A stretch of 64,000 nt of DNA from assembly GCA_024636785.1 (NCBI GenBank), contig JAGXGK010000003.1, positions 1-64,000 on the forward strand, read 5' to 3'. Below, piece after piece: positions 1-64,000 of this stretch. The notes under the pieces are model-generated. The model made no database searches. It was not told the DNA's origin and saw nothing but the letters and a program-made list of their open reading frames with translations. Made by a program: the position numbers and the translations under genes. The stretch is from Gammaproteobacteria bacterium (GTDB lineage: Bacteria; Pseudomonadota; Gammaproteobacteria; SZUA-229). The stretch's first letter is position 1. Every line of letters starts with the position of its first letter.

Positions 1-131
1 CTGCATCCGGAGGAAGCCGGCGCCAGGGTATCGGGGAGTCGTTCGCCAGGTCGATGATGCGCAGCATCGGCAGCAGTCTTGGCCGGCGGATTGCGCGCGG
101 TATTCTGGGCTCCATAACCGGCGGGCGTTAG
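1..131 (+). CDS. 3' end of a YjgR/DUF853-type HerA-like ATPase gene
   Basis: Only the last 42 or so codons are in the window, in the frame that begins at base 3 and stops with TAG at 129-131. The tail has serine, arginine and glycine runs around SSLGRRIARGILGS and ends TGGR. That resembles the C-terminal tail of YjgR-like (DUF853) helicase/ATPases, which commonly ends in a similar RGVLGSLLGG stretch. The nucleotide-binding domains would lie outside the window, so the family call rests on the tail alone. A different alanine/glycine-rich protein end cannot be excluded. Confidence 0.5.
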   Translation, partial: ASGGSRRQGIGESFARSMMRSIGSSLGRRIARGILGSITGGR

Positions 132-361
132 CGCACTCGTCGGTGGCCGTTCGGCGCCGCGCTACGGGCTCGAGGATACGCGCAAGGCGGTGGGCGCCTG
201 TAACGGTCCGCCGCTATCTTACACCGGCATGCCGCGCGCCAGGCCTTGGGCCTGGGCGTCGGATGCAATGGACAATTTCAGAGACAAAAACTGACAAAGA
301 TCAATGCACAAATGGCCATGCTTACTATACTTGGTGTGTCAACAGAAGAAGGAAAAGCAAA

Positions 362-508
362 ATGCTCTGGACTATTGTCGTCGTCCTCGTTGTGCTGTGG
401 CTTCTGGGTTTGGTGAGTTCGTACACCATGGGGGGCTTGATTCATGTCCTCCTGGTCATCGCGCTCATAGTGATTGTGGTGCAGGTCCTTCAGAGTCGGC
501 GTCTGTAA
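362..508 (+). CDS. small lmo0937-family (DUF5670) membrane protein
   Basis: This 48-residue protein begins MLWTIVVVL. It has two hydrophobic segments (about residues 3-18 and 24-42) separated by a SSYTMGG turn, and it ends in a positively charged QSRRL tail. The pattern, including the conserved TMGG turn, matches the tiny DUF5670/lmo0937 membrane proteins, whose role is unknown and which are often stress-associated. The start at 362 follows a purine-rich AGAAGGAAAAGC ribosome-binding region. An upstream extension in the same frame is arginine-rich, unlike the family, and was left out. It stands alone between the upstream ATPase gene end and the minus-strand signalling operon. Confidence 0.75.
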   Translation: MLWTIVVVLVVLWLLGLVSSYTMGGLIHVLLVIALIVIVVQVLQSRRL

Positions 509-820
509 CGCGCCTGGAATACGCTTGCCTTGTTGAGACGTCTGGCCCTCCAGACGAGGGTGGTTTCTATGCACAGTTTAAAATGATGATGGTAGATGGC
601 ATGCTGAATAGCGCGGCTGGCCATCGATATTTTTAGTACCGAAGCGATCGATGGTTGTTTCAGTGCCGAGACAATTGGTAGAGCGGCAAACGGCCTCGAC
701 GGTCTCGAACGCCTGCCTCATCACGAGATTGCCGCGCTTCGCTCGCAATAACCTGGTGTGGCGGTTCTCGGTCTTCCCTCAGTCCCGGCAATCCCCTGGC
801 GCCTGCGTTCTCTTAGACCA
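509..820. other. intergenic stretch with a REP-like repeat
   Basis: No coding sequence with family features is visible here. At 713-752 there is a sequence of the type CACGAGATTGCCGCGCTTCG, followed by CTCGCAAT. This resembles a dispersed repeat common in many proteobacterial genomes (a TTGCGAGCGAAGCGCGGCAA core on the other strand), which can fold through GCGAGCGAAGCGC. It lies just downstream of the stop of the minus-strand GGDEF-EAL gene. Confidence 0.5.
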
Positions 821-2569
821 TCAATGAGAAAGGGCAGGCGACACGCCTTTCTGCAGCAAGACAGTGAGCGCCTCTGCCCCCACCGGTCGGCCGAAAAAGT
901 GACCCTGGCCCTCGTCGCAGTGCTGGGCCAGAAGAAAAGCGGCCTGCTCTGGTGTTTCGACGCCCTCAGCAACAACGCGTTGCTTGAGAATCTTACCCAG
1001 GCTAATCACTGCACTGACGATGGCGGCATCGTCCGGGTTGCTGGTTATTTGATTCACGAACGACTGGTCGATCTTCAGGGTATTGATCGGAAACTGCCGC
1101 AGATAACTCAGGCTGGAATAGCCGGTGCCAAAGTCATCGATTGCAAGCTTGACGCCCAGGTCTGCGAGTGCATGCAGAACCGAATCGGCGGACGCGGCAT
1201 CCCGCATGAGGACGCTTTCGGTGAGTTCAAGTTCCAGATAACGCGGTTCCAGACGCGACTCCTCGAGGGTCGAGCGCAAGTATTCGAGAAAGTCCTCGGC
1301 GCGGAACTCGAGCGCGGAGGTGTTGACGGAAACGGGGGTCGGCGGCAAACCCGCATCCTGCCAGGCGCGAGCCTGTAAACAGGCTTCGCGCAGCACCCAG
1401 CGGCCTAGCGGCAGGATCAGGCCGCTGTCTTCGGCGGTGGGCACGAACTGTGCGGGTTCGAGCAGCCCGCGTTGCGGATGCTGCCAGCGGACGAGCGCCT
1501 CGGTGCCGACGATCATGCCGCTGAGGAGATTTATTTTCGGCTGATAGTGCAACACGAATTCCTGCCGTTCCAGTGCGAGGCGCAGGCTGGCCTCGATGGA
1601 TTGACGCGCAATGGCACGGACGGTCATTTCCTGCTCGAAGAATGCGTACGTGTTGCGCCCCTTCTCCTTGGCGTGATACATCGCGGTATCCGCATGATTG
1701 ATCAGGATTTCCTCATCCATACCGTCGTCCGGGTAGATGCTGATGCCGATGCTCGCGCCGATATGCAGATCGTACCGGTCGATGCGGTGCGGCAGTGCAA
1801 TTGCCGCAATAATTTTTTGCGCCGCCAACGCGGCATCTTCCGGATGACCGATGTCGGTAAGCAGCGCCACGAATTCATCTCCGCCCTGGCGGCTGATGGT
1901 GTCCGACTGACGCACGCAGCCCAGCAGGCGCTGGCTCACCGACTGCAACAATTGGTCACCCACACTATGCCCCAGCGAGTCGTTGATGTGCTTGAAGCGA
2001 TCCAGGTCCATGAATACCACTGCGAGCTGCTTGCCGGAACGCCGCGCCAGCGCAATCGCCTGGGTCAGCCTGTCGTGCATCAGGCTTCGGTTGGGCAAGC
2101 CGGTGAGTACATCGTGATGCGCCAGGCGATCCAGTTCGGTCTGCACCGTTTGCACCTGTTCGGCCAACTTGTGCGATTCGATAGTCGCGACGACCAGGTT
2201 CGCGTTGGCTTGCTGCAAGCGGGTCATCTGGTCGGCCGATGTCGACTGCCGATTCTCTGCAATGCAAATTTCGTTTTCCCGTGTGGCGGCGCGCCCTTCG
2301 CGCACATGGGCTTCGCCTTCGCGTGCCTGCACCACGCCCTCACGCTGACCGGCTGCGTCTTCGCGCTGATGCGCGGCATCTTCGCGTGCTGCGGCCATCT
2401 GTCTGCGGCTCAGGAGGGTCGCATCATCGGCACACGTTGCACGCTCCAGACGCCGCCTGTCGCTGCCACGGACGACCCGTACCCGCTCAGCGTGATCGCT
2501 GGAGTCGTCCATCTGTTCACCCGCACCGAAGCGGGAAACACCATCCTTGTCAGTGCTACTCATGCACAC
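821..2569 (-). CDS. GGDEF-EAL bifunctional c-di-GMP enzyme
   Basis: This 582-residue protein is a cytoplasmic cyclic-di-GMP synthase/phosphodiesterase. The GGDEF active-site motif is intact (residues 229-233) and is preceded by an RQSD inhibitory I-site (220-223). The EAL domain starts near residue 325 and keeps EALVRW (357-362), ELTES, the IDDFGTGYSS loop and VVAEGVET. Both activities are therefore possible. There is no membrane segment or PAS domain. Residues 62-103 are six consecutive heptads that each begin Arg-Glu, and a predicted coiled coil (about 104-148) leads into GGDEF. It is the last gene of an operon with the KaiC-like gene, 22 bases downstream of it. The start at 2569 is the first ATG; a second Met lies two codons in. 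Confidence 0.93.
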   Translation of the reverse strand: MCMSSTDKDGVSRFGAGEQMDDSSDHAERVRVVRGSDRRRLERATCADDATLLSRRQMAAAREDAAHQREDAAGQREGVVQAREGEAHVREGRAATRENEICIAENRQSTSADQMTRLQQANANLVVATIESHKLAEQVQTVQTELDRLAHHDVLTGLPNRSLMHDRLTQAIALARRSGKQLAVVFMDLDRFKHINDSLGHSVGDQLLQSVSQRLLGCVRQSDTISRQGGDEFVALLTDIGHPEDAALAAQKIIAAIALPHRIDRYDLHIGASIGISIYPDDGMDEEILINHADTAMYHAKEKGRNTYAFFEQEMTVRAIARQSIEASLRLALERQEFVLHYQPKINLLSGMIVGTEALVRWQHPQRGLLEPAQFVPTAEDSGLILPLGRWVLREACLQARAWQDAGLPPTPVSVNTSALEFRAEDFLEYLRSTLEESRLEPRYLELELTESVLMRDAASADSVLHALADLGVKLAIDDFGTGYSSLSYLRQFPINTLKIDQSFVNQITSNPDDAAIVSAVISLGKILKQRVVAEGVETPEQAAFLLAQHCDEGQGHFFGRPVGAEALTVLLQKGVSPALSH

Positions 2570-2591
2570 CCTCCATTTCGGGTTGTTCCAG

Positions 2592-4046
2592 CTAGGAATT
2601 GGCCCTGGGATGACCGGTCATGATGCCGTCATAATCGGACAGGCGCTCGCCAATTTCAATACCCTCGGCGCTGATGTCGAACATTCGAATGTCCTTGCTG
2701 TGGTCGCTACCGCGTACCTTGATGATCGAGAAGATACGCTTCAACTGTCCTGCGATTTCGACATAGCGCTGCACCAGGATGGCATCGGCGAGAAACGCGC
2801 TGCCACCCGGACTGACACGCAGGTCAGTGTAGCGGTCTTCCAGTTCCGAGGTCATCAGGATGGTTACGCCCTTGCTGGTCAGTTCGGCCACCATCCGATA
2901 CAGCGAACCGCGAAAATCCTCGCTGAACTCGGGTGCCAGTGCCAGTTCGAAACCCGACAGCGAATCGATGACGACGCGCTTGGCCTGCATGCGATCAATC
3001 ATCCGGATCATGTCGTGCAGGGTTTCATCGATCGACAAATCCAGCGAGCGCGTGTCGATTACACCCACCTGCCCGGCACTCACCAGCGCATGTAACCTGT
3101 TGTTCAGCAGTTGGCTCGGACTTTTTTCGAACGCCGCGATCACGCCAGGCTCGCCGCAACGCACCCCTTCGGCGAGAAACGCCGTCGCCAGGATGGTTTT
3201 ACCGGAACCCGAGGGGCCGAGTGCGAGCAGCGAATAACCGGCCGGCAGACCGCCCCCCAGCATCTCATCCAGGCCCGCGACCCCCATGGAAACCCGGTCC
3301 GTAAGGCCAGCGGGGGCCGGTCCGACTGCCTGGTTCGGCTGGACGATCGCCCGCGGAAAAACTCGGAGGCCTGCATCACCAATGCGGAAGGTATGCAAGC
3401 CGGGCGCCTGGGACTGGCCACGCATCTTGACCACCTGCATCTTGCGCACCATGGAATTGCGATGCAAGTTTTGCGACAGCCACAGGATGCCGTCCGCCAC
3501 GGTAAAGACTGGACTCGATTCGGATTCGGACGCCAGGTATTCACCGATCATAAAGGTGGTGGCCTGCCAGCTGGTCATCTGCATGCCGAGCTGCTGCACA
3601 AAGCGCTGCAGATCAAGCACATTCCGGCCTTCGGACTCAGCCGAGTGCACCACGGATCGGAATGAGTCGACGAACACCAGGCTGGGTTCATACTCTTTCA
3701 GCTCGGTGGCGATGCGCGCCAGGACACGGTCGAAATCGCCCTCCAGGAGCTCAGTCGACAGGTTAACGAAGCGAATCGACTGGTTGATCTTACTGTGATC
3801 GAAAAACGTAAATTGCTGCTGATACCGGAGCATCTTCAGGGCAGGCTCTCCGAGCACGGTGAAGAACAGCGCCCGGTTATCCGGCGCGGCCAGCGAGAAC
3901 ATGATCTGGTGGGCGAGTGTGGTTTTTCCGCTTCCCGGTGTGCCCGCAATCAGATTAAACGAGAACTCCGGCAGGCCGCCACCCAGCAACTGGTCGAGGC
4001 CGGGAACACCCGTTGGCAGGCGGCGTATCGTGATCTTGTTATTCAT
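2592..4046 (-). CDS. KaiC-like double-domain RecA/ATPase
   Basis: This 484-residue protein has two tandem KaiC domains. Walker A motifs are at residues 35-43 (GTPGSGKTT) and 277-284 (GPSGSGKT). Walker B-type strands are LVFVDSF (123-129) and VVIDSLSGFE in the second half. The C-terminal half keeps the KVRGSDHSKDIR element seen in KaiC CII. No kaiA or kaiB is nearby, so this is a KaiC-like signalling ATPase rather than evidence for a clock. The start at 4046 was chosen because CAAGGAGCC precedes it at good spacing; 17 upstream in-frame codons overlap the previous gene. It overlaps the upstream gene by 8 bases and is followed by a GGDEF-EAL gene, which suggests coupling of KaiC to c-di-GMP signalling. 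Confidence 0.9.
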   Translation of the reverse strand: MNNKITIRRLPTGVPGLDQLLGGGLPEFSFNLIAGTPGSGKTTLAHQIMFSLAAPDNRALFFTVLGEPALKMLRYQQQFTFFDHSKINQSIRFVNLSTELLEGDFDRVLARIATELKEYEPSLVFVDSFRSVVHSAESEGRNVLDLQRFVQQLGMQMTSWQATTFMIGEYLASESESSPVFTVADGILWLSQNLHRNSMVRKMQVVKMRGQSQAPGLHTFRIGDAGLRVFPRAIVQPNQAVGPAPAGLTDRVSMGVAGLDEMLGGGLPAGYSLLALGPSGSGKTILATAFLAEGVRCGEPGVIAAFEKSPSQLLNNRLHALVSAGQVGVIDTRSLDLSIDETLHDMIRMIDRMQAKRVVIDSLSGFELALAPEFSEDFRGSLYRMVAELTSKGVTILMTSELEDRYTDLRVSPGGSAFLADAILVQRYVEIAGQLKRIFSIIKVRGSDHSKDIRMFDISAEGIEIGERLSDYDGIMTGHPRANS

Positions 4047-4470
4047 TGTTGGGCTCCTTGTCGGGCGTAACTGAAGCAAGATTGCCCCAGACCGCACGTA
4101 AGATGCTGGATATCAATTGTTCGCCAATCAGCGAAGCCAGGATGTCGGTAAATATAGTTAGCAACAGGCTGTGGGCAGCGCGGGCATGGGCCTGTGTTTG
4201 CTCAGCCAGACGCATGCCTAATTCCGCAAAGCGGTGGCTGTTAGGGGGGGTCTGCGGTGACAAAGTACCTGATGGAAGCCAGGGAAAGGTGGCTTGGGCC
4301 AGGTGTAGGCTTCGCTCGTATAGCGAAGCAAAACCGGCCTCACCGATGATCGTAATAATCTCGTCGGCCAGTTGCTGCCAATGGCCCATTGCGGCATCCG
4401 CAATGTTTTCAGGCTGCTGCTCCGTGAGGCTGGCAATGATTTGCTGACGTTGCAGGGTGAGGTCTTCCAT
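4039..4470 (-). CDS. hypothetical protein of the KaiC/GGDEF-EAL operon
   Basis: This 143-residue protein begins MEDLTLQRQQ and is not recognised. It reads as a mostly helical soluble protein: an acidic N-terminal half (QQPENIADAA, EIITIIGEAG), a proline-rich centre near residues 75-90, and a helical C-terminal half (LIGEQLISSILRAVWG) before a charged DKEPNNE tail. Its stop lies 8 bases inside the KaiC-like gene. Its start overlaps the stop of a 32-codon ORF by one base (TGATG), and no Shine-Dalgarno sequence precedes it. Translation is therefore probably coupled at both ends. I infer a partner or sensor for the KaiC-like ATPase from position only. Confidence 0.7.
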   Translation of the reverse strand: MEDLTLQRQQIIASLTEQQPENIADAAMGHWQQLADEIITIIGEAGFASLYERSLHLAQATFPWLPSGTLSPQTPPNSHRFAELGMRLAEQTQAHARAAHSLLLTIFTDILASLIGEQLISSILRAVWGNLASVTPDKEPNNE

Positions 4471-4568
4471 CAGAACGCGATCAGCAGGCAGTCGGGATGA
4501 CCGGCGCGTGCGGCATGCAGCCGTGCGTCGGGTGTAATGTCTCCAGAGCAAAAAACTGGAGTGCCCAT
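4470..4568 (-). CDS. 32-residue leader or small protein at the head of the KaiC operon
   Basis: This short ORF begins MGTPVFCSGDI and ends PDCLLIAF. A strong AAGGAGGG Shine-Dalgarno sequence lies about nine bases before its ATG. Its TGA overlaps the ATG of the next gene (TGATG), and that gene has no ribosome-binding site of its own. This arrangement suggests the ORF is translated and feeds ribosomes into the operon. No family is recognised. It has two cysteines. It may be a real small protein, a leader peptide, or the frameshifted remains of a larger gene. Confidence 0.4.
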   Translation of the reverse strand: MGTPVFCSGDITPDARLHAARAGHPDCLLIAF

Positions 4569-4910
4569 ATTCGTCTTCCCTCCTTGAAGCCTGTGGCAAG
4601 TTGACTGGTCACACTGATCGTTTGCCGGTGATATCGTAGACCACGCGATAGATGACACTCACCTCGTTGACGATACAATAATTGTAAATACCAACCACAT
4701 GGAGAATCAAAAAATCTTTTTAGATTGACGTAATAATCCTGATTTTTGTAATGGACATCCATTGAAGCATTGGTATAACGGGGCCGTGACATGATCAACT
4801 CCTTAATGCAATATTTGGTTAGCATTTAAAATATTACATGAAAAGGCCTGAGCCTATTCCCTGAAAAAAGGAAGGAAGTCAGTTAAAGCTAAGAATATTC
4901 GCCATCCATA
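4569..4910. other. intergenic region upstream of the KaiC operon
   Basis: This AT-richer stretch presumably carries the operon promoter, which I cannot place with confidence. A minus-strand ATG at 4792 has a good AAGGAG sequence seven bases upstream and would encode a protein starting MSRPRYTNASMDVHYKNQ. The translation soon becomes low in family-like features and runs into the small ORF below it. It may be a decayed gene; I do not call it. Confidence 0.4.
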
Positions 4911-5252
4911 GATCCTGTAAATTAAATTGTGTAACTCCCCATTATTAACTACCTTCCCTACATGGGAATAATAATGGAGAACAACATGCACCAAGAAAAA
5001 ATAAAAGCCCTGGCTGAAGAGCTGGCCAAAGACCTCAAAACACCCGCCGACCTCAACGCGCTCAGTGCACAGCTCACCAAGATCACCGTTGAGGCAGCTC
5101 TTAATGCTGAAATGCAGGAACACCTGGGTTACGCCCCCTACGAGGCGAAAGGTCGCGCAAACACCAATAGTCGCAATGGCTATACCACCAAGACGCTCAA
5201 AGGTGACCATGGTGAAATCGAGATAGCGACGCCGCGGGATCGGGAGGCGACC
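4911..5252 (+). mobile_element. left end of a truncated IS256-family element
   Basis: The stretch at about 4911-4940 (GATCCTGTAAATTAAATTGTG) resembles the terminal inverted repeat of IS256-family elements. The transposase start follows about 40-60 bases later. Homology stops abruptly near 5252, where a REP-associated transposase remnant begins on the opposite strand. The right end and the catalytic DDE region are absent, so the element is dead. Confidence 0.6.
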
Positions 5253-5342
5253 TTTAGAATTCTGGGAATTCTGGGGACACAATACTTAATTGCCCGCATT
5301 ATCAGCCTTCGGCCCTGGCCTTTTTTTCAAATCTCTACCTAA
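4974..5342 (+). pseudogene. IS256-family transposase, N-terminal fragment
   Basis: From MENNMHQEKIKALAEELAKD onward the translation matches the start of an IS256-family (MULE-type) transposase. It includes the typical EMQEHLGY motif, GRANTNSRNGYTTKTLKG, and GEIEIATPRDRE. After that Arg-Glu (near 5250) the reading frame continues for about 30 codons of unrelated sequence. Around 90 of roughly 400 residues remain and none of the DDE catalytic residues are present. ATGs at 4962, 4974 and 4986 are all possible starts. Confidence 0.8.
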
Positions 5343-5441
5343 TAGCCGTTCTGACTTTTCTATAAATTGTTCTTCATCCAACGGCCTGCCAGTTCTCTCA
5401 TACCGGTCAAATTCGATATCTTCATACATTTGGCGAAGAGT
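5286..5441 (-). pseudogene. C-terminal fragment of a REP-associated tyrosine transposase (RAYT)
   Basis: The minus strand reads LRQMYEDIEFDRYERTGRPL, then DEEQFIEK, ERLLGRDLKKRPGPK and a stop at 5286. The RTGRPL...F...LE..LGR.L..RKPGPK pattern is the usual C-terminal end of Y1/RAYT transposases. The catalytic N-terminal part is missing. Immediately downstream on the minus strand is the boundary sequence GTATTGTGTCCCCAGAATTC, a flank I associate with such elements. The fragment abuts the broken IS256 transposase. Confidence 0.6.
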
Positions 5442-5934
5442 AAAAATTTATGACCGACCGCTAATGGCCGATAACATACATACACTTTTTCTGCCTTACT
5501 TCCCTGTACAACCTTACCCAGATTTCAATTTTGGTAAGTTCAATTCGCATTGAACTGCAACTAAATTTGACATGATCAAATTTGAACGTACTCAGTGCGG
5601 CCCGTAGGGCAAACCACTGGATATGTTTTGTAATTGAGGACTGTGACCAGGTTTACAAAAAATAAACCCGTGCCGCAAAAAACGTAGAAAAGATTTTTCT
5701 TTTGTGGCACAAGAGCTATTAAAACATAAGGCATTCTTAAACAGTGTTATGCGATTGGAATCGCACCTACAAAAAGATTTCCTATGCGTTCTCTGCGACC
5801 TCTGCGGTGAAAAGCTTTAGCTCTTAAACTTCGATATCGCGACCATGCCTGACAATATAGCTACGAATCAACAATAGATCTTATTTTTCCTCTGCGCCTC
5901 AGCGCCTCTGCGGTGAAAATCTTTTCCTCTTCAA
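5442..5934. repeat. non-coding region with two CTCTGCG-type repeat arms
   Basis: No gene is seen. Two arms of a dispersed repeat are present: 5784-5814 (GCGTTCTCTGCGACCTCTGC then GGTGAAAAGC) and 5888-5922 (CTCTGCGCCTCAGCGCCTCT then GCGGTGAAAATC). Related arms, usually in inverted pairs, recur near 25.0, 28.0, 46.4 and 52.2 kb. Here both arms have the same orientation, so no long hairpin forms. A short GATTGGAATCGCACCTAC segment near 5754 resembles the GCGAATTTATTCGC-type hairpin at 24.2 kb. Confidence 0.7.
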
Positions 5935-6264
5935 TCAACCAGGAAAAATCACCACCGGTTCACCCGCCTGTTCCGAAGCCAGTCGATTCAACATGACACT
6001 CAAATCTTCTTTCTCTCCACTGTCACATATCCATTGCTGCTTCGCCTCATCATAATTGAAATGAAAACCGCCGGCTTTGGCCGCCATCCACAACTGTTTT
6101 AACGGTGTCTGCTTGCTGAAGATGATTTTGCTGCCGTTATCGAACTCCAGTGTTAACACGCCACCGACTTCATCATAATCAATATCGACACCGCATTCGT
6201 CGATCGCGGCCTGTATGGTTTCGATGGTGTTATCGGCCAGGTCAATAAATTCTGATTCATTCAT
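5935..6264 (-). CDS. cyaY: CyaY frataxin-like iron-binding protein
   Basis: This 109-residue protein matches the bacterial frataxin CyaY in length and layout. It has an acidic N-terminal helix (SEFIDLADNTIETIQAAIDE), an acidic VDIDYDEVGGVLTLEFDNGS strand region, the conserved QTPLKQLWMAAKAGGFHF core, and an ICDSGEKEDL loop before the last helix. CyaY binds iron and modulates IscS-dependent Fe-S cluster assembly in the cytoplasm. It lies 27 bases downstream of gatB on the same strand and may be co-transcribed with it. Confidence 0.93.
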   Translation of the reverse strand: MNESEFIDLADNTIETIQAAIDECGVDIDYDEVGGVLTLEFDNGSKIIFSKQTPLKQLWMAAKAGGFHFNYDEAKQQWICDSGEKEDLSVMLNRLASEQAGEPVVIFPG

Positions 6265-6291
6265 ATTCTAATTCCTACTATACGGATGCAG

Positions 6292-7736
6292 TTATGACTT
6301 TAATTTTTTCTGCATCAGCTGATTGACCTGACCGGGATTGGCCTTGCCGCCGGAGGCTTTCATTACCTGTCCGACGAAGAAGCCCATGAGTTTGTCCTGA
6401 CCTGCTTGCAGCGCGGCAAACTGTTCCGGGTTGTTGGCGATGACTTCATCAACCATAGCTTCAATCGCTGAGCTGTCGGTGATCTGTTTCAGACCCTTGC
6501 TTTCAATGATCTCGTCAGCACTGCCCTCGCCCTGCCACATCGCCTCAAAAATTTCTTTGGCGATTTTTCCTGAAATGGTGTTGTCCTTGATCCGTTGCAG
6601 CAGACCGGCGAAGGCTTCGGCATCCACTTTTGAGGCGGTGATTTCCAGCTCGGCCTTATTGAGTTTTGCCGAGAGTTCGCCCGTCACCCAGTTGGCCGAC
6701 AATTTGGCGTCGCCACATTGCGCCGCGACTATTTCAAAATAGGCGGCCAGTTCACGCGAAGCGGTGATCACTGCGGCATCGTAAATGGAGAGTTCAAATT
6801 CCGCCATGTAGCGCTGCTTTTTCTGCTCGGGTAATTCCGGCAGCGATTGTCTGACCTGTTCAACGTACGCTTCATCAATCACCACCGGCAGCAGATCGGG
6901 ATCGGGGAAATAACGGTAGTCGTTGGCCTCTTCCTTGCTGCGCATGGAGCGGGTTTCGTCCTTATCGGCATCATACAGACGGGTTTCCTGAACCACTCTG
7001 CCACCATCCTCGATGACATCAATCTGGCGTTCGATTTCGTGGTTAATGGCGCGTTCCACAAAGCGGAAGGAATTGATGTTTTTCAGCTCGGCGCGCGTAC
7101 CCAGTTCCTGCTGACCGCGTGGGCGCACTGAGACGTTGGCATCACAGCGGAACGAGCCTTCCTGCATGTTGCCATCGCTGATTTCTATGTATCGAACCAG
7201 CGAATGAATTTTGCGCATGTAGGCCACCGCCTCTTTCGCCGAGCGCATGTCCGGCTCGGAGACGATTTCAATCAACGGTGTACCGGCGCGATTCAAATCA
7301 ATGCCGGTCATGCCGTGATAGGAACCGTGCATCGATTTACCTGCGTCCTCTTCCAGATGGGCGCGGGTAATGCCGATGCGTTTGCTCTCGCCATTTTCCA
7401 GTTCGATATCCATGTGGCCCTTGCCCACAATGGGGTGATCCATCTGGGTGATCTGGTAGGCCTTGGGCGAGTCCGGATAGAAATAATTTTTCCGGTCGAA
7501 CACCGAACGCAGGCCGATTTTCGCATCCACGGCGAGGCCGAATTTAACCGCCATGCGTAGCGCTTCTTTATTAAACACCGGCAATACACCGGGCAGGGCC
7601 AGATCCACCGCACAGGCCTGGGTGTTGGGCTCGGCACCATAAGCGGTGCTGGCACCGGAAAATATTTTTGATTTAGTCGCGAGCTGGCAATGAATTTCCA
7701 GACCGATAACGACTTCCCATTTAGCGGAGTCATAAC

Positions 7737-7740
<4 letters not shown>
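6292..7740 (-). CDS. gatB: Asp-tRNA(Asn)/Glu-tRNA(Gln) amidotransferase subunit B
   Basis: This 482-residue protein has the standard GatB length. It contains [20 protein letters not shown] near the N-terminus, the [13 protein letters not shown] and [14 protein letters not shown] motifs of the kinase-like domain, and the helical YqeY-like tail ending [15 protein letters not shown]. GatB binds and phosphorylates the misacylated tRNA and passes ammonia from GatA. Its ATG overlaps the gatA stop (ATGA type), which indicates translational coupling within the gatCAB operon. Confidence 0.97.
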
Positions 7741-9194
<1,454 letters not shown>

Positions 9195-9214
9195 CTTCAT
9201 CTCATCCTGACCCA

Positions 9215-9502
9215 TCACTCGATCACCTGTGGCACCAGATAAAGGCCGTCTTCGGTCTTCGGTGCAATGGCCTGAAACAGTTCGCGCTGATTGCCCTCGG
9301 TGACCACATCTTCGCGCAGGCGCTGCACTGCATCCAGCGGGTGCGACATGGGGGTCACACCTGCGGTATCCACGGCATTCATCTGCTCGACCAGATCAAG
9401 GATATCTGACAGATTGCTGACATAACCCGGGATATCCGCCTCCTCTATTTTCAGGCGTGCCAGATAGGCGATTTTCTTCACTTCATCCGCATCAAGGGAC
9501 AT
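9215..9502 (-). CDS. gatC: Asp-tRNA(Asn)/Glu-tRNA(Gln) amidotransferase subunit C
   Basis: This 95-residue protein begins [20 protein letters not shown], the typical GatC N-terminus. It continues with the [20 protein letters not shown] helix and the [20 protein letters not shown] belt, which wraps GatA. The start at 9502 follows a TCTGGAGT ribosome-binding site. An in-frame extension of 56 codons upstream lacks family similarity and was rejected. It is the first gene of gatCAB and is divergent from mreB across a 229-base gap that should hold both promoters. A GatCAB operon usually indicates indirect Gln-tRNA and/or Asn-tRNA synthesis. Confidence 0.96.
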
Positions 9503-9701
9503 TGGTTTTACTCCAGAAATCGTAGTGCAATTATCGATATCGCTGATCACGGCCTGCGGCCGCTCACAAAAGCGGAAAGTTAGCATAATACGCGCTTCCC
9601 CGCACTGTTTTGCTTGCTCGAACCACACCCTGTTGTTAGAGTACGCGCGACTTATATCCAATTTTTTCAAAATTAGCCTATATTCATTAGGTCAATAATG
9701 A

Positions 9702-10781
<1,080 letters not shown>

Positions 10782-10843
10782 GAACATGACAGTGACGTAC
10801 CCGTCATGCCTTGATCCCGCACTTTCCGGTTGCTGCTAAGCTG

Positions 10844-11698
10844 ATGCAAACGCTTTTTCTACAAGGACCATCAGTCACCTTACGGGCGCTCATTCTGGTG
10901 ATCGCCAGCATTGCGCTAATGACGGTTGATCACCGCTGGAGCCAGATGGAGATTGTGCGCAACACCCTGTCGCACCTGCTCTACCCCTTGCAGTACACCA
11001 TTGATCTGCCCATTCGTCTATATTACTGGGCCGATATCACCCTGAGCACGCATCAGGCACTGCTGGATGAAAATCGCCGGCTCGAAGAGCTCTACCTGCA
11101 AAACCGGATTCGTCTGCAAAAAATGGACATTCTGGAAAGAGAAAACCTGCGTCTTCGAGAACTGCTCAGCGCCACTCCCAAATCCGGTGAGAAAGTACTC
11201 ATTGCCGAAATCATCAATGTTGATATCGACCCCTACCGCCAGCTCGTCATTATCAACAAGGGCAGCAATGATGATGTCTATATCTCCCAGCCGGTGATCG
11301 ATGCCAGCGGGATCATGGGGCAGACCGTCCACGTCAACGCAAACTCATCCACAGTCATGCTTATCACCGATGCCAGCCATGCGCTGCCGGTACAGATCGA
11401 CCGCAACGGCCTGCGCGCCAATGCCTTCGGTACCGGCAAGATCAATTATCTTGATATCCCCTACATTGCACAAAATGCGGATATCCGCGTCGGTGATACC
11501 TTGATCACCTCCGGACTGGGCGGGCATTTTCCCGCCAACTATCCGGTGGCCGTGGTAAGCCACATCGAACGCTCCCCTGATGAAGCCTTCGCCAGAATAA
11601 AAGCCGAACCCCTTGCCCAGCTGGATCGAAGCCGTGAAGTGGTTCTGGTCTGGCATAACCCACCGCAACCCCCGCCGAGCGAAGATGATCAACCCTAA
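10844..11698 (+). CDS. mreC: rod-shape-determining protein MreC
   Basis: This 284-residue protein has one N-terminal membrane segment (about residues 12-28), a coiled coil with LDENRRLEELYLQNR and LERENLRLRELL, and the periplasmic beta-domain with NKGSNDDVY, GIMGQTVHV, and TSGLGGHFP. MreC links MreB to PBP2 in the elongasome. I chose the ATG at 10844 (MQTLFLQGPSVTLR) because MreC proteins usually begin with a similar FxxGPS sequence. A TTG at 10811 would add 11 residues. The 3' end overlaps mreD by 14 bases. Confidence 0.95.
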   Translation: MQTLFLQGPSVTLRALILVIASIALMTVDHRWSQMEIVRNTLSHLLYPLQYTIDLPIRLYYWADITLSTHQALLDENRRLEELYLQNRIRLQKMDILERENLRLRELLSATPKSGEKVLIAEIINVDIDPYRQLVIINKGSNDDVYISQPVIDASGIMGQTVHVNANSSTVMLITDASHALPVQIDRNGLRANAFGTGKINYLDIPYIAQNADIRVGDTLITSGLGGHFPANYPVAVVSHIERSPDEAFARIKAEPLAQLDRSREVVLVWHNPPQPPPSEDDQP

Positions 11699-12173
11699 CA
11701 CCCGCATCGGCGTACTCACCCTTATCGCTGCATTCATGCTCGCCATGATGCCCCTGCCTGACTGGGCACAGGCTTTTCGCCCCGACTGGGTGACGCTGGT
11801 ATTAATCTACTGGACCATGGCCTTACCCGCCAGCATCGGCGTCACCATCGCCTGGTTTGCCGGCTTGATGCTGGATGTCTCGCACGGCGCCCTGCTGGGA
11901 CAACATGCCCTCGGGCTGGTGCTGGTCATCTATATCATCCACGCCCAGCACCAGCGCTTGCGCGTAGCCTCCATGCTGCAACAGTCCATCGTTATTTTCT
12001 TTTTGCTGTTGATGAAACAGGCACTGGTGTTATGGGTGAACGGCATCATGGGTCACGCGCCTGATACCTGGCTTTACTTTATGCCCTCATTAACCAGCGC
12101 ACTGATCTGGCCCTGGGTGCATATTATTCTGCGCGACCTGAGAAGAAAGTTTGCCTATAAGACGCATTATTAG
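11685..12173 (+). CDS. mreD: rod-shape-determining protein MreD
   Basis: This 162-residue hydrophobic protein has five or six membrane segments and the MreD signature FRPDWVTLVLIYW followed by GLMLDVSHGALLGQHAL. It is an inner-membrane elongasome component. The start ATG at 11685 lies within the end of mreC (MINPNTRIGV), the normal coupled arrangement. The usual downstream partners mrdA (PBP2) and rodA are not adjacent here; a degenerate stretch and a minus-strand porin gene follow instead. Confidence 0.94.
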   Translation: MINPNTRIGVLTLIAAFMLAMMPLPDWAQAFRPDWVTLVLIYWTMALPASIGVTIAWFAGLMLDVSHGALLGQHALGLVLVIYIIHAQHQRLRVASMLQQSIVIFFLLLMKQALVLWVNGIMGHAPDTWLYFMPSLTSALIWPWVHIILRDLRRKFAYKTHY

Positions 12174-12179
12174 TTTTTT

Positions 12180-12333
12180 TTGTACGATCAGATTTTTATC
12201 CAAAAAAAGGTTTATCACACTGGTGCAGGCTGGGATACAGCTTTTGGCGAGCGTGTATTATTTTATTTCTAAAGGGCTGAGTGACGGCAGCCCTGACTAT
12301 GCACTCGGCGGCAATATTCAGTTTTATTATTAA
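12180..12333 (+). pseudogene. possible remnant of a TorF/Gcw_chp-type outer-membrane protein gene
   Basis: Just after mreD a short open stretch reads LLASVYYFISKGLSDGSPDY then ALGGNIQFYY and stops at 12333. The spacing of aromatic residues around S(K/R)G(L/I)S followed by DPA-like and GG motifs resembles the start of the Gcw_chp/TorF family. Most of the gene would be missing. The resemblance is weak and based on about 30 residues. Confidence 0.25.
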
Positions 12334-12416
12334 CGGCAGAATAACTTTATTTCCAGCCCTTGATGATACAGTTGCAGGCAGCTTTTATAGCGATGAAAAA
12401 TCTACTCCCGAACTGC

Positions 12417-13482
12417 TCAGAATTTTACCGCTAGTTGGGCAGTGAGAATCTTATTGAGAGCATTGCTACCGCCAACGACGCTGCTGTAATCCCGGTCTTG
12501 CGCCCACTCAATGCCCAGACCAACCTGCTCCATCAGCGCCATCGAAAAACCCACCGCCCAGCGTGATTCAGGTAGCCCCAAAGCAAATGCTTCACGCGTC
12601 TGCTGATAACTGACTGCGCTGGTAGAATGGTGACCGCCGAGATCGAAGTGGTAGCTCAGCTCCAGATTCCATGCGGAAGGTTCTGCACCGTGCCCGTTGT
12701 GAGCCAGATCAGCGGGGGCGAATCGATCCAGCGCAGCAACGTATTCACCGGTCAGACTGAAAAAATGGTTATGAAACCCCGCATTGAGATCAAGTCCGGC
12801 GACTTCATCGCGCAGGCGCACGATATCGGCTTCCGCCAATGCAGCGGTAATGCCATCACTGTCCGCGAGATCACTGGTGACACTCAGAGCAGCTGACCAG
12901 ACCTGCTCGGCATCTCTGTGAACATAGCCCAGCCATGCGCCACCTTTAGTGGTGTTTTTCCCGCCGGCGTCATCCAGGTCGCCAATAAATAACCAGACTG
13001 CCACCTGGAGCTCTTTGTTTTCGAATCCCACCAGCAACGCGGTCTCACGTGTCTCGCCCAGCTCCAGGGTGAAGGGGTCGGAAATCAAATGGGTGTGGAA
13101 GCTACCGAAAGGTACATACATCTGACCCAGAGTGAGAGTGATAGAGGAAGAAAAACTCGACGAATGTGCGATGGTGAACGTGGCCTCATCAATCTCCAGC
13201 GGAGTTTCATTCTGCTCGTAGAGACCGAGCACGTTGACGCTAAACCAGTCGCTAAGTGGTGCCTCAAGAGCGAGCTCCACCGTCGCCAGCGTGAGATCAA
13301 AGACCTCGTTGTCACTGAAGCCATCATTGGAGGCATGAAACGCCTCCACTTCCGCCAGCGCACCGAAACTCCAGCCCTCTGGTAGCAGATTGTCGGTACT
13401 CGCTGTTTTGTGCATGCAGCACAGCAGGAGCCAGTGTGGCGGCCAGTAAAATCAGGCAGCGGGAAACAAAGTTAAATTGCAT
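12417..13482 (-). CDS. LbtU-type siderophore porin, reading frame broken after the signal peptide
   Basis: The main frame (12417-13415) encodes 332 residues of an outer-membrane beta-barrel: alternating hydrophobic strands, a TLGQMYVPFGSFHTHLISDP segment, ELGETRETALLVGFE, and a C-terminal ILTAQLAVKF with terminal Phe. This resembles LbtU-family siderophore porins. The frame lacks a signal peptide, but one is encoded just upstream in another frame from an ATG at 13482 (MQFNFVSRCLILLAATLAPA, then VLHA). Removing one base from the AAAA run at 13406-13409 joins the two as VLHA-QTASTDNLLPEG. So either the gene carries a one-base insertion or the assembly has a homopolymer error. In vivo the longer product would need the correction. 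Confidence 0.72.
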
Positions 13483-13626
13483 ACGTATTCCTGTTTCGAA
13501 CGGTCAACCGGGGTTTTGTCTATAGCATTTAAAAACAACCGCACGAATACTATGAAATTAATTTGTTGAATTCAATAATGCAGAAAGGGTTCTTCTTTTA
13601 TTTTTCAGCAGGGGAAAGCATTAACT

Positions 13627-15099
13627 TTAGTCCACCGGTACGGTTCGATGCGCCGCCCATTGCCGCAGCTGAGTAATTTTTTCGTCCATGACCACTGACA
13701 GCGGGCGCGTGGCCGCGATTTCATCGAGCAGATACCGGGTGTTCATTTCAGCATCTCCGGCGCGTACGGCATACAGCGCGCTGACGATGACCTGCTCGAT
13801 TTCAGCCCCGGAGAAACCGTCACAGGCACGGGCGACTTCATCCATATTGATATCATCGATTGCAACCTTGCGCTTTTCCAGATGAATGTGAAAAATCTGT
13901 TTACGCACGTCCTCCCTGGGTAGATCCACGAAAAAAATTTCATCCAGTCGGCCCTTGCGAATCAGCTCGGGTGGCAGAGCATCAATGTTATTGGCGGTGG
14001 CGACGACGAATACACGCGCCCTGTTTTCCGCCAGCCAGGTCAGCAGGGCGCCCAGTATACGCCGGGAGGTGCCTTCATCATTGCCCCCTGAAATGCCTTT
14101 TTCAATTTCATCGATCCACAGTACGCACGGCGCCATCAACTCGGCGGTTTTTAATGTCGCCCGTAGATTCTTTTCTGACTCGCCAATATATTTATCGTAG
14201 AGGGCGGCGAAGTCGAAACGCAACAAGGGTACCTTCCAGATACCCGCAACCGCTTTCGCGGCCAGACTTTTTCCGCAGCCCTGCACCCCCAGCAACAACA
14301 GGCCTTTGGGGCTATCGACCTCATGCTGACGACCCTGTCCGTGAAAAACTTTTTCGCGCTGATGCAGCCATTGCTTTAACCGGCTCATGCCACCGACATC
14401 GCCAAAACGCGCGGTGTCGTACTCAAAGGAGATGACATCATCACGATTCAGCAGGCGATACTTGGCCTGCATTATTTCATCAACATCGCTGTCGGTGATG
14501 GCGTCATCATTGACTATGGCGTTCCTGATTAAACGTCTCGCATCTTTGAAGGTCAGGCCTTTGAGGTTGCTGACGATTCGCAACACCGATTTCTTATCGA
14601 GCGAGACTTTCTGCCCCGATTCGTGCTGCCACTTCCGCGCCTCTTCCTGAATAATTTTAATCAGCGCTTCTTCATTGGGCAGGCTCAGATCAAAACGCAC
14701 GACGCTGTGATTGAGGCTCATCGGCATCTCAATTTTGTGGCTGATGAACACCAGTTTGTTGCGACTGCCATCAAACTTCATGGCAATCTCCTTGATGAAA
14801 CGGGTGTTGGTCGGATCGCTGAGATAGGGATCAAAATCAAGCAGCACAAAAATCCCTTCCACACTGGATGACTTGATATGACCCAGCACATCGGCAGGAT
14901 CGGCGTTATGGCGCTGCGTGCCCAGGTCGATATCCAGACGCTTCAGGCCTTCCGTCACCGACCACTGATAGACAGGCAGTCGATTGGCCACGGCAATGTG
15001 CACCAGCATATCGAGCGCGCGTTTTTCTTCGTGCGACTCTATTTGCAGGATAGGGGTGTGCCCCATAATCAACAGTTCCAGATCTTTTTTATCGGGCAT
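13627..15099 (-). CDS. Ycf46-like AAA+ ATPase
   Basis: This 490-residue protein has a non-enzymatic N-terminal half (residues 1-230) and a C-terminal AAA+ module. Walker A is [12 protein letters not shown] (271-282), Walker B is VLWIDEIEK (326-334), and sensor 1 is FVVATANN; an arginine-rich [17 protein letters not shown] segment follows. The lid includes [16 protein letters not shown]. This layout matches Ycf46-type ATPases, known from cyanobacteria and plastids and linked in cyanobacteria to low-CO2 responses. A role in inorganic carbon physiology fits this autotroph, but that is inference. It is monocistronic, with converging or distant neighbours. Confidence 0.85.
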
Positions 15100-15173
15100 G
15101 GCGTATCTCTAATTAATTGGGAACTGATCGAGAATAATACCCTAGCACAAATCAGGCATTACCCATAAATCGC

Positions 15174-15400
15174 GCCATCGAGCAGGAGACGGGATTGCTC
15201 CCACCGTCCTCTCACACCACCGGGCATACGGTTACATACCACGACGGCTCATGCAATATCTTTGAGCCGATGGTATTGATCCATCAGCGATACCAGTCCA
15301 GGGCGATCAAAGAACTTCTTCGGCAGAACTTGATTCAGGTGCGAAGCACTCGAGTTCCAACCTGGGGATTTTTTCTGGAACACTTCCAATCGATGAACCC
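15174..15400 (-). mobile_element. relic of a group II intron 3' end (domains V-VI)
   Basis: Read on the minus strand, a peptide tail ending FFDRPGLVSLMDQYHRLKDI stops with a TGA at 15249-15251. It overlaps a domain V-like hairpin: GAGCCGTCGTGG, a short loop, then CCGTATGCCCGGTGGTGTGAG. The AGC catalytic-triad position and the closing GGTG strand are present. It is followed by a GGACGGTGGGAGCAATCCCG hairpin and CTGCTCGAT, similar to the 3' ends of bacterial group II introns. The reverse transcriptase body and 5' end are absent. The assignment rests on the domain V shape and the tail. Confidence 0.45.
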
Positions 15401-15537
15401 AGCCATGTGGATAGATGCAGTGGGCGTGAAGGTGTACAATAATCCGTTCAGGGAATCTTGCGTAAAAGCTAAACCACCACGCCCCGAATCCCGTTTTCCC
15501 TGATTACATGGGCGCCGGGCGTGCCAAAGGCGAATCT
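15401..15537. other. stretch between the intron relic and the DUF748 gene
   Basis: No gene is recognised. An open frame on the plus strand from 15195 to 15503 has no family features and crosses the intron-like element, so it is not called. The promoter of the DUF748 gene is presumably here but no clear -35/-10 pair was found. Confidence 0.4.
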
Positions 15538-17787
15538 ATGAAGACAATTACCGCCTGCTCAGTGTGGTTCTGGTTGCGCGAGTACTGGCTCAACCTGCGC
15601 CGAATTCGTTTCTGGTTTGCCGCCGTAGCCATTCTGTACACGATTATTGGCTTCCTCGTTCTACCCTGGGTAGCAACCGGCTTTGCCATCAATATGGTAG
15701 CGGACGATCTCGGCCGCGATCTGCGCATCGAGACCGTCCGCACCAATCCGTTCACGCTCACCCTCGAGGTCGAGGATCTCGCTCTGGACGATATCGATGG
15801 TCAGGAACTCATTAGCTTCGAGCGCCTGTTCATCGACGCGGCCTGGTCCAGCCTGTTCGAGTGGACTGCCGTCATACCCACGGCGCGCCTGGAAGGTGCC
15901 CACGTGCACGAGGAATTGTTTGACTCGGGTGAGACGCGTGTCACCCATCTGCTGGCCGATTTCATACGCCGACCGCTGCCGCGCGATGAAGAGGGGGTGA
16001 TCATCCGGCCCGTCCAGACCGGCCCAACGGTGCCGATCGCGCTCGACGATATCGATTTCTCGCTTGACGATTTCATTCTCGCCGACGACGCCGTCTCGCC
16101 GTTTCAGGTCAGCGGTCGATTCCAGCTGGGCGGGGAATTCGCCTTCGACGGTGAAGTCCAGCTACTGCCCGGGTTTGATCTGGCCGGCACGCTCGAGGTC
16201 GAGGGTCTGGCGCTCGTGCTGGCGGAACCGTTTGTCCAGCGCTTCGCGCACGTTCGTGTCGACAGCGGCAACCTGAGCGCCGAAGGCGAGCTGCGCAGCG
16301 GCCCCGGCGACCCGCTGACCTACGCCGGCAGCGCCCGGATCGATGCACTGGACATTGGTGAACGCAACGATAACGAGGATGTCGTGAGCTGGCAGGCGCT
16401 GGTCATCGATGAGATCGATTTCCGCCTCGGAGAGCGTTTGCTCGAGCTGTCGGTCATCCGGCTCGATCAGCCCGTCGCCCGGGTGTTCATTGCCGAGGAC
16501 CACAGCACGAATCTAGGTGATTTACTGGTCGAGCAGCCCGCCGTGCCGGCAGATGCGAGCGAACCGTTCGATATCGTGATCGGCGGCATCCGCCTCGACG
16601 GTGGGGTATTGGCCTTTTCGGACCGTTCTCTGCCACTGCCGTTCGCCACCCGCGTGCAGCAGCTCAAGGGGGGCATCTCGCAGCTTTCGCCCGCACAGGA
16701 GGAGCCGGCGCGAGTTGATCTGGAAGGAAAGATCGCGGATTACGGTCAGGCCCAAATCAACGGGGAACTGAATCCGTGGAACCCGCTCAACCGCGCGCAG
16801 ATCGATCTCATCTTCGAGAATCTGACTATCCCTACGTTTACACCTTATGCGATCCAGTTCACCGGCCGCCGGATCGCTGCGGGCCGTGCGAACCTCGATC
16901 TCACCTACGTGCTGGTCGACGGCCGTCTCGACGCCAGCAACCACATCGTCCTGCGCGACCTGAAGCTGGGTGAACGCTTCGAACACCCGGATGCCACAAA
17001 CCTGCCGCTGGCTCTGGCCATCTCACTGCTCAAGGATAGCGACGGTGTGATTAAGGTCGATATACCGCTCCAGGGTAACGTCAAGGATCCCGAGTTCTCC
17101 TTCGGTCCAGCGATTCGACAGGCGCTCACGGATATACTACAAGGCATTATCACTTCGCCGTTCAATCTGTTGGCCAGCCTCGTCGACGGCGACCCTGACC
17201 CCGACGAACTCGCGAAGGTGGCCTTTGCCCCGGGTTCCAGCGAGGTCGCACCACCGGAACAGGAAGACCTTATCCAACTACGCACCGCTCTCAACAAACG
17301 GCCCGAACTCATGCTCAAACTCCCTGGACCGTATGCACCGGACGCCGACCGTCCGGCGCTCCAGCGGCAATGGGCCCGGGCCGCCATGGTCGAGCGGCTG
17401 GACCAGGCGGGCATCGACGTTGCCAACCCGAACCTGAAGGCCGCCGAAACCAGCGAGACGCTGGAGGCGATGTTTGCCGATCGGTATCCACAGCGGGCGC
17501 TCGCCGATATCCGTGAGCACTTCACCACGGCAGCAGAAGATGAGGCGCCGAAATTCGACGCCGCCGCGTACCGCGAACACCTGGCCACTGGAGTGACTGC
17601 CGCCCAGACCGTCACCGAAGAGGACCTCAAAGCGCTGGCGCAGGCTCGCGCCGATGCCGTCCGCAATTTCATCCTGGGCGCGAGCGACGCCCCGGCGATC
17701 GAGCCCGATCGCGTACGCTGGGTGACACCCATTAAAGTCGATGCCAATGGCGCGGTCGTGCTGGAAATCGGTCTCGACGCCGACTAA
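15538..17787 (+). CDS. DUF748/AsmA-like membrane-anchored periplasmic protein
   Basis: This 749-residue protein has an N-terminal transmembrane segment (about residues 25-50, FWFAAVAILYTIIGFLVLPW). It then has a long repetitive beta-rich periplasmic part with many acidic VEDLALDD- and RIDALDIG-type strands, as in DUF748/AsmA-like proteins of envelope lipid biology. The segment NIVLRDLKLGERF...SLLKDSDGVIKVDIPLQGN is a DUF748 hallmark. Many family members are longer. I use ATG 15538 (MKTITACSVW); the frame also opens ten codons earlier. Base composition is GC-richer, and codon choice more biased to GC-ending codons, than in neighbouring genes. With the intron relic next to it, this suggests transfer. 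Confidence 0.8.
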   Translation: MKTITACSVWFWLREYWLNLRRIRFWFAAVAILYTIIGFLVLPWVATGFAINMVADDLGRDLRIETVRTNPFTLTLEVEDLALDDIDGQELISFERLFIDAAWSSLFEWTAVIPTARLEGAHVHEELFDSGETRVTHLLADFIRRPLPRDEEGVIIRPVQTGPTVPIALDDIDFSLDDFILADDAVSPFQVSGRFQLGGEFAFDGEVQLLPGFDLAGTLEVEGLALVLAEPFVQRFAHVRVDSGNLSAEGELRSGPGDPLTYAGSARIDALDIGERNDNEDVVSWQALVIDEIDFRLGERLLELSVIRLDQPVARVFIAEDHSTNLGDLLVEQPAVPADASEPFDIVIGGIRLDGGVLAFSDRSLPLPFATRVQQLKGGISQLSPAQEEPARVDLEGKIADYGQAQINGELNPWNPLNRAQIDLIFENLTIPTFTPYAIQFTGRRIAAGRANLDLTYVLVDGRLDASNHIVLRDLKLGERFEHPDATNLPLALAISLLKDSDGVIKVDIPLQGNVKDPEFSFGPAIRQALTDILQGIITSPFNLLASLVDGDPDPDELAKVAFAPGSSEVAPPEQEDLIQLRTALNKRPELMLKLPGPYAPDADRPALQRQWARAAMVERLDQAGIDVANPNLKAAETSETLEAMFADRYPQRALADIREHFTTAAEDEAPKFDAAAYREHLATGVTAAQTVTEEDLKALAQARADAVRNFILGASDAPAIEPDRVRWVTPIKVDANGAVVLEIGLDAD

Positions 17788-17882
17788 GAAGCGGTTGCTC
17801 CCTGATCTCGAGCCAGTGGGCTTTCATCCTGTCAACCGGAATAGCGCGTCAGTCAGGGCGCACAGTGCCTTAACTGACGCAC

Positions 17883-17908
17883 AAAAAAAGGCGGGTATAA
17901 AACCCGCC
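17883..17908 (-). terminator. intrinsic terminator of the cytochrome c/FTR1 gene
   Basis: On the minus strand a 7-bp stem (GGCGGGT/ACCCGCC) with a five-base loop is followed by seven T. It lies about 40 bases beyond the stop of the iron permease gene and between two converging genes. Confidence 0.85.
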
Positions 17909-17948
17909 CGGCTCAGACTCCTGCCTGATCACCAATCATCTTTTAAAA

Positions 17949-19868
17949 CTAACTATTTTTGCGCTGATAGAACAACAGACCGGCACCCATCAATAGCACG
18001 AAAAGTTGTAACCCTAGACCCTGAACGGTGGGGTAAATACCCAGCAATTCAATGCGGGGGAATTGCACCATGCTGGTGGCAATGATGCCCGCTTCCTGAA
18101 AAGCGGCGATACCCTGTCCGGCAAACACCACCGCCAGCATGAACAGCAGCACCGCATTGATCTGAAAGAATTTCTTGATGGGCAGGCGTGTGCCCAGGCG
18201 TAGAATCATGAAGGCTACCGCGACCAATAAAACCAGGGCCGCCAGCACCCCCAGCAGAAAGCCCTGCTGGGAATCGGCGGTGTCGATCTGCACCCACATG
18301 GCCTGATAGAACAGCACGGTTTCAAACATCTCGCGGTAGACCGCGATAAAAGAGACGGTGGCCAGCACCCACAGCGTTTTGTTCTCCATGGCATTATTAA
18401 TTTTATGGTCGATGAACAGCTTCCAGCGTTTGCTGCTGCTGGCATTGTGCAGCCAGAAACCCACATACACCAGTATCGCTGCGGCAAACAACGCCGCGGC
18501 CCCTTCGGTCACCTCACGACTGGCGCCGCTGATCGTAATCAGGTTCTCTGCCATCCACCAGGTTGCCACACCCAGCACCACCGCACCGATCCAGCCGGCA
18601 TGAATGTATTTCACGGCTTCGCGTCGACCGGTTTTGACCAACGCAGCCATGAGGGCGGCCAGCACCAGAATAGCTTCCACACCTTCGCGCAGCAGAATAA
18701 TAAAGGAGCCGAAGAAAGCCGCCTCCACTGACATCTGGTTCGAGCCGATGGCGTTTTTCGCCTCATTGATTAAGTCGACCAGTTCTGACTGTAGACGCTG
18801 CATCTGTTCAACATCGCCCTTTTTGGATGCCTCACGAAAATCGATCATCTTTTTCTCAATCTCCAGCTTGAGGTTTTTATCGATAATAACCAGAGTCGGT
18901 TCTGCCAGTTCAAAGCCATCGAGGTAGGCCGACAGGGCGGCCTTATAGGCAGCTTCGTTATTACCGGCTCTGGCGTGTTCGAGACTGACGGCCAGCATGG
19001 CGATACTGGTGTCGAGAGCGGCATGGTCCGAGACATCCAGAATGGACGGGTTGCTGCGCAGATAGGCGAGCATGGCTCTGCCATCGATATTGATGTCATC
19101 GCCCAGCTCTTCGGCCTTGGCGTAAGACATGCCTGTTAAGTTGGGCAGGGTCTTGAAGTAATCGCGCAGGTAGCCCTGCTGCCAGAGCGACTTGCCGAGC
19201 TCACGTTGCGCCCGCGTAGTTGCAAGCCGGCTCACGTAGATAGCCAAAGCCCAGCGCTGCTCTTCATTGAGCTGCTCAAAAGCCTGCATAGGCGTACCGT
19301 CGACGCCCAGCGAAATGGTATTGTAGAGATCAAACACACTGCGGCTGTACTGACGCTTCATGTCGTGAAAATCACTGGGGGGAATTGACTGCTCACTGGC
19401 CAGCGGGCCGTCACCGTAACCCAGTATGCCGTGGCAGGAGGAACATTCCGCTTCATACAAAGCCTGCACGCCGGCAAGCTCGGGCACTTTCATCGGCCCG
19501 ACTGAAATATCGTAAGCGGCAATTAAATCCGCCTTTAGCTGCTGGGTGAGCATGGCGATTTTGTCGCCTTTGATACGCTGGGCAATGCCCAGGCGTATCT
19601 GCTCCGCTTCCTGAACTAATTTGGCCTTTTCTTCATATTCCGGCATGCCCAGAATCAGGCTGCGCAGTTCGCCGGAAAACTCCTGCATTTCGGCGTATTC
19701 AACCGCATCGACTACTTTGCCGTTTTCAACCGTGGGCGGGTAGTCAACACCGATATAATCCAGCATTTGTACCAGACGCTGAGAGGGATCAGCCATGGAG
19801 ACGGCCGGATTCAGTGAAAACAGCAGAGCTGCCAGTAAAGCTAAAGGACGAATATGTGCTAGTAACAT
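17949..19868 (-). CDS. cytochrome c domain-FTR1 iron permease fusion
   Basis: This 639-residue protein has a signal peptide (1-25), a periplasmic heme-binding cytochrome c part with CSSCHG at residues 142-147, a helical linker, and a C-terminal FTR1 permease. The two FTR1 iron-binding motifs are REGVE (394-398) and REMFE (512-516), among about seven membrane helices. Such fusions couple oxidation of ferrous iron to uptake across the inner membrane, like EfeUOB or yeast Fet3-Ftr1. A well-matched Fur box at 19895-19913 lies just upstream, so repression under iron-replete conditions is likely. It ends at its own terminator and is monocistronic. Confidence 0.92.
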   Translation of the reverse strand: MLLAHIRPLALLAALLFSLNPAVSMADPSQRLVQMLDYIGVDYPPTVENGKVVDAVEYAEMQEFSGELRSLILGMPEYEEKAKLVQEAEQIRLGIAQRIKGDKIAMLTQQLKADLIAAYDISVGPMKVPELAGVQALYEAECSSCHGILGYGDGPLASEQSIPPSDFHDMKRQYSRSVFDLYNTISLGVDGTPMQAFEQLNEEQRWALAIYVSRLATTRAQRELGKSLWQQGYLRDYFKTLPNLTGMSYAKAEELGDDINIDGRAMLAYLRSNPSILDVSDHAALDTSIAMLAVSLEHARAGNNEAAYKAALSAYLDGFELAEPTLVIIDKNLKLEIEKKMIDFREASKKGDVEQMQRLQSELVDLINEAKNAIGSNQMSVEAAFFGSFIILLREGVEAILVLAALMAALVKTGRREAVKYIHAGWIGAVVLGVATWWMAENLITISGASREVTEGAAALFAAAILVYVGFWLHNASSSKRWKLFIDHKINNAMENKTLWVLATVSFIAVYREMFETVLFYQAMWVQIDTADSQQGFLLGVLAALVLLVAVAFMILRLGTRLPIKKFFQINAVLLFMLAVVFAGQGIAAFQEAGIIATSMVQFPRIELLGIYPTVQGLGLQLFVLLMGAGLLFYQRKNS

Positions 19869-19894
19869 AGTGAGTTAATTTTTTATTTGTAAAT

Positions 19895-19913
19895 GATAAT
19901 GATTCGCATTGTC
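19895..19913. promoter_or_regulatory. Fur box upstream of the FTR1 permease gene
   Basis: GATAATGATTCGCATTGTC matches the 19-base Fur consensus GATAATGATAATCATTATC at 15 of 19 positions by eye. It lies 27 bases before the permease start codon, a normal position for an iron-regulated promoter. Confidence 0.85.
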
Positions 19914-20016
19914 ATGTATTTATGCCATTCTGTCAAGCAAACGATTTCTATATAAAACCGAATTTTAAACCATAATTATTCTAAGCATTTGATTTTATAA
20001 TCACCGTCATTCGCCT

Positions 20017-20176
20017 GGAGGCTGTCGGGTTTAGAGGGCTGAAGCGAGGGAGTGGGAGAGTGAGCAAAAAAATTTCCCGATTTTGAGGCGCATAGTTATT
20101 CTACGCAACGAGAAATCGGGGAGATTTAGGCCGCTCTCCCGCTTCCGCAGCCGTCATCCTGAATCCGACAGCCTCC
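20017..20176. repeat. 160-bp imperfect palindrome abutting the rep stop codon
   Basis: Perfect 12-base ends GGAGGCTGTCGG and CCGACAGCCTCC bound a long imperfect inverted repeat. The arms continue through GGGCTGAAGCGAGGGAGTGG / CGCTTCCGCAGCC and TTTCCCGATTTT / AGAAATCGGGG. The centre is a smaller hairpin (GCGCATAG...CTACGC). The right end coincides with the first base of the rep TAG. The structure looks like a MITE or a folded RNA at the 3' end of rep. It does not have the simple stem and T-run of a terminator. Confidence 0.75.
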
Positions 20177-22188
20177 TAGCCTAGCATCTCCTTCAACCCC
20201 GCCAGATGGGAACGCCCGGTCTCGGGGGTCGACTTGACCGCGTGCTTGCCGCCCGACCATTCAATATCATCCTGGGGCAGCTCTTCCAGAAAACGGCTGG
20301 GTTCGCACATTACCTTGTCGCCATAGCGTTTACGCACCTGCGCCATGGTCAGATTCAGGGTACGTTGCGCCCGGGTGATGCCGACGTAGGCCAGGCGGCG
20401 CTCCTCTTCAATGCTGTCCTGCTCGATGCTGACCTGATGTGGAATCAGATCCTCTTCGAACCCCACCAGAAAGACGTGCGGGAACTCCAGCCCCTTGGCC
20501 GCGTGCAGAGTCATCAGCCTGACCGCATCCTGCGCCTTGTCATCCTCCTTACGCTGCAAAATATCCATCAGCGCCAGCCGCGACATCAGCTCCGCCACCC
20601 CCGCCTCAGGATCCTTGGTCTGAAGCCGGGAGACCCACTCCAGCAACTCCAGCACGTTGGCCCAGCGGCGCTCGGCAGTTTCCACATCCGGACTCTGTTC
20701 CAGCAGCCAGGTTTCATAACCCAGATCGTCGAGCAGCTGGCGGGTAATGACGGTGGCCGGTTCATCTTCAGCACGGTCGGCCAGGCGCAGCAGCCAGTCG
20801 CAAAACTGGGTCAGATTTCGGGCGGCAGAGGCCGAGAGGTGGCTCTGTACGCCGACTTCACCGCAGGCGGTGAGCAGGCTGACTTCGCGATTAACCGCAT
20901 ATTTGCTGAGTTTTTCCAGCGTTGCCGGGCCGATGTTGCGGCGCGGGGTGTTGATCACCCGTAAAAACGCGGCGTCATCATCGGGGTTGGCGAGCAGGCG
21001 CAGGTAGGAGACCACATCCTTGATTTCAGTGCGCTCGAAAAACGAGATGCCGCCACTGACCACGTAGGGAATGTTCATGGCGCGCAGGTAGGTTTCAAAA
21101 ATGCGCGCCTGAAAGTTGCCGCGATACAGAATCGCATAATGCTCGTATTTGGTGGCGTTCTGGATTTTGTGCGATTGCAGCTCGATGCAGACCCGCTCGC
21201 CTTCGTCCTCGGCGCTGTTGCAGTGGATCACCCGCACCGGGTCGCCATAACCCAGATCGCTCCACAGGCGCTTCTCATAGACATGCGGATTATTTTTGAT
21301 CAGCTCATTGGCCACCTTGAGAATACGCCCGGTGGAACGGTAGTTCTGCTCCAGCTTGATCAACTCCAGGTCAGGGAAATCTTTCGATAGCTGCTCCAGA
21401 TTCTCCGGCCGCGCGCCACGCCAGGCGTACACCGACTGATCGTCATCGCCCACTGCGGTGAGGCAGCGGCGGCGATCGGCCAGCATTTTCACCAGCTGGT
21501 ACTGCATGGCATTGGTGTCCTGATACTCGTCCACCAGCAGGTAATGAATGCGGTTCTGCCAGGCTTCCAGAATGTCCGGGCGCTGCATAAACAGGTGCGC
21601 GGTCTGCAAAATCAGATCGTCCAGATCAAAGGCATTGTAGGCGTGCAGCTGGCGCTGATATTTCACGTAGATTTTGGCGAACTGCAACTGCCGGTCATCG
21701 GTGGCGTTGGCCGAGGCCTGCTCGGGCATGATGCCGTCATTCTTCCAGGTGGAAATCTGCGACTGTGCCTGACTCGCCAGATCCAGACCGCGATCGCCGC
21801 TGCCGCGCAACAACTCCTGAATGGTGGAGATGCTGTCCGCCTGGGCGAACACCGAAAACCCGGCCTTATAATCCAGCGCGGCGTATTCCTTGTGCAGAAT
21901 ATTCAGCGCCAGGCGGTGAAAGGTCGACACCCTCAGCCCTCTGGACTCTTTCTTGCCGGTGAGCTTTTTGACGCGCTTCTTCATCTCCTCGGCGGCCTTA
22001 TTGGTAAAAGTCACCGCCGCAATGCGGTTCGCCGCAATGCCGCAGGGGCCGATCAGATAGGCGATCTTCTCGGTAATCACGCGGGTTTTACCACTGCCCG
22101 CGCCCGCCAGCACCAGCATCGGCCCGTCTATGGTGCGCACTGCTTTGGCCTGCTGGGGGTTCAATTTTGGTGTGTTGGATGTGTTCAA
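20176..22188 (-). CDS. rep: ATP-dependent DNA helicase Rep
   Basis: This 670-residue UvrD/Rep-type superfamily 1 helicase matches Rep in length and begins LNPQQAKAVRTIDGPMLVLA with Walker A GAGSGKT. Further motifs are AAVTFTNKAA (Ia), LLVDEYQDTNAMQYQLV (II), VGDDDQSVYAWRGA (III), LEQNYRST (IV), MTLHAAKGLEFPHVFLVG (V) and RRLAYVGITRAQRTL (VI). It is a 3'-5' helicase that helps replication forks pass obstacles. The UvrD-type long C-terminal extension is missing, which favours Rep over UvrD. The start MNTSNTPKLN was accepted as the first ATG. Confidence 0.95.
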   Translation of the reverse strand: MNTSNTPKLNPQQAKAVRTIDGPMLVLAGAGSGKTRVITEKIAYLIGPCGIAANRIAAVTFTNKAAEEMKKRVKKLTGKKESRGLRVSTFHRLALNILHKEYAALDYKAGFSVFAQADSISTIQELLRGSGDRGLDLASQAQSQISTWKNDGIMPEQASANATDDRQLQFAKIYVKYQRQLHAYNAFDLDDLILQTAHLFMQRPDILEAWQNRIHYLLVDEYQDTNAMQYQLVKMLADRRRCLTAVGDDDQSVYAWRGARPENLEQLSKDFPDLELIKLEQNYRSTGRILKVANELIKNNPHVYEKRLWSDLGYGDPVRVIHCNSAEDEGERVCIELQSHKIQNATKYEHYAILYRGNFQARIFETYLRAMNIPYVVSGGISFFERTEIKDVVSYLRLLANPDDDAAFLRVINTPRRNIGPATLEKLSKYAVNREVSLLTACGEVGVQSHLSASAARNLTQFCDWLLRLADRAEDEPATVITRQLLDDLGYETWLLEQSPDVETAERRWANVLELLEWVSRLQTKDPEAGVAELMSRLALMDILQRKEDDKAQDAVRLMTLHAAKGLEFPHVFLVGFEEDLIPHQVSIEQDSIEEERRLAYVGITRAQRTLNLTMAQVRKRYGDKVMCEPSRFLEELPQDDIEWSGGKHAVKSTPETGRSHLAGLKEMLG

Positions 22189-22569
22189 TGGTACTTCCTG
22201 AAATGAGGCGCCTATTGTACCGGCTGGGGAGCGATTGTCATTACTGCAAAATGGGGGATTGATATATTTATGACCGGCGGCAAATTAACAATGGATACTT
22301 AAAAAACTAAGTTCTTGTCCACAGTGAACGCCGATAAAAATAACAAACAAGATCTATATCCGTGAAGAACGCCAAGGACGCGAAAAAAACAAAACAATAA
22401 TTTTTTATGGTTTTTTGGCGTCTTTCGCGTTCTTCGCGGACTGAGGCTTTGTTTTTATCTGCGTTTATCTGTGGACTCATGTTTTTTTGTCGACTCACGA
22501 TCTTTAAAGGTGACTCGATCGCCCGCCGCACGGCAGGCGAGATTCGCTCACAACCACTATAATCAGCCC
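22189..22569. repeat. intergenic region with a nested palindrome (22317-22477)
   Basis: The outer arms are TGTCCACAGTGAACGCCGAT (22317 on) and its approximate complement ATCTGCGTTTATCTGTGGAC (22458-22477). Inside them is a second pair, CCGTGAAGAACGCCAAGGAC and CGTCTTTCGCGTTCTTCGCG G. The whole folds as one imperfect cruciform of about 160 bases. It is similar in build to the CTCTGCG repeats elsewhere in the window. The ampD promoter would lie to the right of it. Confidence 0.7.
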
Positions 22570-23118
22570 ATGCAGATAAATACCGAAACCGGCCTGATCA
22601 AAAACGCCCTCTACACCGCGTCACCAAATGTCGATGACCGCCCGGCGGACGCCGATATTGACCTGATCGTGGTGCATTCCATCAGCCTGCCGCCGGGTGA
22701 GTATGGCGGGCCATGGATCGAGAAGCTGTTCACCAACCAGTTGCCTGCCGAGGTGCATCCCTACTTTGCTGAAATTTATCAGATGAAGGTTTCCGCCCAC
22801 GTGCTGATTCGCCGCGATGGCACGGTGCAGCAGTTTGTGCCTTTTCATCAACGCGCCTGGCATGCCGGCCAGTCCTGTTATCAGGGCCGCGAGACCTGCA
22901 ATGATTTTTCCATTGGCATCGAGCTGGAAGGCAGCGATGATTCGCCCTTCGAAGCGATCCAGTATCAGCAACTGGCAGCACTGATCGAGGCCCTGAACGC
23001 CGACTACCCCCACATCAGCAAAACCCGGCTGGCCGGTCACAGCGACATCGCCCCGGGGCGCAAAACCGACCCCGGCACCGGTTTTGACTGGGATCAGCTC
23101 AAAACCCTGCTCGCTTAA
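22570..23118 (+). CDS. ampD: 1,6-anhydro-N-acetylmuramyl-L-alanine amidase AmpD
   Basis: This 182-residue cytoplasmic zinc amidase cleaves the stem peptide from anhydro-muropeptides during wall recycling. The zinc ligands fall in IVVHSISLPPG, in AGHSDIAPGRK and in the following TDPG Asp. The HVLIRRDGTVQQFVPFHQRA segment and AWHAGQS are also typical. The start at 22570 gives the usual N-terminus (MQINTETGLIKNALYTASPN); the frame runs 33 codons further upstream without similarity. ampE follows after repeats, and amgK-murU lie 3 kb downstream, so the region is a wall-recycling neighbourhood. Confidence 0.96.
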   Translation: MQINTETGLIKNALYTASPNVDDRPADADIDLIVVHSISLPPGEYGGPWIEKLFTNQLPAEVHPYFAEIYQMKVSAHVLIRRDGTVQQFVPFHQRAWHAGQSCYQGRETCNDFSIGIELEGSDDSPFEAIQYQQLAALIEALNADYPHISKTRLAGHSDIAPGRKTDPGTGFDWDQLKTLLA

Positions 23119-23123
23119 AAGAT

Positions 23124-23160
23124 AGTTGGCAGTTGGCAGTTGGCAGTTGGCAGTTGGCAG
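23124..23160. repeat. five-copy heptamer tandem repeat
   Basis: AGTTGGC is repeated five times without error just after the ampD stop, followed by AG. A complementary GCCAACTA occurs at 23277-23284 before ampE. The number of copies could vary between strains. Confidence 0.95.
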
Positions 23161-23204
23161 TAAAAGTTTAGATATCCGGACAGAACTTGCAAGCCTGCAT
23201 ACAC

Positions 23205-23247
23205 CGCCCCCTCTCCCCATGGGGGAGAGGGCTGGGGTGAGGGGGAC
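23205..23247. repeat. CCCTCTCCCC/GGGGAGAGGG hairpin repeat
   Basis: CCCCCTCTCCCCATGGGGGA followed by GAGGGCTGGGGTGAGGGGG forms a strong hairpin centred on CCATGG. This is a familiar dispersed intergenic repeat type in proteobacteria. It lies between ampD and ampE. Confidence 0.85.
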
Positions 23248-23360
23248 ATTTTTATTTTTGGCCTTTAACTGCCTATTGCCAACTAATCACTTCTCAGTGC
23301 ACTTTTAAAATACGCGAGTAATGCTATCATCTGCGCAACCTTCAACTAAATAACAAAAAT

Positions 23361-24206
23361 ATGGCACTTATCTCTATCATTATCAGCTTGATGCTCGATC
23401 ACAGCTTCCGGAATCAGCACCATTGGCGTGACCTGTCGTGGTTCGAGCGCTATACCCTGCGCATTCATAACACCCTCAAAACCGATAACGCCTGGCTTAA
23501 ATTAGCCGCCGTGCTGGTGCCGATTTTGCTGGTATTCGCCCTGTTGCAACTGGCTTTATTTGACGTTTCCCTGGGTATTTTTTATTTCCTGTTCAGTATC
23601 GCGGTACTGTTCTACTGCCTGGGACCAAACAGCCTGAGCAACGACATTGACGCCTATCTGGATGCCCGCAGTCTGGGCGATGATGATGAAGCGCTGCATT
23701 ACGCCAGCCTGCTCACCGGTCGCCCGGCTTCACCCTCGCCCGACCAACAAATTTCGGATGTCACCCACGCCATCCTCAGCACGGTTAACGAACGTGTATT
23801 CTCGGTGCTGTTCTGGTTTGTGCTGCTCGGCCCTCTGGGCGCGGCGATGTACCACCTGATCACCCATATGAGCAAACAGGACGATGCCCCCGCATCGTTA
23901 CGCAAAGCCGCCGCGGTTATCCATGCCGGCATGGCCTGGGCACCGGCGCGTTTACTGGCCATCGGCTACGCCCTGACCGGCCATTTTGATGGTGCCGTGC
24001 ATGCCTATCAAAATCGTCCTCACGAGGAAGATATTGGACTCTCCAATTACGACGTGCTGATCAACACTGGCATGGGCGCCCTGCGCGATCAGGAGTGCAG
24101 CGATGAAATCTCCTGCATCCGCTCAGCCCGCAGTTTGGTCACCCGCTCGATTCTGGTCTGGATAGCCATGCTGGCGCTGCTGACACTGGGTGGCTGGTTA
24201 GGTTAA
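23361..24206 (+). CDS. ampE: AmpE inner-membrane regulatory protein
   Basis: This 281-residue membrane protein begins MALISIIISLMLDHSF and has four membrane segments (about 55-75, 78-98, 148-168, 262-280). It contains the family's SLLTGRPASPSPDQQISDV region, NERVFSVLFWFVLLGPLGA and RTARSL-like tail. It is the same size as E. coli AmpE and follows ampD as in gammaproteobacteria. Its biochemical role is unclear; it is linked to beta-lactamase/wall-recycling signalling. Confidence 0.92.
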   Translation: MALISIIISLMLDHSFRNQHHWRDLSWFERYTLRIHNTLKTDNAWLKLAAVLVPILLVFALLQLALFDVSLGIFYFLFSIAVLFYCLGPNSLSNDIDAYLDARSLGDDDEALHYASLLTGRPASPSPDQQISDVTHAILSTVNERVFSVLFWFVLLGPLGAAMYHLITHMSKQDDAPASLRKAAAVIHAGMAWAPARLLAIGYALTGHFDGAVHAYQNRPHEEDIGLSNYDVLINTGMGALRDQECSDEISCIRSARSLVTRSILVWIAMLALLTLGGWLG

Positions 24207-24215
24207 AAGGGAAAT

Positions 24216-24294
24216 TGTAGGTGCGAATTTATTCGCACAAGGATATTTCAGCGCAATCGGAAACATATCTGTGCGAATGAATTCGCGCCTACAT
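24216..24294. repeat. paired GCGAAT hairpins
   Basis: TGTAGGTGCGAATTTATTCG then CACA is a hairpin in itself. A complementary partner, TGTGCGAATGAATTCGCGCC then TACA, lies 30 bases on, so the whole also folds as a larger inverted repeat. It lies between ampE and the phosphatase gene. Confidence 0.85.
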
Positions 24295-24338
24295 TCATAA
24301 ATCCACAGTAAAGATTAATTCAAAAAAATAAAAACACT

Positions 24339-24923
24339 ATGACCAGCATCGATGTAATACGCCACGGCGAGCCCGAAGGCGGTCGCCGTTATCGCGGTTA
24401 CGGCGTCAATGACCCGCTCACCGAAAAAGGCTGGCAGCAGATGTGGGCCTCAATGCCGGAACAGCCCGAATGGGAGATCATCGTCTCCTCCCCGCTGGCA
24501 CGCTGTCTGGATTTCGCCCAGGCACTGGCGGCAAAAACCGGTGCCACCTGCCTCGTCGAAGAGGCGATGAAAGAGATCGGTTTCGGCGTCTGGGAAGGTT
24601 TAACCCCGGAAGAGATTCTCGCCCAGGACAGCCAGGCGCTGGATCATTTCTACGCAGACCCCGTGCACAACCGCCCCGAAGGCGCTGAAGATCTGGATGC
24701 TTTTTCACAACGCGTCTGGCAGGCCTATCTGGCGATTGCCGAAGCCCACAAAGGCAAACACATTCTCATCGTCGGCCACGCCGGCGTAGCCCGCGCCATC
24801 ACCGCCAACGTGCTCAACATGTCACTGGATGATGTCTACAGCAAACTCAGCGTGGAATACGCCGCTATTGTCTCCACCGTAATCAACGACGGCGCGCCAC
24901 CGAAACTGGTGATCAGGGCTTAG
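24339..24923 (+). CDS. histidine phosphatase family protein (CobC/phosphoglycerate-mutase-like)
   Basis: This 194-residue branch-1 histidine phosphatase has the RHGEPEGG catalytic motif (catalytic His near residue 9), SSPLARCLDFAQAL, the acidic EIGFGVWEGLTPEEI proton-donor region, and the second His in LIVGHAGVARAI. The EIGFGVWEG segment and size resemble alpha-ribazole phosphatases (CobC), but there are no cobalamin genes nearby, so the substrate is not assigned. Confidence 0.88.
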   Translation: MTSIDVIRHGEPEGGRRYRGYGVNDPLTEKGWQQMWASMPEQPEWEIIVSSPLARCLDFAQALAAKTGATCLVEEAMKEIGFGVWEGLTPEEILAQDSQALDHFYADPVHNRPEGAEDLDAFSQRVWQAYLAIAEAHKGKHILIVGHAGVARAITANVLNMSLDDVYSKLSVEYAAIVSTVINDGAPPKLVIRA

Positions 24924-24970
24924 ATACCAGTTGGCCGTTTATTGGTACATTTTGATATAAGGGATAAAAA

Positions 24971-25056
24971 GCTGTTCACCGCAGAGGTTTTATTTGTGCT
25001 TTGCACAAACAACTATTAAGAATTAGGTTTTCTCTGCGCCTCTGCGGTGAATGCTT
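24971..25056. repeat. palindromic CGCAGAG/CTCTGCG element, copy 1 of a close pair
   Basis: GCTGTTCACCGCAGAGGTTT at the left and CTCTGCGCCTCTGCGGTGAA at the right form the long stem. The centre TTTGTGCTTTGCACAAA is a second hairpin, followed by AACTATTAAGAATTAGG. The core is nearly identical to the element at 27984-28091. It separates two converging genes. Confidence 0.9.
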
Positions 25057-25061
25057 TTTCA

Positions 25062-25826
25062 TTAAATCCCGACCGCGCTGATCTCCTTCAGCATCTCCAG
25101 CTGCAAGTCGTTTTTCTCCGCCAGTTGCATCGCCCGCGCCAGCCGCGCCGGTGCACTGCGACCCATGCACTGATGGTTGAGGTCGCCATTAAAGGCTTTG
25201 ACCATGCCGTCGATCAAAGCCGCAGCATCAAACGTCTCACCGGTCAAAACCTGCTGTAACTCAATCACCTCATTCGCCACCGCTGTCGCCAGCTCACGAT
25301 GGTTCTGCCACAGCTCGCCGACATTACCGCCCACCTGCAGACCGGCGATGTTGGTGGTCAGGATATAAACATTTTTCAGCACCAGCTCGAACAGCAGCGC
25401 TTCGCTGTCCGGCAACACCCGGCTGGCAATGTCGATGCCAGCCAGCGCTTCGGCAACCTGGCTGGCGTGTGGGCCATAGACCGGCGAAGGAATAATCACT
25501 TTCGAATCCATGCCCTTTTTCTTCTCGAACCAGACTGAAATTACTGTCGGCTCCAGATCATATTGCTGCCAGTCAGCGGGCAGCAGCTCATTCTGCAACA
25601 GCACCAGCCGGTCGCACCACACTGCCGGCACCTGCTGCAATACCGGGTGCAGATCGGCCTCGGCAACGGCGATCACCACGAGTTCCGGCTCGGGCAGCTC
25701 ACTGGCCAGCGTTGCCATTTCCATACCGCGCACCACCGGATAAACCGGATGCCCCGTGCGCAGAAATCCGCGCGCGAACACGCTGCCCATTTCACCCATA
25801 CCGACCACGACCACTGCATTCTTCAT
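25062..25826 (-). CDS. ketopantoate-reductase-like NAD(P)-binding protein
   Basis: This 254-residue protein starts MKNAVVVVGMGEMGSVFARG, a Rossmann dinucleotide-binding motif (GxGxxG). The VVIAVAEADLHPVLQQVP strand follows, and the C-terminal half is all-helical (ELVLKNVYILTTNIAGL, LDG-like IDGMVKAFNGD). The layout resembles ApbA/PanE-type 6-phosphogluconate dehydrogenase-like reductases, but the key PanE lysine context is not clear, so I do not call it panE. It is divergent from amgK. Confidence 0.65.
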   Translation of the reverse strand: MKNAVVVVGMGEMGSVFARGFLRTGHPVYPVVRGMEMATLASELPEPELVVIAVAEADLHPVLQQVPAVWCDRLVLLQNELLPADWQQYDLEPTVISVWFEKKKGMDSKVIIPSPVYGPHASQVAEALAGIDIASRVLPDSEALLFELVLKNVYILTTNIAGLQVGGNVGELWQNHRELATAVANEVIELQQVLTGETFDAAALIDGMVKAFNGDLNHQCMGRSAPARLARAMQLAEKNDLQLEMLKEISAVGI

Positions 25827-25898
25827 TCTTTTAACCCGTTTAATGTATTAACAACTGCTAGAATTAGCGCCAACATTTTAAACACAACTCACAGCACA

Positions 25899-26927
25899 TT
25901 GAATCCTTCATCGAAAAATAGCGACCTGGATCGCAAACAATTATTGCAGCACTGGCTGGGCACACTTTCCGGCTACCGCTTTTCAGCGACTACGCCTGCT
26001 TCGGCCGATGCCAGCTTCCGCCGTTATTTCCGCACCCGCGATGAAAACTCGGGGTGCTCTTTTATCATCATGGATGCACCGCCCGAGCAGGAAGACTGCG
26101 AGCCGTTCATTCGGGTGACCCAAATACTGCGCAGCGCCGGCGTCAACGCCCCGGAAATTCTCGCCGAAAATACCGAACAGGGATTTCTGCTGCTCACCGA
26201 TCTGGGCGACCAGCCTTATCTCAACCACCTCAACGACCGCCACGCTGAAACGCTGTACAGCGACGCCATCACGGCGCTGGTGCGTATGCAGAATATCAAG
26301 GACGACGCCCTGAGCGAATTACCCCTCTATGATGCTCCGCGCCTGCGCGATGAAATGCAGCTGTTTGAAGACTGGTACCTGAATCGCCACCTTGGTGTGC
26401 AGCTCGATGCGCAGCATAGCGCCAGCCTCGATGCCATGTTCGAGCTGCTGATTGCGAGCGCGCTGGAGCAGCCACAGGTGTTTGTACACCGCGATTACCA
26501 TTCACGCAATTTAATGCTCACCGCGCACGACAACCCCGGCGTCATCGATTATCAGGATGCAGTCATTGGGCCGTGCAGCTACGATCTGGTTTCGCTGCTG
26601 AAAGACTGCTACATCGAATGGCCGCGTGAAAAAATCGAACACTGGCTGCACGATTATTTTCTAAAATCCAGAGTCGCCCATCAATATGAGTTGCAACTGC
26701 CGCAGTTTATCCGGTGGTTCGATTTTATGGGCGTACAACGCCACCTCAAAGTGCTCGGCATCTTTGCCCGCCTAAACTATCGCGACGGCAAGGCACAGTA
26801 TCTCTACGACCTGCCGCTGACTTTGAAATACGTACTCGATACCTGCGCCCGTTATGAAGAACTCGCGCCGCTGCAACAGCTGCTGGAACAGACCGTGCTG
26901 CCTCACCCCAAAGTTGAGCAGCCATGA
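25899..26927 (+). CDS. amgK: N-acetylmuramate/N-acetylglucosamine anomeric kinase AmgK
   Basis: This 342-residue aminoglycoside-phosphotransferase-fold kinase starts the recycling bypass MurNAc to MurNAc-1-phosphate. Motifs include ADASFRRYFRT, a FLLLTDLGDQPYL hinge, the catalytic VHRDYHSRNLM loop and the metal-binding VIDYQDAVIGPCSYDLVSLL. The next gene, murU, overlaps by four bases, which is the diagnostic pair. The start is uncertain: no ATG in a sensible place precedes the conserved region. I chose the TTG at 25899 (NPSSKNSDLDRKQLL); no strong ribosome-binding site is visible. Confidence 0.92.
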   Translation: MNPSSKNSDLDRKQLLQHWLGTLSGYRFSATTPASADASFRRYFRTRDENSGCSFIIMDAPPEQEDCEPFIRVTQILRSAGVNAPEILAENTEQGFLLLTDLGDQPYLNHLNDRHAETLYSDAITALVRMQNIKDDALSELPLYDAPRLRDEMQLFEDWYLNRHLGVQLDAQHSASLDAMFELLIASALEQPQVFVHRDYHSRNLMLTAHDNPGVIDYQDAVIGPCSYDLVSLLKDCYIEWPREKIEHWLHDYFLKSRVAHQYELQLPQFIRWFDFMGVQRHLKVLGIFARLNYRDGKAQYLYDLPLTLKYVLDTCARYEELAPLQQLLEQTVLPHPKVEQP

Positions 26928-27589
26928 GAGCGATGATCCTGGCCGCCGGTCGCGGTGAACGCCTGCGCCCGCTCACCGACCACACGCCCAAACCTTTGCT
27001 TCAGGTCGGCGAGCACCGCCTCATCGAATACCATCTATACAAACTCGCCGAGGCCGGTATTCATGACGTGGTCATCAATACCGCCTGGCTGGGTGAGCAG
27101 ATACAACAGAGTCTCGGCAGGGGTGAAAAATACGGACTGAACATTCATTACTCCGACGAAGGCGCGCAGGCGCTGGAAACCGCGGGCGGCATCATCAAAG
27201 CCCTGCCCTTGCTCGGCGAGACTTTCTTAATCATCAACGGCGACATCTACAGCGATTATAAATTCGGGAAATTAACTCAGCTGAAACTAAACAGCGAAGC
27301 GCATCTGATCATGGTTGAAAATCCGGATCACAACGGCAGCGGCGACTTCGCGCTGGAAAATGGCTACCTGAAAAATAACGGCCAGCCGCTTTACACCTAC
27401 AGTGGCATCGGCGTTTACACTCAACGGTTTTTCGCCGGCCACCCCGAAGGCGTTGCCGCACTCGCGCCAATCCTGAAAGAAAAAATCGCCCGACAAAAAG
27501 TCAGCGGCGAGTTATACCAGAATGCCTGGACCGACGTCGGCACCATCGAGCGTCTGCAACAGTTAAACGACTCACTACATTCTTTATAA
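26924..27589 (+). CDS. murU: N-acetylmuramate alpha-1-phosphate uridylyltransferase MurU
   Basis: This 221-residue nucleotidyltransferase has MRAMILAAGRGERLRPLTDH and TPKPLLQVG at its N-terminus, NGDIYSDYKF as the metal-binding Asp site, and a C-terminal WTDVGTIERLQQL. MurU converts MurNAc-1-P to UDP-MurNAc and so bypasses de novo MurA/MurB synthesis, giving intrinsic fosfomycin tolerance in Pseudomonas. Its ATG overlaps the amgK stop (ATGA). Confidence 0.94.
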   Translation: MRAMILAAGRGERLRPLTDHTPKPLLQVGEHRLIEYHLYKLAEAGIHDVVINTAWLGEQIQQSLGRGEKYGLNIHYSDEGAQALETAGGIIKALPLLGETFLIINGDIYSDYKFGKLTQLKLNSEAHLIMVENPDHNGSGDFALENGYLKNNGQPLYTYSGIGVYTQRFFAGHPEGVAALAPILKEKIARQKVSGELYQNAWTDVGTIERLQQLNDSLHSL

Positions 27590-27608
27590 TAAAAAAAGGA
27601 AACCCGTC

Positions 27609-27971
27609 ATGGCAAAAGCCGGCGCAACAGGTCTCACCCGAATCATCAATGCCGCAGGTTATTCCTGGCTGGGCTTCAAGGCAGCCTACAAAAATGAAGC
27701 TGCCTTCCGTCAGGAACTGTGGCTGTGCATCGCACTCACCCCCGTCGCCCTCTATTTTGGCGAAACCCTGTTAGACAAAGCGATACTGGTCAGTAGCCTG
27801 TTATTTATCATGCTCATCGAATTACTCAACTCCGCCATCGAAACCGTAGTCGACCGCATCGGCGACGCCCCCCACGAACTATCCGGGCGCGCCAAAGACA
27901 TGGGTTCATCAGCGGTTTTTGTGGCGATTACTATCGCGGTGATTATCTGGGTTGGGGTTTTATTTTCTTGA
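27609..27971 (+). CDS. dgkA: diacylglycerol kinase DgkA
   Basis: This 120-residue protein has three membrane helices and the prokaryotic DgkA signature: NAAGYSWLGFKAAYKNEAAF, the E-rich FRQEL, and the catalytic ELLNSAIETVVDRIG helix followed by HELSGRAKDMGSSAVF. It recycles diacylglycerol released during envelope glycan synthesis. It starts 19 bases after murU and has an AAAGGAAACC ribosome-binding site. Confidence 0.96.
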   Translation: MAKAGATGLTRIINAAGYSWLGFKAAYKNEAAFRQELWLCIALTPVALYFGETLLDKAILVSSLLFIMLIELLNSAIETVVDRIGDAPHELSGRAKDMGSSAVFVAITIAVIIWVGVLFS

Positions 27972-27983
27972 TGATAAATGAGA

Positions 27984-28091
27984 AGCTATTCACCGCAGAG
28001 ACGCAGAGGTTTTATTTGTGCTTCGCACAAACTATTAAGAATTAGGTTTTCTCTGCGCCCTCTGCGCCTCTGCGCCTCTGCGGTGAATGCT
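27984..28091. repeat. palindromic CGCAGAG/CTCTGCG element, copy 2 of a close pair
   Basis: GCTATTCACCGCAGAGACGC AGAGG at the left and CTCTGCGCCTCTGCGGTGAA at the right form the long stem. The core TTTTATTTGTGCTTCGCACA followed by AACTATTAAGAATTAGG is nearly identical to copy 1 at 24971. The two differ by extra CTCTGCG units in the arms. Confidence 0.9.
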
Positions 28092-28234
28092 TTTGCTTTT
28101 ATCCCTTTCTCTGCCAAATAACCCGTATAACAGCCTTAACTAAAAACCCATTCATAAACCCGATTGGATACGCGCTTGCTGCTTGCGTAGAATAGTCCTT
28201 ATTCAACCCAATGCTCAGAACAGGACTCTGTTAT

Positions 28235-29596
28235 ATGTTTCACTATTGTCGCTCTTTAACTTTTCTGATAACGCTATTCGCACTGGCCGGCTGCGACGAT
28301 CAGCCCGCTGGCTCGGCGCGTGATCTCTCGGCCATTAAGGAATCCGGCACATTGATCGTGCTCACTCGTAATGCCCCCACCACCTGGTATATCGGACGTG
28401 ACGGCGAGTCGACTGGTATCGAACACGATATGATCGAAGCCTTTGCTGCTCATCTCGGGGTTAAGACGGAGTTTCGCATTAAGGAAACGGTGCCGGAGAT
28501 TTTGGACGCACTGGAGCAGGGAGAAGGTGATCTTGCGGCGGCCGGGTTGACTATTTTCGATGAACGTAAGCAGCGCTTTCGCTTTGGCCCCGCCTATCAG
28601 GATGTGACTCAGCAGGTGGTCTGCCGTCGCGATAACGTGCAGCCCGAGGAGGTAGAATCACTGATTGGGCTGAATATTAAAGTGCTGGCCGATAGTAGTT
28701 ACGCCCGACGCCTGCAAACACTGAAACTTACCCAATATCCGGAACTGGAGTGGACGGAGACCGAAGACAAGACCACCGAACAGCTGATGCAGGATGTCTG
28801 GGAAAGGAAGCTGGACTGCACCGTGGCCGACTCCAACATTGTTGACATCAACCGTCGTTATTTTCCGGAGTTGATTGCTCCCATGAATCTCTCAAAATCG
28901 CAGTCGCTTGGCTGGGCGATGCCGCAACAGAGTAAAGCGTTGCAGACTGAAGTAAGTAAATGGTTCCAGCAGTTTCACGACAACGATCACCTCGCCAGTC
29001 TACTGGAACACTACTACGGTTTTTTCGAAGCCTTCGACTATGTCGACATTCAGACTTACCTCCGCCGCATTGATGATCGCTTTCCCCGGTATCAGGAATA
29101 TTTCAGATTAGCCGCTGAAAAATACAATGTTCCCTATTCTGTCCTCGCCGCGCAGGGTTATCAGGAATCACACTGGAATGCGAAAGCAAAATCACCGACC
29201 GGAGTACGCGGTATTATGATGCTGACTCTCAACACCGCCAGGGCCGTGGGCGTAGAAAACCGTCTCGACCCGAAACAGAGTATTTTCGGCGGCGCTGATT
29301 ATCTGTCCCGGATGATGAACCGCTTCTCTGACGAAGTCACCGGCGAGGATCGCATCTGGCTGGCACTGGCCGCTTACAATATCGGCCGCGCCCACATGCA
29401 CGATGCCCAGACACTGGCCAGAAAACAGGGACTCAGCCCGCATCACTGGCGTGACATTAAGCAGGTACTGCCACTACTGGCCAAAAAAAAATATTACAAG
29501 GATCTCAAATACGGTTACGCCCGCGGCACCGAACCCATCCGCTATGTGCAACGCATCCGCGAATACCAGCATGTCCTGGAAAATCGTCTGGACTGA
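28235..29596 (+). CDS. mltF: membrane-bound lytic murein transglycosylase MltF
   Basis: This 453-residue lipoprotein has a lipobox LAGC with the acylated Cys at residue 20. A solute-binding-like (SBP_bac_3) regulatory domain follows (about 30-260, IKESGTLIVLTRNAPT and GLTIFDERKQRFRFGPAYQ). The C-terminal lytic transglycosylase (SLT) domain has its catalytic Glu in GYQESHWNAKA and then SPTGVRGIMMLT. It cleaves glycan strands at the outer membrane and fits the nearby recycling genes. ATG 28235 was preferred to ATG 28211 because it gives a standard lipoprotein signal peptide. Confidence 0.95.
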   Translation: MFHYCRSLTFLITLFALAGCDDQPAGSARDLSAIKESGTLIVLTRNAPTTWYIGRDGESTGIEHDMIEAFAAHLGVKTEFRIKETVPEILDALEQGEGDLAAAGLTIFDERKQRFRFGPAYQDVTQQVVCRRDNVQPEEVESLIGLNIKVLADSSYARRLQTLKLTQYPELEWTETEDKTTEQLMQDVWERKLDCTVADSNIVDINRRYFPELIAPMNLSKSQSLGWAMPQQSKALQTEVSKWFQQFHDNDHLASLLEHYYGFFEAFDYVDIQTYLRRIDDRFPRYQEYFRLAAEKYNVPYSVLAAQGYQESHWNAKAKSPTGVRGIMMLTLNTARAVGVENRLDPKQSIFGGADYLSRMMNRFSDEVTGEDRIWLALAAYNIGRAHMHDAQTLARKQGLSPHHWRDIKQVLPLLAKKKYYKDLKYGYARGTEPIRYVQRIREYQHVLENRLD

Positions 29597-29906
29597 GGCT
29601 TTATTAACATCACGTGATTAAACCAGAGGTACGATTATGCTGCGCTAATCGTGCCTACGCGCTATAACTTTTAAAAAATCCATTCCCATTATTTTTCTTT
29701 ATTAATGCCATCAGATTCAGACCCCGACATCTGAAATCACAGTGCAGTTATTCTTTTCTAAAAAATATCAGGCTAAGCCAATGATTTCTCATAATAAATA
29801 CAACTGTAATAAAACTATCACCAATTCATAAGAAAACTGAAAGACTAATTAGAAATAATACAAACGCTGTATTTATTAACCCTCACTCCAAATAGAGAAT
29901 ATTAAA
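29597..29906. repeat. AT-rich gap with a GGTACGATTA hairpin
   Basis: AGAGGTACGATTATGCTGCG followed by CTAATCGTGCCT (about 29635-29665) forms a hairpin. A close relative lies at 31521-31558, so two copies flank the PhoX-like gene. The rest is AT-rich, with no gene. The PhoX-like gene promoter should lie here but was not resolved. Confidence 0.75.
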
Positions 29907-31427
29907 ATGATATCAAAAAAACTTCTAATAGCTGCAATCACTGCAACCGTATCCTGTTCTGTAAATGCCGGTACTTTTTTTGAGCCACTGACCGCACCCA
30001 ATACAAACACAGATGCTGACTCATACAACAATAACCCCTTCACTATTCCGGAAAATTTCTCACAGTCTTTCGTAGCCAGTCGCGAAACCCTTGCTGCTGA
30101 TTTTGCTGCAAAAGGTGAAACATACCCGGCGACTTTCGGTAACTGGGACATGCTGGACTTCGGTGGTCAGAATTCTGAGTTTATTTATATTCCACACGAG
30201 GTTGGTGACGACGCCGGCGTAACACGTTTAAATCGTGATACTGGTGAAGTAGTCGTTCTTTTACGGGGTATTCCCGGATCAGACTACGATACCGACCCTA
30301 CTGATGGTTGGGATCACACGAACGATAACTTCGGTGGTCTTGATCCTGCCACGGTTACACCAACAGGCACCTTACTGACTGCTGAAGAATGGGCAGGTGG
30401 CGGCCGTATCTTCGAACTGGCTAACCCTACTACAGCAACAAGTGCTGCCGATGCACAGTGGACATGGTTAAGCAATATTCCTTCGGTCTCCCATGAAGGC
30501 CTGAAATTTGATAAGGCCGGTAATCTGTACTTTGTCGATGAAAACAATTCAGGGTCTATTTACAAGTTTGTACCTTCTGTTGCGGGTATATACACACAAG
30601 GTCAGACTTTTGTATTGTCAGTGGATGCCTTCACCGGTGATGCCAGTGCCAATTATAATCCGGCTGATACTCGTACAGGTTATGCCACATGGGTTGCGCT
30701 GACAGATGCCTCCGGCACCGCTGCCGCGCCTGGCATCACTGCTAACCCGTTTGATTTCACTAATCGTGGTGGCCGTGCTGCTACAGATGAAATCAACGGC
30801 ACACCATACGGTCGACCTGAAGATGTGACCATGACAATAGCCAACGGTAATGAATACCTGCTGTTTGCTACAACCAGTGAAAACATCGTTTATGGTATCG
30901 AGCTGTTATCTAATGAGACTGCCATGGTTCGTGAATTCATGAACAGCGCTGTCACACCTGATCTGCTTGGCAATTACCCGGTAGGTGCCGGTAGCAATGA
31001 TTCATCTTATGGTCTGGATGATCCTGATAACCTGGCAACAGATGCGGCGGGTAACATTTACATCATCGAAGACGAAAACCCCGGTGATATATGGCAGGCG
31101 GTTGATGCTGACAAGAATGGTGTTGCTGAACACGTTGCATTGTTCGCCGGACTGGGTAAATACGGCTCAGAACCAACCGGTTTCAAAGTCGATCCACGCG
31201 ACCCAATGACTTTCTACGTTAATGTTCAACACCCCAGCGCACATAATAACAATGATTCACTATGGGTCATCAAGCATGATGTAACCGAGTCATGTGATTG
31301 TCAGTCCGCTAAAAGCCATGGTAAATATGTTTCCTGTGTAGCACATGCCGCCAGGGATCTAGGTATCAAAGGTGATAAGAAAGATGCCCTGATGGATCTG
31401 GCTGCAAGCTCAAACTGCGGCAAATAA
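29907..31427 (+). CDS. secreted PhoX-like (DUF839) protein with a cysteine-containing C-terminal tail domain
   Basis: This 506-residue protein has a signal peptide (about 1-21, VSCSVNA) and a beta-propeller-like DUF839/PhoX body. Recognisable segments are GLKFDKAGNLYFVDENNSGS, YGRPEDVTM, LDDPDNLATDAAGNIYIIED and PTGFKVDPRDPMTFYVN. PhoX enzymes are calcium/iron phosphatases, but I cannot place the metal ligands with confidence. After residue 455 there is a compact tail with CDCQSAKSHGKYVSCVAHAA and a terminal SSNCGK, a four-cysteine motif seen at the ends of unrelated secreted proteins. It has its own terminator and is monocistronic. Confidence 0.8.
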   Translation: MISKKLLIAAITATVSCSVNAGTFFEPLTAPNTNTDADSYNNNPFTIPENFSQSFVASRETLAADFAAKGETYPATFGNWDMLDFGGQNSEFIYIPHEVGDDAGVTRLNRDTGEVVVLLRGIPGSDYDTDPTDGWDHTNDNFGGLDPATVTPTGTLLTAEEWAGGGRIFELANPTTATSAADAQWTWLSNIPSVSHEGLKFDKAGNLYFVDENNSGSIYKFVPSVAGIYTQGQTFVLSVDAFTGDASANYNPADTRTGYATWVALTDASGTAAAPGITANPFDFTNRGGRAATDEINGTPYGRPEDVTMTIANGNEYLLFATTSENIVYGIELLSNETAMVREFMNSAVTPDLLGNYPVGAGSNDSSYGLDDPDNLATDAAGNIYIIEDENPGDIWQAVDADKNGVAEHVALFAGLGKYGSEPTGFKVDPRDPMTFYVNVQHPSAHNNNDSLWVIKHDVTESCDCQSAKSHGKYVSCVAHAARDLGIKGDKKDALMDLAASSNCGK

Positions 31428-31446
31428 CAGCTGTCATTAAGCAAAT

Positions 31447-31484
31447 AAAAACCCCTCGCAGACGAGTGTCTGCAGGGGGTTTTT
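31447..31484 (+). terminator. intrinsic terminator of the PhoX-like gene
   Basis: AAAACCCCTCGCAGAC, a GAGT loop, and GTCTGCAGGGGGTTTTT form a stem of about 13 pairs with one mismatch and a T-run on the plus strand. It begins 20 bases past the stop. The A-run on the other side could also make it act on the minus strand. Confidence 0.9.
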
Positions 31485-31520
31485 CTATTCAGGGAAGAGA
31501 TAAATAAAAATCAGAGCCCA

Positions 31521-31558
31521 TAGGTACGATTAGCGCAGCGTAATCGTACGCATGCCTA
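31521..31558. repeat. GGTACGATTA hairpin, second copy
   Basis: AGGTACGATTAGCGCAGCGT followed by AATCGTACG forms a hairpin. It matches the hairpin near 29640, upstream of the PhoX-like gene. Confidence 0.8.
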
Positions 31559-31620
31559 TTTTCTTGATGATAAATGACAAAACATTCACCCCTTCCAGCC
31601 AAACAACTTTTTGCTTACAG

Positions 31621-31920
31621 CTAACGCTCCACCAGCAATCCGGCTATTTTCCATTCCGTGAAACCCTCTTCCAGCCGTCGCGCTTTCAGGCCTTTTTGCC
31701 TTACTCTGGCGATTTTGTGCAGGGTGATGACATCATCGTTGCCCAGGCTGTAATAGACTTTAAGTCTCTGTTTTCTGCCGGCGACTGTTGCCAGTTCGTC
31801 GATACTGCATTCACCCTGGGACAGAAACTCCAGCAGCTCCAGACGATTAACACTACTCATCGCCTTGCCCACCCGGGCGAACTGGGAAAAAAGAGTGTGT
31901 TCGAAATTTCCACTTGACAT
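31621..31920 (-). CDS. ArsR-rhodanese regulator with large in-frame internal deletions
   Basis: This 99-residue frame looks like the ends of an ArsR-family regulator fused to rhodanese. The N-terminus (FEHTLFSQFARVGKAMSSVN, RLELLEFLSQGECSIDELAT) is a normal start. The sequence then jumps past the HTH recognition helix to RLKVYYSLGNDDVITLHKIA and again to KARRLEEGFTEWKIAGLLVE, the usual rhodanese end. The catalytic-loop Cys and about 110 residues are missing, yet the frame is open. It is unlikely to bind DNA or transfer sulfur as its full-length relatives do. It is divergent from the cytochrome cluster and was probably its regulator. Confidence 0.7.
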   Translation of the reverse strand: MSSGNFEHTLFSQFARVGKAMSSVNRLELLEFLSQGECSIDELATVAGRKQRLKVYYSLGNDDVITLHKIARVRQKGLKARRLEEGFTEWKIAGLLVER

Positions 31921-31965
31921 ACAATGTTACTTCCTCTATTCTACTATTCAAGAGATTAATTGAAT
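31914..31965 (+). promoter_or_regulatory. promoter and operator-like inverted repeat of the cytochrome/sulfur cluster
   Basis: TTGACA (31914-31919), a 17-base spacer and TATTCT (31937-31942) form a near-consensus sigma-70 promoter pointing at the gene at 32031. The inverted repeat ATTCAA-N8-TTGAAT (31946-31965) covers the likely transcription start and is well placed for an ArsR-type repressor. The -35 overlaps the start codon of the divergent ArsR-like gene. Confidence 0.65.
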
Positions 31966-32030
31966 ATATAATACAAGTATCATCATAACCTGATTGTCGG
32001 CTTTCACAAATACCGTCGGAGAAGACTTCC

Positions 32031-32912
32031 ATGAACCTGATTGACTCAATTGCCCAAAACGAACAAACCATCCGCCTGAGTTTTTTTCTGGGCGTGCTGG
32101 CGATCATGGCGCTCTGGGAAGTGCTCGCCCCCAAACGTGCGCTGACGGTCTCCAAGGCCCTGCGCTGGAGCAATAATCTGGGGCTGGTGTTTTTTAACAC
32201 TATTCTATTGCGTCTGATTTTTCCTGCCGCGGCAGTGGGCATGGCCGCCTTTGCCAGCCAACAGGGCTGGGGGCTGTTCAACTATTTCCAGCTGCCGCTG
32301 GCCGTGGCCATCATCCTCTCGGTGGTGATAATGGATCTGATCATCTATTTGCAGCATGTCATGGTGCACGCCGTACCTGCGCTGTGGCGACTGCACCGGG
32401 TACACCATGCCGATCTGGATTTTGACCTGACCACCGGCGCGCGCTTTCATCCTCTTGAGATTCTGCTGTCAATGCTAATCAAGTTCGCCACCATCGTGGT
32501 CATCGGCGCACCCGTAGTGGCGGTCGTCATTTTTGAAGTAGTGCTCAACGCCATGTCCATGTTCAACCACGGCAATGTCGGACTGCCACCGGCGCTGGAC
32601 AGGTTCCTGCGCTGGTTTGTCGTCACCCCGGACATGCACCGTGTGCACCACTCCATTGAAGATGATGAGACCAACAGTAACTTTGGTTTCAACCTGAGCT
32701 GGTGGGATCGTCTGCTCGGCACCTACCGCGACCAGCCGCGCGCGGGCCATCTGGGCATGACCATCGGCATCAGAAATTTCCGCACAACCAAACAGTCCTC
32801 CTGGATCACCGGTCTGCTGCTCATGCCCTTTATCGGCAAGGTGACTGGCTATGCCATTAACCGCCGCGAGTGGACAAAGGATTCTGAGATCAATCCCAAG
32901 GACAACAAATAA
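32031..32912 (+). CDS. sterol desaturase/fatty acid hydroxylase family protein
   Basis: This 293-residue membrane di-iron protein has four or more membrane segments. The histidine clusters include LQHVMVHAVPALWRLHRVHH, FHPLE, MFNHGN and DMHRVHHS, matching the HxxHH-type metal site of the fatty-acid hydroxylase superfamily. The tail WWDRLLGTYRDQP is typical. It probably modifies a membrane lipid or oxygenates a hydrophobic substrate. It is the first gene of the cluster, 70 bases after the predicted transcription start, and its TAA overlaps the next ATG. Confidence 0.88.
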   Translation: MNLIDSIAQNEQTIRLSFFLGVLAIMALWEVLAPKRALTVSKALRWSNNLGLVFFNTILLRLIFPAAAVGMAAFASQQGWGLFNYFQLPLAVAIILSVVIMDLIIYLQHVMVHAVPALWRLHRVHHADLDFDLTTGARFHPLEILLSMLIKFATIVVIGAPVVAVVIFEVVLNAMSMFNHGNVGLPPALDRFLRWFVVTPDMHRVHHSIEDDETNSNFGFNLSWWDRLLGTYRDQPRAGHLGMTIGIRNFRTTKQSSWITGLLLMPFIGKVTGYAINRREWTKDSEINPKDNK

Positions 32913-33889
32913 TGAAAAATACGACGATCAAACTGATACTGACGCTGATACTGCTCGCTGGCATTACCATTGTCGTGATGTACCGGGATCAGCTCAATGC
33001 CGAGGCGTTGGAACAGTGGATTCAGAACGCCGGTGGTGCCGCGCCGATTCTGTTCATGCTGATCTACGCCCTGGGCACGGTGTTTTTCCTGCCCGGCTCG
33101 TTGCTCACCCTGCTGGGCGGCGCCCTGTTCGGGCCTTACTGGGGCACTTTTTATAATCTGACTGCCGCCACGATCGGCGCCATGCTCTCGTTTCTGGTGG
33201 CGCGCTATCTGGCCGCCGACTGGGTGGCCAGAAAAATGGACGCTCAGACTGGCGGCAAAATGAAGCAGCTCGTCTCCGGTGTGGAAAACGAAGGCTGGCG
33301 CTTTGTCGCCTTCACCCGGCTGGTGCCGCTGTTCCCGTTCAACCTGCTGAACTACGCGCTGGGCCTGACCCGCATCAGTTTCAGCCAGTACAGCATCGCC
33401 ACCTATGTCTGTATGCTGCCTGGCGCTGTCGCTTACACCTATCTGGGTTATGCCGGCAAGGAGGCCATCGCCGGTGGTGAAGGCATGATCCAGAAAATCC
33501 TGCTTGCCTTCGCCCTGCTGGCGGTGGTGGGCTTTTTGCCCCGGCTGATTGGCGTACTGCGCCGCAAACCCATGGTCAGCACCGAGCAGCTCAAGCAGCG
33601 ACTGGATGCCGGCGAAAAACTGCTGCTGCTGGACGTGCGCCCTGAAGAGGGTTACCACGGTGATCTCGGCCATATTGCACAGGCCACCCACATCCCACTT
33701 AATGAACTGCCGCATCGCCTGGAAGAACTGGGCGATTATCTGGAGCGTCCGGTGCTCACCGTCTGCCGCACCGACAAAATGTCCTCACGGGCGGCACAGC
33801 TGCTAGCGCAGCATGGCTTTGCCGATGTGCATGTGGTGAAGATGGGCATGGTCGACTGGAATAAACAGGGTTATCCCATTAATAAATAG
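32912..33889 (+). CDS. TMEM64/DedA-like (VTT) membrane protein fused to rhodanese
   Basis: This 325-residue protein has an N-terminal VTT/SNARE-associated membrane domain (residues 1-220). It includes the GTVFFLPGSLLTLLGGALFG re-entrant motif, FTRLVPLFPFNLLNYALGLT, and PGAVAYTYLGYAG. A cytoplasmic rhodanese domain (about 225-325) follows with LLLLDVRPEEGYHGDLGHI and an active-site loop VCRTDKMS. The loop keeps the Cys. The fusion suggests a transporter or scramblase that handles a sulfur-bound substrate. It starts one base inside the previous stop. Confidence 0.9.
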   Translation: MKNTTIKLILTLILLAGITIVVMYRDQLNAEALEQWIQNAGGAAPILFMLIYALGTVFFLPGSLLTLLGGALFGPYWGTFYNLTAATIGAMLSFLVARYLAADWVARKMDAQTGGKMKQLVSGVENEGWRFVAFTRLVPLFPFNLLNYALGLTRISFSQYSIATYVCMLPGAVAYTYLGYAGKEAIAGGEGMIQKILLAFALLAVVGFLPRLIGVLRRKPMVSTEQLKQRLDAGEKLLLLDVRPEEGYHGDLGHIAQATHIPLNELPHRLEELGDYLERPVLTVCRTDKMSSRAAQLLAQHGFADVHVVKMGMVDWNKQGYPINK

Positions 33890-33911
33890 TAATCAATAGT
33901 GAGTATTTAAC

Positions 33912-34697
33912 ATGTCTTTCGCTGTCATTGTGGCCGGTATTATGACCGGTGTATTACTCGGCATTTTCGGTAGTGGTGGTTCCATCGTTACCGTGCCGGC
34001 ACTGCTTTACCTGCTGGATGTCGAGCCCAAATCGGCCATCGCCATGAGCCTGGGCATTGTCGCCATTACCGCCGGCATCACTGCGCTACAGCACTGGCAT
34101 CGCGGCAACGTCAACATGAAGGTCACCCTTGTTTTTGGTCTGTTTGGCGTACTCGGCACCTATGCCGGTGCGCGTCTGGGCGTAATCACCCCGGTCTTTA
34201 TCCAGCTCACCCTGTTCGCGCTGGTGATGTACCTGGCCGCCTGGAGAATGCTCAAACCGGTCGCTCTGCACAAATCAGTCGGCGCCGCCAGTACCGAATG
34301 CGCGGACGGCTATTACGATGACCTGAATTACCGTGAAATTGCCGTTCACGGCATTGCCGTCGGCGTGCTCACCGGGCTGGTGGGGGTTGGTGGCGGCTTT
34401 CTGATTGTGCCGGCACTGGTCCTGCTATCCGGCCTGCCCATGAAACAGGCGGTAGGCACATCGCTGGGCATTGTCACCCTGAAATCGGTGGCCGGTTTTG
34501 CAGGCTATGCCGGTGCGGTGGCGATCGATTATTCACTCATGGCTACCTTTACCCTGATCGCTATCGTCGGCAGTCTGGCCGGCAGCCATCTGGCGCACCG
34601 CCTGCCCGCTGCTCTACTGAAAAAAGGCTTTGGCATCTTCCTGTTGCTGGTCGCCAGTTACATATTAATCCAGCAACTAATCCAGGAGTTTGCATAA
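33912..34697 (+). CDS. TauE/SafE-family sulfite exporter-like permease
   Basis: This 261-residue protein has about eight membrane helices and the tandem TauE/SafE signatures: [20 protein letters not shown] near the N-terminus and its repeat [20 protein letters not shown] in the second half. The family moves sulfite, sulfoacetate and other organosulfonates or sulfur anions across the inner membrane. Its stop overlaps the next ATG by one base (TAATG). Confidence 0.92.
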
Positions 34698-35058
34698 TGA
34701 GTACCGTCACTGTCGTTATTCAGAACGCCCCCTATCAAGCCGACAACAAGGCCTGGCATGCACTGCGTTTTGCCGGCGCTGCCCTGACTGAAGACATGGT
34801 GGTGCGCGTGCACCTGCTGGATGATGGTGTTGAGGTCGGCCGCATTAACCAGCAGCCACCCGCAGGCACGGTGAATCTGGAGGAGTTCATCACCGAGCTG
34901 ATGAAGTGCGGCTTTGAGGTACGTGCCTGCGGCATGGCACTGAACGATTGCGCCATTGATGAAGCGGTCATGATTCCCGGTATCGAACGCGGCTCGATGA
35001 AGGCGCGGTGGCCTGGGTCAAGGACAGCGATCAGGTGATGGTGTTCCAGGAGCATTGA
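34697..35058 (+). CDS. DsrE-family protein with a C-terminal frameshift
   Basis: The DsrE/DsrF-like fold is clear from TVVIQNAPYQADNKAWHALR through ECGFEVRACGMALNDC. The open frame ends prematurely at 35038 with an unlikely tail after GSMKA (RWPGSRTAIR). A shift of one base near 35002-35006 restores VAWVKDSDQVMVFQEH and a stop at 35058, closely matching the end of the paralogue at 41883. So a one-base deletion (real or a sequencing error) is present. The conserved Cys of TusD/DsrE-type sulfur carriers may correspond to the Cys in VRACGM. The next gene begins two bases after the restored stop. Confidence 0.8.
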
Positions 35059-35060
35059 TT

Positions 35061-37535
35061 ATGGCCATGAGCAACGACTATCCTGTTTATCACATGCCGC
35101 GTTCTACCTCGGCGAATACCCAGGATCTGATGCCAGCGCGTTACAGCATCGGCATCCAGCTGCTCAGCATGGCAGCCTTCACGCTGGCTTTCGTCGGCTG
35201 GCTCAACGAAACCTGGCTGATGTGGTTCGAAAATCCCATCTGGCTGAACCGCTATACCGAATACGGCATCATTCTGAGTTTCGGCATCTGGCGCATCATC
35301 GCCGAGAAAAACAGCTATACCCGCAAACGTCTGATCATTCTGGTCGGCATGGTCACCGCGTTCTGGTGGCTGGTGCCATGGCTGTATCCCTTCTACGAAC
35401 CTTATGTGGGCTTCCTCTGGTCACAGCCGGTGTTCCCTTCGCTGCATGTACCCGGTACGGTGAGCTTTTTCCTGATTCTGGGTCTGGTGTTTCTATTCGG
35501 CCGGCGCATCATCTGTGGTTTCAACTGCCCCTGTGTCGGCATCCGCGAAACCGTCGGTTTTGCCTTTCGTGACCGCACCGTGCGCTCCAACTGGGGCTGG
35601 GCACTGCGCCACAGCAAATGGTTTTTCTTCATCTATTATGTCGGCGTCATGGTCGTCACCCAGTTCCCGCCCAGCTCGTGGACGGTGAGTTTCGTCGGCG
35701 GCTTCTATGCGATGGTGGCGCTCACCTACTTCGGCAGCTTCTATATTGCACCGTTGGTCGGCAACCGTTTCTACTGCCGTTATCTCTGCCCCTACGGCGC
35801 TACTTTCGGCCTGCTCAACCATGCCGGATTTTATCGCGTCAAAATGGATCAGGATAAATGCAACGACTGCCAGCGCTGTGAACAGGTGTGCGACATGGGC
35901 ATCCCGGTGTGGACCCAGGGCAGAGCCAGCGGCCAGATCACCGGGCTGGAAGATTGCATGGGCTGCGCCCGTTGTGTGGTCTCCTGCCCGACTGATGCGC
36001 TGGAGATTCGCGATGTGCGCAACCTGTTCAATAAGTCGCTGGTGCAGAATGCCAGCCACCTGATGAAACGCAAAACGGTCATGCCGGTGGTGCGCGTGGA
36101 AGCACCGGTTCGCGCGCCTGAGCAGCGCGTTCAGGACTGGTCGGAGATTACGCTGTCGCCAACGCTGACTGAGATTCAGGCACAGGCCAGCCGCTGTCTG
36201 GACTGCGGCATGCCCGGCTGCATCAATGCCTGCCCGCTGCAAAACCGCATCCCGGAGTGGCTGGAAGAATTATCCAAAGGCAACATCGAACAGGCCGCAG
36301 AGCTGGCCCACAGCACCAGCAACTTTCCGGAATTGTGTGGCACGCTGTGCCCGCAGCACCGTCTATGCGAAGGCGCCTGCACCAAGGCCAAAGAACCCGG
36401 AGGCGCGGTCACCATCGGCGCGGCTGAGCGTTTTCTGGTCGACGAGGCTTTCAGGCGCGGCTGGCGGCCGCATCAGCAGGATACACCTACGAAACAATAT
36501 CAGCAGCGTAGCGTGGCCATCATCGGTGCTGGCCCGGCGGGGCTGGCCTGTGCCGATGAACTCAGCCGCGTCGGCGTCAACGTGAATGTTTATGATCGAA
36601 TGCACGACATCGGCGGTCTGCTGGCCTCGGGTGTACCCACCTTCAAGCTGGATCGGAGCCTGCTGGAACGACGCCGGCAGCAATTACTGCAACAGGGTGT
36701 GAGTTTCCATCTGGGCAAACGAGTCGATGAGCCCGGCGTGCAACAGCTACTGCTCGATCACGACGCGCTGTTTCTGGCGACCGGGGCGCAGACCTCCCGC
36801 GATCTGAATCGGCCGAATCAAAATCTGGCCGGCGTCACCGATGCCATCACTTATCTGGCCGTGGCCAATCAACGTATTGACAATGGGCAGATGGACAGCA
36901 GCGCCCTCACCAATCAAGATGTGCTGGTGATCGGCGGCGGTGACAGCGCCATGGACTGTGCCCGCGCTGCCATCCGCCAGGGCGCAGCCAAAGTCACGCT
37001 GGCCTATCGCGGCACTGCACAGGCGATGCGCGCCTCGCCAAAAGAGCAGCAGGCAGCACGCGATGAAGGCGTTGTTTTTCTGTTCGAGCACAGCCCGCTT
37101 AATGTCATCGGCAAGCAGCAGGTCACCGGTGTGCAGTTCAAAACCGCCAATGATGAGCAGGCTCTGGTTAGCTGTGTGCGGCTCATTCTGGCGGTGGGTC
37201 AGGTCACGCAGGCCGATGACTGGATGGGACGACTGGGCATCAGCACCGATTCTGTCGGGGCTATACGTGTCGATGCGCATGGCCGCACCCGCCACCCGCA
37301 GATCTATGCCGGCGGCGATAACACGCTGGGGCCGGAACTGGTGGTGACGGCTATTTCAGCCGGTCGCCGCGCCGCCGAGGCCATACTCAAAGACTTTCAG
37401 CCCTGGCGGCAATGGGCCCCTAAATTCAAAACTGCATTCAAATCCCCTCACGCCCCTACCAGTCCAACCATGGCCGGCCCGGTCACCGTGGCCGATGCGA
37501 CCAGCAGTGCCGCAGCATGCGAAAGCTGTCGCTAA
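35061..37535 (+). CDS. fusion of a NapH/NosR-like membrane ferredoxin with a GltD-like NAD(P)H flavoprotein
   Basis: This 824-residue protein has about five N-terminal membrane helices with CGFNCPC and CRYLCPYGA, the cluster motifs of NapH/NosR-type proteins. Two [4Fe-4S] ferredoxin motifs follow (CNDCQRCEQVC, CMGCARCVVSCP). From about residue 375 the glutamate-synthase small-subunit layout begins: CLDCGMPGCINACP and GTLCPQHRLCEGAC. The FAD motif is VAIIGAGPAGLACADEL, the NADP motif VIGGGDSAMDCARA, and the closing FAD motif YAGGDNTLGPELV. I infer electron transfer between NAD(P)H and the quinone pool or periplasmic cytochromes. The ATG at 35061 was chosen over a TTG six bases upstream. It overlaps the next gene by 19 bases. 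Confidence 0.9.
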   Translation: MAMSNDYPVYHMPRSTSANTQDLMPARYSIGIQLLSMAAFTLAFVGWLNETWLMWFENPIWLNRYTEYGIILSFGIWRIIAEKNSYTRKRLIILVGMVTAFWWLVPWLYPFYEPYVGFLWSQPVFPSLHVPGTVSFFLILGLVFLFGRRIICGFNCPCVGIRETVGFAFRDRTVRSNWGWALRHSKWFFFIYYVGVMVVTQFPPSSWTVSFVGGFYAMVALTYFGSFYIAPLVGNRFYCRYLCPYGATFGLLNHAGFYRVKMDQDKCNDCQRCEQVCDMGIPVWTQGRASGQITGLEDCMGCARCVVSCPTDALEIRDVRNLFNKSLVQNASHLMKRKTVMPVVRVEAPVRAPEQRVQDWSEITLSPTLTEIQAQASRCLDCGMPGCINACPLQNRIPEWLEELSKGNIEQAAELAHSTSNFPELCGTLCPQHRLCEGACTKAKEPGGAVTIGAAERFLVDEAFRRGWRPHQQDTPTKQYQQRSVAIIGAGPAGLACADELSRVGVNVNVYDRMHDIGGLLASGVPTFKLDRSLLERRRQQLLQQGVSFHLGKRVDEPGVQQLLLDHDALFLATGAQTSRDLNRPNQNLAGVTDAITYLAVANQRIDNGQMDSSALTNQDVLVIGGGDSAMDCARAAIRQGAAKVTLAYRGTAQAMRASPKEQQAARDEGVVFLFEHSPLNVIGKQQVTGVQFKTANDEQALVSCVRLILAVGQVTQADDWMGRLGISTDSVGAIRVDAHGRTRHPQIYAGGDNTLGPELVVTAISAGRRAAEAILKDFQPWRQWAPKFKTAFKSPHAPTSPTMAGPVTVADATSSAAACESCR

Positions 37536-38257
37536 TTATGTTGCTGAGCATGACCGCCACGGCAGCGCAGGCCAGCCACAGCTTTGGCGGGTTGGATATG
37601 TGCGCGCTCTACCCGGAAGTGATGCCGCCGGGGATGCCGCTTGCGCAACTGCCGGAGGCGGAAAGTGCCGGTGCGCTGGCATTACAGAATTACTGCACGC
37701 AGTGCCATGAACTGCCGGGGCCGGGTCGGCATACCCTTGAAGAGTGGCCAGAGGTGCTGGAGCGAATGAACACCCTGATGGCGGTGGCCAACCGCTTTGG
37801 CAGCCTGCTGGGCAACGTCAAGAAGCCAACGCCAGCCGAATACCGGCAGCTGGTCGATTATCTAAATCGCAACAGCCTGCACCCCCTGAACACCACACCC
37901 GAGGGACTGGGCGCGAGTACCTTTACGCAACATTGCAGCGCCTGCCATGCCCTGCCGGACCCGGCTCAGCACAGCGTCAGCGAATGGTCAGAGGTTATCA
38001 AACGCATGCAGCGCAACATGCAGATCATGCGCTACGACGCGCCCTCAAGAGACAGCCTGATACAGATCCAGCTTTATCTACAGACCGGACATGCGTCCGG
38101 CACCGCATTAGCCGAACCCCGGCTCGCGCCCGCGCCGACTGTGCACAACAGCTGGTTTAAGTCGATAGCGCTGGCGCTGGGGCCCTTTCTACTACTGGTA
38201 TTCATCGGCCTGCTACGCTGGCGCATCGGCCACAATAAAAACACCTCACAGGATTGA
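37517..38257 (+). CDS. diheme cytochrome c with a C-terminal membrane anchor
   Basis: This 246-residue protein has a signal peptide (MRKLSLIMLLSMTATAAQAS), two heme-binding sites (CTQCHELPGPG and CSACHALPDPAQ) each followed by similar EEWPEVLERM and SEWSEVIKRM helices, and a C-terminal membrane helix (ALALGPFLLLVFIGLLRW). The two halves are internal duplicates. It is anchored at the periplasmic face and is a natural electron carrier between the flavoprotein fusion and the multiheme cytochromes. Confidence 0.92.
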   Translation: MRKLSLIMLLSMTATAAQASHSFGGLDMCALYPEVMPPGMPLAQLPEAESAGALALQNYCTQCHELPGPGRHTLEEWPEVLERMNTLMAVANRFGSLLGNVKKPTPAEYRQLVDYLNRNSLHPLNTTPEGLGASTFTQHCSACHALPDPAQHSVSEWSEVIKRMQRNMQIMRYDAPSRDSLIQIQLYLQTGHASGTALAEPRLAPAPTVHNSWFKSIALALGPFLLLVFIGLLRWRIGHNKNTSQD

Positions 38258-38264
38258 AATAACC

Positions 38265-39617
38265 ATGCGTCTGGCCTATATCTGGATCACCCTGCTCATC
38301 CTCAGCATCCTGATTCCCGCTGGTTTCTGGTATGTAGACTGGAGCAAGAGCGGTGACGGCGCCGGCCTGTATTCACGCGACTGGTTGCCGGAAGCGGTTT
38401 TCGGCTACTGGAATCCGGATGATTTCTACCAGTCGGTAGACGCGGTAGTGGGCGAATTCGAAGGCGAAGAGTGTGTCGCCTGCCATCGTGATATGAGCCC
38501 CGGCATCGTCAAGGACTGGCAGGCTTCACGCCATGCGCAGGCCGAATCCAAAGTCTATTGCAGCGCCTGCCACGGCAGTGACCATCAGAACCTGCACCTG
38601 CCGACGCCGGATGTCTGCGCCACCTGCCATGTTACCCAGCACGAGCAGTTCGTGGATGAGAAACGCTACGGCTTTCCCAGCCATGCCCTGGCCATGGAGC
38701 GGGCGCTGGACGCGAAACATTTTGTCGATAAGCCCAAGGCCGAAGTCACCGCCTGTCTACAATGCCATTCGGTGGCGACCAAGTGCGACTCCTGCCACAG
38801 CCGACACAAATTCAGCGCCGCCGAAGCGCGCCGGCCGGAAGCCTGCATCACCTGCCATAGCGGCCCGCCGCACCCGGATGATGAGACCTATTTCAACTCC
38901 GCACACGGCCAGCTTTATCTCCAGCAGGGTCAGGACTGGGACTGGTCCAAACCCCTGCAGAAAGGCAATTATCCCGCACCCACCTGCGCCTACTGCCACA
39001 TGACCAAAGGCAAGCATCAGGTGGCGGACAAGTCCATCTGGAAATTCGGCATCAAGCAGATCAACCCGCTCAGTTCCGGCAATGTCGTCAAACGCCAGCA
39101 GTGGATCGAACTGTGCAGCGATTGCCACGAAGCCGAATGGTCGGCACAGAAACTGAGCGCCATGGACCGCGAACGCAAGCAGGCGTGGAGCAAGCTGGAT
39201 GAAGCCGAAGCCCTGTTAAAAGGCCTGCGCTCCGATGATCTGCTGTCGCCCTCGATTCATCAGCGCCCGCCCTATCCCGGTGATGACGCGCATACCTTGC
39301 TGCAACGCGAGCGCATCGGCTTCTTTGAAGGTCAGGCTTCGGCTTTTTATAACGTCTCGCCAATCGAGCGCGACTATTTTGATATGTGGTATTTCAGTAA
39401 CCTCGGTGCCTACAAGGGTTCGGCGCATGGCGATGCCTCGTTCGTCAACAAGGGCCATAAGGCCATGGATCAACAGCTTGAGGCCATCAGGCAGAAAGTC
39501 ACGGTTATCCGCGCCACCGGCAAAACCGAGGCTGATAAAACCGACCCGAATAAAACCGAGCTGGAAAATATCTGGCTGAAAGGTGAATACACCGAATATA
39601 ACCGGGAGCACAACTGA
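38265..39617 (+). CDS. octaheme HAO-like cytochrome c
   Basis: This 450-residue protein has an N-terminal membrane anchor (about 5-24) and eight CXXCH sites, at residues 70, 99, 118, 164, 174, 194, 241 and 284. The region after heme 8 is all-helical and includes YNVSPIERDYFDMWYFSNLG and AYKGSAHGD, similar to the C-terminal part of hydroxylamine oxidoreductase-family octaheme cytochromes, where a Tyr cross-links to heme P460 in true HAO. Whether it oxidises or reduces is not decidable here, nor is the substrate (hydroxylamine, nitrite, tetrathionate, sulfite and others are used by relatives). Its last bases overlap the next gene (TGATG). Confidence 0.9.
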   Translation: MRLAYIWITLLILSILIPAGFWYVDWSKSGDGAGLYSRDWLPEAVFGYWNPDDFYQSVDAVVGEFEGEECVACHRDMSPGIVKDWQASRHAQAESKVYCSACHGSDHQNLHLPTPDVCATCHVTQHEQFVDEKRYGFPSHALAMERALDAKHFVDKPKAEVTACLQCHSVATKCDSCHSRHKFSAAEARRPEACITCHSGPPHPDDETYFNSAHGQLYLQQGQDWDWSKPLQKGNYPAPTCAYCHMTKGKHQVADKSIWKFGIKQINPLSSGNVVKRQQWIELCSDCHEAEWSAQKLSAMDRERKQAWSKLDEAEALLKGLRSDDLLSPSIHQRPPYPGDDAHTLLQRERIGFFEGQASAFYNVSPIERDYFDMWYFSNLGAYKGSAHGDASFVNKGHKAMDQQLEAIRQKVTVIRATGKTEADKTDPNKTELENIWLKGEYTEYNREHN

Positions 39618-40465
39618 TGCTGCGTCCCTTATTTCTACAAACCTTTCTGCTGACCTTTCTGCTGACTTGCCTGCCGCCGCTCGCCCACGCAGAAAGTCGG
39701 GAAGCTGTAGAGGGAGAATTCAGTCACGAAGAGTGCATCGCCTGTCACCAGACTACCGAACCGCAACTGGTGGCCGACTGGCAACAGAGCGTTCACGCCG
39801 CCAGCGAACCGGTGGCGCTCTGCACCAGCTGTCATGGCCGTGATCACCAGAGGGCGGCGGCTCGCAGTCGGCACAATGATAGCTGCGTTGACTGCCACGG
39901 CGGTGGCACATCGCCGGTGGTGCACAGTTACGCCACCTCCAAGCACGGCATTATCATGCAGCTGGAACAGAAAGAATATGACTGGAACCAGCCGCTACGC
40001 GAAGCCAACTACCGGGCACCGGGCTGCGCCTATTGCCATCTGCACAATGGCAATCATTTAACCGCAAAGGCCGAACCGCTGAAACCGGCAGAGGCCGACA
40101 TGGATCGCATTACTACCAGCTGCCTCGATTGCCATGCCATCAGTTACATTAGCCGGCTCAATGCCAATGCCGCGAGCATGATCGAGATTGCCCGGATGAA
40201 AGTTCGCGAGGCCCGGCAGCTGGTTGGTGAGTATGCCAATGAACATCAGGCACAAGCCGATGCCGAGCTCACCGGCTTCATGCAACAGACGAAAAAACAT
40301 CTGCGCAACGTCTATCTCGGCGCCTTCCATCAGTCCCCGGATTACCAGTGGTGGCACGGTCAGCCGGCGCTGGACGGGGACCTCCTGCGCATCAAGGGTT
40401 TCATCGGCAACCGGCAACAGAACACGGACGATGCCGATAAAACAGGCACAAAACCTGTGCGATAA
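39617..40465 (+). CDS. pentaheme HAO-related cytochrome c
   Basis: This 282-residue protein has a signal peptide (to about residue 25) and five CXXCH sites at residues 40, 69, 90, 137 and 169. It is a paralogue of the upstream octaheme protein: GEFSHEECIACHQ, TSKHGIIMQLEQKEYDWNQP and NYRAPGCAYCHLHNGNH align with segments there. Three heme sites in the middle of the octaheme protein, and most of its C-terminal domain, have no counterpart. It may form a heterocomplex with the octaheme subunit or act as an electron conduit. Confidence 0.88.
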   Translation: MLRPLFLQTFLLTFLLTCLPPLAHAESREAVEGEFSHEECIACHQTTEPQLVADWQQSVHAASEPVALCTSCHGRDHQRAAARSRHNDSCVDCHGGGTSPVVHSYATSKHGIIMQLEQKEYDWNQPLREANYRAPGCAYCHLHNGNHLTAKAEPLKPAEADMDRITTSCLDCHAISYISRLNANAASMIEIARMKVREARQLVGEYANEHQAQADAELTGFMQQTKKHLRNVYLGAFHQSPDYQWWHGQPALDGDLLRIKGFIGNRQQNTDDADKTGTKPVR

Positions 40466-40529
40466 TGACGCCGGTGCGACGTAGAGAAGGCTGCGTGCCT
40501 GATGCTATCAACTCCTGACGGAAACAAGA

Positions 40530-41753
40530 ATGTCCATAACACCAGCAAATGCCTTCCCCCGCGAACGCTTCAACTTCGCGCTGCTGGCTATCGCCCAGTC
40601 GCTGTTCAATATCACCGCGATCACGGTGATGACCCTGAGCGGGCTGGTCGGGCGCGAGCTGGCGCCCGATTCAATGCTGGCCACGCTGCCCATTTCAGCG
40701 ATGATGCTGGGCACGCTGCTGTCAACGCTACCGGCCTCCCTGTTCATGCAGCGATTCGGGCGGCGAACCGGGTTCCTGCTGGGCACCAGCCTTGGTGGCT
40801 TTCTCGGCGGTGCGCTCAGTGTGCTGGCCATCGCCAACGTCTCCTTCTGGCTGTTCTGCTTCGCTAGCCTGCTGCTGGGAATCTACCAGGGCTTTGCCAT
40901 GTATTACCGTTTTGCGGCGGTCGATGTGGTGCGCCCGCAGTGGCACAGTCGCGCTATCTCGCTGGTGCTTGCCGGCGGGGTGGTTGCCGCCTTTCTCGGC
41001 CCGTGGAATGCCAGCGCCACGCTCGACCTGCTACCTGCGGTGCCGAATGCAGGCCCCTACGCTGTCATCACTGCACTGTCTGTGCTGGCGATGCTGTTGC
41101 TCAGCATGTTACGCGTACCACCCAGCCGTGAGCCGGGCGCGGATTGGCCCCACCGGCCACTGCGTGCGATCACCGCTCAAGTCGATTTCAGGGTTGCCGT
41201 ACTGGCCAGCGCTGTCGGCTATGCGGTTATGGTGATGCTGATGAGTGCCACCCCGCTGGGCATGCGCGCCGCCGGTTTCGCCATGTCCGACATTGCCTTC
41301 ATCATGCAGTGGCATGTGCTGGGCATGTTCGCTCCCTCCTTTTTCACCGGTTTCCTGATCACCCGCTTTGGACTGGGCAAAATCCTGCTTACGGGTTGCG
41401 TGTTACTGGTGATTTCGGTCCTGACTGCGGCCGCCGGACAGACCCTGTCCCATTACTGGCTGGCGCTGGTATTGCTCGGCGTCGGCTGGAATTTTCTTTT
41501 TGTCGGTGGCAGCGACCTGCTGACGCTCACCCATACCCCCACCGAGCGCGGCATCACCCAGGGAATAAATGATCTGATCGTCTACGCCACGGTAGTGACC
41601 AGCTCACTGCTCTCCGGGGTGTTGGTGCATTACCTCGGCTGGTCGCTGCTCAATCTGAGCGCACTCCTGCCCATTCTGACCACCCTGGCGGTCATCTTGT
41701 GGTGGCTGCAACGGCGTCGACCTGAATCCAGCCCTGCTTTTGAAACCCGCTGA
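40530..41753 (+). CDS. MFS transporter
   Basis: This 407-residue protein has 12 predicted membrane segments and the MFS loop motif MQRFGRRTGFLLG between helices 2 and 3. A related GFLITRFGLGK motif lies in the second half. The substrate is unknown. It follows the pentaheme gene by 64 bases, so it may share the transcript; uptake or export of the cluster's substrate or product is plausible. Confidence 0.88.
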   Translation: MSITPANAFPRERFNFALLAIAQSLFNITAITVMTLSGLVGRELAPDSMLATLPISAMMLGTLLSTLPASLFMQRFGRRTGFLLGTSLGGFLGGALSVLAIANVSFWLFCFASLLLGIYQGFAMYYRFAAVDVVRPQWHSRAISLVLAGGVVAAFLGPWNASATLDLLPAVPNAGPYAVITALSVLAMLLLSMLRVPPSREPGADWPHRPLRAITAQVDFRVAVLASAVGYAVMVMLMSATPLGMRAAGFAMSDIAFIMQWHVLGMFAPSFFTGFLITRFGLGKILLTGCVLLVISVLTAAAGQTLSHYWLALVLLGVGWNFLFVGGSDLLTLTHTPTERGITQGINDLIVYATVVTSSLLSGVLVHYLGWSLLNLSALLPILTTLAVILWWLQRRRPESSPAFETR

Positions 41754-41882
41754 AATAAAACCTGCATTTATTTCCCGGTGACTACCCCGTTTATACGGCG
41801 TTTTTACTCAATAGAATACATGTTATAGATACTGCAACAACTTGATAAAAACTGACTGAAACAGACATGACGGAGAACGACT

Positions 41883-42227
41883 ATGAACGCCCTGATCATC
41901 ATCAATGAACCTCCCTATGGTAACGAACGCAGTTATAACGGCCTGCGTCTGGCCAAGGCACTGATTGCCGCCGATGCCAGCGTCAGCGTATTTTTAATGG
42001 CCGATGGCGTGAGCTGCGCCAAACACGAACAGAAAGTGCCAACAGGGTTTTATAGCATCGAACTGATGCTCAAGGCGGTGACGCGTAAAGGTACGGTACT
42101 GCTCTGTGGTACCTGCATGGATGCGCGCGGCGTTACCGATGAAGAGATCATCAAAGGCGCCCGGCGCAGCACCATGAAAGAACTCGCCGAACAGACCATC
42201 AACGCTGATAAGGTGCTGGTGTTTTAA
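41883..42227 (+). CDS. DsrE-family sulfur-carrier-like protein
   Basis: This 114-residue protein has the DsrE/DsrF/TusD fold: ALIIINEPPYGNERSYNGLR, ASVSVFLMADGVSCAKHEQK, and the conserved cysteine region LLCGTCMDARGV, which holds two Cys. Family members bind persulfide sulfur. It is a paralogue of the frameshifted gene at 34697. It begins 130 bases after the MFS gene and may have its own promoter. Confidence 0.9.
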   Translation: MNALIIINEPPYGNERSYNGLRLAKALIAADASVSVFLMADGVSCAKHEQKVPTGFYSIELMLKAVTRKGTVLLCGTCMDARGVTDEEIIKGARRSTMKELAEQTINADKVLVF

Positions 42228-42304
42228 AATAGTCTTGATTAAAGTTGTTTTGAAGATAATAATTAAATCGGTTTTTATTAACTCAATCTGGCAACCGATC
42301 TATC

Positions 42305-42682
42305 ATGCAAACATACAACGCATCAACGACCCCCGACCCGGAAACATGGTTAGAACTTGATGAAGCGGAACGACTGGAGTTAATCTGCGACTTCGTTGAA
42401 AAATTTGAAAGCGATATTGAAGTGGAAGCGCAACGCCTTCATGCTGCAATTCATATGACCGTTGAAAACCAGCTAGCGCTGAATGTCGAGCCCACCAATG
42501 AGACTTATGCCCGTTTAAGAAAACAGGGCCTGAATCGCCATGACGCCGTTCACGCTATAGGCGCTGTCATTAATGAAGATATCTATGAAATAATGAAAGG
42601 CAATAAAAATTCCCCGTTCGAAGGATACAAAGGTCGCCTGAGAAAACTGACGGCAAAACGATGGAAAAAAGGCAAATGGTAG
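42305..42682 (+). CDS. DUF1841-like small protein
   Basis: This 125-residue protein has RLHAAIHMTVENQLALNVEP and a second GLNRHDAVHAIGAVINEDIY repeat, two histidine-containing helices seen in a small uncharacterised family that I think is DUF1841-related. It ends in a strongly basic RLRKLTAKRWKKGKW tail. There is no signal peptide or membrane segment. The function is unknown. Confidence 0.6.
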   Translation: MQTYNASTTPDPETWLELDEAERLELICDFVEKFESDIEVEAQRLHAAIHMTVENQLALNVEPTNETYARLRKQGLNRHDAVHAIGAVINEDIYEIMKGNKNSPFEGYKGRLRKLTAKRWKKGKW

Positions 42683-42977
42683 GCTCATAAACTGACCATT
42701 ATTTCGTCAGGCACCAGCCACCAAATATCACACCTGCAAAGCAAATGCACACAAAAATTATTGACCGTGCTGGGATTTAAAACTTGCGATCTGCTTGAGG
42801 CCATAGCGCTGTAAACAGCACTCAGTAACGAAACCTCGGCTGGCAGAGTTCGACAGAAGCGGTAAAGGATGCTTTAACTGCGAGAAGACACTAACACAGC
42901 GCGTATCCGAGAAGAAAAATACCATACCCACATGAATATACGGTTGATGAAAACCGGTTTCCGTCCACAATGGCCAC

Positions 42978-44459
42978 ATGAAAAAACTTGAAGAACTGAA
43001 GTTCGAAAACAGCTACAGCCGTCTGCCCGAAATATTTTACAGCCGCCACACGACAATACCCCTCAGCAAGCAGCACCTCATCAGTTTCAATGCCGACGCG
43101 GCTGAGCTGATTGAACTCGACCCAGAGGAATCAAAGCGAGAAGATTTTGTAGAGATCATCAGCGGCGCTATACATCTCGACGGTTTTGATCCACTGGCGA
43201 TGTGCTACGCCGGTCATCAATTTGGCCAGTATGTACCGCGTCTGGGTGATGGCCGGGCCATTCTTCTCGGCGAGGTCAAAACCGATTCGGGCGAGAAATG
43301 GGATTTGCAGGTAAAGGGCGGCGGGCCGACGCTTTACTCGCGCGGCAGTGATGGCCGAGCCGTGTTGCGCTCGACCATTCGCGAATATTTGTGCAGCGAA
43401 GCCATGCACGGACTGGGCATACCAACGACGCGTGCGCTCTGCATTCTCGGCAGTGACCATGAAGTTTATCGCGAACAGATTGAGACCGGCGCGATGCTGC
43501 TGCGCATGGCACCCAGCCATGTGCGCTTTGGCTCGTTTGAATACATGTATTACAACCAGCACTTTGATGAACTCAGGCAGCTGGCCGACCATGTAATTGC
43601 ACAGCATCATCCTGATTTCACAAAGCTTGATGAACCCTATCTTGCCCTGCTCGGTGATGCCATTAAATCCACCGCGGAACTGATCGCGCAGTGGCAGGCG
43701 GTGGGTTTTGCGCATGGCGTGATGAACACCGACAACATGTCGATCCTGGGCCTGACGCTGGACTACGGTCCTTATGGTTTTCTCGACCAGTACAACCGCG
43801 ATTTCATCTGCAACCACTCCGACCATCAGGGCCGATATGCTTTTGACCAACAGCCGGATATCGGCCTGTTTAATGTCAGCTGCCTGGCGCAGGCCCTGTT
43901 ACCGCTGCTCGATGATGACCCGGACCGTGCCGTGGCAAAAGCCAAAAGCGTACTGGAAAAATATCGCCGCTATTATGTCGAGCGTTACTCCGCCCTGATG
44001 CGAGAGAAACTCGGCCTGTATGTAGAGCGAAAGGGTGATCAGGCTTTATGCTCAGAACTACTGGCACTGATGCACGACAATCAGGTTGACTACACGCTGC
44101 TGTTTCGCCGCTTGTCCCAGCTACCCGGTGATGATTATAAAAACAGTCTCCGCGATCTGTTTATCCAGCGCGAAGCCTTTGATGGCTGGCTGGAAAAATA
44201 TGAACAGCGCATCGCGGAAGAAAATGTTGATGCTACAGAACGCAGCCGCAGGATGCGGCAGGTGAATCCGAAATACATCTTAAGAAATTACATGGTGGAA
44301 ATTGCGATCAGAAAAGCCAGCGATGAACAGGATTATTCTGAAATCGATGTGCTGCTGGAACTGCTGAAAACCCCGTATGATGAACATGCCCCGTTAGAAC
44401 ATTACGCCAGCCACCCGCCCGAGTGGGCGCAGCAGATTTCGGTGAGCTGCTCTTCCTGA
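42978..44459 (+). CDS. selO: protein adenylyltransferase SelO (YdiU/UPF0061)
   Basis: This 493-residue pseudokinase-fold enzyme has FENSYSRLPEIFYSRHTTIP, CYAGHQFGQYVPRLGDGRAI, VKGGGPTLYSRGSDGRAVLR, MAPSHVRFGSFEY and the active-site AHGVMNTDNMSILGLTLDYG. These are the SelO hallmarks, including the NxDN metal site. SelO transfers AMP to protein hydroxyl groups in redox regulation. The C-terminus ends SCSS, where some homologues have selenocysteine; the codon here is Cys. The 295-base stretch upstream holds no gene. Confidence 0.94.
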   Translation: MKKLEELKFENSYSRLPEIFYSRHTTIPLSKQHLISFNADAAELIELDPEESKREDFVEIISGAIHLDGFDPLAMCYAGHQFGQYVPRLGDGRAILLGEVKTDSGEKWDLQVKGGGPTLYSRGSDGRAVLRSTIREYLCSEAMHGLGIPTTRALCILGSDHEVYREQIETGAMLLRMAPSHVRFGSFEYMYYNQHFDELRQLADHVIAQHHPDFTKLDEPYLALLGDAIKSTAELIAQWQAVGFAHGVMNTDNMSILGLTLDYGPYGFLDQYNRDFICNHSDHQGRYAFDQQPDIGLFNVSCLAQALLPLLDDDPDRAVAKAKSVLEKYRRYYVERYSALMREKLGLYVERKGDQALCSELLALMHDNQVDYTLLFRRLSQLPGDDYKNSLRDLFIQREAFDGWLEKYEQRIAEENVDATERSRRMRQVNPKYILRNYMVEIAIRKASDEQDYSEIDVLLELLKTPYDEHAPLEHYASHPPEWAQQISVSCSS

Positions 44460-44887
44460 TTTTCATTCTGCAAATTATTACCTGCCCCATGAGTCATCAG
44501 CATTACCGGCACACACCTTGATGAAAAAATAAATACCTCAACTATACTAAGGAGGTTTTAAGACCAAATTACACAACGGATTCATCAACAGATTACCTGA
44601 TACCCACGCAATGACAGTAATAATTGATTGAGACTCAATTGCAACAACATTAATGGCCAATATATCTGGCAGCTCGGGCAAGAAAAATTTTTAGATTGAA
44701 ATGCTTTCCCGACATCCTTGTCGCGATATATTTTTGATGCTATCGCTATCTATATAAACTAAGCTAACCTACTTTAAGTGTGTATAAAGAACCTGATACA
44801 AGTGCATTTGAATAAGAAAACTACTACTGTGTAGAGCAAAAGCTTAACCATATTAAATAATGTTTCACTACAAGAAGAATTAAAACT
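44460..44887. other. 428-base intergenic region with no gene
   Basis: This is AT-rich sequence between selO and the PilZ gene. I found no coding stretch, hairpin terminator or known repeat in it. The PilZ promoter is presumably within the last 100 bases. Confidence 0.5.
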
Positions 44888-45244
44888 ATGTTCGATCACC
44901 GCAACCGACGAGCTGATAAACGCCTTGATCAAAAAGAGGCGCTCAGTCTGACCATTGTCTTTACCTCCCAGAATCCTGGACTTCTGGGTAAAACCATAAA
45001 GGGATCCACCATTGATATTTCCGCTTCCGGTCTGCGTATTATGCTGAAAGCGCCACTACCTGCAGACAGCACTATTGATGTGTCAATCAAGCTCAAAGAT
45101 GACCCCTATACCTATTTCCTGTCCGGCAAAGTGCACTGGTGTAATGAAAGCGATGAGGAAGGTGTTTATGAGATCGGGATTGCCATTCAGGATTTAATCA
45201 ACACCGAAACCGACTTTAAACGCTGGCGCAAGACCGTCAAATAG
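44888..45244 (+). CDS. PilZ-domain cyclic-di-GMP receptor
   Basis: This 118-residue single-domain protein has the bipartite PilZ signature: NRRADKR near the N-terminus (RxxxR) and DISASGLRI (DxSxxG) about 40 residues on. It binds c-di-GMP and could respond to enzymes such as the GGDEF-EAL protein at the start of the window, though nothing links them directly. A terminator follows the stop. Confidence 0.9.
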   Translation: MFDHRNRRADKRLDQKEALSLTIVFTSQNPGLLGKTIKGSTIDISASGLRIMLKAPLPADSTIDVSIKLKDDPYTYFLSGKVHWCNESDEEGVYEIGIAIQDLINTETDFKRWRKTVK

Positions 45245-45263
45245 ACTAGGCCCGGACAGCTAA

Positions 45264-45295
45264 ACACCCGTTTTCTGGCAATGGAAAACAGGTGT
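45264..45295. terminator. bidirectional hairpin between PilZ and DoxX genes
   Basis: ACACCCGTTTTCTGGCAATG and GAAAACAGGTGT pair as an imperfect stem (ACAC-C/G-GTTTTC) between two converging genes. It has no strong T-run, so it may be a weak or Rho-assisted terminator. Confidence 0.6.
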
Positions 45296-45309
45296 CTTGT
45301 CTCGCAGTC

Positions 45310-45714
45310 TTAATCCGGTTTGATGGCGTATCTGCCGCTACCCAGAAAAATCACGGCCAGCGCCGTAAACAGATAGAAGCCCTGCAATTCAAGCTGCCAG
45401 CCACCGCTATCTGACAACATAAAGATTTCCGCCGTGTGCACCAGAAAAAACGCGAATAACATGTTGATGATAATAACAATGGCGCTATAACGTGTGAACA
45501 GGCCCAGTACAATCAACAGCGGTGCCAGCACCTCACCAATAAATACACCATAGGCGAGAAACGACGGCAGGCCGTTACTGGACAGACTGCTCTTGATAAA
45601 TTCAAGCGTAGCGGGACTCTGGATTTTTGCCACGCCGTGAAACAGAATCAAAATGCCCAGGGCTAGACGCAGGATCAATTTACCCAGATCATCATTTTTT
45701 AATAAATCATTCAT
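45310..45714 (-). CDS. DoxX-family membrane protein
   Basis: This 134-residue protein has four membrane helices and the DoxX family's RLALGILILFHGVAKIQSPA, GLPSFLAYGVFIGEVLAPLL, and ALAVIFLGSGRYAIKP. DoxX-like proteins are linked to redox or quinone-related envelope functions, but most have no defined role. Nothing in the immediate neighbourhood narrows it. Confidence 0.88.
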   Translation of the reverse strand: MNDLLKNDDLGKLILRLALGILILFHGVAKIQSPATLEFIKSSLSSNGLPSFLAYGVFIGEVLAPLLIVLGLFTRYSAIVIIINMLFAFFLVHTAEIFMLSDSGGWQLELQGFYLFTALAVIFLGSGRYAIKPD

Positions 45715-45863
45715 GTTGCTTCTCCTTATAATTATTAGCCACAGACCAACAATACTAGAAATTCAGACTCATTCTCTTTTATAAAATTATTTGTAAACGT
45801 TATACTTTTACTCAACAATTCATCTATATTTGATTCTAACTCTTCAATAAAAATTTAATAACA

Positions 45864-46331
45864 ATGAAAAATGTAAGCCGACTTATCCCCAAGCATCAGC
45901 GTCCCACCTGGATCGAAGGTCTCGATGAAGCTGAAAGCGAAACCATCGAAATGCTCGAAATCCCCCTGCTGGGTATTATCACAGCCGGTCAGCCCATCGA
46001 ACGTGTGGAGCAGAACGAGCGCGTCAAGGTGCCCGCCAATATGGTGCGCAAAAACACCTACGCGCTGAGAGTCACCGGCCACTCCATGGTGGACGACAAT
46101 ATTCAGGACGGTGACATTATTATCGTGGAAAAACGCGAATGGGCGGAAAACGGCCAGTCAGTGGTTGCGCTGATTAATGGCGAACAGGTGACGCTGAAAA
46201 AATTCTACATTGAAGCCGACGGCATCCGCCTGCAACCTGCCAACCCGGAGATGGAAGCGATTCGACTGAAGAACGAAGAGGTTCAGGTTCTTGGCATAGT
46301 CACCGGCGTGATCAGAGACTTTGAAGCCTGA
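45864..46331 (+). CDS. LexA/UmuD-like S24 protease domain without an HTH
   Basis: This 155-residue protein contains only the self-cleaving domain of LexA-type repressors. The Ala-Gly cleavage site is in GIITAGQPI (residues 41-42), the catalytic Ser in TGHSMVDDNI (Ser74) and the catalytic Lys in VTLKKF (Lys112). The N-terminal ~35 residues are too short for a winged-helix domain. It resembles UmuD in size, but no umuC is adjacent. It could be a UmuD-like factor or a co-regulator that pairs with a separate DNA-binding protein. Confidence 0.85.
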   Translation: MKNVSRLIPKHQRPTWIEGLDEAESETIEMLEIPLLGIITAGQPIERVEQNERVKVPANMVRKNTYALRVTGHSMVDDNIQDGDIIIVEKREWAENGQSVVALINGEQVTLKKFYIEADGIRLQPANPEMEAIRLKNEEVQVLGIVTGVIRDFEA

Positions 46332-46365
46332 GTATTGTTGGCTTTATTTGAACGTATATAACAAA

Positions 46366-46546
46366 TTTTTTCACCGTGGAGGCGCAGAGGCGCGGAGAAA
46401 ACCATTGTTGGTTAAAGCACCGTTGGGTTAGGCGTTTTTTTCCGTAACCCAACATTTTCAAACCCGTTGGGCTTCATAAAAAACATTCAGCCCAACAATA
46501 AATTTTGTTTTTCTCCGCGTCTCTGCGCCTCTGCGGTGAAAAGCTT
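46366..46546. repeat. 180-bp CTCTGCG-family palindrome with two inner hairpins
   Basis: The outer arms are TTCACCGTGGAGGCGCAGAG and CTCTGCGCCTCTGCGGTGAA. Inside are two hairpins: CGTTGGGTTA...TAACCCAAC and CCCGTTGGGCT...AGCCCAAC, which are related to each other. It lies between two genes that converge and is the most elaborate copy of the repeat family in the window. Confidence 0.9.
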
Positions 46547-46564
46547 TTGACCTACCCACATCCT

Positions 46565-47038
46565 TCAAACCGATTTCACCCTGAAAATACCCGCGTCCAC
46601 CGAAGCCACTCTCACCCGCTGTCCGGCTAACAGGCTGTCTGTCGCTGCACTCGGGTCCAGTTCAATGGTCCAGTCGATACCGGAATAGCGGTGATGGCCA
46701 GTTTTCATCGGGCTGATATCTTCCTGCAACACGAACTCATAGCCAATCAGATCGCTGCTGTTACTCTGGGGGGAGACGTTGTCGTTTTGCAATCGGCGCA
46801 TCGGTTTCCACAGCAACATGCTGACTATGCCGGTGGAAAGGCCGAAGCTGGAGACGCCTGCGATCCAGGTCTCGGGCAGCACACCCACCGCCATCAGCAG
46901 GCCGGTTATCAGCGCGCCGATGCCGGCGAACAGGATGATGATGGTGGCGAAGCCGAACACCAGCGCTTCCGCCGCCAGCAGGATAAAGCCCGCGGTAATC
47001 CAGAAGCCGGACTGGTGCGACTGAATGTACTCAATCAT
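46565..47038 (-). CDS. NfeD-family membrane protein
   Basis: This 157-residue protein has two or three membrane helices in the N-terminal half (FGFATIIILFAGIGALITGL) and an OB-fold soluble domain at the C-terminus (HHRYSGIDWTIELDPSA, AGQRVRVASVDAGIFRV). It is the short NfeD type that pairs with SPFH proteins. Its ATG overlaps the stop of the SPFH gene (four bases), so the two form a membrane-microdomain unit. Confidence 0.92.
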   Translation of the reverse strand: MIEYIQSHQSGFWITAGFILLAAEALVFGFATIIILFAGIGALITGLLMAVGVLPETWIAGVSSFGLSTGIVSMLLWKPMRRLQNDNVSPQSNSSDLIGYEFVLQEDISPMKTGHHRYSGIDWTIELDPSAATDSLLAGQRVRVASVDAGIFRVKSV

Positions 47039-47988
47039 GAAGCATCACCAGGCTTGTTTTTATTCAGCATATTGATAATCGTCATCGCCTCAGCCACGAC
47101 ATTAGCGGCGCCGGTTTTCTCATCGCTCAGCAGCACCACCGAAGACTGTCTGGCAATGGCCTCTTTCGCGGCGATAGCCTGACTGGCCAGATCCAGCTGA
47201 ATCGCTTTCTGACCTCTTTCCTCAATGGCAACATTACCGACCACTTCCAGCGCTCGGGCTTTGGCTTCGGCCACGGCAATAATCGCCTGCGCCTCACCTT
47301 CAGCACGCAGAATCTGCTGTTCCCTGTCCGCTTCGGCCGCCAGCACGATGGACTGCTTGTTACCCTGGGCTACATTGATCGCCGACTGCCGGTCACCTTC
47401 CGATTCCAGAATTACCGCGCGCTTCTCACGTTCGGCCTTCATCTGCCGCTCCATGGCTTCCAGCACGGTACGGGGCGGTTCAATGTCCTTGATTTCGTAA
47501 CGCAACACCTGCACACCCCAGGGGCCTGCGGCTTCATTGATCGACGCCACTATATTAACGTTCAGCACCTCGCGTTCCTCGAAGGTTTTATCCAGCTCGA
47601 TCTTGCCGATCTCACTGCGCATGGTGGTTTGCGCCAGCTGGGTGACGGCGTAAACATAATCATCCACACCGTATGAAGCCTTGTAGGGGTCCAGCACCTT
47701 GAGGTAGAGCACGCCATCGACGATCAGGGAAATATTATCGCGCGTAATCGCCGCCTGGCTGGGCACGTCAAAAGCCTGCTCTTTCAGGGAACGTTCGTAG
47801 GCAATCTTATCGAAGAAGGGCAAGAGAAAATTCAGGCCCGCGACCATGGTCTTGTTGTATTTACCGAAACGCTCGACCACGTAGGCGCGATTCTGCGGCA
47901 CGAATTTGATCGAGGTTTTGGCGAGAACAATCGCCAGCACCGCAAACCCGACCCAGAAATTAAAAATTAAATTAAATAAATCCTGCAT
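47035..47988 (-). CDS. SPFH/paraslipin-type membrane protein (QmcA-like)
   Basis: This 317-residue protein has an N-terminal membrane anchor (about 8-25), an SPFH/band-7 domain (FVPQNRAYVVERFGKYNKTM, LKEQAFDVPSQAAITRDNIS, AQTTMRSEIGKIELDKTFEE, and EIKDIEPPRTVLEAMERQMK) and a long alanine/glutamate coiled coil typical of paraslipins such as QmcA. It probably organises a membrane microdomain with the NfeD protein. Confidence 0.93.
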   Translation of the reverse strand: MQDLFNLIFNFWVGFAVLAIVLAKTSIKFVPQNRAYVVERFGKYNKTMVAGLNFLLPFFDKIAYERSLKEQAFDVPSQAAITRDNISLIVDGVLYLKVLDPYKASYGVDDYVYAVTQLAQTTMRSEIGKIELDKTFEEREVLNVNIVASINEAAGPWGVQVLRYEIKDIEPPRTVLEAMERQMKAEREKRAVILESEGDRQSAINVAQGNKQSIVLAAEADREQQILRAEGEAQAIIAVAEAKARALEVVGNVAIEERGQKAIQLDLASQAIAAKEAIARQSSVVLLSDEKTGAANVVAEAMTIINMLNKNKPGDAS

Positions 47989-48184
47989 ACTATTTCCTCA
48001 AGCTGTAATGGTGCTGAATATTCGTTAATGACTGTGAACCGGAGCCACAGCCATATCCAAACTGTAGCTAGAATAGCGGAATCCCTTTCTTTTGTCATTG
48101 CTGAAGATTCAGCCGCCACAGGCGACTTGCATCCTGCCGCGAGCTCCCCATAATAGCCCTGCCCGTTACACTTATACGCATCCT

Positions 48185-51100
48185 ATGAGCACATCCGTAC
48201 TTCAGCCTCTTTTCCAGCAACTCGATTTATGCATGTTAAAAGACCGTCAGGGCTTTTACCGGCGGCTGCGCAAACTCCAGAAGAACCTTAATAAACCGGG
48301 CTTTGATGAAAGCCTGAACAAACTCGGTCGCGATCTGGAGCTGTCGGTCGCCCAGGTTAAACTCCGCCAGCAGCAGGTGCCGGTGCTGAATTTTCCCGAA
48401 GAGCTGCCCATCAGCCAGAAGCGCGATGAGATTCTTGAGGTGATCAGGGCTAATCAGGTCACCATCCTCTGCGGCGAAACCGGCTCGGGCAAAACCACGC
48501 AGCTACCCAAAATCTGCCTGCAACTGGGGCTGGGCATGCGCGGGCTGATCGGCCACACTCAACCCCGTCGGCTGGCGGCGCGTTCGGTGGCGACGCGCAT
48601 CGCCGAGGAGCTGCGTACCGAGCTCGGCCAGCAGGTGGGCTTCAAGGTGCGCTTTTCCGACCAGACCAGCGAGCGCAGTTACATCAAGCTGATGACCGAT
48701 GGCATCCTGCTCGCCGAATGCCACCACGACCCGTATCTGAATCAGTACGACACGATCATTATCGATGAGGCGCACGAGCGCAGCCTGAATATCGATTTTC
48801 TGCTGGGCTACATCAAGCAGCTCATTGCCCGACGCCCCGACCTGAAAGTCATCATCACCTCGGCCACCATCGACCCGGAACGTTTTTCCCGACACTTTAA
48901 TAACGCGCCCATCATCAATGTTTCCGGGCGCACCTATCCGGTGGAGGTGTTGTATCGGCCGCTACACAAAAGCGATGATGCCGAGGAGGACAACGACCCC
49001 AAAGACATGCAGCAGGGCATTGTCGATGCGGTGCTGGAAACCACCAAAATTGATCGCGGCGATATTCTGGTGTTTATCGCCGGTGAGCGCGACATTCGCG
49101 AAACCACCGAGGCGCTGAAAAAACAGCAGTTGCAGCACACCGAAATTCTGCCGCTGCTGGCCCGGCTTTCCGCCAGTGAACAGAACAAAATATTCAAAGG
49201 TTCCAGTCAGCGCCGCATCATTCTCGCCACCAATGTCGCCGAGACTTCGCTCACCGTGCCCGGCATCAAATATGTAATCGACACCGGACTGGCACGTATT
49301 TCGCGCTATTCCTGGCGCAGTAAAATCCAGCGCCTGCCGATAGAAAAAATCTCCCAGGCCTCAGCTAATCAGCGCAAGGGGCGATGCGGGCGTGTCTCCA
49401 ACGGCATCTGCATCCGGCTCTATGATGAGGCGGATTTTATTGCCCGCAGCGAATTCACCCAGCCGGAAATCCAGCGCACCAATCTGGCGGCGGTGATTCT
49501 GCAGATGGAAAACCTGCAACTCGGCCACATCGATGATTTCCCCTTTGTGGAAGCGCCGGATCAGCGGCTGATCACCGATGGCTACAAACTTCTGTTCGAG
49601 CTCAACGCTATTGATGAAAACAGCAGGCTCACCCGCATCGGCAAGAAACTGGCGCGGTTGCCCATCGACCCCAGACTGGGGCGCATGCTAATCGAAGCAG
49701 AACAGGAGTCTTCGCTCAATGAAGTGCTTATTATCATCGCCGCGCTGGCAACGCAGGATCCCAGAGAACGGCCTATGGCCAAGCAGCAGGCCGCCGACCA
49801 GAAGCATCAGGTCTGGAAAGATGTGAAATCGGACTTTGTTTTCTTTCTCAATCTTTGGGACGAATTTCACGCCCGGAAAAAAGCGCTCTCCAACAATCAG
49901 CTGCGCAAATGGTGTGCGCAGAATTATCTGTCATGGATGCGTATCCGAGAATGGAGCGACACCCACAAGCAGATTAAAAAAATGTTGCAGGAGCTGAACA
50001 TCAGCTTTAGCAACAGCGCCGGCAATAACAACGTCGGCAACAGCAACAGTAATTACGACGCCATCCACCGGGCGCTGCTCACCGGCCTGCTCGGGAACCT
50101 CGGTTTTAAACAGGAGAACAAGGAATACCTGGGCGCACGCAATAAAAAGTTTCAGGTTTTCCCCGGCTCCGGCCTGTTTAAAAACCCGCCCAAATGGCTG
50201 ATGGCCGCCGAGATCGTGGAAACCTCACGGGTGTTCGCCCGCACCAACGCCAAAATTGAACCGCAGTGGGTCGAGCAGAAAGCGGAGCATCTGCTAAAAC
50301 GCAGTTACAGTAATCCGCACTGGGAAAAACGCCCGGCGCAGGTGGTCGCCTCGGAACAGACCACGCTTTACGGCCTGATTATCAACCCTGAAAAAAACAT
50401 CAACTTCGGCAAGGTTGACCCCCGGCTGTCGCGTGAAATTTTTATCCAGTGCGCACTGGTGCAGCAGGACTTCGACTGCAAGGCTGAGTTTTTCATCCAC
50501 AACAAAAAATTAATTGCGCAGCTGGAAAAGCTCGAAGCCAAGTCCCGCCGTCAGGATATTCTGGTCGATGACGCTATTCTGTTTCAGTTTTATGATAAAC
50601 AGATTCCGGAGCACATTCACAACGGCGTGTTATTTAATACCTGGCTGAAAGCATGCAGCAAGGCCGAGCCGGAAAAACTGCAAGCGCTTTTTCTCAGCGA
50701 ACAGGATCTAATGCAGCACGATGCCGGCCATGTCTGCGGCGAGCAGTTCCCCGACCATCTGGAGATGAACAAGGTCAGCTATCCGCTCGACTACCATTTC
50801 GACATCAACCATCATCATGACGGCATCACCCTGACTGCGCCGCTGGCCGCGCTGCACGCCATCAACGCGCAGCGTTGCGAATGGCTGGTGCCCGGCATGC
50901 TGCGCGAAAAAATTATCGCGCTGCTGCGCTCGCTGCCCAAATCAATCCGGCGCAACTTTGTGCCAGCGCCCAATTTCGCCGACGCCTGCATGGAAGCCCT
51001 GGAGCCATCGACTTCGCCGCTCACCGCCGCCATGTCAAAACATCTGAAAGCCATGACCGGCATGGAAATTTCCTACGACGCCTGGCGCACCGAACTGATC

Positions 51101-52141
51101 GACGACCATCTGTTTATGAATTTCCGTGTCATCGACAGCCAGGGCAAAGTGGTTGCGCAGAGCCGCGACCTGCCCGCCCTGAAAGAGCAGCTCGGCACTC
51201 AGGAAAACGGACAGACGACTCAAGTCGATTCGAACACTGCCAGAGACGCCGGCACTGCGCCGCCGACAAAACACCCGCTGGAACAGGATGACGTCGGCGC
51301 TGAAGCGATTGATCTGCTGGAGCAGAGCATCGAACTTGAACAGCACGGGGTAACCATCAAGGCCTACCCCGCGCTGGTGAACGAAGGCAAATCCGTCGCC
51401 CTGCGCCTGATCAACTCAAAACAGCAGGCCGAGGCGGAAACCCACAGGGGTCTGCGCCAGCTGTTTATCCAGGCACTGCCCCCGCAGATCAAACACCTTA
51501 AAAACAACCTGCCCGACATTCAGAACCTGTGTCTCCAATACGCTGACTTTGGCCGCTGTGACGAACTGAAACAGGACCTCATCGATGTCATCATCGAACA
51601 GTGTTTTCTACAGCAACCCATCCACAGCCAGCAGGATTTCACACAGGCGCTGGCCGCCGGTCGCAGTGAATTAATGAGCGTCGCAACGCAATGGTGTCAG
51701 CTACTCGCCGGCATACTCGAGCAGTACCGAATTGTTAAAAAAGCATTGAAAAATCCACCATTGTCGATGCTCGACATCGTCAGCGACATACAGAACCAAC
51801 TGACCTATCTGTTCCCGCCACACCCCCTGCTCAACATAGACAAACAGTGGCTGTCCCATTATCCGCGTTACCTAAGCGCCATCAGAAAACGTCTCGACAA
51901 GGCACAAGGCGACCCCGTACGCGACCGCCAGCACCGCCTGCAAATTTCTACCTTATGGGACGCCTACCTGAAACGTCAGCACAGCCTGGAAAAACAACAC
52001 ATCGACTCGCCGCAACTGAATCATTACCGCTGGATGCTTGAAGAGTATCGGGTGTCGTTATTTGCGCAGGAACTGAAAACGCAGTTTCCCGTCTCGGGAA
52101 AAAGACTGAAGGCTTACTGGAATGAAATCTCGGATGTTTAA
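48185..52141 (+). CDS. hrpA: ATP-dependent RNA helicase HrpA
   Basis: This 1318-residue DEAH-box helicase matches E. coli HrpA in length and layout. Motifs: GETGSGKTTQLPKICL (I), TQPRRLAARSVA (Ia), IIIDEAHERSLNIDFLLGYI (II, DEAH), TSATIDPERFSRHF (III), LATNVAETSLTVPGIKYVID (V) and QRKGRCGRVSNGICIRLYDE (VI). The OB-fold and long C-terminal DUF3418 region follow. It acts on structured mRNA and ribosome rescue in some bacteria. The start at 48185 (MSTSVLQPLFQQL) was preferred to an open 31-codon extension that lacks similarity. Confidence 0.96.
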   Translation: MSTSVLQPLFQQLDLCMLKDRQGFYRRLRKLQKNLNKPGFDESLNKLGRDLELSVAQVKLRQQQVPVLNFPEELPISQKRDEILEVIRANQVTILCGETGSGKTTQLPKICLQLGLGMRGLIGHTQPRRLAARSVATRIAEELRTELGQQVGFKVRFSDQTSERSYIKLMTDGILLAECHHDPYLNQYDTIIIDEAHERSLNIDFLLGYIKQLIARRPDLKVIITSATIDPERFSRHFNNAPIINVSGRTYPVEVLYRPLHKSDDAEEDNDPKDMQQGIVDAVLETTKIDRGDILVFIAGERDIRETTEALKKQQLQHTEILPLLARLSASEQNKIFKGSSQRRIILATNVAETSLTVPGIKYVIDTGLARISRYSWRSKIQRLPIEKISQASANQRKGRCGRVSNGICIRLYDEADFIARSEFTQPEIQRTNLAAVILQMENLQLGHIDDFPFVEAPDQRLITDGYKLLFELNAIDENSRLTRIGKKLARLPIDPRLGRMLIEAEQESSLNEVLIIIAALATQDPRERPMAKQQAADQKHQVWKDVKSDFVFFLNLWDEFHARKKALSNNQLRKWCAQNYLSWMRIREWSDTHKQIKKMLQELNISFSNSAGNNNVGNSNSNYDAIHRALLTGLLGNLGFKQENKEYLGARNKKFQVFPGSGLFKNPPKWLMAAEIVETSRVFARTNAKIEPQWVEQKAEHLLKRSYSNPHWEKRPAQVVASEQTTLYGLIINPEKNINFGKVDPRLSREIFIQCALVQQDFDCKAEFFIHNKKLIAQLEKLEAKSRRQDILVDDAILFQFYDKQIPEHIHNGVLFNTWLKACSKAEPEKLQALFLSEQDLMQHDAGHVCGEQFPDHLEMNKVSYPLDYHFDINHHHDGITLTAPLAALHAINAQRCEWLVPGMLREKIIALLRSLPKSIRRNFVPAPNFADACMEALEPSTSPLTAAMSKHLKAMTGMEISYDAWRTELIDDHLFMNFRVIDSQGKVVAQSRDLPALKEQLGTQENGQTTQVDSNTARDAGTAPPTKHPLEQDDVGAEAIDLLEQSIELEQHGVTIKAYPALVNEGKSVALRLINSKQQAEAETHRGLRQLFIQALPPQIKHLKNNLPDIQNLCLQYADFGRCDELKQDLIDVIIEQCFLQQPIHSQQDFTQALAAGRSELMSVATQWCQLLAGILEQYRIVKKALKNPPLSMLDIVSDIQNQLTYLFPPHPLLNIDKQWLSHYPRYLSAIRKRLDKAQGDPVRDRQHRLQISTLWDAYLKRQHSLEKQHIDSPQLNHYRWMLEEYRVSLFAQELKTQFPVSGKRLKAYWNEISDV

Positions 52142-52168
52142 GTGTTTTGACAGTAAGCCAAAAACATT

Positions 52169-52318
52169 ATTCACCGCAGAGAGCGCAGAGAAAATCCTGG
52201 TTTATGAAATTATATTCATAATTAGTTATAGGTACGTTTCACGCTATGACTAACAACAAAATCATATCTAAACTAACAACGGTTTTCTCTGCGTTCTCTG
52301 CGTCTCTGCGGTGAAAAT
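52169..52318. repeat. CTCTGCG-family palindrome, copy downstream of hrpA
   Basis: TTATTCACCGCAGAGAGCGC at the left and CTCTGCGTTCTCTGCGTCTC then TGCGGTGAAAATC at the right form long complementary arms around an AT-rich loop. The remaining bases of 52142-52635 hold no gene. Confidence 0.9.
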
Positions 52319-52440
52319 CGATCTCTCACCATAACACGACTCTGTTCTGAGCCTATTCCACCCCGGCTGCATCAGTCAGGCACTCAGAGAAAAAGACAAC
52401 AAGGTTACACCTACTGCTGGTCGTATTGGATTTTTCTGTA

Positions 52441-52469
52441 TCAAGTCAGTCCCTGTTATACTGACTTGA
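52441..52469. promoter_or_regulatory. perfect 10-bp inverted repeat upstream of the OmpA-like gene
   Basis: TCAAGTCAGT (52441-52450) and ACTGACTTGA (52460-52469) are exact complements separated by nine bases. TTGACA at 52465-52470 could be a -35 overlapping the right arm, though a good -10 at proper spacing is not evident. It could be an operator for the gene at 52636, or simply a hairpin. Confidence 0.45.
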
Positions 52470-52635
52470 CACTATTCAGTAATGATTACCCCATTATATG
52501 CACATCTATAACAGAGTGATTTACTCATATAATAATGTCATATGCTCTATGATAGAGACAGGCTGTATTACACTGATCATTAGCCATCTACTCATAGAAA
52601 CATATTAAATACATTAACTTACAGGATTACTAACA

Positions 52636-53307
52636 ATGAAAAAGATAATTTTAGCTCTCAGCCTTTCGAGCACATTAATTGTGACCGGCTGCACTACATT
52701 TGACCCATACACCGGCGAAGAAAAAACAACCAATACCACTAAAGGGGCTGGCATCGGTGCTGGAGCAGCACTTGTTCTGTCTTATGTTGCAAATAAAGAC
52801 AAATCCAGTAGTGAACGTAAGAAGCGTATGCTGCGTGATGCAGGGATTGGCGCGATTGCTGGTGGTGGTGTTGGTTACTACATGGACACACAGGAAGCTG
52901 AGCTGCGGAAGCAGCTACGTAGCACAGGCGTTAGCGTAGAACGTGACGGCGATAACATTAACCTTATTATGCCTGGCGATATCACCTTCCCTACCGCTGG
53001 CAGTGACCTTAAATCAGAGTTCTATGGCGTATTGGATTCAGTTGCACTGGTACTCGAAGAGTACGATAAGACCATTGTTGCAGTAACAGGTTATACGGAT
53101 AGCAGAGGTTCGGATGCGTACAATCAGAAGTTATCTGAGCAGCGCGCGCAATCAGTTGCAGCTTATCTACAAAGCAAGAAAGTTAAGCCGGCACGATTCG
53201 AAGTGATAGCTTTTGGTGAGCGCAACCCTGTTGCAGATAATGCAACTGCTGAGGGTCGCAGCTTAAACCGTCGCGTTGAGCTCACGCTAATACCAATTAC
53301 TGAGTAA
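52636..53307 (+). CDS. OmpA-family lipoprotein (YiaD-like)
   Basis: This 223-residue lipoprotein has a lipobox VTGC (Cys at about residue 19) and a glycine-zipper region (GAGIGAGAALVLSY, AGIGAIAGGGVGYYM). The C-terminal OmpA peptidoglycan-binding domain has VTGYTDSRGSDAYNQKLSEQ, and then RAQSVAAYL and GRSLNRRVEL. It anchors the outer membrane to the wall. Gene neighbours do not form an operon with it. Confidence 0.93.
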   Translation: MKKIILALSLSSTLIVTGCTTFDPYTGEEKTTNTTKGAGIGAGAALVLSYVANKDKSSSERKKRMLRDAGIGAIAGGGVGYYMDTQEAELRKQLRSTGVSVERDGDNINLIMPGDITFPTAGSDLKSEFYGVLDSVALVLEEYDKTIVAVTGYTDSRGSDAYNQKLSEQRAQSVAAYLQSKKVKPARFEVIAFGERNPVADNATAEGRSLNRRVELTLIPITE

Positions 53308-53419
53308 CATGAATAATTAAAGGGCCGGTGACAACTGATTATGATAGTGATTCGTTTTTCACCGACCCGATTAATCATTGAAATTTTGCACAAAGAAGCC
53401 CATCAGATCAACAGGGTCG

Positions 53420-53700
53420 CCCGTTAGCCGATTCCAAAGCACGAAAGCACGGATTGATTTGAGAACATGCTCTCGCCTGCCCTTCCTCATCAAACCGTGC
53501 ATGCGGTTTTTCTGTACACGGCTTTCATGTTCTTCACACCGAAGCATGCGCTGATTTCCAACCCGCTGTTGTTAGACCCTTTTGAAATCCCTCACTGGTT
53601 GTACCTTGCCATTCACTAGTTGATAGCATCTAATAACGACACGAACCGTTAGAGATGGGATCTTCCTACAGAGGACTTTCATCTCATTAATTCATGCCCA
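53420..53700 (-). mobile_element. second relic of a group II intron 3' end
   Basis: On the minus strand the sequence AAAGCCGTGTACAGAAAAAC followed by CGCATGCACGGTTTGAT has the shape of group II intron domain V: AGC triad, pseudo-symmetric GCCGTG.../CACGGT stem, and a following GAGG. Then comes GGGCAGGCGAGAGCATGTTC, possibly domain VI. No reverse transcriptase gene is left. It resembles the relic at 15.2 kb, in the same orientation. The remaining part of 53308-53796 holds no gene. Confidence 0.45.
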
Positions 53701-53796
53701 TAATGTTCGTACACAAGACCTCCCGGTCAACGTCAAAAGGCGGTGCGGCTGAACTTTAACGTTAATCACACTTCACACACGACGCAGGAGAAAAAA

Positions 53797-54354
53797 ATGG
53801 ACCAACAGAAGCAGATGATGGGAATGCCCTGGAGCCGATTTGCGGCGATGATCGCGACCTCGACTTTTATCATGTTTTTCTTGATGTATCAGCTCGTCTA
53901 CTCACCCGACCACGCAATGTTTAGTTTAAACCGATTAACCGCTTCATTGGTTATGGGGTGCGTCATGACCATTGTGATGCTGTCATTCATGTGGTCTATG
54001 TACAAAGGGGTGGGGACCAAAATCGCGGTTCTTGTTTTGGCCATCCTGTTAGGCGTGCTTTTGTTGTTTACGAATAGAGGCCAGTGGTTAATCGGGGATG
54101 TCGACTTTATGAAATCTATGATCCCTCATCACTCAATTGCCATAAACAACGCGCGGAATGCGAGCATCAGCGATCCACGTGTGCGCAAGCTGGCAGATCA
54201 GATTATTAAGGCTCAGGTCCGCGAAATAGCCGAGATGAAACTGCTCATGGATGATATTGCACGGAATGGAGAACGGGGTGAGGCGAAACTCCCCGCTCGC
54301 TCCACCAGAATAACACCCGAAATGGAGTACAAAATCGAACAAGTAGTGCAGTGA
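53797..54354 (+). CDS. DUF305 protein with membrane helices
   Basis: This 185-residue protein has three membrane helices in the N-terminal 105 residues ([39 protein letters not shown], and [16 protein letters not shown]) and a C-terminal DUF305 domain with the His-rich [19 protein letters not shown] and [23 protein letters not shown]305 proteins are ferritin-like in fold and often occur with metal or copper resistance genes. The start at 53797 follows a GCAGGAG ribosome-binding site; an 18-codon extension was rejected. Confidence 0.88.
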
Positions 54355-54451
54355 ACGAACGATCTCAACGTCCGAGTCCCGGGAAGCGGGAGACACTCAA
54401 ACTGAAGCCGTGACCGGACTTCCTGCCCTCTTGCATATTCCGGCCCAGCCT

Positions 54452-54646
54452 GAACACTCATTCTGGTTTAACGTGAACACCTATTCTGGTCGAAGCTGAA
54501 CACCGATTCTGGTTTAAGTTGAACACTTTTGGCTATTTTCCGGAATAGGTGTTCAACTTAAACCAGAATTCCTTTCAACATATTGTTTTTCAACCACTTT
54601 GCTATCCTTCGCCACTTTTTGAGAGAAAGCAATGGCTACAAAAATT
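54452..54646 (+). mobile_element. IS21-family left end with tandem terminal repeats
   Basis: Three 23-bp direct repeats in tandem (GAACACTCATTCTGGTTTAA CGT at 54452, then copies at 54475 and 54498) are followed by a partial fourth unit and an inverted copy (54548-54570, AGGTGTTCAACTTAAACCAG AATT). Repeated terminal sites are typical of IS21-family ends. At 54632 an ATG with a GAGAGAAAGC ribosome-binding site begins MATKI, like the start of IstA, but it is cut after about five codons by a different element. Confidence 0.65.
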
Positions 54647-54741
54647 AAAGGGTCAGTGACAACTTAGAATCCTTACCACATTGCTATATTTGTTCATTTG
54701 CAAATAAACTTATCGCTCCAATTAATGACGATGCAGATGTC

Positions 54742-55105
54742 ATGGCTGGAAAACCAGGGATGTTTTTACCGGATGCACCTTGCCACATTATCCAACGCGA
54801 CAATAATCGTGATGCCTGTTTTTTTGCTAAACAGGATTATCAGTTTTATCTTGATTGCCTTTATGATGCCTCACACAGATATCACATTAAAATTCATGCT
54901 TATGTGTTAATGACCAATCATGTCCACTTATTGACGACGCCACTGAAAAAAATTCAATCAGTTTGCTTGTGCAGTCTACCGGTCGGCGTAAGGAATATCG
55001 AGGAACTGGCGCGCTTTGAGAGAGTCGATTCAAGGCTAGCCTGGTCGATGCTAAGTCTTATCTTTTGGCCTTAGCCGATATATTGAGCTAAACCCTGTTA
55101 ATGCC
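54742..55105 (+). pseudogene. REP-associated tyrosine transposase (RAYT), decayed
   Basis: MAGKPGMFLPDAPCHIIQRD and NNRDACFFAKQDYQFYLDCL are the normal RAYT start. The HUH-type active-site motif MTNHVHLLTTP is intact. After TPLKKIQS the frame breaks. Other frames continue the protein as QSTGRRKEYRGTGAL, a TGA in place of the expected Trp codon, ESRFKASLVDAKSYLLAL, and, after another shift, SRYIELNPVNA. So there are at least two frameshifts and one stop. No catalytic Tyr region is intact. It appears to have inserted into, or joined with, the IS21 relic next to it. Confidence 0.8.
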
Positions 55106-55166
55106 ACTATGGTGCAGCAGTGTAAACACTAATAAATAACTTTTACTTACTGCGCAATTTCAGGCA

Positions 55167-55200
55167 TTAAAAAACCCTCATTACGAGGGTTTTTTAATTG
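55167..55200 (-). terminator. intrinsic terminator of the VPLPA-CTERM gene
   Basis: AAAAAACCCTC and GAGGGTTTTTT pair around an ATTAC loop, with A and T tracts on both sides. It lies 33 bases beyond the stop of the minus-strand gene at 55233, so it most likely serves that gene; it is symmetric enough to act in both directions. Confidence 0.85.
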
Positions 55201-55232
55201 GAACTATGTGAGGCTATCACATGTTATCGCGG

Positions 55233-55790
55233 TTAAACTTTACGTTTAGCGAAACCAACCAGAGCAATTAAACCAGAACCAAATAACCATACAGCAGCAG
55301 GCACGGGTACGACAGAAACCGTACCAAGTTTTGCTGCAAGATCATTAGTGCTACCCATTCCTTCAATACGACCACCAGTCAATCCAGTGCTGAGGCTACC
55401 ACCGTCATATATTAGATTTGCTGTAAAATCTATAGAGCCACTAGATAAAACTGCCACTGTCAGATCGTTAAAAGTACCAGAGAGCAGGTTACCTGCAATA
55501 TTAAATGATCCATAAAAAGCCATAACACTATCATCATAAGTTCCGTGCAGCGTAAATGACTGATTGGGAATATCTATAGAAGAAGTGGGATCATCGAATA
55601 CAATAGCAAATGCTGTTGCATCAATATCAAAATCAAATGCTCCTGGTGACGTTTCCGTTAACCATGCACCAGCATCTCCAGAGAATAGCTGAATATCCAG
55701 TGCCGGCCTAACAACTGCTGCATTTGCTATACATGGTACAAGTAATACAACAGGAAGAACTACCAATGCTAATCGTTTAAAAATACTCAT
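55233..55790 (-). CDS. VPLPA/PEP-CTERM-type exosortase substrate
   Basis: This 185-residue secreted protein has a signal peptide (MSIFKRLALVVLPVVLLVPC), a beta-rich Ser/Thr/Gly/Asp-rich body with no known fold, and a sorting tail: VPVPAAVWLFGSGLIALVGF followed by AKRKV. The motif (V-P-x-P-A-A-hydrophobic helix-basic end) is a VPLPA-type relative of PEP-CTERM. Such proteins are cut by an exosortase and often enter biofilm matrix. No exosortase gene is in this window. Confidence 0.85.
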   Translation of the reverse strand: MSIFKRLALVVLPVVLLVPCIANAAVVRPALDIQLFSGDAGAWLTETSPGAFDFDIDATAFAIVFDDPTSSIDIPNQSFTLHGTYDDSVMAFYGSFNIAGNLLSGTFNDLTVAVLSSGSIDFTANLIYDGGSLSTGLTGGRIEGMGSTNDLAAKLGTVSVVPVPAAVWLFGSGLIALVGFAKRKV

Positions 55791-55837
55791 TTTAATAACT
55801 CCTTAGTGATATTTATATTATTTATTTTGGTTTAATA

Positions 55838-56491
55838 TTAAACAGTTGATTTTCTGGCAAATCCCGCAATTAAAAGGCCAATACAGAGCAGCGCTAGCGA
55901 TGATGGTTCAGGAACGCTAACGCTACTTCCCTGAATATTTCCATCAACTCTACCTGCAAAGCTTGAGCCATACATATTATCTGAAAAAACGGTATTCAGG
56001 CCTAATTGAAGGGCAAACAGCTCACCGCTACCAAACAAATATTGAAGCGAACCACCTGTAGCATTTAAAAGACCAACAACCTCACCTTTGGTACCAAGAT
56101 TTGCACCTTCAAGGCTCAGACTCTGAAATTTGGCAGTTAATAACGTATTGCTATTACCATCAAAAATTTCCAGATCGTTTATTAAGGCATCGGTAGCACC
56201 GTTAAAGTTGCCTTTAGTAGAAGTTACACAAAAAAAGCAACCGCCTGAAAGGCTCTCTACAGAGTCGAAATTAGCGCTAAATATCATTGTAGAACCAAAT
56301 AATTCTGGTGCAGGATTTACATCTGTTGTTTCAGTCAAGGCTGCTGTTACCAGCAGCTTGTCTGAACCATCAAAATTAATAGCACCATCAAAGTACAAAG
56401 TTGGCACAGCGTATGCGGATGACGCCGTCATTGTGAGCGCAATAAAAACTCCTTTCATAAAATCTTTCATATTTTTTCTAGAATCTTTCAT
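55838..56491 (-). CDS. PEP-CTERM exosortase substrate
   Basis: This 217-residue secreted protein has a signal peptide (GVFIALTMTASSAYA), a beta-rich body with a GCFFC pair of cysteines, and a classic C-terminal tail: VPEPSSLALLCIGLLIAGFA then RKSTV. The PEP motif is exact. The start has two near-duplicate options (MKDSRKN and MKDFMKG, seven codons apart). It is on the same strand as the VPLPA gene and 47 bases upstream of it, so the two may be co-transcribed. Confidence 0.85.
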   Translation of the reverse strand: MKDSRKNMKDFMKGVFIALTMTASSAYAVPTLYFDGAINFDGSDKLLVTAALTETTDVNPAPELFGSTMIFSANFDSVESLSGGCFFCVTSTKGNFNGATDALINDLEIFDGNSNTLLTAKFQSLSLEGANLGTKGEVVGLLNATGGSLQYLFGSGELFALQLGLNTVFSDNMYGSSFAGRVDGNIQGSSVSVPEPSSLALLCIGLLIAGFARKSTV

Positions 56492-56839
56492 ATTCTTTTC
56501 CTTTTTGATTGTTTGATTATTTAACTTAGGTCAATTGAAATTCATGGGACATAAACACAGTATAGCAAATATTATGCCACCAAATAAAAATATTAATTTA
56601 AACAAAGAGTTATATATTTAGACTTATGTTTTTAACTCGTCATAACTTCATAAATGTTAAATATTTTGACACTAATTACGATAAGTCGCAGTGATTTTTT
56701 TACAATTTATCATGTACGTAACCCACTGATAGATATGCATAATTTATAATTCAGCTGTCAATGTCCTGCTGCATAATAATGCATCATTTAGTTTGTAAAT
56801 TAATGTGACAGGGCATTTGCATGGCAAGGGCGGTCTGGT
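56492..56839. other. AT-rich upstream region of the PEP-CTERM genes
   Basis: This stretch, very rich in A and T, holds no gene. It includes TATACTGTGTTTATGTCCCA-like sequence on the minus strand that could be part of the PEP-CTERM promoter, but I cannot assign elements with confidence. Confidence 0.4.
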
Positions 56840-56974
56840 GCAGTTGTCATGGATGAGGAATATCTGGCACATGCCGTGCGATATGTATCGATGAACCCGC
56901 TTCGTGCCGGGTTTGTTGAGTGGGGAAAAGAGTGGCGCTGGTCGAGCGTTGTCAGTCACCTGTCGGAAACTTAG
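56840..56974 (+). pseudogene. C-terminal fragment of another RAYT-family transposase
   Basis: The plus strand reads AVVMDEEYLAHAVRYVSMNP, LRAGFVEWGKEWRWSSVVSH and LSET, then TAG at 56972-56974. The RYVSLNPVRAxLV...WxWSS pattern is the end of RAYT/Y1 transposases. It belongs to a different subfamily than the pseudogene at 54742, since the equivalent region there (SRYIELNPVNA) differs. The N-terminal part is missing. Confidence 0.75.
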
Positions 56975-57254
56975 GGCGAAGAAACGGAAGATTAAGTGTA
57001 TTTAATAAACTAACATCGCCATTTACCGTCATTTAAAACTTAAAAAAACCTTTACATAGAGGTCGCACTAAAATGCCGGGCGCATTTTGAATGCACGCTG
57101 TGCGTCCCGTAGAATGACACGCAGAATTGTGCAAAATAAAGAACGCAGAGGAGAAACGGGGACGGTGACAAATGATAATTATCATTAATAGGTTGTCAAC
57201 AATAGGACATAATTAGCGTACTTAGTAAATTATCATGTAATTTAAGGACATTGT
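56975..57254. other. transposase flank and promoter region of the amidotransferase gene
   Basis: ACGGGGACGGTGACAAATGA (57157 on) resembles boundary motifs next to the other RAYT relics. AATGATAATTATCATTAA (57171-57188) is a palindrome with two Fur-like GATAAT half sites, but it lacks the full 19-base spacing. A GCATTTTGAATGC hairpin is at 57078-57090. Confidence 0.45.
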
Positions 57255-57962
57255 ATGCGCGCTCATTATCTACAGCATGTTCCATTCGAAGGCCTCGGCA
57301 GTATCGAGCCATGGCTCAGACAGGGCGGCTATAAAATAACAGCTACACATTTGTTTGAGTCAGCTCAATTACCGGACTCCGATGAGTTCGATCTGCTCAT
57401 TGTAATGGGCGGGCCGATGAGTGTTAACGATGAGAATGAATGGCCATGGCTTGCGCAGGAAAAACAGTTTATTCGCCGCGCCATTAAGGATGGGAAATCG
57501 GTGCTGGGCGTTTGTCTGGGCGCGCAGCTTATTGCGAGCGCAATGGGCGCGCAGGTATATCAGAATCATCTTAAGGAAATTGGCTGGTTGCCGGTTCTGG
57601 GGGTATCGCCGGCAGACAGCTCCGTCTTTTGCTTCCCGGCTGTCATAGAAGCGTTCCACTGGCACGGCGAGACTTTTGATCTGCCGCCGGGTGCCACTCG
57701 CCTTGCACGAAGTAAAGGCTGTGAAAACCAGGGCTTCCTGTTGGGGTCTGCCGTTATCGGCCTGCAATTTCATCTGGAAACTACACCGGAGTCAGCACGG
57801 GAAATTATCTCACACTGCCGCGCGGAACTGGTGCCATCGAAGTATGTACAATCCGAAACAGCGATTCTCGCGGCGACGCCGGAGAAATATCAATCGATCA
57901 ATCAGCTAATGAGCGAGGTACTTTCATTCATAACCCGGCAACACGCAGACAAGACTCCTTAA
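57255..57962 (+). CDS. class I glutamine amidotransferase-like protein
   Basis: This 235-residue protein has the class I amidotransferase triad: nucleophile Cys in LGVCLGAQLIASAMG, and His-Glu in IGLQFHLETTPES. The oxyanion strand is VMGGPMSVND. It resembles the stand-alone GMP-synthase-like amidotransferases (YfeJ type), which may act on gamma-glutamyl compounds. It sits alone between mobile debris and cbbR. Confidence 0.9.
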   Translation: MRAHYLQHVPFEGLGSIEPWLRQGGYKITATHLFESAQLPDSDEFDLLIVMGGPMSVNDENEWPWLAQEKQFIRRAIKDGKSVLGVCLGAQLIASAMGAQVYQNHLKEIGWLPVLGVSPADSSVFCFPAVIEAFHWHGETFDLPPGATRLARSKGCENQGFLLGSAVIGLQFHLETTPESAREIISHCRAELVPSKYVQSETAILAATPEKYQSINQLMSEVLSFITRQHADKTP

Positions 57963-58196
57963 AGTTCTGTCAGGTCGCATCGCGCATTATTTACCTCGCT
58001 TCGATCCCGGTAATGCCATTGGCATCGAGTTTTTTGGCCATCATCTCCTCGTAACCGGGAAACTGTCCAGCAAAACCTCGCCGAATACTTTATAGGTTTA
58101 AGTAAGTCCGGTAGCCCGCGTTAGGTGTTATTCCCGTACCTGCAATTGACATTATTTTTTCTCTGCGTCTTTCCGTGACACCGCGGTAAAAATAAA
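57963..58196. other. gap before cbbR with a degenerate repeat arm
   Basis: TCTCTGCGTCTTTCCGTGAC followed by ACCGCGGTAAAAATAAA (58157-58190) is a degenerate, single-arm member of the CTCTGCG repeat family. A 30-codon minus-strand open stretch ending EARstop at 57991 has no recognised relatives. Confidence 0.45.
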
Positions 58197-59105
58197 TCAA
58201 CGATCAAAATCCAGAATCTGCTTACTTTCGGTGAGAATGAAATCCAGAAAAGTACGCGCCGCCAGTGAAAGCTTTTTACCTTCGGAATGCACCGCGTACC
58301 AGCGGCGTTTGATGGGGAAGCCTTCTACATCCAGAACCACCAGTTTCTTTGCCGCCTGTTCCAGGCGCAGGCTGTGCAGTGACAGCACAGCCAGACCCAG
58401 ACCGGCCATGACGCCCTGTTTTATGGCTTCACTGCTGCCCAGTTCCATATAGGGTTCGACTTTCAACCCCTTCTGTTCCAGCAGTCGGTCGAAGACCTGA
58501 CGTGTACCCGAACCCATTTCCCGTAACAAAAAGCGCTCTTTGACGATCGTTTCCAGCGGGATTTTCTTTTGTTTCGCCATGGGGTGGTCAAAATGCGCCA
58601 CCGGTACGAGGATATTCTCAAGAAAGGGATAGGTGACCAGATTTCTGTCATCAGGAATCTGCCCCATGACCACGAAATCATCTTCATTGTTTTGCAGCCG
58701 CTGTAACACCTTGGCGCGATTAGTGAAAACCAGCTTGGGCTCGACATCGGGATAACGGGTCAGGAAGGTGCCCAGCAAATGCGGCATAAAATATTTGGAG
58801 GTAGTCACCACAGAGAGTTGCAGCGGGCCTTTGACCTCGCCTTTCAGCGATTCCACCGAATCTTTCAGTTCTGCAACCCGCGCCAGAATATCGCAGGAGG
58901 CCTGATACATGGTCTTGCCCGCCACGGTGGGGAATATCTTCTTGCCTACCATCTCAAACAGGGGCAGCCCCACCTGCTCTTCCAGGCGTTTAATCTGAAT
59001 ATAAACAGCGGGTTGTGTCAGGTTGAGCTGTTCTGCGGCACGCGTGTAGCTGGCGTTTCTGGCGACCGCTTCGAATAGTTTCAACTGTTGCAAGGTAAAG
59101 TGCAT
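58197..59105 (-). CDS. cbbR: LysR-type regulator CbbR
   Basis: This 302-residue LysR-family regulator has an N-terminal winged HTH (LKLFEAVARNASYTRAAEQL, NLTQPAVYIQIKRLEEQVGL) and a C-terminal periplasmic-binding-like effector domain (SVVTTSKYFMPHLLGTFLTR, and MGQIPDDRNLVTYPFLENIL). The HTH and the GMG-like effector region match CbbR sequences. It is divergent from cbbL, its expected target. CbbR activates the Calvin-cycle genes when the effector metabolites signal CO2 fixation demand. Confidence 0.92.
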   Translation of the reverse strand: MHFTLQQLKLFEAVARNASYTRAAEQLNLTQPAVYIQIKRLEEQVGLPLFEMVGKKIFPTVAGKTMYQASCDILARVAELKDSVESLKGEVKGPLQLSVVTTSKYFMPHLLGTFLTRYPDVEPKLVFTNRAKVLQRLQNNEDDFVVMGQIPDDRNLVTYPFLENILVPVAHFDHPMAKQKKIPLETIVKERFLLREMGSGTRQVFDRLLEQKGLKVEPYMELGSSEAIKQGVMAGLGLAVLSLHSLRLEQAAKKLVVLDVEGFPIKRRWYAVHSEGKKLSLAARTFLDFILTESKQILDFDR

Positions 59106-59118
59106 GGTTATTTAATTA

Positions 59119-59132
59119 TATACAAGTGTATA
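59119..59132. promoter_or_regulatory. likely CbbR operator dyad
   Basis: TATAC-AAGT-GTATA is a perfect dyad in the cbbR-cbbL intergenic region, with further TNA-rich sequence around it. LysR-type regulators bind T-N11-A dyads in such positions. It is 13 bases from the cbbR start codon, so binding could both activate cbbL and repress cbbR. Confidence 0.55.
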
Positions 59133-59304
59133 TTCATTTTATAACAAATATTAATTTTTACTAATGATTTTTTAGAGTTATAGTTTTCGCACGCTAAGTA
59201 ATCAGCGAATCCCGGTACGAAACACCGGATCAACACATAAGTTTTTAGAGATGGCGGTAGTTACTCCATCAGTCATATTAAATGCAAACGAGAGGTTGCT
59301 AGCA

Positions 59305-60729
59305 ATGGCAGATAACAACAAATACAACGCGGGTGTTAAAGAATACCGCGAAACTTACTGGATGCCGGAATATACTCCGAAAGACACAGATATCCTGGCT
59401 GTTTTCAAAATCACTCCACAGGACGGTGTGCCCCGTGAAGAGGTGGCAGCTGCGGTTGCTGCGGAATCGTCTACCGGTACCTGGACCACGGTGTGGACTG
59501 ACCTGTTAACCGATCTGGATTACTACAAAGGTCGTGCTTACGCGATTGAAGATGTTCCGGGTGATGATACCTGTTTCTTTGCTTTCATCGCCTACCCCAT
59601 CGACCTGTTCGAAGAAGGCTCCATGGTTAACGTGCTGACCTCTCTGGTGGGTAACGTATTCGGCTTTAAGGCACTGCGTGCACTGCGTTTAGAAGATATC
59701 CGCTTCCCCATCGCCTATGTAATGACCTGTAACGGGCCACCACAGGGTATTCAGGTTGAACGTGACATCATGAACAAATATGGCCGTCCTCTGCTGGGCT
59801 GCACCATTAAACCCAAACTGGGTCTGTCTGCAAAAAACTACGGTCGTGCCTGTTATGAAGGTTTGCGCGGCGGTCTGGATTTCACCAAAGATGACGAGAA
59901 CGTTAACTCGCAGCCATTCATGCGCTGGCGTCACCGTTTCGACTTCGTTATGGAAGCGATTCACAAAGCTGAAGCCGAAACCGGCGAGCGTAAAGGTCAC
60001 TATCTGAACGTGACTGCACCCACATCAGATGAAATGATGCGTCGTGCTGAGTATGCCAAAGAGATCGGCGCGCCGATCATCATGCATGACTACCTGACTG
60101 GCGGCCTCTCAGCCAACACTCAGCTGGCACAATGGTGTCAGAACAACGGTATGCTGCTGCACATTCACCGTGCTATGCATGCGGTACTCGATCGCAACCC
60201 GCACCATGGTATTCACTTCCGCGTACTGGCTAAAGTGCTGCGTCTGTCAGGTGGCGATCACCTGCATTCAGGCACCGTTGTCGGCAAGCTGGAAGGTGAC
60301 CGCGATGCCACTCTGGGCTGGATCGACATCATGCGTGACAGCTACATTAAAGAAGATCGTTCACGCGGTATCTTCTTCGATCAGGACTGGGGCGCAATGC
60401 CGGGTGTACTGCCTGTCGCTTCCGGTGGTATTCACGTCTGGCACATGCCTGCGCTGGTTAACATCTTTGGTGACGATTCAGTATTGCAGTTCGGTGGCGG
60501 TACGCTGGGTCACCCCTGGGGCAATGCAGCAGGTGCTGCGGCTAACCGCGTTGCTGTTGAAGCCTGTGTGGAAGCTCGTAACACCGGTCGTGAGCTTGAG
60601 GTTGAAGGTAAGGATATTCTTACTGCCGCCGCTAAGCACAGTCCTGAGCTGAAGATGGCGATGGAAACCTGGAAAGAGATCAAGTTCGAATTCGATACAG
60701 TGGACAAGCTGGACGTTGCTCACAAATAA
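59305..60729 (+). CDS. cbbL: RuBisCO large subunit, form I
   Basis: This 474-residue large subunit of ribulose-1,5-bisphosphate carboxylase/oxygenase has the catalytic and carbamylation signatures: [37 protein letters not shown] with the carbamylated Lys in the KDDE motif, and [12 protein letters not shown]. It fixes CO2 in the Calvin cycle. The order cbbL-cbbS-orf-cbbQ-cbbO without carboxysome genes suggests the non-carboxysomal form IA type (IAq). The start at 59305 ([10 protein letters not shown]) follows an AGAGG ribosome-binding site; an 18-codon upstream extension was rejected. Confidence 0.97.
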
Positions 60730-60742
60730 GCGGCGTCGTTTA

Positions 60743-60832
60743 CTGTGATACCGCGTTGGTCGCGGTTCTGCGTTGCTCACGTATAAACGTATACGCTGCG
60801 CAACTCGAATCCGCGACCGCCTTGTCTCACAG
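60743..60832. repeat. 90-bp hairpin between cbbL and cbbS
   Basis: The arms CTGTGATACCGCGTTGGTCG and CGACCGCCTTGTCTCACAG, with CGGTTCTGCGTTGC against GCGCAACTCGAATCCG inside, form a long imperfect stem around ACGTATAAACGTATACG. It is too long and too far from a T-run to be an ordinary terminator. It occupies most of the 161-base cbbL-cbbS gap. Confidence 0.85.
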
Positions 60833-60890
60833 CAAAATACTTGCTTATTGAGCAGAACGAATTTTTAAAATTTAAACTGGAGTAAAACCC

Positions 60891-61247
60891 ATGAGTGATG
60901 TACAAGATTACAAATCAAGCTTAAGCGACACAAGCAGTCGCAAGTTTGAAACATTTTCATACCTGCCTCCGATGACGGCTGAACAGACTCGCGCACAGAT
61001 CGACTACATTGTGAGCAAAGGCTGGAACCCCGGCATCGAACACACTGAGCCGCAAAATGCCCGTAGCAATTTCTGGTACATGTGGAAACTGCCGATGTTT
61101 GGCGAGACCGATGTTGATGCTATTCTGGCTGAAATTGAGAACTGTCATAAAGCACATCCGGACAACCATGTCCGCCTGATCGGCTTTGACAACTTCAAGC
61201 AGTCAGCAGGTGCCTCAATGGTAATTTACCGTGGTAAAACGGTCTAA
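60891..61247 (+). CDS. cbbS: RuBisCO small subunit
   Basis: This 118-residue small subunit has [20 protein letters not shown], the [10 protein letters not shown] loop, the [20 protein letters not shown] strand and a C-terminal YRGKTV. It caps the L8 core in the hexadecameric enzyme. It has a CTGGAG ribosome-binding site. A terminator follows, so cbbLS can be expressed apart from the downstream activase genes. Confidence 0.97.
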
Positions 61248-61270
61248 TTACGCAGGGTAGTGTGAAAACA

Positions 61271-61311
61271 CAAAGCCCCTGTCCGCACACCGTACGGTCG
61301 GGGGCTTTTTT
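61271..61311 (+). terminator. intrinsic terminator after cbbS
   Basis: AAAGCCCCTGTCCG and CGGTCGGGGGCTTTTTT form a GC-rich stem with a T-run. It lies about 25 bases past the cbbS stop and before the next ORF, so the downstream genes depend on read-through or on a second promoter. Confidence 0.85.
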
Positions 61312-61341
61312 AATAGTTTTTATGAACAAGATAAATAAATT

Positions 61342-61653
61342 ATGAACAAACCAAATACATATGTAGGCATTAATAATGATCTTAATGGCGGCATGACCAC
61401 CATTGGCAAAATTATCCGCGACGCCTGGGTATTTGAATTGATTCCTGAAACTGAAACCTGTGAAGGCTGGAACCTGGCCGGGGTGGATGCTTTATTACAA
61501 AGATTAAATAGCGAGTGGGACAAGTATGGATGTCTCGTCAGCCACTTGCCGGAACCGCTACGTGAACGCCATGATCGCATTCATGGCGCCGCCATGATCC
61601 GGGCCAGAGAAAGTGGCTGGTGCGGCGAACATGAAACCGAAGACGAAAAGTAA
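61342..61653 (+). CDS. hypothetical protein between cbbS and cbbQ
   Basis: This 103-residue soluble protein begins MNKPNTYVGINNDLNGGMTT and includes IIRDAWVFELIPETETCEGW, a LQRLNSEWDKYGCLVSHLPE helix, and an acidic GEHETEDEK tail. I do not recognise a family with confidence; proteins like it may recur next to cbbQ in chemoautotrophs. It lies in a position for an auxiliary factor of RuBisCO assembly or activation. The gap to cbbQ is 52 bases. Confidence 0.7.
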   Translation: MNKPNTYVGINNDLNGGMTTIGKIIRDAWVFELIPETETCEGWNLAGVDALLQRLNSEWDKYGCLVSHLPEPLRERHDRIHGAAMIRARESGWCGEHETEDEK

Positions 61654-61705
61654 AATTAGTATTACGCTTATTTAAATCCAACTACATCCAATTAAAAGGT
61701 GTGTT

Positions 61706-62521
61706 ATGTCAGAAAATACCGTAGATCCAAAACAGTACATCATTAACGATGAGCCCTATTACGAACTGGTCAGTGACGAAATTGAGCGCTACCAGGCGGC
61801 TTACAATGTGCGTATGCCGATGATGATTAAAGGTCCGACCGGCTGCGGCAAATCGCGTTTCATTGAGTACATGGCATATAAACTGGGCAAGCCATTAATC
61901 ACCGTGGCCTGCAATGAAGACATGACCGCCTCCGACCTGGTCGGGCGCTTTCTGCTGGATAAAGACGGCACCAAATGGCAGGACGGACCACTGACGACCG
62001 CTGCGCGCATCGGCGCGATCTGTTATCTGGATGAGGTGGTGGAAGCGCGTCAGGATACTACAGTAGTGATTCACCCACTGACTGACCATCGCCGCTATTT
62101 ACCGCTGGACAAGAAAGGCGAACTGGTTGCCGCGCACCCTGATTTCCAGCTGGTGATCTCCTACAACCCCGGCTATCAAAGTTTGATGAAGGACCTCAAG
62201 CAGTCGACCAAACAACGTTTTGGTGCGCTGGATTTTGATTACCCTGCCGAAAAAATCGAGGTTGCGATTGTCATCCAGGAGTCCGGCGTTGATCAGGCCA
62301 CTGCTGAGAAACTGGTGCAGATTGCACATCGTGCCCGCAACCTGAAAGGTCATGGTCTGGATGAAGGCATCTCGACACGACTGCTGGTCTACGCGGGTCA
62401 GTTAATCGCCAAAGGTCTGGACGCTGAGGCGGCGTGCAGTATGACCATGGTGACACCGTTGACAGATGATCCTGATATGCGCGACACCCTGAATGCTGCG
62501 GTACAGACATTTTTTGGCTAA
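61706..62521 (+). CDS. cbbQ: RuBisCO activase AAA+ ATPase CbbQ
   Basis: This 271-residue MoxR-type AAA+ ATPase has Walker A GPTGCGKS (residues 43-50), the NEDMTASDLVGRFLLDKDG pore region, Walker B-type AICYLDEVVEAR, and a sensor region ISYNPGYQSLMKDLKQSTKQ. CbbQ forms hexamers and, with CbbO, removes inhibitory sugar phosphates from form I RuBisCO. cbbO follows 100 bases later. Confidence 0.95.
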   Translation: MSENTVDPKQYIINDEPYYELVSDEIERYQAAYNVRMPMMIKGPTGCGKSRFIEYMAYKLGKPLITVACNEDMTASDLVGRFLLDKDGTKWQDGPLTTAARIGAICYLDEVVEARQDTTVVIHPLTDHRRYLPLDKKGELVAAHPDFQLVISYNPGYQSLMKDLKQSTKQRFGALDFDYPAEKIEVAIVIQESGVDQATAEKLVQIAHRARNLKGHGLDEGISTRLLVYAGQLIAKGLDAEAACSMTMVTPLTDDPDMRDTLNAAVQTFFG

Positions 62522-62620
62522 AAATTTACAGCACAAGACGTCGCGTTGCAGAGCATGAAAAACTTTTTTCCTGTCATCTTTCTGTAACGCTGACGCAATG
62601 GCATCAAAGGTCTTTTGTCT

Positions 62621-64000
62621 ATGAGCATCAAACTCGAAGATTACGAAGAATTTCTGCAAGAGGCAGCACCGGTTATCCGTGATGTGCTCGAAGGCACTTT
62701 CCAGGAAGCCGCACGCATCATGTCGCCCGCCGGCCTGCAAAACTACATGGAAGGCGCGAAAGCACTGTGCAACCTCGGTCGCGGTAGCGATCTGGTGGTA
62801 ACCTATCTGCAGGAGACGCCGCAGGTGGTCAAGGAGTGTGGCGAGGACATTATCCCCGACATTCAAACCGCAGCCATGAAGCTGTCGTCAATGACCTCAG
62901 GCGAAGTGATCTCTCTGCTGTTCAGTAGCCTGCCCTCGGCAGCCCGGAATCTGGGCGATGCCGAACTGCTGCGCGGCTATCTGACTTTCATCCATCAGCT
63001 AGCCTCCACTGCGGCGCGGGGTTTGCGCCCGATGCTGAATCACATGGATGAGCTGCTATCCAAACTGACCTTAAGTGGACTGCGTCGCTGGGCCAATTTC
63101 GGCGCGCAGGCGTACCGGCGTGACTTTAATAATCTCACCGCCTACTTCAATCTGGAATCGGCGGACTCCAAAGCCATGCTGCAAAAGGAGCGGCGCGGCG
63201 TGCTCTTTAACAAGGTGCAGCGCAAGCTGAATTTTTATCTGCGCGCACTCTGGGGCCGTGATTTCTTCCTGCGCCCCAGCGGTGCTGATTACACCGATTT
63301 CAGACCTTATATCGAACACCGCATTCTGCACATGCCCGATGCGGTTGATAATATCGATCAGGGCGAAACTAATATTCCAGGGCTGGAACTGTATCGTGCT
63401 ACTGCGGCGCACATGGCTTCGCATCTCTGTTATTCGACCTCGCCGATTTCCGCCGAGCAGCTCAGTCCGGCACAGATGTTTTTTATCGGTTTTATGGAAG
63501 ATGCACGCGTTGAATACAAGGCGATTAAGGCTTTCCCGGGCCTGAAAAAACTCTGGAGATCGCTGATGCTGATCGAAAAAGAGGCCGATGTCGAACATGG
63601 CACCATGCTGGTACTGGAACATATTGCCCTGATGCTGCTGGACAGTACGGTGAAATCCGACACCGACGAGCTGAATCAATTCGTTGAAAAATTTCATAGC
63701 GAAATAGAACAGCGTCAGGATGACAACCAGTTCTCCTGGCACATGGGCATGGAGCTGTTTAATCTCTTTGCCGTGTGCAAGGAGGTGCCGAGTTTGCGCA
63801 TTCTGGAGCGCATCCGCATTCCTTACCGCGATGACAACCGCTATGTCTGGGAATTTGAAGAGTTCGACTGGAACGCCGAACTGGAATATGTGTCTGCCAG
63901 CCAGCGCCAGGTGCGCAAGACGGTGAGCGTGATCGAAATGGCCCATGAGGTCGATTGCGAGCTGGCCGGCGATGATGCCCAGGAAATCTGGACCTGCCCC
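62621..64000 (+). CDS. cbbO: RuBisCO activase adaptor CbbO, partial
   Basis: The first 460 codons are present, beginning MSIKLEDYEEFLQEAAPVIR, and the frame is still open at the window edge. The N-terminal helical region (SLPSAARNLGDAELLRGYLT, PSGADYTDFRPYIEHRILHM) matches CbbO. The C-terminal von Willebrand A domain, whose MIDAS binds RuBisCO, would lie beyond the edge. CbbO is the substrate adaptor for CbbQ. Confidence 0.93.
   Translation, partial: MSIKLEDYEEFLQEAAPVIRDVLEGTFQEAARIMSPAGLQNYMEGAKALCNLGRGSDLVVTYLQETPQVVKECGEDIIPDIQTAAMKLSSMTSGEVISLLFSSLPSAARNLGDAELLRGYLTFIHQLASTAARGLRPMLNHMDELLSKLTLSGLRRWANFGAQAYRRDFNNLTAYFNLESADSKAMLQKERRGVLFNKVQRKLNFYLRALWGRDFFLRPSGADYTDFRPYIEHRILHMPDAVDNIDQGETNIPGLELYRATAAHMASHLCYSTSPISAEQLSPAQMFFIGFMEDARVEYKAIKAFPGLKKLWRSLMLIEKEADVEHGTMLVLEHIALMLLDSTVKSDTDELNQFVEKFHSEIEQRQDDNQFSWHMGMELFNLFAVCKEVPSLRILERIRIPYRDDNRYVWEFEEFDWNAELEYVSASQRQVRKTVSVIEMAHEVDCELAGDDAQEIWTCP

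Follow-up and report, generated by a model that had tools for sequence, protein, structure and literature searches.

A putative clock-free KaiC signalling operon built around a small, constantly linked helical partner of KaiC

Many heterotrophic bacteria carry KaiC homologues, which raises the question of what these proteins do where KaiA and KaiB are missing. An operon from a member of the Gammaproteobacteria (assembly GCA_024636785.1) bears on this question. It lies on the minus strand of the first 64,000 nucleotides of contig JAGXGK010000003.1 (hereafter the window), whose left edge is the contig end, in a genome that is 72.55% complete. A 32-aa mini-ORF (4470..4568) is followed by a gene for a 143-aa protein (4039..4470), a gene for a 484-aa KaiC-like double P-loop ATPase (2592..4046), and a gene for a 580-aa protein with a coiled coil, a GGDEF domain, and an EAL domain (821..2563). 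This layout agrees with a first-pass annotation of the same DNA: the mini-ORF (ATG 4568 to TGA 4470) overlaps the start of the 143-aa gene as TGATG, the kaiC ATG at 4046 falls within an 8-nt overlap with the 143-aa gene (ATGAATAA), and the GGDEF-EAL gene comes after kaiC. The annotation had taken the operon for a non-clock timing or energy-sensing switch headed by a translationally coupled mini-ORF. The reading that we favor, with modest confidence, is a clock-free KaiC signalling operon that was horizontally acquired and in which the 143-aa protein acts as KaiC partner and adaptor to a c-di-GMP output.

The KaiC-like ATPase and the clock question

The 484-aa protein matches Pfam KaiC (PF06745) over two domains (E 1.4e-68) and a KaiC in the PDB (E 3.6e-56). 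Across the family alignment, both domains keep invariant Walker A and B residues, as befits two RecA/KaiC ATPase domains. Each domain has one catalytic Glu (E67 and E307), the paired Glu being replaced by G66 in the first domain and mostly by K308 in the second. These residues and the overall homology suggest an ATP-binding, probably ATP-hydrolysing RecA-type ring. The autophosphorylation sites of the clock are missing: the alignment columns of S431 and T432 hold Ala and Phe in 80 of the 81 family members (A417 and F418 in the window).

That the KaiC homologue drives c-di-GMP as a rudimentary clock or as an hourglass timer is thus a highly improbable reading. The Pfam and PDB matches speak for it in a general way, and hourglass proposals exist, in excerpted text of the Ramlibacter tataouinensis genome paper (PMC3164672), for non-cyanobacterial KaiC proteins with intact sites. 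Both phosphorylation positions are lost here, however, and the same excerpts hold that a cyclic mechanism probably cannot be sustained by a KaiC that is unable to phosphorylate two residues. The score against the NCBIfam circadian KaiC equivalog (TIGR02655) is 157.8 bits, far below the cut-off of 546.25 bits, and most carriers of the operon appear to do without KaiB, which was not found in the incomplete genome of the window and is absent from 21 of 26 carrier genomes. Together with a GGDEF-EAL fusion described below, these observations uphold the first half of the earlier proposal, a non-clock signalling module with a c-di-GMP enzyme, and leave its timing element without backing. A putative ATP-dependent switch is a plausible description of the ATPase.

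A small helical partner and its candidate outputs

The 143-aa protein had been described as unrecognised, and it matches no model in Pfam, NCBIfam, or PADLOC and no PDB sequence, the only PDB hit being a designed protein at E 0.033. An AlphaFold2 model (pLDDT 81.7, pTM 0.78) is all helical, with five helices, and a fold search of the PDB with this model returned no match (the top Foldseek hit had E 2.9, and the top VIA hit, a designed protein, had Z 5.1). The model supports no fold assignment beyond all-alpha. Most conserved positions of the family are hydrophobic or are Gly/Trp, W31 and W64 among them; R53 is conserved as well, and the family alignment contains no conserved His, Asp, or Cys, which argues against a role as an enzyme or in phosphotransfer. 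An HPt-like phosphotransfer protein was rejected on this ground, there being no conserved His or Asp. A defence system was likewise considered and set aside: the 143-aa protein matches no PADLOC model, and KaiC gives only weak matches, which cover mainly the P-loop region.

The family is best characterized by its genomic neighborhood. A homologue lies directly upstream of kaiC at all 80 loci of the closest KaiC relatives (62–91% identity to the window KaiC), a figure conditioned on close relatives, as these are the best 80 of 492 confirmed, at about 62% identity or more. Most relatives have the two genes overlapping by 8 or 4 nt, and the 143-aa ORF is broken or split at four loci (L042, L043, L049, and L088). 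Conservation of the gene beside kaiC had been set beforehand as one of the results on which the first-pass reading should stand or fall, and on this point it stands. A reverse search, in which a profile of the small-protein family was run against 398 genomes of the phylum, found three more carriers, each with an adjacent kaiC; with G135 and G181, in which kaiC also adjoins the 143-aa gene, this gives five further genomes in all. The exception is a Polaromonas plasmid that carries the 143-aa gene with no kaiC found nearby. KaiC homologues at 33–49% identity (L019–L021) are without the 143-aa gene, and the pairing belongs to one KaiC subfamily. Divergence of the 143-aa protein and divergence of KaiC are correlated (r = 0.90), which may only reflect shared ancestry.

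Three loci show other arrangements of these genes. An Acidithiobacillus MAG (L089, 4620–10245) has two divergent 143-aa/KaiC pairs facing around one GGDEF-EAL gene. The 143-aa-KaiC operon of G135 comes just after genes for a second, different KaiC homologue, which carries a C-terminal coil, and for a PAS/GAF protein (L017, 8338–10257 and 10627–12543), and then continues with a hybrid kinase and a GGDEF-EAL gene. The locus of G181 (L018, 6865–8515) has lost the start of the 143-aa gene and approximately residues 149–190 of kaiC and retains an intact GGDEF-EAL gene, possibly as a decaying copy or through an assembly fault.

If the small protein is a constant neighbor of KaiC, the gene on the other side of kaiC is a variable one. 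In the window, this third gene encodes an N-terminal heptad coil followed by a QANANLVVATIE-like segment (2144..2401), a GGDEF domain (1652..2122; E 4.6e-51), and an EAL domain (884..1591; E 7.9e-73), and its translation contains the GGDEF, RxxD I-site, EAL, and DDFGTG motifs. Among the relatives with a GGDEF-EAL third gene, the GGDEF, I-site, and ExLxRW motifs are intact in 30 of 30 and a DDFGTG-type motif in 28 of 30. By its domains and catalytic motifs, the third protein is a predicted bifunctional c-di-GMP enzyme. The gene after kaiC encodes a signalling protein at 56 of the 80 loci, either of GGDEF type (31 loci, comprising 30 GGDEF-EAL genes and one GGDEF fragment) or a histidine kinase (25 loci). 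At the other 24, neither type or a contig end follows kaiC, and most of these have a histidine kinase just upstream. Some loci carry a coil-kinase-REC gene and then a coil-GGDEF-EAL gene, and a version on a Caballeronia plasmid unites GGDEF and histidine kinase in one protein. The N-terminal coil is common to the GGDEF-EAL and the histidine-kinase outputs, which suggests that it forms a common docking element.

Two fusions join the small protein to the signalling side. In L102, a 143-aa domain, a coil, and GGDEF-EAL form a single protein, with kaiC following; in L099, a second copy of the 143-aa protein stands behind a domain that, as read from sequence, is receiver-like. Each kind was seen once among the 80 loci. 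Such rare fusions suggest that the small protein links the ATPase to c-di-GMP or histidine-kinase signals.

We propose that the 143-aa protein, which accompanies KaiC at all 80 loci of this subfamily, in most of them through overlapping genes, is a dedicated KaiC partner and most likely an adaptor that binds KaiC, senses its ATP state, and passes this nucleotide or conformational state to the output enzyme. The adaptor role is favored because of the GGDEF-EAL and receiver-like fusions and because the protein, whose model has no known structural relative, has no conserved catalytic or phosphorylatable residues. The output here would be a GGDEF-EAL enzyme whose motifs are intact for both making and breaking c-di-GMP; in relatives, a hybrid histidine kinase that shares the N-terminal coil would often take its place. 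Alternatively, the small protein might assist KaiC assembly, act as its chaperone, or inhibit it, and make no direct contact with the output enzyme. Its pairing with KaiC is constant where the third gene varies, and its small size, helical nature, and translation immediately before kaiC would suit such a role; the two fusions, which join it to GGDEF-EAL in one case and to a receiver-like domain in the other, speak for a place on the signalling side, and we judge this alternative unlikely.

More tentatively than for the operon itself, and at slightly less than even confidence, we hypothesize that the 143-aa family represents an adaptor domain, not described before and dedicated to KaiC, through which a KaiC ATPase that does not phosphorylate itself is coupled to c-di-GMP turnover or to a histidine-kinase phosphorelay. 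It would form part of a nucleotide-driven switch made from clock parts without a clock, found in Beta- and Gammaproteobacteria and spread partly by horizontal transfer. A constantly linked partner with natural output fusions points to a specific physical path by which KaiC could act on c-di-GMP, one that is testable with three purified proteins. If the hypothesis is true, signalling annotation gains a new domain family.

Translation starts and the leader region

The first-pass annotation gave the mini-ORF the only strong Shine-Dalgarno (SD) sequence of the operon and the 143-aa gene none. Anti-SD duplex energies bear out the second statement, with +0.6 kcal/mol at the 143-aa start, and half of the first. 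The mini-ORF SD (AAGGAGG, 4579..4585) is indeed the strongest of the operon at -11.9 kcal/mol, but two other genes have strong SDs as well: an AAGGAG lies 7 nt before the kaiC start (4054..4059, -7.7 kcal/mol; conserved in relatives) and the GGDEF-EAL gene has GGAGGG (2569..2574, -9.8 kcal/mol), both in the top four among the 34 long ORFs of the window. Over 76 relatives, the mean energy is -6.9 kcal/mol at the kaiC start and -1.8 at the 143-aa start, as against -2.35 at random positions. Absence of an SD from the 143-aa gene is a property of the whole family, whether a mini-ORF is present or not, so the mini-ORF of the window does not explain it; kaiC, with a strong SD of its own, needs no coupling from upstream. 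A 143-aa start that lacks an SD, combined with a strong kaiC SD, may hold the partner sub-stoichiometric to KaiC.

The mini-ORF itself is a local feature. Only seven relatives (L027, L029, L030, L032, L034, L035, and L039) have its SD-ATG block, which reads AAGGAGGGAAGACGAATATGG in the window, and the pattern of SD, start codon, and nearby stop is found in these eight loci, the window included, and is absent from the wider family. The ORF that starts from this block stops between -10 and +1 of the 143-aa ATG in all eight despite a shift of frame: the shared ATG opens a frame that leads to TGATG in the window and L029 and a different frame in the others, and in L026, L027, and the L030 group (L030, L032, L034, L035, and L039) the stop lies about 10 nt before the 143-aa ATG. 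Between the window and L029, differences in the mini-ORF are spread evenly over codon positions (10/9/7), while those in kaiC cluster in third positions (84 third, 44 first, and 21 second). The conserved reading frame and codon constraint of a leader peptide were therefore not found in these comparisons, and there is no sign of a conserved peptide. The narrow clade, unconserved frame, and even substitutions give the mini-ORF no backing as a general head of this operon, contrary to the first-pass annotation. An alternative SD-led ORF of 103 aa (4481..4792; SD AAGGAG, -8.7 kcal/mol) spans most of the mini-ORF bases in a different frame. Its last codons run in the frame used in relatives and end with a TGA that lies 10 nt upstream of the 143-aa ATG, and no convincing homologue of its N-terminal part was found.

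A mini-ORF whose peptide is irrelevant could still act as a translated leader, termination at TGATG delivering ribosomes to the SD-less 143-aa gene. Such translational coupling would account for the strength of the mini-ORF SD and for an ORF end that stays close to the 143-aa ATG in eight loci even as the frame shifts, and SD-led ORFs ending near the 143-aa start occur at 17 of 79 loci, compared with about 7% in shuffles. That excess comes largely from one clade, however, and most relatives have no such ORF before a 143-aa gene that is equally SD-less. The missing coding constraint and the second SD-led ORF that overlaps the mini-ORF in the window also count against coupling, which we consider somewhat doubtful. 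It concerns expression and could hold together with the adaptor explanation. For the operon as a whole, the mini-ORF is a side issue, and the 143-aa gene is the interesting part.

Other elements recur in the leaders. A CTATACT-type element, which we take to resemble a sigma-S -10 box, is present in 18 of 74 loci, mostly 71–88 nt before the 143-aa start, compared with 3% in shuffles; in L040, L041, L046, and L048, for instance, the distance is about 71–77 nt. Many of these loci then have a conserved GTCGTTATATCGACC...ATTATTGATATTTTTT segment directly before the T-rich, SD-less 143-aa ATG. Upstream of the mini-ORF in the window, a short minus-strand ORF (4609–4710) ends in SVIYRVVYDITGKRSV and is possibly the remnant of a repeated element; no second copy of the 4590–5000 stretch was found in the genome.

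Origin of the cassette and closest known systems

The operon is absent from all six congeners and from the sampled members of the family, and its nearest relatives are in MAGs labelled Thiobacillus, Rhizobium, Thiogranum, and Marinobacter, labels that may be wrong. Culturable carriers include Janthinobacterium and Sulfuriferula. From the absence in congeners and the position of the nearest relatives, horizontal acquisition is the simplest reading. A truncated transposase of the Mutator family (IS256-type; PF00872, 4962–5282) lies upstream of the operon, and this fragment at its border suggests mobile-element activity. Between this remnant and the gene that comes next, the intergenic DNA contains a CTCTGCG..CCTCTGCGGTGAAAA repeat in two imperfect copies (5788–5920).

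A recent acquisition with no working role in this genome would fit the absence from congeners and the adjoining transposase remnant, and the related G181 copy lacks the 143-aa gene start and part of kaiC. In the window, by contrast, all three main ORFs are full length with intact motifs, and comparison of kaiC with four close relatives gives 61–84 third-position but only 14–21 second-position differences, a concentration that indicates purifying selection along the lineage. We regard a cassette without function as improbable and retain the reading of a horizontally acquired signalling operon.

How does this operon compare with known KaiC systems? Like the KaiC of the Synechococcus elongatus KaiABC oscillator, the window KaiC is a double RecA-like protein with Walker A and B motifs in both domains; unlike it, the window KaiC has lost the phosphosites, no KaiB was found, and the output gene is GGDEF-EAL. 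Pseudomonas KaiC-like proteins resemble it as non-clock proteins of heterotrophs, and work of Terrettaz et al. from 2023, cited in PMC11372060, is said, by its title, to concern these proteins in stress resistance and biofilm formation. KaiC beside GGDEF/EAL genes is already known, and the 143-aa partner family appears undescribed, no description having been found in the literature searched, which covered few subscription journals. In excerpted text of the R. tataouinensis genome paper (2011, PMC3164672), a third ("black") group of bacterial KaiC homologues has no conserved phosphosites and lies near histidine kinase, REC, or GGDEF/EAL genes. The window KaiC has the features of this group, in that its phosphosites are not conserved (the group is defined by none or only one) and a GGDEF/EAL gene is adjacent; like the group, it has no adjoining kaiB, and the degenerate phosphosite profiles of the group include AF. 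Those excerpts mention no 143-aa partner, whereas the subfamily of the window has a constantly linked partner with an overlapping gene and a coil common to its swapped outputs.
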